IMG/VR virus record: IMGVR_UViG_3300033143_003455
Span: 1 to 22,246 of that record
Strand: one strand, 5' to 3'
Source: a virus
Length of the DNA: 22,246 bases
Position 1 is the stretch's first letter; each line of letters opens with the position of its first letter. Position numbers and translations under genes: made by a program. This document shows positions 1 to 22,246 of the stretch, piece after piece. Under the pieces are notes generated by a model, which worked only from the letters and a program-made list of their open reading frames with translations, was not told the origin of the DNA and made no database searches.

Positions 1-346
1 AAGTTTTAGTTTTAATACTAAATTTTGAATATTTTCCAAGTTTAAACATATCTAAGTCATGTCTAAACTTACTATAATCATAGATATAAAGATGTAAATC
101 ATTTTCTAATTCATAATACTCTTCAAAAAGTTTATGAGATAGTAAATATTTTTGTTCAAATATTCTATAATTTTCAGTATCCTCAGTAGCATATAAACAA
201 ATAAATTTCAAGTTTTCTTCATCATGTATACCTTTCCAGGAAATATAAGTTTCTGCAGGTACATATCTCACTCCCTTCTTAATATTAAGAAGAGGATAAA
301 GAAAAACTTTACTTTTTTGAAAATATTCTGAGTATACTTTTTTCAT
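1..346 (-). CDS. Hypothetical protein, truncated by the window edge
   Basis: An uninterrupted reading frame of 115 codons runs from an ATG at 346 to the left edge, so the C-terminus is missing. The product starts MKKVYSEYFQKSKVFLYPLL and is rich in Tyr, Phe, Lys and Glu. It is predicted soluble, with no signal peptide or membrane segment. Its ATG overlaps the TAA of the nuclease gene upstream by one base (TAATG), which supports translational coupling and this start. I do not recognise the family. Its position next to a recombination nuclease makes a DNA-metabolism role possible but unproven. Confidence 0.75.
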   Translation of the reverse strand, partial: MKKVYSEYFQKSKVFLYPLLNIKKGVRYVPAETYISWKGIHDEENLKFICLYATEDTENYRIFEQKYLLSHKLFEEYYELENDLHLYIYDYSKFRHDLDMFKLGKYSKFSIKTKT

Positions 347-1338
347 TATAAATACACTAATCCATTACTAAATTCATAAGGTAAGTTATACTTTTTTTCT
401 TTATAATGGTAGTCAACTTTCAATAACTGTTCTACAAGAGCATCTCTCCAGACACTTAAAGTTTTACCAGATACAAGAAAAGTGTAAACTTGATTATACT
501 TATCTATAACTACAAAATTAAATAATATTTTATACTTTTCACATTTTTCATCACAATTAGCTAATACTAATTGTACATAAACAGCTGCTTGCAACCAATA
601 GTTATAGTAATCAATTGAATCACTAAAATCTGCTAGAGTACGGGCTGTTGTTTTAAGATCCACAATTGTTATTATTTTAGCTTCATGATCAATATCATAA
701 TAATCAATGATTCCTTTCAAACCAAACTCAAAATCAGTTAGTTTACACTCTAACCATTTTTCTTTATAAACTTCTAATGTATCTAACTCAAAATCAGTTA
801 CACCTTTATTGAATAATTGCATCACAGATTCTGTATCTTGAATAATTGCTGCCTTCTCTGTACATTTTTGGATAGTTTCATTATCTACTACATCCTTACC
901 ACTAGAACAAATGAACTTATAATACTCCTGATTTTCAGTAGTTTGTATCTTTTCTAATCTTTTAGTATCCTCCTTGAAAGACTGATACAGGTTTTCTTCT
1001 TTAAGTACTGCTAATATAACTGTGTCAAGTTTATTAAGATCATTATTATTACTTTGACCTCCTACATCCCTAACAGATTTAAGAATTTTTTTAATATTAT
1101 CTGATGGGACCTTTCCTGGAACAATATCAAAGAAATCAGTTAATTTCTCAGGTTCAAACATTAGACAGTGAAGTAACTTTCCTTCAATTAAATGTTTATC
1201 TGTTCTGATCTCACGATCTTTAAGTATATAGTCTTTATAAAACAAAGTTGGTGAAAACATCAACTTGTTTATAGAAGAATAACTAAAATTAAATGGTTGT
1301 GCATAAAATGCAGCTTCTTTTTGTTTATCTATTTTCAT
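346..1338 (-). CDS. PD-(D/E)XK exonuclease-like protein (DUF3799 / RecE-type)
   Basis: Predicted RecB/RecE-like nuclease of 330 residues. Visible hallmarks are an N-terminal YSSINKLMFSPTLF segment (20-33), an EGKLLHCLMFEP motif with His57 (52-63), GIIDYY with Asp212 (209-214), and VDLKTT with Asp227 and Lys229 (226-231), which is the D-x-K core. WLQAAVY (248-254) fits the conserved Q-x-x-x-Y helix. In phages such nucleases resect double-stranded ends and work with an annealing protein; a Sak4-like ATPase lies at 8936-9622. The gene follows the 425-nt structured-RNA gap, so it may have its own transcript start. Metal-dependent activity is inferred from the intact D...DxK residues. A Cas4-like role is a less likely alternative. 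Confidence 0.85.
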   Translation of the reverse strand: MKIDKQKEAAFYAQPFNFSYSSINKLMFSPTLFYKDYILKDREIRTDKHLIEGKLLHCLMFEPEKLTDFFDIVPGKVPSDNIKKILKSVRDVGGQSNNNDLNKLDTVILAVLKEENLYQSFKEDTKRLEKIQTTENQEYYKFICSSGKDVVDNETIQKCTEKAAIIQDTESVMQLFNKGVTDFELDTLEVYKEKWLECKLTDFEFGLKGIIDYYDIDHEAKIITIVDLKTTARTLADFSDSIDYYNYWLQAAVYVQLVLANCDEKCEKYKILFNFVVIDKYNQVYTFLVSGKTLSVWRDALVEQLLKVDYHYKEKKYNLPYEFSNGLVYL

Positions 1339-1357
1339 ATTCTTATTATTTAAAATA

Positions 1358-1761
1358 ACAGAGGATGGGATACATAGTCTCCAACTATGTACCCCACAAT
1401 TATGGCAACTCCTCTGTCAATAAAATTAGTAATGCAGTAACTTAACTTTATAGACCGTCTTCTCATGTCAGGGATTGCTCCGTTCCATGTTCATATTGAC
1501 CCGTAGGTCTTACAAGATACAGGAGTCTTCCCTCCGTTCTCCACACTACTCCTACTTAGGGCTTTTGTTTTACATCTAATTATCTTCATACCGTAGTACA
1601 GACAAACATTTTGCAGGTAACCTAAATCCAGAACTGTGTACACCAGCGTTACTTACATTACTAATAAATTAAAAAGGGGCAACCTCTGCACCACGCAAAT
1701 GTGTTATGGGTTATTAAGCTCATCCTGCCACGTCTGGACTTATGTGCTTCAACACCCCCTT
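1358..1761 (-). ncRNA. Candidate three-domain structured RNA in a 425-nt gene-free gap
   Basis: The gap 1339-1763 has no plausible gene and is richer in G and C than its surroundings. Read on the minus strand it forms three domains. Domain I (1761-1674) is closed by AAGGGG/CCCCTT and followed by a U-run. Domain II (1665-1425) is closed by ATTAGTAATG/CATTACTAAT plus AGTAAC/GTTACT, 16 pairs in all. Domain III (1417-1358) is closed by ACAGAGGA/TCCTCTGT around a 12-bp hairpin. Domain II contains two C(UACG)G tetraloop hairpins (1588-1599, 1498-1509) and one GCAA loop (1472-1481). These loop types exist only in the minus-strand reading, which sets the orientation. The pairings are seen by eye, not by energy calculation. 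No tRNA T-arm is present. I cannot match it to a named RNA; large phage RNAs such as GOLLD or ROOL are only an analogy. Confidence 0.6.
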
Positions 1762-1763
1762 AT

Positions 1764-2957
1764 TTAAAATGGTAAAGGACTTTCCTCCTTATATTTAATT
1801 TTATTTATATCAGTACTTAATATTTTCTTACTAAATTCATCTCTTAAAATTAAAGAGGATGGATCTATTTTAAATACTGAATTAGCTTTAACACCATACT
1901 GTCCTTCAAATACATTTTTAAATAAACTACATGCAATTGTATTAACAGCAAATTCTGTTAAAGCATTATCTTCTATCAAATGTTTTACAATTTGATCAAA
2001 TGCACCTACATAATGAAAACCATAAGTATTAATATACTTGTTATATTTATTCTTTAATGCTTTAAAATTAACATGATTCCAAGATTTACAATTTTTCAGC
2101 TCATTACTATGAAAATAAAACAAAAGACTTAAAAAAGTTTTTGATTCTTCAGAATTACAATTTGCCATTATTTCTAAACCCATTGTAACATTTTCCTGAT
2201 CACTACTACTAATCATTTTAATTATATTGCTATAATATTCACTATTTAATATCAGTGAATCAGAAGTAGCTGATTTATTTAAATCTGTATCCCAAACTAA
2301 TTTATCTTTATGTTTAAGAATAGAATGATATTTAGGTATTTCAGAGTTTTTAATATACCACATATATCCACTTGAATCAGCTATTTCTAAAGAGGATAAA
2401 TAATCTTTAACTATTTTACCCACATCCTTACTCCAATAGTAGGATGCATTATACCATCTTACTTTATCTTCTGGACCAATATTATTTAGAAAAGTTTCAA
2501 TTTTATCAATTGAACCAGGTGTAAAAACATTTTTATTTATACCTTCTTCAAATTTTTTAAAACTTTCAGCTTGATTTCTAACACATGATTTTCCCCATGT
2601 ATGATCTGTTAAATTATCCATATAATTTAAAGATAAAACAGCTAGAGTAGCTACCTCTATATCTCTAACTACCTTAGCATTATATTTATCACATAGTATT
2701 TTAACTTTATCTCTAGGTAATGTAAGTTTAGGAAATCTATAAATTTTTGCATTTTGTAATAAAGAATCACTATAAGCTATACTAAATAATTCTTTTAGTG
2801 AATGTGATACTTCATGCTCATGATAACCATAACTTTGTTTATTATACATATATAATCCTAAACATTGTAATTCAATACATTCTTCATATAATCTACTATT
2901 GCTTTCTGAATGATGAGGATTAAATTTTAATTCCCATATTCTATTTTTGTATTCCAT
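1764..2957 (-). CDS. Hypothetical protein of the MoxR/VWA cluster
   Basis: 397 residues, mostly alpha-helical in character, cytoplasmic, family not recognised. Residues 246-280 contain the motif IKMISSSDQENVTMGLEIMA followed by a leucine-rich helix. Close versions occur in the proteins at 2941-3984 and 6418-6801, which points to a shared helical domain. The N-terminal third has an acidic/His-rich stretch (SYGYHEHEVSHSLKEL, 42-57). The start overlaps the preceding gene by 17 nt, so it is the last gene of a tight minus-strand run. The structured-RNA gap begins right after its stop. Linkage suggests it is a partner or substrate adaptor for the MoxR/VWA pair; this is inference. Confidence 0.8.
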   Translation of the reverse strand: MEYKNRIWELKFNPHHSESNSRLYEECIELQCLGLYMYNKQSYGYHEHEVSHSLKELFSIAYSDSLLQNAKIYRFPKLTLPRDKVKILCDKYNAKVVRDIEVATLAVLSLNYMDNLTDHTWGKSCVRNQAESFKKFEEGINKNVFTPGSIDKIETFLNNIGPEDKVRWYNASYYWSKDVGKIVKDYLSSLEIADSSGYMWYIKNSEIPKYHSILKHKDKLVWDTDLNKSATSDSLILNSEYYSNIIKMISSSDQENVTMGLEIMANCNSEESKTFLSLLFYFHSNELKNCKSWNHVNFKALKNKYNKYINTYGFHYVGAFDQIVKHLIEDNALTEFAVNTIACSLFKNVFEGQYGVKANSVFKIDPSSLILRDEFSKKILSTDINKIKYKEESPLPF

Positions 2958-3984
2958 TTGATTTATTTTTTATGTATTTTCTATATTCAGGTTTTACTTG
3001 AACCTTAAAAACATATAAGTTCCTATTATCAATTCTTATTTCTCTTCTTACAATAGGTTCTAGATATCTAAAATTAGTAGGATCTAATAATTCATTTTCT
3101 TCTAACCATAAAATCATACTTTCAGCAGATCTATAATATAAACCTGATAGATCTGCTTTTCCACACCAATGTTGTACATCTTTATTTCTATTTAATTTAT
3201 ATATACGTGATTGTGTTCTTTGAGCTAATTCCCATAATAAATGATAATTTTTAGTATAATCTATAGTAGGAAGTAATTTTCCTGCCATTTCTATATTTTC
3301 TTCATTTCCACTATTTAATTGACTTGAAATATCATCTAATAATTGTTGTGTTAATACTTGTTTAGTAGCACTTTGATCAATTACATCATTTACAGACATT
3401 ACTGAAACAGATTCTATTTTAATTCTATGAGCTAAATTAACACACATTCCTGTGAACATATAACCTTCTAATACAGAGTCATATTCTTCATTCCATAAAT
3501 TAAAATTAAATTTATCATCATATATTACAGGATATTTATGCTCATCAAAATATTCACCTATCTTACTATTATTTTTTGCATAAGTTAATGCATCATAATT
3601 CCACATTTTAGCCATCAATCTACTTGTTTGAATAGTATTTCCATCTCTAAGATCTGTACTAAAGTTACTATGTGTTATAACAAGATCACAATCAGTATAA
3701 TCATTTGTCAATACAATACCATGTTCTTTTAAGTTAGCACGTATTCTTGTAATAGAAATAGGAGATTTAGGTAATAAAAAAGCTCTTTTTTCAGTAGTAT
3801 ATACACAATGTGAAGGAGAAAATTGTTCTTTTATTAGAATATATGTTTGTTCAGAATCAGACATAATTATAGTTGCTATATCTCTTCCTCCTTGATTAGA
3901 AGCTACTCCATAACGAGGAGCAGCTTCTAAATTCCAAAATTTTAATGCATCATTATCAAATTCTTGATGTACGGATTTACTCAT
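2941..3984 (-). CDS. Hypothetical protein of the MoxR/VWA cluster
   Basis: 347 residues, no recognised domain, no signal or membrane segment. Residues 224-252 carry LNSGNEENIEMAGKLLPTID and a following Leu-rich helix, the same pattern as in the neighbouring 397-residue and 127-residue proteins. The C-terminal part is strongly basic (KVQVKPEYRKYIKNKSNGIQK, about 327-347). Its ATG overlaps the stop of the MoxR gene by 4 nt (ATGA), so the two are very likely co-translated. The tight linkage suggests a function tied to the ATPase, for example target recognition. Nothing in the sequence identifies an enzyme active site. Confidence 0.8.
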   Translation of the reverse strand: MSKSVHQEFDNDALKFWNLEAAPRYGVASNQGGRDIATIIMSDSEQTYILIKEQFSPSHCVYTTEKRAFLLPKSPISITRIRANLKEHGIVLTNDYTDCDLVITHSNFSTDLRDGNTIQTSRLMAKMWNYDALTYAKNNSKIGEYFDEHKYPVIYDDKFNFNLWNEEYDSVLEGYMFTGMCVNLAHRIKIESVSVMSVNDVIDQSATKQVLTQQLLDDISSQLNSGNEENIEMAGKLLPTIDYTKNYHLLWELAQRTQSRIYKLNRNKDVQHWCGKADLSGLYYRSAESMILWLEENELLDPTNFRYLEPIVRREIRIDNRNLYVFKVQVKPEYRKYIKNKSNGIQK

Positions 3985-5252
3985 TTTACTGTCATTTTAA
4001 TGATTTCAGGATTCATCATAAGTTTATTAAACTTCTGTTTATTTCCATTAAAAATAGTTCTCACAACAAGATATTTCAGATCATTAGTAAAATACTCTTT
4101 TGTACAAAGGGTAATCAATCTTTCTGTAATCTTTTGTGAAACTGTATTGTCTTGAGAATATACTACTGAATAATTAGCTAACCTGGTTGCCAAAGTTGAT
4201 GCAATATCTGCACGATAAGCATCACCTTCACCAATACAGCCTTTTAATTCACCCAAGATATATTGTTCATTATCATGAGTTAATAAATCTTTTGGTGTTA
4301 CTAATTTATCCAGCTTATTATTAATAAATGTAGTGAACATAGATGCAAATGCATCTCCTACAGAACCTTCTCCAATTAATTGGATCATACTCAGTTCCTT
4401 TTCAAAATCTTCAAAACTAGAAATAGAATTAAAGAAAGTTGTAATGGATCTTGCATTTGTTTCTTGAGTAACAAGTTCAGGATGTAATAACATAAAATTA
4501 ATACACCTAGAATCAATTCCAACAGATTCTGCCCATCTTGCCCATACATCTATATCAAACTTTAAATTAGCTGTAATATATCTAGTTTTCTGTGCAGCAT
4601 CAACAGAGTTAACCATGTAATCACCATTATCAGGATTTGAAGTCAAAATTATATGCCAATCTTTTGGAAGAACCCATGAAATATATGTTTGTCTATCAAT
4701 TAATTCCATAACAGCTTGAATAAATCTGATATCAGCCCTATTCCAATCATCTAAAAGAAGGATACCTCCTGCTTTCTTATCAGCAATCCATTCAGGAGCA
4801 CAGTAAGACATTCTATTCTTACCAGTCATTTTATATCCTAGCTTTAAATACTCTTGCACTGCTAATTCATCCACCCACTTACCTACTTTCTTTGTGACAG
4901 TAGGATTTGCATCAGCAAGATCTGCTGAAGCAGAAGCCCTCTGGGCTGCAGTATAGTTAAGTTGATTACTAGTATCTTTAGAAATCTTATGTTCTTTATA
5001 CATTTGAAATTGTCTAGTTGGAAATCCTACTAAATCACCAAGCTCCTCAATTTGAGCCAGATTTAATTTAACAAATGCTAATTTATTTTCTCTAGCAAGA
5101 TCCACAACAGCAGAAGTTTTACCAATACCTGATTCACCTACTACTTCAACAGAGACAGATTGTTTACCTCCCTCTTGAAGAAATCTATTATTTTTAATAA
5201 TATGATTGACAAAATCTTTTAATTCATCAATGTTTAAATTTACTTGTGCCAT
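3981..5252 (-). CDS. MoxR-type AAA+ ATPase
   Basis: 423 residues. Walker A is GESGIGKT (39-46), Walker B is ILLLDDW (164-170) followed by NRAD, and a sensor-1-like TSNPDNGD lies at 204-211. QKTRYI with Arg224 is a possible arginine finger. This arrangement fits the MoxR/dynein-related AAA+ group, whose members remodel target proteins or help metal or cofactor insertion, usually with a VWA-domain partner. The VWA protein is encoded directly upstream (5261-6424) with an 8-nt gap, and an unknown protein follows with an ATGA overlap. The leader is A/T-rich without a Shine-Dalgarno site, as expected for Bacteroidota. The family call is firm; the substrate is unknown. Confidence 0.9.
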   Translation of the reverse strand: MAQVNLNIDELKDFVNHIIKNNRFLQEGGKQSVSVEVVGESGIGKTSAVVDLARENKLAFVKLNLAQIEELGDLVGFPTRQFQMYKEHKISKDTSNQLNYTAAQRASASADLADANPTVTKKVGKWVDELAVQEYLKLGYKMTGKNRMSYCAPEWIADKKAGGILLLDDWNRADIRFIQAVMELIDRQTYISWVLPKDWHIILTSNPDNGDYMVNSVDAAQKTRYITANLKFDIDVWARWAESVGIDSRCINFMLLHPELVTQETNARSITTFFNSISSFEDFEKELSMIQLIGEGSVGDAFASMFTTFINNKLDKLVTPKDLLTHDNEQYILGELKGCIGEGDAYRADIASTLATRLANYSVVYSQDNTVSQKITERLITLCTKEYFTNDLKYLVVRTIFNGNKQKFNKLMMNPEIIKMTVK

Positions 5253-5260
5253 AATTTTAT

Positions 5261-6424
5261 TTAATTTAATTTGATTACTAAACCTGGTAACTCATCATTA
5301 TCAGAAGAACATGAACTCAAACACCATAAGGTATTCTTTGGACAATCATCTGGAGCTGGTGCTTCACCATCTGTACAATATATTAGTGCAGTATATGCAC
5401 GTTTGTTTTTATTAAAATGATCTACTACAGGTTGGAAGCTTGTACCTCCTCTTCCTTTAATAGGCCAATCTTTCTTTGGATTAAACTCTTTTACATCAGC
5501 AAGACTAGCATCACACTGTGCTACAGTGATTTTATGACCAGTTTTATGCATATGACATAATTCATTCCAAAACTCTTTTAATTCACTATTTGATACTGAA
5601 CCAGATGTATCTACACCAACAAGAATATGATTTTTGAACTTAATTTTAAGTCCTGGATTTTCATTATATCTTTTGTTATATTTTCTACGTAACTTTTTTG
5701 TATAAGTAATGGTAGAACTTCCAACAAATCTTCTAAGATATCCTCTCCAATCAAATTTAGGTGGTTCAATGTGTCTTAATCTTTGAATTAAATCTGCAAG
5801 CTCTCCTGGTATAGTACCACGTCTTTTTTCTGTTTGATCTGCAGTTTCTTTAAGTTGATGTTGAACTTGTTTTTGTATTAATTTTTTATCTGCTTCAGTT
5901 AATTCATCAAACTCATCCCATGTTTTATGACAATATTGACTTTCTCCATCCATTTGATTAAGAACATCATTTAATCCAGGACAAGTACCATCTTTACAAG
6001 CTTGGTCTAGTAGATCATAATATACTTTAGTTCCTGCTCTTACAGGAAGTTTAAGATCTGGAAAAGAATCTAGAGTTAAACCACCTTCAGGTAAATATGT
6101 TGAATCTATATATTGATTAATTTCTAGATCTGCAGCTATATTAAATAATTTATGATTTTGAAATATATCTCTTAAAAACAAATGACCAAATGAAACATGT
6201 AAAAGTTCATGTTTTAAAAGACCAATTTGATGTTTATCACAAAGTTTTATAAAGAAATCAGGATTAATAGTAAGTTGTATTCCTATTCCATGTTTACTCA
6301 CCCCTGCAGTAGAAATGTCTGTTCTAAATTTTTTGTTTAATCCTATCATAAATAAACCATAAAAAGGTTCATCTAAGATTAAAGTTTTAGATGCTCTTGA
6401 TAATTTGTTTGTAATATCTACCAT
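5261..6424 (-). CDS. Metallopeptidase-like / VWA-like protein (DUF2201 type)
   Basis: 387 residues with two parts. The N-terminal part has KHELLHVSFGHL with an intact HExxH zinc motif (His72, Glu73, His76) and the downstream FNIAADLEINQYI segment (94-106), both typical of the DUF2201 putative metallopeptidase domain. The C-terminal part has a VWA/MIDAS signature, GVDTSGSVS (270-278), GRGGTSF with the MIDAS Thr (325-330) and a YCTDGE strand (349-354). Such proteins are encoded beside MoxR ATPases and are thought to be their functional partners. It overlaps the preceding small gene by 7 nt and is followed 8 nt later by the MoxR gene. Both the zinc and MIDAS residues are preserved, so neither domain looks degenerate. 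Confidence 0.9.
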   Translation of the reverse strand: MVDITNKLSRASKTLILDEPFYGLFMIGLNKKFRTDISTAGVSKHGIGIQLTINPDFFIKLCDKHQIGLLKHELLHVSFGHLFLRDIFQNHKLFNIAADLEINQYIDSTYLPEGGLTLDSFPDLKLPVRAGTKVYYDLLDQACKDGTCPGLNDVLNQMDGESQYCHKTWDEFDELTEADKKLIQKQVQHQLKETADQTEKRRGTIPGELADLIQRLRHIEPPKFDWRGYLRRFVGSSTITYTKKLRRKYNKRYNENPGLKIKFKNHILVGVDTSGSVSNSELKEFWNELCHMHKTGHKITVAQCDASLADVKEFNPKKDWPIKGRGGTSFQPVVDHFNKNKRAYTALIYCTDGEAPAPDDCPKNTLWCLSSCSSDNDELPGLVIKLN

Positions 6425-6801
6425 TTTAATTCTATTTTAAGTTTCTTAATCATATTAAAGTCAAGTCCTTGTAATGTAGAATGCATTAATTTTGTAAATT
6501 CTAGTTCTACTAACTCTTTTTCTAAATTAGAAGGATTATTTTCTTTGACTCTTTTAAATATAGCTTCCCAGGATAAACTAAGAAGTCCATAATCCTTATC
6601 ATCTGATAAAGGAAATTCATTTTGAATTTTAGTTCTTTTTTCAAATACTAATTGTTTCTGTAACAATAAAATAATGTTATCACTAACCTTAATATTTTTT
6701 AAATTTGCACAAGCTATTTCAAAATCTTCATCACTAGATTTTAACATTTTCTTGAGTTGTATATACATGTTTTTATTTAATACTATTGTATCAATCTCCA
6801 T
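6418..6801 (-). CDS. Small hypothetical protein sharing the cluster's helical motif
   Basis: 127 residues, not recognised. Residues about 17-48 read QLKKMLKSSDEDFEIACANL followed by a hydrophobic helix with NIILLLQ. This matches the L-x-S-x-D/N-x-E-x-x-x-x-A pattern in the proteins at 1764-2957 and 2941-3984. The gene lies between the RusA-like gene (11-nt overlap) and the VWA gene (7-nt overlap). The motif and location suggest it belongs to the MoxR/VWA module rather than to recombination; this is inference. The protein is helical and soluble, with no cysteine cluster. Confidence 0.75.
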   Translation of the reverse strand: MEIDTIVLNKNMYIQLKKMLKSSDEDFEIACANLKNIKVSDNIILLLQKQLVFEKRTKIQNEFPLSDDKDYGLLSLSWEAIFKRVKENNPSNLEKELVELEFTKLMHSTLQGLDFNMIKKLKIELKW

Positions 6802-7165
6802 TCTTTAAAATTTTAATTTCTACTCCTGGATTTTCTTTATCATATTCATAATCTTCAAATGCAGGAATTAATATAGTTGCATTATCATCTTCTATCCATC
6901 CATGATGAACCATTTCATCTTGAATTGTTTGAGCTGGATTAATATGATCAAACTTATGTTTGCTTCCTCTAATGAATTTAAAACATACTCTAACTGGTAG
7001 AGCATGTTTAGAAAATTCTTTTATAAAACTATCTTTATATTTTTGGAAAATACTTTTAGTATTCTTTTTATATATCATAGTTGCTTTACTAGCAATAAAA
7101 TATTTTCCTGTCCACCTTCTTCCATTTTTGGAACTAGGTACATTTCCTGGAATAAACCACTTCAT
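6791..7165 (-). CDS. RusA-like Holliday-junction resolvase
   Basis: 124 residues, the usual size for RusA. The start FIPGNVPSSKNGRR (4-17) fits the family's opening strand and SKN motif. The catalytic region FDHINPAQTIQDEMVHHGWI (72-91) followed by EDD (92-94) mirrors the RusA pattern D-x-x-N...D-x-L...DD, giving Asp73, Asp83, Asp93 and Asp94 as candidate metal ligands. Gln79 stands where many members have Lys. RusA enzymes cut four-way junctions as homodimers and clear recombination intermediates. Overlap with the primase gene is 4 nt (ATGA), and with the next gene 11 nt. Confidence 0.8.
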   Translation of the reverse strand: MKWFIPGNVPSSKNGRRWTGKYFIASKATMIYKKNTKSIFQKYKDSFIKEFSKHALPVRVCFKFIRGSKHKFDHINPAQTIQDEMVHHGWIEDDNATILIPAFEDYEYDKENPGVEIKILKNGD

Positions 7166-8148
7166 TTTTCTTTATTTAAACAATCTTTGAGTGTGGTTTT
7201 AAGTTCTAAATGAACTTTTTTAAAACCAAAATCTCTAACAGCATCAGATATATCTTTACTTACATTAAGATATGTTCCTGATATATCATACACTTCTTGA
7301 TATCTTTTAATAGCATTTTTACCTGCATCATCATTATCAAATAATGTAATAATTTTTTTATATTTCTGTTTAAGATTTTCTATAACATAGGGTTTGATCA
7401 TTGTGTTCTCACTATCTGGAGCTATGACTTCAACATTATAATTAAAATGTCTCAGTGTCATTGCATCCTTTAATGAAGAACAAATAATTAAATTAGGTTG
7501 TTTGTACTTTACCTGATCAAGTCCTTGTATATGATGTTTGACCTTAATAAATTTATATTTTTTACTAAGAGGTTGATATATTTTATATACTTCACCATTT
7601 TTATCAAAATATCCATACAATTGCTTTCCTTTAATTTGTACATTTTCATAACCATCTTTAATTTCTTTGAACATACCATAGTAATGTAAGGGTTTTACCT
7701 TGTACTCAAATAAGATTGATGTTCCTATACCAAATTGTAACCAAAAATCTCTATCTGTTTCATTCCACAAACGAGCATGACAGTGTCCTACATGCCATTT
7801 ATTATGTTCTTTAAATTCTTTTTGTTCATAAATACCATTCTTTAGGACATACTCATTATAGTCTTGTATAATCTTAAAAACTGCTTTTGAATAATCAAGA
7901 TTGAATAATTCCTTAACTAAATCTATTTTACTTCCATATTTCCCTGTAGAAAAGTCTTTGTATTTATATTGCATGGATTTTCTATCCAGAAAAATATACA
8001 TACTAGGTGTTTTTTCAGAAGGATTAAATATACTATAGATTTGTAGGTCTTGGCCAATTAATTTTTCAGGCAGATTAAGATAATGTTCAAATACCCAATT
8101 ACTAGGTATTTTTACATCAGTAATTACTAAGTTTTTAGTACTCAACAT
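7162..8148 (-). CDS. DNA primase with TOPRIM domain
   Basis: 328 residues from the ATG at 8148. An in-frame TTG at 8181 extends the frame but lies inside the upstream terminator hairpin, so I reject it. The N-terminal part (IYSIFNPSEKTPSMYIF, 37-53; FSTGKYGSKIDLVKELFNL, 66-84) resembles the zinc-domain region of DnaG-type primases but lacks the zinc ligands. The TOPRIM part has LIICSSLKDAMTL (220-232), LFDNDDAG (269-276) and KDISDAV (298-304). The usual Glu of the first TOPRIM motif is replaced by Ser-Ser, a variant I associate with phage primases of this type. It would make RNA primers for the DnaB-type helicase encoded at 10148-11104. Confidence 0.85.
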   Translation of the reverse strand: MLSTKNLVITDVKIPSNWVFEHYLNLPEKLIGQDLQIYSIFNPSEKTPSMYIFLDRKSMQYKYKDFSTGKYGSKIDLVKELFNLDYSKAVFKIIQDYNEYVLKNGIYEQKEFKEHNKWHVGHCHARLWNETDRDFWLQFGIGTSILFEYKVKPLHYYGMFKEIKDGYENVQIKGKQLYGYFDKNGEVYKIYQPLSKKYKFIKVKHHIQGLDQVKYKQPNLIICSSLKDAMTLRHFNYNVEVIAPDSENTMIKPYVIENLKQKYKKIITLFDNDDAGKNAIKRYQEVYDISGTYLNVSKDISDAVRDFGFKKVHLELKTTLKDCLNKEK

Positions 8149-8160
8149 ATTAGTAAAGAT

Positions 8161-8199
8161 AAAAAAAAGGGATCTCAACAATATGAAATCCCTTTTTTT
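8161..8199 (-). terminator. Intrinsic terminator hairpin
   Basis: An inverted repeat pairs a run of seven A plus GGGAT with ATCCC plus seven or more T, enclosing a loop of about 14 nt. It starts 19 nt after the stop of the SSB-like gene and ends just before the primase start. The A-run makes it a possible bidirectional terminator, but the minus-strand reading fits the gene order. A TATCTTTA sequence just downstream could be a weak promoter for the primase gene. Confidence 0.8.
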
Positions 8200-8217
8200 A
8201 AAATCTAATTAACCATT

Positions 8218-8949
8218 TTATAGTTCAAAATCAGAATTTCCATTTGTAGGTGGTTCAAATGAAGCAACATTTTCTTTCTTTTTGATTTCTTTAACATGGT
8301 CAGCTGGATTAAATGTAAGTAATCTTGAATTATCTACATGAAGTCTTTCTAAAGGAATACCATCTTTACTTATTCTTGGAAGAAAAAGATCATTATTAAT
8401 ATAACCTTCTTTGTTTTCCCATTGACGGCCACCAACACATGCATTCAAAAACTTAGAATCAGAAAAGATATTATTACAATTAGTCATAAAATCTTCAATT
8501 GTTTCTGCTTCAATTGCATCAAGCTCATCTCTTACTTCTAATGTTTCAGCTAAATATATCATAGCTTTTAAAATTTCAGTATCTCTACTGATTTTTCTAC
8601 CACTTGGTAAATCAGCATCTTTGAAAGGCCACGGAGCAAATCTTACTCTTCCTACTTGACCTTTAAATCTAGGTGAAGTAGAATCATTAGAATCAGTTAA
8701 AAATCCTTCAAATTCACCTTGTACAGGCTCAGTTTCAACATGAAGGACAATATTCCATGCTTCTGTATCATAAGGAGTTTGATCAAATGTAATTGAATTG
8801 ATTTTGATTGTGTGATTACCTGGATCAATTACTGGTTTAATTCTGCCGCTAGTAGCAGACATGTCTTTTGTGTTTAACATACTTTTCTTCTTTGTAGTTG
8901 TGTTCATTTTATTTTGATTTTGTTGATTAATAGATTTATTCTTCTTCAT
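8218..8949 (-). CDS. Phage single-stranded DNA-binding protein-like
   Basis: 243 residues from 8949, or 229 from the ATG at 8907, which has the better A-rich leader; the 8949 start overlaps the Sak4-like gene by 14 nt. The N-terminus is Lys/Asn/Thr-rich and disordered. The middle opens with GRIKPVIDPGNHTIKINSIT (35-54 of the long form), the kind of beta-strand start seen in phage ssDNA-binding proteins. The last residues SFEPPTNGNSDFEL resemble an SSB tail ending in an acidic-aromatic tip. The gene follows the Sak4-like ATPase, and Sak4 annealases work with SSB. A terminator follows the stop. The OB fold itself cannot be shown from sequence alone. Confidence 0.65.
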   Translation of the reverse strand: MKKNKSINQQNQNKMNTTTKKKSMLNTKDMSATSGRIKPVIDPGNHTIKINSITFDQTPYDTEAWNIVLHVETEPVQGEFEGFLTDSNDSTSPRFKGQVGRVRFAPWPFKDADLPSGRKISRDTEILKAMIYLAETLEVRDELDAIEAETIEDFMTNCNNIFSDSKFLNACVGGRQWENKEGYINNDLFLPRISKDGIPLERLHVDNSRLLTFNPADHVKEIKKKENVASFEPPTNGNSDFEL

Positions 8950-9622
8950 AACTTACTATGCTTTCCTTAACGTATTGTAAGCAATTGGGTATGGTAAGTC
9001 CTTCAAACATACCCATTGGTGATTTACATGTATTCTCTCCATTGTTCTGAGTTTCAAAACAATATTCAAGAGTTCCATCATCTTTTTTGGTGACTTTTCC
9101 AAAGAGAACAATTGAAAAGAGTCCTTCCAAAGTTAAGGAATTATCTATCATTTTCCCAATAGTTTTAGCCTTAACTTTCCTATGACCATTAATATCTGTA
9201 CTATCTTCAGAATGTGTCAAAAAGAATATATATAAGTTCTCTCTCAGGTCTTTTGGCATCCTAGCAACTTGAGCTAAATTTGCTGCAATTTGAACAAATT
9301 TATCATATCCTTTTTCATTAGCCCTATCAAAATATTCAAAGCTTGACATGTACTGCCAATCATCAATAACAAGGTTCTTTATATGAGGCATATTATTATT
9401 AACATGATTCATTGCTTTTACAATACCTGGTGCAGTAGATGCATTAGTCATATTACCTTTTTGATTCTCTTTGGTAATTAGAGTATACTTCTTCTTCCAA
9501 CCTTTAAAAGGTAAAGGTTTGTTAGCAATGTTAATAATAAAGGTCTCTTTAGGATCCAGGGTTCTAATACTTGTTGATTTACCTGTACCTGCATCTGCAA
9601 TAACTAATATTGAATGTGCCAT
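8936..9622 (-). CDS. Sak4-like RecA-fold ATPase (single-strand annealing)
   Basis: 228 residues. Walker A is ADAGTGKST (9-17) right after the first beta strand, and Walker B is LVIDDWQYM (84-92). LTHSED (about 134-139) fits the third core strand with its sensor residue. Length, compact RecA-like core and phage context fit the Sak4 group (AAA_24-like), which promotes annealing or strand exchange and depends on SSB. The partner SSB-like gene overlaps by 14 nt. The gene begins 1 nt after the previous stop. A generic nucleotide-binding phage ATPase is the main alternative. Confidence 0.8.
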   Translation of the reverse strand: MAHSILVIADAGTGKSTSIRTLDPKETFIINIANKPLPFKGWKKKYTLITKENQKGNMTNASTAPGIVKAMNHVNNNMPHIKNLVIDDWQYMSSFEYFDRANEKGYDKFVQIAANLAQVARMPKDLRENLYIFFLTHSEDSTDINGHRKVKAKTIGKMIDNSLTLEGLFSIVLFGKVTKKDDGTLEYCFETQNNGENTCKSPMGMFEGLTIPNCLQYVKESIVSYEEE

Positions 9623-9623
9623 C

Positions 9624-10151
9624 TTAATTCATTTTTTTTACATAATAACTTAATACTTCTAACTGATCAGCTATTCTTTTAAGCTGAAACTCAATTCCTT
9701 CTCCTGATTGATCTGGATCAGGAAGTTCTTTAAATTCTAAAATCTTTTCTACTTTAGGATTTCTAGAATTAATATCACTTATTACTTTCAATTCTGCAAC
9801 TGGTATAATATGTCTTTGGAAACCTGAACTACTTTCAATCAGTTCATATTCTTCTTCCCAATGAGCATTATATTCCCATAAGTATAGAGTCCGTTTAGGA
9901 TCTTCTGATTCATAGTCTATACTTACAAATTCTGTATAAATATCTTTTCCTTTTTGTAGTTCACTAGGAAAAAATGAAATATGAAGTTCATCTTTACCTG
10001 TTGGTCTATATGCCATCTTTGGAACATATTGATAATCATGTTTTAAGGTTTCAAAGTACTTATTATACTCTGTACTTAATTCTTTTACCTTGTGTTTTCT
10101 ATCTTCAGGTGTCATTTTCTTTGGTTTTATATTTTCTTTTGTTGTTATCAT
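9624..10151 (-). CDS. Hypothetical protein between helicase and Sak4 genes
   Basis: 175 residues, soluble and acidic overall, with a basic N-terminal 30 residues, beta-rich middle (ELHISFFPSEL, YTEFVSIDYESED, TLYLWEYNAHWEEEYELIE) and a C-terminal helix EFQLKRIADQLEVLSYYVKK that could mediate oligomerisation. No motif is recognised. The ATG overlaps the helicase stop by 4 nt (ATGA). Its position between replicative helicase and recombination ATPase suggests an accessory replication/recombination role, which is inference only. Confidence 0.75.
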   Translation of the reverse strand: MITTKENIKPKKMTPEDRKHKVKELSTEYNKYFETLKHDYQYVPKMAYRPTGKDELHISFFPSELQKGKDIYTEFVSIDYESEDPKRTLYLWEYNAHWEEEYELIESSSGFQRHIIPVAELKVISDINSRNPKVEKILEFKELPDPDQSGEGIEFQLKRIADQLEVLSYYVKKMN

Positions 10152-11104
10152 CTTCTTTGTTGTTGTGGTGGAGTATCCATTTCTTGAATTTCCATCCGTT
10201 CAAATAATGCTTTAAAAAAACTCATTCTTGTATCACCATTTCTGGCTTTTAAAAAATGTAATATTAATGTTCTATCATCTTCAATGATATATCTATCAGG
10301 ACCATATAGTCTGATCTTTTGTTTAGCAGGTCTATTAAGACCAATCAATGTATCTGCATGTTGTAGCATAGCATCTGAGCCAAATATATCTGACTCAAGT
10401 ACATAATTACCATATTTGCCATCTACTGCTCTGTCAGGATTATCTATATTTCTATTCAGTTGGGACAAACAAATAATCATACATGGATATTGTCTTTTGG
10501 TTTCTGTAAAGAATTCACCTAATTCAAATAACATATCAATTCTATTATTTTGATAAGGTGCTCTTTTTACTAAAATGCTATGATCTAAAGTTATAATGGT
10601 TTTTTTCTGATGCTCATTAAAATACATATCTACTTGTTCACGCATCTGGTTTACAGTTAAAGGTCTACCAATAACATCTACAGGATTACCTACTCTTCCT
10701 TTTGCATATGTATGACATTTATCAAAATCAGAAGTAGTTAATATTGTACCTGCACTACATAACTCTTTATATGTTTTACCAGTTAAAGATGAGAACTCTC
10801 TTATAGCAGATGTTCTTCCTACCATTTCAAATTGAAACTGTAGTACTCTAAAATCATCATCAGGATTTAATGTGAATGCTTCTCTTATAATCTGATCTTT
10901 AATTAAAGTCTTACCTGATCCTGGTCTTCCACCAATTACAGTTAATGTATTCCACTCAAGACCATCAGTAACAGCATCATTAAATTTTGGCCAAGGAGTA
11001 TAGATAGATTTTTCCTTACCATTCTGTCTATCACGCATATATTTTAAGGCTTCATTAAAGGATTGATATTGTCCTTCCCAATGTTTATTAACCTTACTCA
11101 TCAT
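10148..11104 (-). CDS. DnaB-type replicative helicase, C-terminal domain only
   Basis: 318 residues. Motifs of the DnaB/RecA-like helicase core are clear: Walker A GGRPGSGKT (58-66), Walker B IITLDHS (170-176), the H3/H4 segment ICLSQLNRNID (211-221), and the arginine-finger region FLKARNGDTR (284-293). The classical DnaB N-terminal dimerisation domain is absent; only about 50 residues precede Walker A, so this is a short phage form. It would form a ring that unwinds the fork 5'-3'. The gene overlaps a small acidic gene by 11 nt upstream. The TOPRIM primase is encoded three genes downstream. Confidence 0.9.
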   Translation of the reverse strand: MMSKVNKHWEGQYQSFNEALKYMRDRQNGKEKSIYTPWPKFNDAVTDGLEWNTLTVIGGRPGSGKTLIKDQIIREAFTLNPDDDFRVLQFQFEMVGRTSAIREFSSLTGKTYKELCSAGTILTTSDFDKCHTYAKGRVGNPVDVIGRPLTVNQMREQVDMYFNEHQKKTIITLDHSILVKRAPYQNNRIDMLFELGEFFTETKRQYPCMIICLSQLNRNIDNPDRAVDGKYGNYVLESDIFGSDAMLQHADTLIGLNRPAKQKIRLYGPDRYIIEDDRTLILHFLKARNGDTRMSFFKALFERMEIQEMDTPPQQQRR

Positions 11105-11285
11105 CTTGATTTAAATAGGTTCCATCTTCTTCACATTCATTACCTAATTGATCTTCATATCCTACTAAATATGAATCTGGTTTTTCATATTCACCATTTT
11201 CACATTCTTCTTTAGAAACTATAACATCCTCAAAGCCTAGTCTAACTAATACTTCAGGTGCTTTTTTTAAATTGTCATCATTCAT
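11094..11285 (-). CDS. Small acidic hypothetical protein
   Basis: 63 residues, very acidic with many Asp and Glu (EEDGTYLNQDDE at the end), no recognised motif. Its ATG overlaps the stop of the winged-helix gene by 4 nt (ATGA), and its own stop overlaps the helicase start by 11 nt, so it is embedded in the replication operon. Charge and position would suit a helicase regulator or a DNA mimic, but this is speculation. Confidence 0.65.
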   Translation of the reverse strand: MNDDNLKKAPEVLVRLGFEDVIVSKEECENGEYEKPDSYLVGYEDQLGNECEEDGTYLNQDDE

Positions 11286-11884
11286 ATTACTTTTTCTTTA
11301 AAATATTGTTCTGGTTCTAGACCTTCTTTGATCATATCACAATAATCAGCTAATTCAGAATACTTTACTTTGGTCTTGTCTTGTTTTGCTACAAAATATT
11401 GACTGGTTTTCATATACATGTAACTTTTTTCTTCATATTCATTAACATATTGTGCAGTTGCATGTAAAACTTCTTTCCATGTATAGTCATATTCACTGAA
11501 AAACCACCTAAAGACTGCTTCTAAGACCTTAACATTGTTTCTGGCAGGCTTACCACTTGGCAGTTTCATTGCAGGAAAGAACATCCTATATTTCTTTATG
11601 TTATCCATAAAGTTATTTCCCATGATTTGAGTATTAGATTTTTTCTTAGCTTTACTAAAATAAGAATCATACTTAGTTATTACTTTTAATCCCTCAGTAG
11701 TAATTACATAATAATCTTGTTGTTTAATTGCAACCTTTTGTACATAATCATTTTTGAATAGTGCTTTTAATTCCAAATGTTGATTGATTATTGGAACTGA
11801 TGTTTTTCTTTGCAGCCCCAAAAGAAGTAAAAATTGATTTGGTGATAGGCTGTCTTTTGCTAACATTTGAAATATCTCCCACAT
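11282..11884 (-). CDS. Winged-helix replication-accessory protein
   Basis: 200 residues. Residues 12-75 have the winged-helix pattern: LSPNQFLLLLGL, then HLELKALFKNDYVQKV, then YYVITTEGLKVITKY. The C-terminal half is helical and Trp/Tyr-rich (FRWFFSEYDYTWKEVLHAT, then a YMKTSQYFV segment). Being just upstream of the DnaB-type helicase and just after a DnaA-like gene, it may be a helicase loader or initiator accessory protein (inference). The start at 11884 lies 137 nt inside the upstream DnaA-like gene in another frame. The winged-helix pattern begins near the N-terminus, so a later start would remove it. ATG at 11866 (residue 7) is a small alternative. Confidence 0.75.
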   Translation of the reverse strand: MWEIFQMLAKDSLSPNQFLLLLGLQRKTSVPIINQHLELKALFKNDYVQKVAIKQQDYYVITTEGLKVITKYDSYFSKAKKKSNTQIMGNNFMDNIKKYRMFFPAMKLPSGKPARNNVKVLEAVFRWFFSEYDYTWKEVLHATAQYVNEYEEKSYMYMKTSQYFVAKQDKTKVKYSELADYCDMIKEGLEPEQYFKEKVI

Positions 11885-12311
11885 AGGCTTCTATTTTATT
11901 GAGTAATGGATAATAAATTTGTTTAAAATCAGGACAATCCCAATACAAGTAATTTTCTGATTGTCTTATTGAATTAATTACTGTTGCATGATTCCTGTTT
12001 ATTAAAGTTGCTATTCTAACTTTGGAATATCCACAGTTAAAAGCTATGTATTGAAATGCTTGAGAATGTCTCATATAAGATAATTTTCTAGATCTATATT
12101 GAAAATTTTTGATATGAGAAAATTCAGGATGTCTATGATGCATTGCTAATATTGCAAATGTTTCAATACTTTTTAATGCATTTTTATTATTTGCTATACT
12201 ACTTTCATCTACACCTATTGTTATTTCTACAAAATGACCATATTTTTTTTCAAACTTTTTAATAAAAGCTCTAATAAATCTAGTCATCTCCATTACTTTT
12301 TTCTTGGACAT
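11748..12311 (-). CDS. DnaA domain IV-like helix-turn-helix protein
   Basis: 187 residues. Residues 85-115 show the DnaA domain IV arrangement: FQYIAFNCGYSKVRIATLI followed by NRNHATVINSI (105-115), close to the DnaA signature where the second helix reads D/N-R-x-H/T-x-T-V. No AAA+ domain is present, so it is a DNA-binding domain rather than a full DnaA. It probably recognises origin or operator sites. Residues from about 143 onward overlap the start of the winged-helix gene and are Ser/Asn/Lys-rich with no domain character, so the protein may once have ended near residue 142. It is the first gene of the leftward replication run from the divergent gap 12312-12418. Confidence 0.8.
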   Translation of the reverse strand: MSKKKVMEMTRFIRAFIKKFEKKYGHFVEITIGVDESSIANNKNALKSIETFAILAMHHRHPEFSHIKNFQYRSRKLSYMRHSQAFQYIAFNCGYSKVRIATLINRNHATVINSIRQSENYLYWDCPDFKQIYYPLLNKIEAYVGDISNVSKRQPITKSIFTSFGAAKKNISSNNQSTFGIKSTIQK

Positions 12312-12339
12312 GTTGGTTATTTAGAATTAGATAAATATA

Positions 12340-12347
12340 CAAATATT
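12340..12347 (-). promoter_or_regulatory. Possible Bacteroidota -7 box for the replication run
   Basis: On the minus strand AATATTTG lies 29 nt upstream of the DnaA-like ATG, one mismatch from the Bacteroidota TAnnTTTG element. No convincing -33 TTG is present. The location at the head of the leftward gene run is the main support. Confidence 0.3.
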
Positions 12348-12402
12348 TTAGGACTTTATTAACATAAATGTGTGTACTTCTTTCATTTTTCATTATTTTA
12401 TT

Positions 12403-12410
12403 TATCTTTG
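12403..12410 (+). promoter_or_regulatory. Possible Bacteroidota -7 box for the plus-strand islet
   Basis: TATCTTTG matches TAnnTTTG exactly, 8 nt before the double ATG at 12419/12422. A start of transcription about 5-7 nt downstream would give an almost leaderless message. No clear -33 TTG is seen at the usual spacing, so the call is tentative. Confidence 0.35.
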
Positions 12411-12418
12411 TTTTAATA

Positions 12419-12574
12419 ATGATGAACTCACTACGTTTTATGTCAAAAGAAGAACAAACTAAAGTACTTGAGTCACCTGTTATGAAAAAATTAACCAATA
12501 AAAATTGTAAACTTTTTACAGAGCCATTAAAAAAATATTATGACAAAGAAAAAGAAAGAAGAAAAAAAGGATAA
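12419..12574 (+). CDS. Small basic hypothetical protein
   Basis: 51 residues from the ATG at 12419: MMNSLRFMSKEEQTKVLESP opens it, and it ends in a Lys/Arg-rich helix. An ATG at 12368 would add 17 very hydrophobic residues and create a membrane anchor. That stretch is T-rich and contains the TAnnTTTG box, so I favour the shorter protein. It is one of only two genes on the plus strand. It overlaps the next gene by 35 nt in another frame. No family is recognised. Confidence 0.55.
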   Translation: MMNSLRFMSKEEQTKVLESPVMKKLTNKNCKLFTEPLKKYYDKEKERRKKG

Positions 12575-12992
12575 ACCTATTTTTAAAGATAATAAGGATC
12601 CTTTAATGTTAGTAGATCAAACTAAAATTCTTCATAATTTAAGTATATCAGCATCATTTGTTGCACTCATGCAAAATGTAATGATTTATATATTAAAAGA
12701 TACAGATGCAAATGAAATTGTAAATACTTATAAAGCAATAGATGATATTATTACATCTGAAGATAAAGAGAAATCACTCACTGAGTTTCAAACACATATA
12801 TATACATTAACTACAATAGTTCAATATTTACGTTATGAAGCTTATAAACAAGATGCTTTAATTCCTCATAAAGCATTAACTCCTTCTGATCTTGAGCCAG
12901 CTTTAAAAGCTTTTGCAAATCAAGATTTTGATACAGTTAGATCAGAAATGGAAAGTATAATGGGAAAGGTTAAATCTACTACCGTAGATTAG
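12540..12992 (+). CDS. Hypothetical helical protein on the plus strand
   Basis: 150 residues with a Lys-rich N-terminus (TKKKKEEKKDK, 2-12) and then entirely helical sequence with amphipathic patterns (SISASFVALMQNVMIYIL; FQTHIYTLTTIVQYLRYEAY). No signal peptide and no recognised domain. It is translated from an ATG inside the preceding gene. Its 3' end overlaps the convergent minus-strand gene by 14 nt (12979-12992), leaving no room for a separate terminator. Being opposite to the replication run suggests different timing of expression. Confidence 0.75.
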   Translation: MTKKKKEEKKDKPIFKDNKDPLMLVDQTKILHNLSISASFVALMQNVMIYILKDTDANEIVNTYKAIDDIITSEDKEKSLTEFQTHIYTLTTIVQYLRYEAYKQDALIPHKALTPSDLEPALKAFANQDFDTVRSEMESIMGKVKSTTVD

Positions 12993-13362
12993 TATTAGTG
13001 AAGTCTCCTATTTCTACCAATGCTTGGATAACTAAGTTAAGTTCTTCTTTATCACAATCAGCAAAGGATTTACAATATTCTGTTCCTTCTTTTACTATGC
13101 AGAGTCCTGATTTTCTTTTAGAAAGTAATTTAACCTCTTCAAATGTATATCCTAATGTTGATGCCAGTTCTCTAATCATAACATGGACCCTAGCTAACTG
13201 AGCACTACTACCTTTAGTAGTTGAAACACTAACAAACATTTCTACTTTAGCTCCATCAGGAAGATCATCAACAAACTTGTTGTATTTAGTTTCCATTGCC
13301 TTTATATTATAAGATAATTCACCATCTTTTTTGGTTAGAAATACATATATATTATTCTTCAT
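12979..13362 (-). CDS. Hypothetical protein, weakly NinB-like
   Basis: 127 residues: a beta-rich first third, then KGSSAQLARVHVMIRELA (50-67), FEEVKLLSKRKSGLC (74-88), and CKSFADCDKEELNLVI (97-112). The order Ser-x-x-Gln-helix, Lys-rich segment, then Lys-Ser-Phe with an acidic helix resembles the layout of NinB-type phage recombination proteins, but the match is a loose pattern and may be wrong. It starts 11 nt inside the preceding zinc micro-gene and ends in a 14-nt overlap with the convergent plus-strand gene. Confidence 0.7.
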   Translation of the reverse strand: MKNNIYVFLTKKDGELSYNIKAMETKYNKFVDDLPDGAKVEMFVSVSTTKGSSAQLARVHVMIRELASTLGYTFEEVKLLSKRKSGLCIVKEGTEYCKSFADCDKEELNLVIQALVEIGDFTNTNLR

Positions 13363-13477
13363 CTTTTTTCTTTTTCTTTTTAGGTTTTAAACAGTCCTTA
13401 CATACCCATACTACTATTTCCACTAATTCTGATATAGGTTTTATTTGTTTACAATAATAACAGGATTTTTCTTTCAT
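13352..13477 (-). CDS. 41-residue zinc-ribbon micro-protein
   Basis: ATG at 13477, TAA at 13352-13354. The product opens MKEKSCYYCKQIKP and has CYYC (6-9) and CKDC (26-29), two knuckles spaced for one zinc ion, then a Lys-rich tail KPKKKKKKDEE. The ATG overlaps the previous TGA by 4 nt (ATGA), and its stop overlaps the next gene's start by 11 nt. This tight fit and the cysteine pairs argue strongly that it is real despite its size. Nucleic-acid or protein binding is the usual role of such ribbons. Confidence 0.75.
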   Translation of the reverse strand: MKEKSCYYCKQIKPISELVEIVVWVCKDCLKPKKKKKKDEE

Positions 13478-13839
13478 AATATCTTATTTAAATATTTCAT
13501 AAACATATCATGACATTGTTGACTAGATAAATTATATACAGTGATCTGTTTTGATAATCCTTTTCTACTTACATTTTTTGATGAAGATGATTTACCAAAT
13601 TCTTCTCTTCTAACATCAATTTTTGTCCTTATAGAATTTTTTAATTTTCTGGGTTTAATTATAAATTGAATAAAACAATGATGTACATATTCACAAACAA
13701 GTTTATGATTATATTTACATGTAAAATGACTATCTTCTAATGCTATAGAAGGAACACCTGCACTTAGTGGACGATTATTTATAACATTAAAAAATTGTAC
13801 TCTAACAAGTTCAACCTGTTCTCTAGTATATATTCTCAT
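13474..13839 (-). CDS. Hypothetical basic protein with Cys/His cluster
   Basis: 121 residues, basic. Residues 41-56 contain Cys41, His45, Cys49, His53, His54 and Cys55 (CKYNHKLVCEYVHHCF), which could bind a metal. The region 85-100 is Ser/Lys-rich. The family is not recognised. It follows the membrane micro-gene with a 3-nt gap and overlaps the zinc micro-gene by 4 nt. Confidence 0.7.
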   Translation of the reverse strand: MRIYTREQVELVRVQFFNVINNRPLSAGVPSIALEDSHFTCKYNHKLVCEYVHHCFIQFIIKPRKLKNSIRTKIDVRREEFGKSSSSKNVSRKGLSKQITVYNLSSQQCHDMFMKYLNKIL

Positions 13840-13842
13840 AAT

Positions 13843-13956
13843 TTATTGATTTAATGAAACACCTGCCACTATAAGCATACCTGCTACAATTGCTAACAAT
13901 GCTAGCCAGCAAAATATCTCTACTCTTTCTGATCTTTTCTTTTCTTCTTCAGTCAT
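13843..13956 (-). CDS. 37-residue single-pass membrane micro-protein
   Basis: ATG at 13956, TAA at 13843-13845. A charged N-terminus (MTEEEKKRSERVE) precedes one strongly hydrophobic helix (IFCWLALLAIVAGMLIVAGV, 14-33). It would sit in the inner membrane with the N-terminus probably in the cytoplasm. It overlaps the 23-codon frame upstream by 8 nt and ends 3 nt before the next start. Immediately upstream lies a lipoprotein gene. A lysis, superinfection-exclusion or membrane-signalling role is possible but not shown. Confidence 0.65.
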   Translation of the reverse strand: MTEEEKKRSERVEIFCWLALLAIVAGMLIVAGVSLNQ

Positions 13957-14020
13957 GATTTTCTATTATGTGTGACTGAGGTTGTTCATCACCTGGATCA
14001 CTGATTATATAAGTCTTCAT
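13949..14020 (-). CDS. 23-residue possible micro-gene
   Basis: ATG at 14020 overlaps the lipoprotein TGA by 4 nt (ATGA). The frame reads MKTYIISDPGDEQPQSHI and ends in ENHD, with TGA at 13949-13951 overlapping the membrane micro-gene by 8 nt. It is hydrophilic and acidic. The coupled overlaps on both sides are the only support; it could be a chance frame that simply links two genes. Confidence 0.4.
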   Translation of the reverse strand: MKTYIISDPGDEQPQSHIIENHD

Positions 14021-14127
14021 TCTTTATATTTATTATATTCTTGGAGTGGACTTCCTTTACATTCACGGGAATATCCACATCCAACAGCCAATAGACTAAT
14101 TAGAAATAATATTATTATTATTCTCAT
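14017..14127 (-). CDS. 36-residue predicted lipoprotein
   Basis: ATG at 14127, TGA at 14017-14019. The N-terminus MRIIIILFLISLLAVGC is a short signal peptide ending in a lipobox-like AVGC with Cys17 as the modified residue. The mature part is about 20 residues (CGYSRECKG to EYNKYKE) with a second Cys. It should be exported and lipidated. It overlaps the upstream zinc-finger gene by 32 nt. Size and form resemble phage lipoproteins of the Rz1-like or superinfection-exclusion kind, but no lysis gene is visible nearby. Confidence 0.65.
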   Translation of the reverse strand: MRIIIILFLISLLAVGCGYSRECKGSPLQEYNKYKE

Positions 14128-14320
14128 TTCTTTTCTTATTATTAAATTTAATTGATGCACCCATAGCTTGAGCAAGTCTAGCTGCTATTACCTTATTATT
14201 ACATTCAGTACAGCATCTTCCTCCCTCAACTACAGGTTCTGCATTGTGACTTTCTTTTGGATCAATTGCAATACCACAAATATCACAATTGGTTCTACTA
14301 TCTACGTTTTTTTTCTCCAT
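14096..14320 (-). CDS. Zinc-ribbon protein
   Basis: 74 residues. CDIC (12-15) pairs with CCTEC (37-41) to give a four-Cys zinc ribbon. In between lies HNAEPVVEGGRC, and after it NNKVIAARLAQAMG, a layout I associate with small zinc proteins of Bacteroidota phages. The C-terminus is a low-complexity Asn/Lys tail (FNNKKRNENNNNIISN) that overlaps the lipoprotein gene by 32 nt. The start overlaps the previous gene by 23 nt. Confidence 0.75.
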   Translation of the reverse strand: MEKKNVDSRTNCDICGIAIDPKESHNAEPVVEGGRCCTECNNKVIAARLAQAMGASIKFNNKKRNENNNNIISN

Positions 14321-14561
14321 CTTTATGTATTTTCCTCATTTTACCTTTTGATACCTGATTATAGAAATTAAACCATCTATGAAACTTAGAAATAAATGCA
14401 TCTCTACAATCAGTACATAAATGTCTTATACCAAGATTACGTCTTACATCCTTATATGACATGTTGGGAAAATATACTTGTAGAGACCATTTATAATTAG
14501 TCTCATCTATATCAAGTAAATTATCCCCACATTTATCACAGTAATAACTTTCTAATTTCAT
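14298..14561 (-). CDS. Zinc-finger hypothetical protein
   Basis: 87 residues. CDKC (8-11) and CTDC (about 49-52) form a split four-Cys site across a 37-residue insert. The C-terminal part is basic (KGKMRKIHKDGEKKRR), suited to nucleic-acid binding. Its ATG overlaps the upstream stop by 4 nt. It is the first of four cysteine-rich products in the run down to 13352. Confidence 0.75.
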   Translation of the reverse strand: MKLESYYCDKCGDNLLDIDETNYKWSLQVYFPNMSYKDVRRNLGIRHLCTDCRDAFISKFHRWFNFYNQVSKGKMRKIHKDGEKKRR

Positions 14562-15373
14562 TTTTTAGCCTGTTTACTTTTTCTTTTATTCCAATAGCCT
14601 TTAACACCATAAATACCTATCTTAAGATCACGTCTCCTCCTGGCATCTAACCTCCATTTGGCTTTCTTAACCTCTTTTAAAGTATCTCTACCACCTAATT
14701 TAGCTAATTGTAGACTTGATACTTTATCTCTTAACTCAGCAAGGATCACAGCTTTACTAAAGTTTTTAGAATGATTAAGAACATTATTAATCTTAGTTAA
14801 ATACTTAGTAATAGTTTTAGTACCTAAATCATTTTGAACTACTTGATCTGCTATGACTTTTACTACATTTTGTACATTCTTTGGAAGTGCTTTTGTTCTT
14901 TTTTTATAAGGACCTCTCTTCTTACTTTCTTCTTTCTTTTCAGGAAGGATCTCAAAAGTCTTTTTTTCAAGATTTGCTACTCTGGTATTTATATTACCTA
15001 AATGAGTTGCTAATGTTCCAATATCTTTTTTAGTATTAAACTGAGCTAAAGTTTCAATATCTTTTTGAATAATAGCAATTTTATCTTGTAATGATTGAAT
15101 CTCAAGTCCAAATTTACTTTCATAATTTCCCATAATAGTCTCAAGTCTATCAATTCTTGCTGCTTCTTTAGTTCTTCCTAATTCATCACGGCTTCTAGGA
15201 CCTAATGTAACTCCAGTTTTTGAATCTGTAGTCTCTCCATAATTATTTACATCTTGTTGGGTAAGAGTATAATCTATTGAATCTTCATGTGTTTTATGTT
15301 CTTCTTCTGAATGTTCAAATGAATTAATAAGTATGTTAATTATTTTTAAATATATTTCTCTTTCTTTCTCCAT
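14558..15373 (-). CDS. Coiled-coil, basic hypothetical protein with AT-hook-like motif
   Basis: 271 residues. An acidic N-terminal 50 residues is followed by a likely coiled coil (about 72-140, with heptad-like Leu/Ile spacing), then KKRGPYKKR (151-159), which resembles an AT-hook. Next comes a helical region and a very basic C-terminus (LDARRRRDLKIG, NKRKSKQAKK). DNA or RNA binding by an oligomeric protein is likely. The start follows a 73-nt gap after the previous gene. The family is not recognised. Confidence 0.75.
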   Translation of the reverse strand: MEKEREIYLKIINILINSFEHSEEEHKTHEDSIDYTLTQQDVNNYGETTDSKTGVTLGPRSRDELGRTKEAARIDRLETIMGNYESKFGLEIQSLQDKIAIIQKDIETLAQFNTKKDIGTLATHLGNINTRVANLEKKTFEILPEKKEESKKRGPYKKRTKALPKNVQNVVKVIADQVVQNDLGTKTITKYLTKINNVLNHSKNFSKAVILAELRDKVSSLQLAKLGGRDTLKEVKKAKWRLDARRRRDLKIGIYGVKGYWNKRKSKQAKK

Positions 15374-15414
15374 TTTATTGGCTTTATTTTAAAATTGTTT
15401 AAATAGGATTAAAT

Positions 15415-15428
15415 GCCTGTATCTAGGC
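15415..15428. other. Small hairpin in a short gap
   Basis: GCCT and AGGC arms flank a 6-nt loop in the 73-nt gap between two minus-strand genes. There is no U-run directly after it on either strand, so it is not a clear terminator. It could be a processing or regulatory hairpin, or chance. Confidence 0.3.
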
Positions 15429-15446
15429 TATTGTAAAGATCAAAAT

Positions 15447-15746
15447 CTATTGATCATTCATTAAATAATTCTGAAAATTAAATATTCTAACAAGAGAAAT
15501 ATTTTTCAGTTTTATATATTTCTTTATACCTTTTAATGTACCTGTACAAACCATATTATTTTCATTAGTTACAAGAGTATACCCTTTTATCTTTTCCTCA
15601 CCAGGTGACAAGTCATATTTTACTAAATGATAATCAAATTGATTTTTAAATTCTTCATCATCATAATCATTACTCCTATGTTCTGCAGGAAAATCAGCTA
15701 TTCTATCATTAATCATACTTGCAAAAATTTCTTTCATATAACTCAT
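15447..15746 (-). CDS. Hypothetical protein
   Basis: 99 residues, acidic N-terminal half (DYDDEEFKNQFDYHL) and a beta-rich C-terminal half (GYTLVTNENNMVCTGTLKGI, then YIKLKNISLVRIF). The ATG overlaps the helicase TAA by one base (TAATG), indicating coupled translation. It stops with TAG. No family is recognised. The repeated GYTLV / GTLKGI strands might form a small beta sheet. Confidence 0.7.
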   Translation of the reverse strand: MSYMKEIFASMINDRIADFPAEHRSNDYDDEEFKNQFDYHLVKYDLSPGEEKIKGYTLVTNENNMVCTGTLKGIKKYIKLKNISLVRIFNFQNYLMNDQ

Positions 15747-16849
15747 TATACAGGATTTAAAGGGTTAAAATATTTAATCTTGGATTTATCAAAATCTCCT
15801 AAAGCTGTGTTGATCCATTTCATATCTACAGATTCTTTATAGCATAATATATGACATACAGCTGTTTCAGATGGATTCAATCTTAATAATCTTCCAATCC
15901 TTTGAGCAGATTTTCTCTCATTACCATATGCATGCATTATTATTCCTTGTTTAAGTTCAGGAATTGAAACACCTTCATTTAATTGTAATACACATGATAA
16001 TTTATTTATTCTACCATCAGCAAACAATTCTAAGTTTTCTTCAGAATGTTGATTTCCAGAATGATAACTATGTTTACATACTCTATCTGCTTGTTTTTGA
16101 GTATTAGCAAATACAATACATTTACTATTTATATTCTTAAGAAGACCTTTTAAATAGCTTTCCTTAGTTTTGTAATCCATTAAAGCTCTCATTCTCATAA
16201 TAGATGCAAATTGTTTAGCTTTAGCAGTCTGAGCATTTCCTACTCTGGTTGTACAATATTCATAGTCTTTGTATTCTGATGTATACCATGTTTTACCTAT
16301 TTTACTTGTCTTAACTAGTGTATGCAGCTTAGAGAGTTGTAATTCATGAACTACTATCTGATAATTATTAAGAATATTCTGATCTGTAGCATCATCTACA
16401 CTAAATTCATAAATGATAGGACAATATTTATTTACCATTCTAAACTTCTCTGATCCTCTTCTTTTAGGAGGTGTGCCTGTTAAACCTATAATTTTTCCTT
16501 TAAATACAGATAAAAAAGCTTCATGACTATCTAATAAACTATGACATTCATCTAAATAAACAATATCATATGCATCAGGATCTTGTTTATTGATTGATAA
16601 ATAGGTGGTAAATGTTAAATGATCTAATAAAAACTCTGAATCAGTCTTTTTTAATTCATCTAACCATGATTCTTTTACTGTAAGTTTAGGAATAACTACT
16701 AAAGCTGTAATTAAAGGACTATAGTTTTTTTTTAAATGATCTATAGCTACTCTAGTTTTGCCAACTCCCATAGATATACCTAAACCACATCTATCATTTT
16801 CTAATGTTTTTTGCAATGCTTCTGCTTGAACTATTTCTCTATTACTCAT
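15746..16849 (-). CDS. SF2 DNA/RNA helicase (DEAD/DEAH-like)
   Basis: 367 residues from the ATG at 16849, which overlaps the stop of the preceding gene by 8 nt. A frame extension to 16912 would add 21 residues inside that gene and is unlikely. The Q-like lead-in EIVQAEALQKTLENDRCGLG (5-24) is followed by motif I SMGVGKT (26-32), motif II LDECHS (99-104), motif III GLTGTPP (122-128) and motif VI SAQRIGRLLR (314-323). It is a compact SF2 helicase of the type phages use for recombination or fork remodelling (UvsW/RadD-like group by general layout). ATP-dependent activity is supported by all core motifs being intact. Confidence 0.9.
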   Translation of the reverse strand: MSNREIVQAEALQKTLENDRCGLGISMGVGKTRVAIDHLKKNYSPLITALVVIPKLTVKESWLDELKKTDSEFLLDHLTFTTYLSINKQDPDAYDIVYLDECHSLLDSHEAFLSVFKGKIIGLTGTPPKRRGSEKFRMVNKYCPIIYEFSVDDATDQNILNNYQIVVHELQLSKLHTLVKTSKIGKTWYTSEYKDYEYCTTRVGNAQTAKAKQFASIMRMRALMDYKTKESYLKGLLKNINSKCIVFANTQKQADRVCKHSYHSGNQHSEENLELFADGRINKLSCVLQLNEGVSIPELKQGIIMHAYGNERKSAQRIGRLLRLNPSETAVCHILCYKESVDMKWINTALGDFDKSKIKYFNPLNPV

Positions 16850-17030
16850 CTTTATAATTTTTATATGCTTCAATAATATCTTCTCCTTGACCTTTTTTAC
16901 ACTTAGTGCCATTAAAATAATGTTTGGAATCTACCCGTTGGAAACAATTCCATTTAGAGGTAAAATCATTAAAGTGAAATAAAAGATCATAAAGATTTAA
17001 TTTTTGTTGTTTAATAGTGGAGGATTTCAT
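16842..17030 (-). CDS. Small hypothetical protein with YFNG motif
   Basis: 62 residues. NLYDLLFHFNDFTSKWNCFQ (12-31) leads to HYFNGTKCKKG (37-47) and a C-terminal acidic helix. The LYD...W...R...YFNG arrangement resembles small proteins common in Bacteroidota phages, whose function is unknown to me. It starts 5 nt after the HNH gene and ends inside the helicase start (8-nt overlap). Confidence 0.7.
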   Translation of the reverse strand: MKSSTIKQQKLNLYDLLFHFNDFTSKWNCFQRVDSKHYFNGTKCKKGQGEDIIEAYKNYKDE

Positions 17031-17035
17031 TTTAT

Positions 17036-17314
17036 TTAGTTTCTATTGAGTGAATAACCTAATTCAATTGCATCTTCTGGATTAAGTTCTATCCAGTTAT
17101 GACAATTTCTACAGACAGATAACCATGTAGTTTGATCTAAATGATATTTATCTCTGCCTTGTTTATGATGAACTTCTGTTGCTCTGAGTGTACAATTATG
17201 TATTTTAGCATAACACATAGGATTATCAAGTAAGAATTCTTTCCTTTGTTTTGAGTAAGACCGTGTTGTCTTACCCATCTTTTTAGAAACCTTTTTGATG
17301 TAACTTTTTTTCAT
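17036..17314 (-). CDS. HNH-type zinc protein / endonuclease
   Basis: 92 residues. A basic N-terminus (1-25) precedes MCYAKIHNCTLRATEVHHKQ (33-52), then WLSVCRNCHNWIELNP (64-79). Zinc ligands would be Cys34, Cys41, Cys68 and Cys71, and the His49-His50 pair and His72 fit an HNH beta-beta-alpha-metal site. Such small proteins either cut DNA (homing or terminase-linked nicking) or process recombination intermediates in the NinG style. Overlap with the upstream gene is 4 nt (ATGA). It is not inserted in another gene, so homing behaviour is not evident. Confidence 0.8.
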   Translation of the reverse strand: MKKSYIKKVSKKMGKTTRSYSKQRKEFLLDNPMCYAKIHNCTLRATEVHHKQGRDKYHLDQTTWLSVCRNCHNWIELNPEDAIELGYSLNRN

Positions 17315-17829
17315 TTACACTTTAATTGAAAGAAATTATTAGGTAATAATCCTTTACTTATAAAGAAAATAATAACATCTTCATATTTAATCCCAAGATC
17401 TTTTAAAGACATCCTATTTATATAAGATCTATCTGTGTCAGATACATCTACTTTTAGTATGTCTTCAATTAAAGAGCTGCGGGAAAATATACTTAAGACT
17501 TCATTAGCTAATTTATTACATAAAGTCTGTTTCCAAAGATTAAGTTCATCTTGAGCACGTTTCCATACTCTTTTTATTCTTCTTTTCTTATCCCAATGCA
17601 TTTTTTCTACTTCTTCTTTTGAAAATACATTTAATCCGTGCAATACTCTTTTAAATAAAAAGTGTTGATAAGGATTCAATTTTGTATAAACAATTTGTTG
17701 AGTAAGATCCTTAGAAATTATCTGATAATCACTCAGAATTCCTAGGTAAAGATAACGTTTTTCTTGCAAATGATTATTAATATGAGCATGTCTCTGAGTT
17801 AATGTGTTGAGTTGATTTGGAGTAAACAT
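17311..17829 (-). CDS. Hypothetical protein conserved in style with Bacteroidota phages
   Basis: 172 residues. The central part LNPYQHFLFKRVLHGLNVFS (51-70) and KMHWDKKRRIKRVWKRAQ (76-93) is rich in aromatic and basic residues, followed by a helix with LNLWKQTLCNKLANEVL. This suggests an RNA- or DNA-binding helical protein. I recall similar patterns from phage genomes of Bacteroidota but know no function. A 24-nt gap separates it from the phosphatase gene. Confidence 0.75.
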   Translation of the reverse strand: MFTPNQLNTLTQRHAHINNHLQEKRYLYLGILSDYQIISKDLTQQIVYTKLNPYQHFLFKRVLHGLNVFSKEEVEKMHWDKKRRIKRVWKRAQDELNLWKQTLCNKLANEVLSIFSRSSLIEDILKVDVSDTDRSYINRMSLKDLGIKYEDVIIFFISKGLLPNNFFQLKCK

Positions 17830-17853
17830 AAGGGGTAAATTTAAGTGAGTGAA

Positions 17854-18270
17854 TTAAATAGGTTGTAATACTGATATTCCATCAATGGCTTTAAACCATT
17901 TAAGAACTTCAAGATCATCATCTATAACAAGCTGAACATCATAATGATCTCTAATATTATTCATATAATGTCTGCTTTTAGTTAATAGTGTTTTTTCATA
18001 ACTACCTCCAGACTTCATATGTAATTCATGATAATGAATATTAGATGCATCTAACCATCTCATAGTTACTTCACAACAGCTAAAATCTCTACCTGTTAGG
18101 ATAATAACTACATAATTCTCATAAAGATTCCTTACAAGCTCTGCTATAGGCTCTATAACAGCATCTTCACCTACTCTATGCCAATCATATATACCTCTTG
18201 ATCCAGGTCCTTCTTTCTTTCTTGCTAAAGTATTATCTATATCTACTATTACTGCTTTTTTCTGTGTCAT
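17854..18270 (-). CDS. Polynucleotide 3'-phosphatase (HAD family)
   Basis: 138 residues with the full HAD set: DIDNT (10-14) with nucleophile Asp10 and acid Asp12, LTGRD (58-62), Lys98 as the likely motif III lysine, and IDDDLEV (116-122). The lead YDWHRVGEDAVIEPI (28-42) matches the 3'-phosphatase domain of T4-type polynucleotide kinase, where this segment helps set substrate specificity. It would remove 3' or 2',3'-cyclic phosphates from nucleic-acid ends. The kinase half is a separate gene 2 nt upstream (18273-18719), unlike the single fused protein of T4. Confidence 0.85.
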   Translation of the reverse strand: MTQKKAVIVDIDNTLARKKEGPGSRGIYDWHRVGEDAVIEPIAELVRNLYENYVVIILTGRDFSCCEVTMRWLDASNIHYHELHMKSGGSYEKTLLTKSRHYMNNIRDHYDVQLVIDDDLEVLKWFKAIDGISVLQPI

Positions 18271-18272
18271 AA

Positions 18273-18719
18273 CTATAATTTTATTTCAAATCTTTCTTTC
18301 TGTCTTGTTAATATTTCAGTAGGAACACCATGTTCAGATTCAGAACCATGTCTATTTTCTACTATAATAGAAGTTACTTGATAATTATGTCTATCAGCTA
18401 AATCAAGATAAGGATCCATTTCCCACTCCATTGTGAATGTATTATGTATCACAATAAGAGGTATTTCTTTTTTCATAGCCTTTTTAGTTCTATCCTGACA
18501 ATTTTCATGAGCATCAGATAGTTTAGCAGGATCAAAAAGATACTCTCCCTCTTTAGATGTGAAATAATCATCAGCACAAAAATAATCTAGAATATCAGGA
18601 CTATCTTTATATTTAATAACAGGTCCACCATAAAAGTTATGAGTCATATGATATAAAAGTTCTGCAAATGTAGTTTTGCCTGAGCCACTGGCTCCTCTAA
18701 GTAATATTAAGTTTTTCAT
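18273..18719 (-). CDS. Polynucleotide 5'-kinase-like P-loop protein
   Basis: 148 residues. P-loop GASGSGKTT (9-17), then CADDYF (48-53) with the likely catalytic Asp, IHNTFTMEWEMDPYLDLA (91-108), and a lid-like GVPTEILTRQKERFE (131-145). This fits the AAA_33/T4 Pnk-type kinase domain that transfers phosphate to 5'-OH ends. Together with the 3'-phosphatase gene 2 nt downstream it makes a complete end-healing pair. No RNA ligase is visible in this window. A general small-molecule kinase is possible but less likely given the partner. It lies just downstream of a structured-RNA gap. Confidence 0.8.
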   Translation of the reverse strand: MKNLILLRGASGSGKTTFAELLYHMTHNFYGGPVIKYKDSPDILDYFCADDYFTSKEGEYLFDPAKLSDAHENCQDRTKKAMKKEIPLIVIHNTFTMEWEMDPYLDLADRHNYQVTSIIVENRHGSESEHGVPTEILTRQKERFEIKL

Positions 18720-18748
18720 AAGATTTTGTTAAGTATATAAATAAAAAA

Positions 18749-18811
18749 TATAGCCCAGGGATCCACAGAGCACCTGTCCATAAATGGTTTTACTGTCTGT
18801 TTTTAGCTATA
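18749..18811 (-). ncRNA. Possible structured RNA or complex terminator in a 175-nt gap
   Basis: The gap 18720-18894 has no gene. On the minus strand TATAGC (18811-18806) pairs with GCTATA (18754-18749), followed at once by TTTTTT. Inside are ACAG/CTGT and CCA/TGG hairpins. Upstream, TGACT/AGTCA flank a 7-nt loop (around 18870-18886). The layout resembles a multi-branched terminator or a small RNA ending in a U-run, placed before the kinase/phosphatase genes. Pairings were found by eye; thermodynamic stability was not computed. Confidence 0.4.
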
Positions 18812-18894
18812 ATTTACCTGATAGTTTGCAATGCACCGTTAAACTTCTGATTAAGTGGGTACATTAACAGTGACTACCAGGAAGTCATGGAAGA

Positions 18895-19491
18895 CTATAA
18901 TTCAAAGGTATCTTCTTTCTCTTCAGTTACTTCAGTTACTACACTTTCAACTTCAACTTCTTCATCCTCTTCTTCTACCAATTCTTCTTCTTCAGTACTT
19001 TTAACAATTTCATCAATTGCTTCTTTGCTAATAGTTACTTTCTTTTTATTCTTTGCTGTTTCAGCTATAGAATTTACACCTTGTGCTTCTTTGATCTCAT
19101 CTCTATTAGTATGATCAATCAATTCATCTTGAGTCTCAGTATTTTGAACAAAAAATGTTTTTCTATAAATAGGTTGATCATCTTTTACACATATGACTCC
19201 TGTATCTCCTGCAATTTTCATATCTCTATCAGGATCATCAGAATTAAATGGATCTAACCTTTCAATTACCACAATTTTACCTGGTAATTCAGTTTTATTA
19301 GCAATATCAATTGCTTCAAGATCTTCTACTTTGCCATGTATTAATGTACTTAGCTCAGACCTTTTAACCCATCCATTAGATTTAAAAACTACTCTATCTT
19401 GTGTAATTCTTACATGTCCATATTCTGGATTGTTTTTAGATACACGGATTACGTTGCCTAATTCATCAGGCTGAATATTTACTTTGCTCAT
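18895..19491 (-). CDS. Phage protein with acidic tail, possible ssDNA-binding
   Basis: 198 residues. The first 130 are beta-rich and contain NVIRVSKNNPEYGHVRI (13-29), LIHGKVEDL (50-58), GKIVVIERLDPFN (71-83), DRDMKIAGDTGVICV (88-102) and QPIYRKTFFV (106-115). This pattern recurs in Bacteroidota phage proteins as I recall. The last 35 residues are almost all Glu, Val and Thr and end EDTFEL, like an SSB tail. The SSB-like protein at 8218-8949 ends SDFEL. An ssDNA-binding role is a reasonable guess, not a demonstrated one. The tail contains a GAAGTAACT codon repeat and the gene stops with TAG. Confidence 0.75.
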   Translation of the reverse strand: MSKVNIQPDELGNVIRVSKNNPEYGHVRITQDRVVFKSNGWVKRSELSTLIHGKVEDLEAIDIANKTELPGKIVVIERLDPFNSDDPDRDMKIAGDTGVICVKDDQPIYRKTFFVQNTETQDELIDHTNRDEIKEAQGVNSIAETAKNKKKVTISKEAIDEIVKSTEEEELVEEEDEEVEVESVVTEVTEEKEDTFEL

Positions 19492-19520
19492 GTTGTTGGT
19501 TTTAAATGTATTAAGAAATT

Positions 19521-19784
19521 TTAATTATCATCTCTGTGAAAGTCCTTATCTGTTAATTTATCTAATTTATTTATACTAGTAAGGTCTTTTTCTATTTCTT
19601 GTTCTTCATCTTCAGAGATTACAGAAGAAGAATGATTTGAGAATTTTTTATTAAATGGATTACTTATTTCAATTGTTTGTCCAAGTCCAAGACCTGTTAA
19701 TTCTTGTACAGCTTGATCATCAAGTTCTAGAAATGATTCTACTGACATTTCTACAACTCTTCCATTAGGCAATTGATACAACAT
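19521..19784 (-). CDS. Small phage protein of the YQLPNGR type
   Basis: 87 residues. It opens LYQLPNGRVVEMSVESFLEL (2-21), then a GLGLGQTIEISNPFNKKF segment and a long acidic, disordered C-terminus. Proteins with a YQLPNG-hydrophobic-S-x-E opening are, as I recall, common in Bacteroidota phages with unknown role, and the Asn-Pro-Phe after the linker is also typical. A TAnnTTTG box lies 21 nt upstream of the ATG, and inverted repeats precede it, so it may be the first gene of its own transcript. Confidence 0.75.
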   Translation of the reverse strand: MLYQLPNGRVVEMSVESFLELDDQAVQELTGLGLGQTIEISNPFNKKFSNHSSSVISEDEEQEIEKDLTSINKLDKLTDKDFHRDDN

Positions 19785-19804
19785 TGATAGGAATTATCTT
19801 ATTC

Positions 19805-19812
19805 TCAAATAT
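19805..19812 (-). promoter_or_regulatory. Bacteroidota-type -7 promoter box
   Basis: TATATTTG on the minus strand matches TAnnTTTG exactly and sits 20 nt before the ATG of the 87-residue gene. A start about 6 nt downstream would leave a leader of about 14 nt. The -33 region is weak (TTAATTTAAGG). Confidence 0.5.
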
Positions 19813-19840
19813 AATAAAATAATTTCCTTAAATTAATGCA

Positions 19841-19896
19841 TTAAACTAATCCAGTTTAAAATATATAGCAGAAACATAGCTAGAGTAAGTTTAAAC
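19841..19896. promoter_or_regulatory. Candidate operator: three AGTTTAA half-sites
   Basis: TTAAACT (19841-19847) and AGTTTAA (19853-19859) form a perfect inverted repeat with a 5-nt spacer. A third AGTTTAA with extension to the palindrome GTTTAAAC lies at 19888-19896. The cluster is in the 121-nt gap upstream of the promoter box and downstream of a winged-helix gene, as expected for a binding site of a phage regulator. Confidence 0.45.
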
Positions 19897-19905
19897 ACTA
19901 ACTAT

Positions 19906-20157
19906 TTATACCAATTTAAAATGTTTTCCTTCCCTTGTGATATACTTATTATCTTTAAGTTCTTTAATAATTCTACCTATATGTCTTGTACTTACTCCTG
20001 CTATATCAGCTAAAGTAAACACAGAAGGAAAACATTTCCTTTCTTTATTTGCATATACTGATAAGATACTATATAATGCTTTTGCTTGAAGTGATAAAGT
20101 AGGATCAGTCATTACTTGATGATTTACTATACCAAACTTCACCAGTTTTTTGGACAT
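19906..20157 (-). CDS. Winged-helix DNA-binding protein (HTH_36 type)
   Basis: 83 residues. VMTDPTLSLQAKALYSILSV (15-34) followed by CFPSVFTLADIAGVSTRHIG (42-61), then RIIKELKDNKYITREGKHFK (62-81), matches the HTH_36 / replisome-organiser N-terminal domain, with helices 2-3 at about 45-68 and a short wing at 72-82. It probably binds DNA as a regulator or origin-binding accessory. It starts 53 nt inside the preceding gene. The nearest candidate target is the AGTTTAA cluster directly downstream. Confidence 0.8.
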   Translation of the reverse strand: MSKKLVKFGIVNHQVMTDPTLSLQAKALYSILSVYANKERKCFPSVFTLADIAGVSTRHIGRIIKELKDNKYITREGKHFKLV

Positions 20158-20332
20158 GATTATTGTATATATATGCGTGAGCTCTTTTAATATCTAATGA
20201 TTGTTCCAAATAAGGATCTTTAAAATGATATTTCTTATTCATATAAGATCCAAAATCTTTTTTTACATCTTTAATATTATTATTCCACTTTTGAAACTCT
20301 TTTTTTAGAAGAGGTATGGTTATTCGTGCCAT
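20105..20332 (-). CDS. Small basic hypothetical protein overlapping both neighbours
   Basis: 75 residues, basic, Lys- and Asn-rich, with FQKWNNNIKDVKKDFGSYM (13-31) and SLDIKRAHAYIYNNH (45-59). The start at 20332 has an A-rich leader. It overlaps the upstream gene by 53 nt and the downstream winged-helix gene by 53 nt, each in a different frame. The 122 nt between those two genes would otherwise be empty, which supports a real gene. No family is recognised. ATG at 20242 is a shorter alternative. Confidence 0.6.
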   Translation of the reverse strand: MARITIPLLKKEFQKWNNNIKDVKKDFGSYMNKKYHFKDPYLEQSLDIKRAHAYIYNNHVQKTGEVWYSKSSSND

Positions 20333-20834
20333 TATTTTGTGGTTTAACTTTAAAATGTTTTATACTATTTTTAGATATTAATTCTAAGTCAGTAACCTTC
20401 AATGTAATCATTTCTTTATATATTTTAGGTTCATCAACTTCATGAAAGAATACAGATACTTTAAATTTGTCATGAAAAGGATTAAATCCATCATCATTCC
20501 AATGATCATCATTCATTATTTGCCCATATACACATTCATCATCAGTTAATAAGCCCATATCTTTTAATATATCTGGTTCATATTTACTACCTTTCCATCT
20601 ATCTGGTGGAAAAATCTTTACAAATCCAAATTGCACAAATGGAGTATATAGAGTATTACTACTCAATATCTCTATTAAAAGGGCCAATTCTGATGATGAA
20701 AATACTTGAACTACCATATCCATTATAGATTTCCTATTCTTTAAATTTTTAGTAAATATAGGATCAATTATATTTCTTATAATACTATCTTTTAAAGTAA
20801 TAGTTTTTCTATTCACTGGGTTCATTTTGCTCAA
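20280..20834 (-). CDS. Hypothetical protein
   Basis: 184 residues. An N-terminal helical region (about 10-60), a central part with PPDRWKGSKYEPDILKDMGL, then an acidic/aromatic stretch NDDHWNDDGFNPFHDKFKVS and a beta strand pair (VSVFFHEV; KEMITLKVTDLELI). The C-terminus is a Lys/Ser/Asn-rich tail. The start at 20834 overlaps the previous gene by 26 nt; ATG at 20825 (residue 4) would reduce this to 17 nt. Not recognised. Confidence 0.7.
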   Translation of the reverse strand: MSKMNPVNRKTITLKDSIIRNIIDPIFTKNLKNRKSIMDMVVQVFSSSELALLIEILSSNTLYTPFVQFGFVKIFPPDRWKGSKYEPDILKDMGLLTDDECVYGQIMNDDHWNDDGFNPFHDKFKVSVFFHEVDEPKIYKEMITLKVTDLELISKNSIKHFKVKPQNNGTNNHTSSKKRVSKVE

Positions 20835-21168
20835 CTTTTAGTTTAAAATAAATATTCTCTGGAGGATCATCAAAATACTTTAATAATGCTGGACATAACC
20901 ATAAATCATGAGCATAACCATGATGCTCAAATATATAATCAGTTCCTCCTCCCATTCCTTCTCCTAACTTTTCTATAGAGAAAGCATATCCAGGAAATTC
21001 ATCTTGTGAAAACATAATACTACAATTTTCTACAAAATCTCCTGCTAAACGAGTTAATAATGTATCAGCTCCTGCAACTAGTGGTTCTTTTATTAATCCC
21101 TTTGATTCATCATCAAATACCCACCAATCATTCCACTTATAGGGATTTATTATACTTATCTGGTTCAT
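20809..21168 (-). CDS. DUF6717-like protein
   Basis: 119 residues. WVFDDESKGLIKEPLVAGAD (16-35), MFSQDEFPGYAF (52-63), GGGTDYIFEHHGYAHDLWLC (73-92) and PALLKYFDDPPENIYFKL (93-110) match the pattern I recall for DUF6717, a domain seen in bacterial genomes and some phages, function unknown. The Trp-Leu-Cys-Pro-Ala segment is the most distinctive part. It is cytoplasmic. It is preceded by a 221-nt gap with a structured RNA ending in a U-run, and a TAAATTTG box lies 10 nt before the ATG. Confidence 0.7.
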   Translation of the reverse strand: MNQISIINPYKWNDWWVFDDESKGLIKEPLVAGADTLLTRLAGDFVENCSIMFSQDEFPGYAFSIEKLGEGMGGGTDYIFEHHGYAHDLWLCPALLKYFDDPPENIYFKLKVEQNEPSE

Positions 21169-21196
21169 TTTATTACAAATTTAATTAAAAAATAAA

Positions 21197-21272
21197 GGGT
21201 CAGATTACTGCTGTTGTCAATATGATATGAAACAAACAACACTTACGTCCATTAGGAACAGTAAAATCACCC
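21197..21272 (-). ncRNA. Possible structured RNA / terminator in a 221-nt gap
   Basis: The gap 21169-21389 has no gene. On the minus strand GGGT (21272-21269) pairs with ACCC (21200-21197), TTACTG (21264-21259) with CAGTAA (21210-21205), and GTTGTT (21240-21235) with GACAAC (21218-21213). The outer stem is followed by TTTATTTTTTAATT. The three nested stems are separated by a 4x4 internal loop and a 5' bulge. It could be a leader, a terminator for the gene at 21390-22028, or a small RNA. Found by eye; not folded computationally. Confidence 0.45.
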
Positions 21273-21379
21273 CTCTCCACTCACTCAAAAATTAATAACC
21301 TTAAATTAAAATATTGACAATTCTAGGTTGGCATTATACTCACTATCTTATAGATATTATATAATGGTATTGTTAGTAG

Positions 21380-21391
21380 GACATATATGTC
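21380..21391. promoter_or_regulatory. 12-bp perfect palindrome at a stop codon
   Basis: GACATATATGTC is its own reverse complement and overlaps the TGA of the gene at 21390-22028. It could be a binding site for a dimeric protein or a chance palindrome in AT-rich DNA. Confidence 0.3.
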
Positions 21392-22028
21392 ATATTAGAA
21401 CTAATTCTTTTTCAATAGTTATAGTATGATTTGAAAAGAGATTCCTATTTGCTGAAAGACAGAATGTAACTAATTCATCTGATGAATGAGTTTTAAAATA
21501 CTGTCTAAATGTTTTAAAATACTCTCTAAGTTTTGTTAATTCATCAATATGAGTTCTATGACCTGTGAAATGTGCACCTTTATCATACATATACAAATTA
21601 CAATGCCATGAATCAGGATAAATAGTTATTTTTGGATTATTACTATCCATAACTAAATTATAATCAGGTTTTATATTTTGTAAAACTGTTGCTGGACTAA
21701 GATTTAAGATATTACCCATTGCATTTAACTTTTCACGTAACCATTTAGGAGTTCTGCCATGTAATTGATATGTTATAGCAGTTTCATCTGTATCTAAATA
21801 ATATGTTAATAATGCATCTCCAGTAAAATAACTATTATGTATTAATAATGATCTTGCACCACTATCAGTTTGTTGATATGTAAGATTAAATTTATGACCT
21901 TTAAATAAAGATCCTTTTAAAATATTGAGATGTATCCATTCTTGATTTAAAGATTTTTGTTCATCTTTATTTGGATTATTAGATTGAAGTGTTGCCTTTA
22001 AAGAATTAAGTAAATTTGGAATATTCAT
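21390..22028 (-). CDS. Hypothetical protein
   Basis: 212 residues from the ATG at 22028 (MNIPNLLNSLKATLQ). An in-frame ATG at 22076 would add 16 hydrophobic residues, but the sequence there is T-rich and looks like leader. The protein is soluble, with beta-rich parts (GHKFNLTYQQTDSGARSLLI; YYLDTDETAITYQLHGRTP) and a helical basic region (DELTKLREYFKTFRQYFKTH). No family is recognised. It is the rightmost complete gene on the minus strand, preceded by a structured gap and followed by another. Confidence 0.65.
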   Translation of the reverse strand: MNIPNLLNSLKATLQSNNPNKDEQKSLNQEWIHLNILKGSLFKGHKFNLTYQQTDSGARSLLIHNSYFTGDALLTYYLDTDETAITYQLHGRTPKWLREKLNAMGNILNLSPATVLQNIKPDYNLVMDSNNPKITIYPDSWHCNLYMYDKGAHFTGHRTHIDELTKLREYFKTFRQYFKTHSSDELVTFCLSANRNLFSNHTITIEKELVLI

Positions 22029-22096
22029 GAGTATAGTTTTAGAGTGTATATAAATATGAAGAGAAAAGATCAGCATGTTGTTATCTTATATGATGA

Positions 22097-22214
22097 CTTA
22101 CTTAATCTTACGGGATTAGACTTAACTTACTCCCAGCACATACATCACCTTGTGATACCAATGTAGGTTTAATATAAGTTACCACTAGATCTTTTCCTTC
22201 ATAAGATTTTTGAG
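22097..22214 (-). other. Structured gene-free region at the right edge
   Basis: The 218 nt from 22029 to the edge carry no convincing gene. On the minus strand TAACTTA (22181-22175) pairs with TAAGTTA (22129-22123), enclosing ACAT/ATGT and ATCAC-AAG-GTGAT (22156-22144). A further CTAATC/GATTAAG-type hairpin lies near 22100-22118, and ATCTT/AAGAT flanks a 9-nt loop near 22195-22213. This nested order suggests a leader RNA or a small RNA, but it could continue beyond the window. Confidence 0.35.
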
Positions 22215-22246
22215 CGTCCAGGTTTACTACTGTGACCACATGTTAT

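Follow-up and report, generated by a model that had tools for sequence, protein, structure and literature searches.

A stand-alone kinase gene beside a HAD_PNKP phosphatase gene in a metagenomic virus: a candidate end-healing pair drawn from two families

Results

The gene pair and its insertion site

The window, i.e. the whole stretch of DNA analysed (22,246 nt, positions 1 to 22,246 of IMG/VR virus record IMGVR_UViG_3300033143_003455), carries two small neighbouring genes within a conserved block. The relevant features, with their basis in brackets, are the following.

18895..19491, minus strand: g198, conserved gene of 198 aa, upstream flank of the insertion site (ORF, synteny)
18273..18719, minus strand: stand-alone P-loop kinase gene, 148 aa, phrog_2071 / AAA_33 (ORF, profiles, predicted fold)
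18271..18272, minus strand: 2-nt spacer, TT, between the kinase stop codon TAG and the phosphatase ATG (sequence)
17854..18270, minus strand: stand-alone HAD phosphatase gene, 138 aa, HAD_PNKP (PF25109) / phrog_505 (ORF, profiles, predicted fold)
17311..17829, minus strand: g172, conserved gene of 172 aa, downstream flank of the insertion site (ORF, synteny)
17036..17314, minus strand: HNH endonuclease-like gene of the conserved block, 92 aa (ORF, profile, synteny)
15746..16912, minus strand: helicase gene of the conserved block, 388 aa (ORF, profile, synteny)

Both frames of the pair are intact, the kinase running from 18719 to 18273 and the phosphatase from 18270 to 17854, and the succession of TAG, TT and ATG separates them into two polypeptides rather than one fused Pnk. 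An earlier sequence-only reading had described adjoining but separate kinase and phosphatase genes 2 nt apart, a description upheld by the frames, the profile E-values and the predicted folds. The pair was seen in a single record, a near-identical contig (99.9-100%) stopping at window position 17330, short of the pair; the GC and GC3 contents of both genes resemble those of the neighbouring genes.

The genes g87, g198, g172, HNH and helicase are syntenic across a large group of viral contigs, and the neighbours in the window comprise the helicase, the HNH gene, a DnaB-like helicase, a primase, Sak4, RusA and an exonuclease VIII-like gene. In a survey of 81 loci with both g198 and g172 (79 contigs, 61 distinct g172 genes), the two flanks lie a median of 160 nt apart and never more than 351 nt, the exception being L002/L015 (a single contig) with 556 nt, because a phosphatase gene is inserted there. 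No such insertion occurs in 78 of the 79 other contigs with both flanks; L002 carries the phosphatase alone, and the kinase and phosphatase together occupy this site only in the window. The pair is thus a rare accessory insertion at a single position in a conserved replication block. Among 50 records searched whole (49 related records and L008), HAD_PNKP was found in L002 and L008, and the kinase in L008 only. Either the kinase was inserted between the leader and the phosphatase in the window lineage, or it was lost from L002; no kinase remnant was recognised in the L002 leader, in which blastn found only short words common to the window leader.

Several other features of the block and the window were recorded. 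An ATP-dependent DNA ligase gene lies between the HNH and helicase genes of L002 (11226-12293); it does not occur in the window and is rare in the group. In L044, L048, L051, L052, L055, L056, L058, L062-L067 and L075, the first g198 homologue has a second one a few kb upstream of it, and the helicase gene of L044 (11016-12180) is present in two overlapping frames, as if frameshifted. The near-identical contig extends 3.1 kb to the left of the window, where it adds three complete frames and a fourth that runs on into the window; the added part encodes a 664-aa protein which to us looks like a DNA polymerase, with no NCBIfam match. A stretch of 65 nt (window 420-484) within the exonuclease VIII-like gene (346-1338) is missing from that contig (L193:3495), the frame being of 284 versus 330 aa. 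The gene at 5261-6424, labelled HNH endonuclease via phrog_1314, shows HELLH and DTSGS motifs and adjoins an ATPase gene (3981-5252, phrog_1297), and on these motifs the two are perhaps a MoxR/VWA-type pair.

Relatives of g172 were found neither in annotated phages nor in the genome collection, in a scan for close relatives. The relatives of the helicase are distant (15 listed of 76 at 29.5%), and since 58 of the 76 records are Flavobacterium or Bacteroides phages, a host from the Bacteroidota is probable.

The kinase

The kinase matches AAA_33 with an E-value of 5.4e-11 and phrog_2071 with 7.4e-36, compared to merely 2.4e-5 for phrog_505; as a kinase match, phrog_2071 surpasses every Pnk family by far. 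This family, matched by 603 of 50,697 phage records, occurs in isolated phages as a short stand-alone protein, and we take it to be an N4BP2-like polynucleotide kinase. One phage homologue, that of Hena1, is annotated 'putative NEDD4-binding protein 2 (Polynucleotide kinase)'.

The Walker A motif, the conserved Asp, and the ENRH and HGVP-type motifs are present: G9, G12, G14, K15, D50, F53, N93, T94, E121, N122, R123, H124 and H130 are identical in all 41 aligned rows, and P133 in 38 of them. Arg38 is essential in the T4 kinase. It has no clear counterpart here, the phrog_2071 family having an invariant Phe three positions past the conserved Asp. The AlphaFold2 model of the kinase (pLDDT 86.4) has T4 Pnk as its best solved match (Z 15.7, 2.2 A rmsd, 133 residues, 20% identity), followed by O-phosphoseryl-tRNA kinase (Z 14.2) and Clostridium thermocellum Pnkp (Z 13.7).

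A tree of 78 kinases has a branch of 100/99 support which separates the four fused-Pnk kinases from all others. It retained 40 of the 81 viral loci after thinning, 19 of the 80 genome-collection loci together with L276 and L277, and 12 of the 15 isolates (L103, L110 and L112 being left out); with 133 columns, only four T4-type rows and some long branches (meeting at L012), its details are weak. The window kinase lies inside the phrog_2071 family, joining L148 (99/86) and then L142 (87/92, not starred), both stand-alone kinases whose contigs (62.8 and 74.8 kb, respectively) contain no match to PF09511 or HAD_PNKP. On the evidence of this tree, the kinase has descended separately from the fused-Pnk kinases.

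As a side observation, the kinase also hits the PADLOC model CARF4--CARF_PDDEXK_AAA in the N-terminal region of the model (4-113 of 556) with an E-value of 1.9e-14; a CARF-nuclease defence protein may have such a kinase built in.

The phosphatase

Its profile matches place the phosphatase in HAD_PNKP, the phosphatase family of T4 Pnk. It matches the Pfam profile PF25109 with an E-value of 1.2e-24 (87.6 bits, cut-off 27.6) and phrog_505 'polynucleotide kinase' with 6.6e-30, the matched part being C-terminal (159-289 of 295). The best fold matches of its AlphaFold2 model (pLDDT 95.7) are 5uj0, 4xru and 1ltq, with T4 Pnk at Z 21.9 (1.2 A, 131 residues, 27%) and Pnkp1 tied at 21.7. A predicted likeness in fold, be it of the kinase or of the phosphatase, by itself shows no function.

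The core HAD residues are kept, namely the DxDxT nucleophile motif (D10, D12, T14), K98 of motif III and D117 and D118 of motif IV, as are R25 and R61. In the alignment to 1ltq, T94 takes the position of T4 Pnk Asp254 and D119 that of Arg279, positions held by D in 24 and by R in 23 of 26 aligned rows; the combination of T and D is found only in the window and in L002. Asp254 is reportedly needed for the T4 phosphatase activity. The usual C-terminal GDF-type tail is missing; L177 and L272 likewise have an unusual tail.

The window and L002 phosphatases are 80% identical, with a dS of 0.20 (95% interval 0.11-0.31; 0.26 by YN00), compared to 0.76-1.55 for the four flanking genes, with intervals from 0.47 upward (for g172, 22 of 200 resamplings gave no value). 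Since their dS is lower, the two phosphatase copies share a more recent ancestor than the surrounding genes, as after exchange between lineages. Their dN/dS is 0.59 (0.33-1.03; 0.46 by YN00), which exceeds the values for HNH (0.14), g172 (0.19) and the helicase (0.13), while its interval overlaps that of g198 (0.39, 0.26-0.59).

The phosphatase tree contains 87 rows, of which 57 are fused, 25 stand-alone and 5 from separate pairs; repeat records (L195, L202, L206, L214, L216, L239) and the short match L254 were left out, and its bootstrap had not settled. The window and L002 sit together on a stem of 1.72 changes per column (100/100), and the closest to the window protein are stand-alone phosphatases (94/87, not starred). 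HAD_PNKP phosphatases often stand alone: in 32 loci listed as such, no kinase profile match was found on another frame of the locus. Six of the 32 (L214, L219, L221, L233, L234, L261) are misassigned, having long frames with a P-loop region or an early domain split. The stand-alone calls in the tree rest on a different rule from this list.

Other separate pairs

Four other loci were found to have a kinase gene and a HAD_PNKP gene as separate near neighbours, three of them with a T4-type RNA ligase gene as well. In L177 the RNA ligase (by PF09511), kinase and phosphatase follow one another as overlapping frames. L277 has the kinase, 3 nt, the phosphatase and then an RNA ligase (PF09511) cut by the contig end. 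In L276 the order is phosphatase, kinase, CCA-adding enzyme and the start of an RNA ligase (a contig-end fragment, recognised by our own ligase profiles), so both gene orders occur among separate pairs. In L008 the order is kinase, a 73-aa gene and phosphatase. L276 and L277 are short contigs binned as Pseudomonas and Bifidobacterium and are taken for putative phage or misbinned DNA.

The five pair kinases occupy five places in their tree, with at least five label changes on starred branches, and the five phosphatases three places, with three such changes, counts which cannot separate gains from losses. In the phosphatase tree L276 and L277 stand together (97/92) and are joined by L177 (89/94, on a very long branch). 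To judge from the two trees, the pairing has probably had three or more origins, a single one being unlikely; the likely range is three to five rather than five, because the phosphatase tree groups three of the pairs.

Among 36 kinase-bearing records searched, HAD_PNKP exceeded the cut-off in two, L177 and L172 (a partial match). When the concatenated kinase and phosphatase were used as a query against isolated phages, the best 40 of 2466 records were all single-piece rows, and no separate pair was among them: the annotated feature at the match was a polynucleotide kinase by itself in 37 records, 'polynucleotide kinase | hypothetical protein' in the two JS09 records, and 'hypothetical protein' in Fezzik. 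A separate pair at ordinary identity would be expected above the single-piece rows, so that this is an argument from ranking rather than a full scan.

Two further observations were made in these searches. In a Flavobacteriales MAG, a HAD_PNKP-like frame (L332:2720-3199, E 4e-9) lies on the opposite strand, 1.7 kb from a phrog_2071-family kinase. In L177, a ribonucleotide reductase-like gene (2325-5044) is present in two overlapping frames whose junction, at about 3251, falls inside an intein-like sequence, which by its sequence could be a split or broken intein.

Ligases and other partner genes

The sequence-only reading had seen no ligase, and this was confirmed for the window, where neither PF09511, PF01068, PF01139 nor our own ligase profiles found a match; no tRNA gene was found there either. 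Searches for RNA ligase, DNA ligase and RtcB likewise matched nothing in the near-identical contig, including its 3.1 kb beyond the window. No RNA ligase (PF09414, PF09511) was found in the 50 whole records, nor RtcB (PF01139) in the window and the 49 related records, which may be fragments, though several exceed 100 kb; the 15-kb contig of L008 has no RNA ligase match. A DNA ligase (PF01068) was detected among the 50 records in L002 (E 5.5e-15) and, below the cut-off, in L088. PF09414 scores T4-type RNA ligases poorly (17.4 bits for L113), and the search was repeated with PF09511. In the search of the window's kin the built-in controls of the latter gave no match, but a separate positive control run worked, matching L177, L113, Ceto, L126 and L190 and not the other 19 of 24, including L008. 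Among 20 kinase records whose locus lacks a ligase, two (L126 and L190) carry PF09511 elsewhere, so a ligase outside the window is possible.

In 15 annotated isolate regions, hand-picked from a listing that showed some ligase labels, an RNA ligase is present in 14 and a calcineurin-like phosphoesterase in 14, ParMal1 (L110) having neither. Since the ligase and calcineurin profiles were seeded from 12 and 11 of these same loci, profile matches in them are no independent proof. Among the best 80 of 560 confirmed IMG/VR kinase loci (70 distinct kinase genes), an RNA ligase is found in 55, a calcineurin-like gene in 25, a DNA ligase match in 3, HAD_PNKP in 1 and no profiled gene in 11. In the genome collection, where 80 of 275 kinase loci were examined and 68 of the 80 are titled as Bacteroidota groups, 75 of the 80 are without any profiled partner gene, and the presence of the kinase alone is therefore no proof of repair.

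Discussion

We favour, with a probability of about one half, the reading that the two genes form an end-healing pair, carried as accessory cargo, which phosphorylates 5'-OH ends and removes 3'-phosphates, its likeliest use being RNA repair with a ligase encoded elsewhere. An N4BP2-like stand-alone kinase gene precedes a stand-alone HAD_PNKP phosphatase gene, which the sister phage L002 has alone. The kinase likely acts on 5'-OH ends, which it would phosphorylate, and the phosphatase would clear the terminal 3'-phosphate; breaks with 5'-OH and 3'-phosphate would thereby become ends that a 3'-OH/5'-phosphate ligase can seal. Such a ligase may be encoded in the part of the genome that lies beyond the sequenced fragment, or be supplied by the host. 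The substrate would be RNA cut during infection, the anticodon loops of tRNA being the classic case; we infer it from the associations of relatives, namely the ligases in many of them and the CCA-adding enzyme in L276, by analogy with which tRNA repair is plausible. Against this reading speak the negative searches for an RNA ligase or RtcB in the window, the 3.1 kb beyond it and the 49 related records, the ligase-free contig of L008, the nearest kinases L142 and L148 with neither ligase nor HAD_PNKP, the scarcity of HAD_PNKP among kinase-bearing records, the partnerless kinases of the genome collection, and the altered residues, missing tail and raised dN/dS of the phosphatase. Of the earlier claim of an end-healing pair, the two separate neighbouring genes of that kind stand, but not the notion of a 'split' Pnk, the kinase being from another family. 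The sequence-only reading also proposed that the pair counters host anticodon nucleases; this is at most a candidate role, given that searches found no RNA ligase or RtcB in the window and its 49 related records and no tRNA gene in the window, and that the phosphatase lacks residues kept by most of its family.

It is possible, if rather doubtful, that the two proteins do no joint work on nucleic-acid ends, the phosphatase being repurposed or decaying and the kinase acting on another substrate. The replacement of the usual D and R by T94 and D119, the missing tail, the long and fully supported stem under the window and L002, and a dN/dS interval that reaches 1 all fit such a fate, as do the partnerless kinases of the genome collection and the L002 phosphatase without a kinase. 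Yet D10, D12, T14, K98, D117 and D118 are retained, the confidently predicted fold has the T4 phosphatase as its best match, and the same pairing recurs in four other loci.

Healing of DNA ends, together with a DNA ligase in the replication and recombination block, is unlikely. The neighbouring helicases, primase, HNH, Sak4, RusA and exonuclease VIII-like genes would suit it, and in L002 the ATP-dependent DNA ligase lies three genes downstream of the phosphatase. However, the window has no DNA ligase and L002 no kinase, so that kinase, phosphatase and DNA ligase were not seen together in the group; and among the best 80 kinase loci, RNA ligases outnumber DNA ligase matches by 55 to 3.

Less probable still is the more specific idea that a two-protein Pnk has been built repeatedly (at least three, perhaps five times), the proteins forming a complex that mimics the fused Pnk, with the window phosphatase retuned to another end. 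The retuning would be tied to the loss of the Asp254 and Arg279 equivalents, and the new end may be, e.g., a 2'-phosphate, a 2',3'-cyclic phosphate or else a modified 3' terminus produced by a defence nuclease of the host. The window phosphatase is a HAD_PNKP member of interest for altered end specificity.

That a stop codon or frameshift truly cut a fused T4-type Pnk gene in two, as the term 'split' implied, is very improbable, and this reading was rejected. The gene order is that of fused Pnk, the spacer is just 2 nt, and the two proteins, joined into one query, align over their full length with fused Pnk proteins at about 27% identity; but stand-alone kinases reach 58% identity to the window kinase and are set apart from the four fused-Pnk kinases by the 100/99 branch, and L002 has the phosphatase without a kinase or a recognisable remnant. 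Because of the kinase tree and the phosphatase-only sister phage, the pair does not appear to have been made by cutting a fused Pnk, and such pairs should not be annotated as 'split Pnk'. That the pair is an assembly or gene-calling artefact is scarcely credible: it comes from one 22-kb metagenomic fragment, the near-identical contig ending before it, but the phosphatase lies at the identical place in the independent sister contig L002 and both genes match their neighbours in GC and GC3.

Returning to the favoured reading of an end-healing pair, the closest known systems are T4 Pnk and its fused phage homologues, which share with the window pair both folds, their order and the phosphatase family. 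T4 Pnk is one protein, whereas the window encodes two, with a kinase that belongs to a different branch (20% identity across the fold alignment), a phosphatase that differs in pocket residues and tail, and no RNA ligase found with them. The PNK-type HAD phosphatase is usually fused to a kinase, and end-healing enzymes generally accompany ATP-grasp ligases in jumbo phages, according to the accessible part of PMC7824862. Bacterial Pnkp1-Rnl-Hen1 and C. thermocellum Pnkp combine the activities of a kinase, a phosphatase and a ligase in a single RNA-repair set, with a related kinase fold (Z 12.8 for Pnkp1 and 13.7 for C. thermocellum Pnkp) and, in Pnkp1, a phosphatase match of Z 21.7. In the Pnkp1 type, as described in the accessible text of PMC4411300, kinase and phosphatase reside in one protein, accompanied by ligase and Hen1, whereas those of the window are separate and no ligase was found.

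The sets of T5-like Vibrio phages, Vequintavirus, Justusliebigvirus and Pakpunavirus (V5/Mydo type, as far as the accessible part of PMC9503650 describes them) have the same stand-alone kinase family among small co-oriented genes, with a calcineurin-like phosphatase and a T4-type RNA ligase near; the window has HAD_PNKP instead, and no ligase was found. L177, L276, L277 and L008 have the same two families as separate near neighbours, as in the window, but their kinases branch elsewhere in the kinase tree; L177, L277 and L276 (a fragment) come with a T4-type RNA ligase, unlike the window, and the 73-aa gene between the two in L008 and the reverse order in L276 are further differences. A literature search found no report of a separate N4BP2-like kinase and HAD_PNKP pair, nor do the accessible parts of PMC9503650, PMC7824862 and PMC4411300 contain one. 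The pair suggests that phage end-healing is modular, one kinase family being combined with calcineurin-like or HAD phosphatases and with a nearby ligase or none, and that the T4-like combination has seemingly come about repeatedly without a fusion. The window pair is a modest variation on known phage end-healing gene sets.
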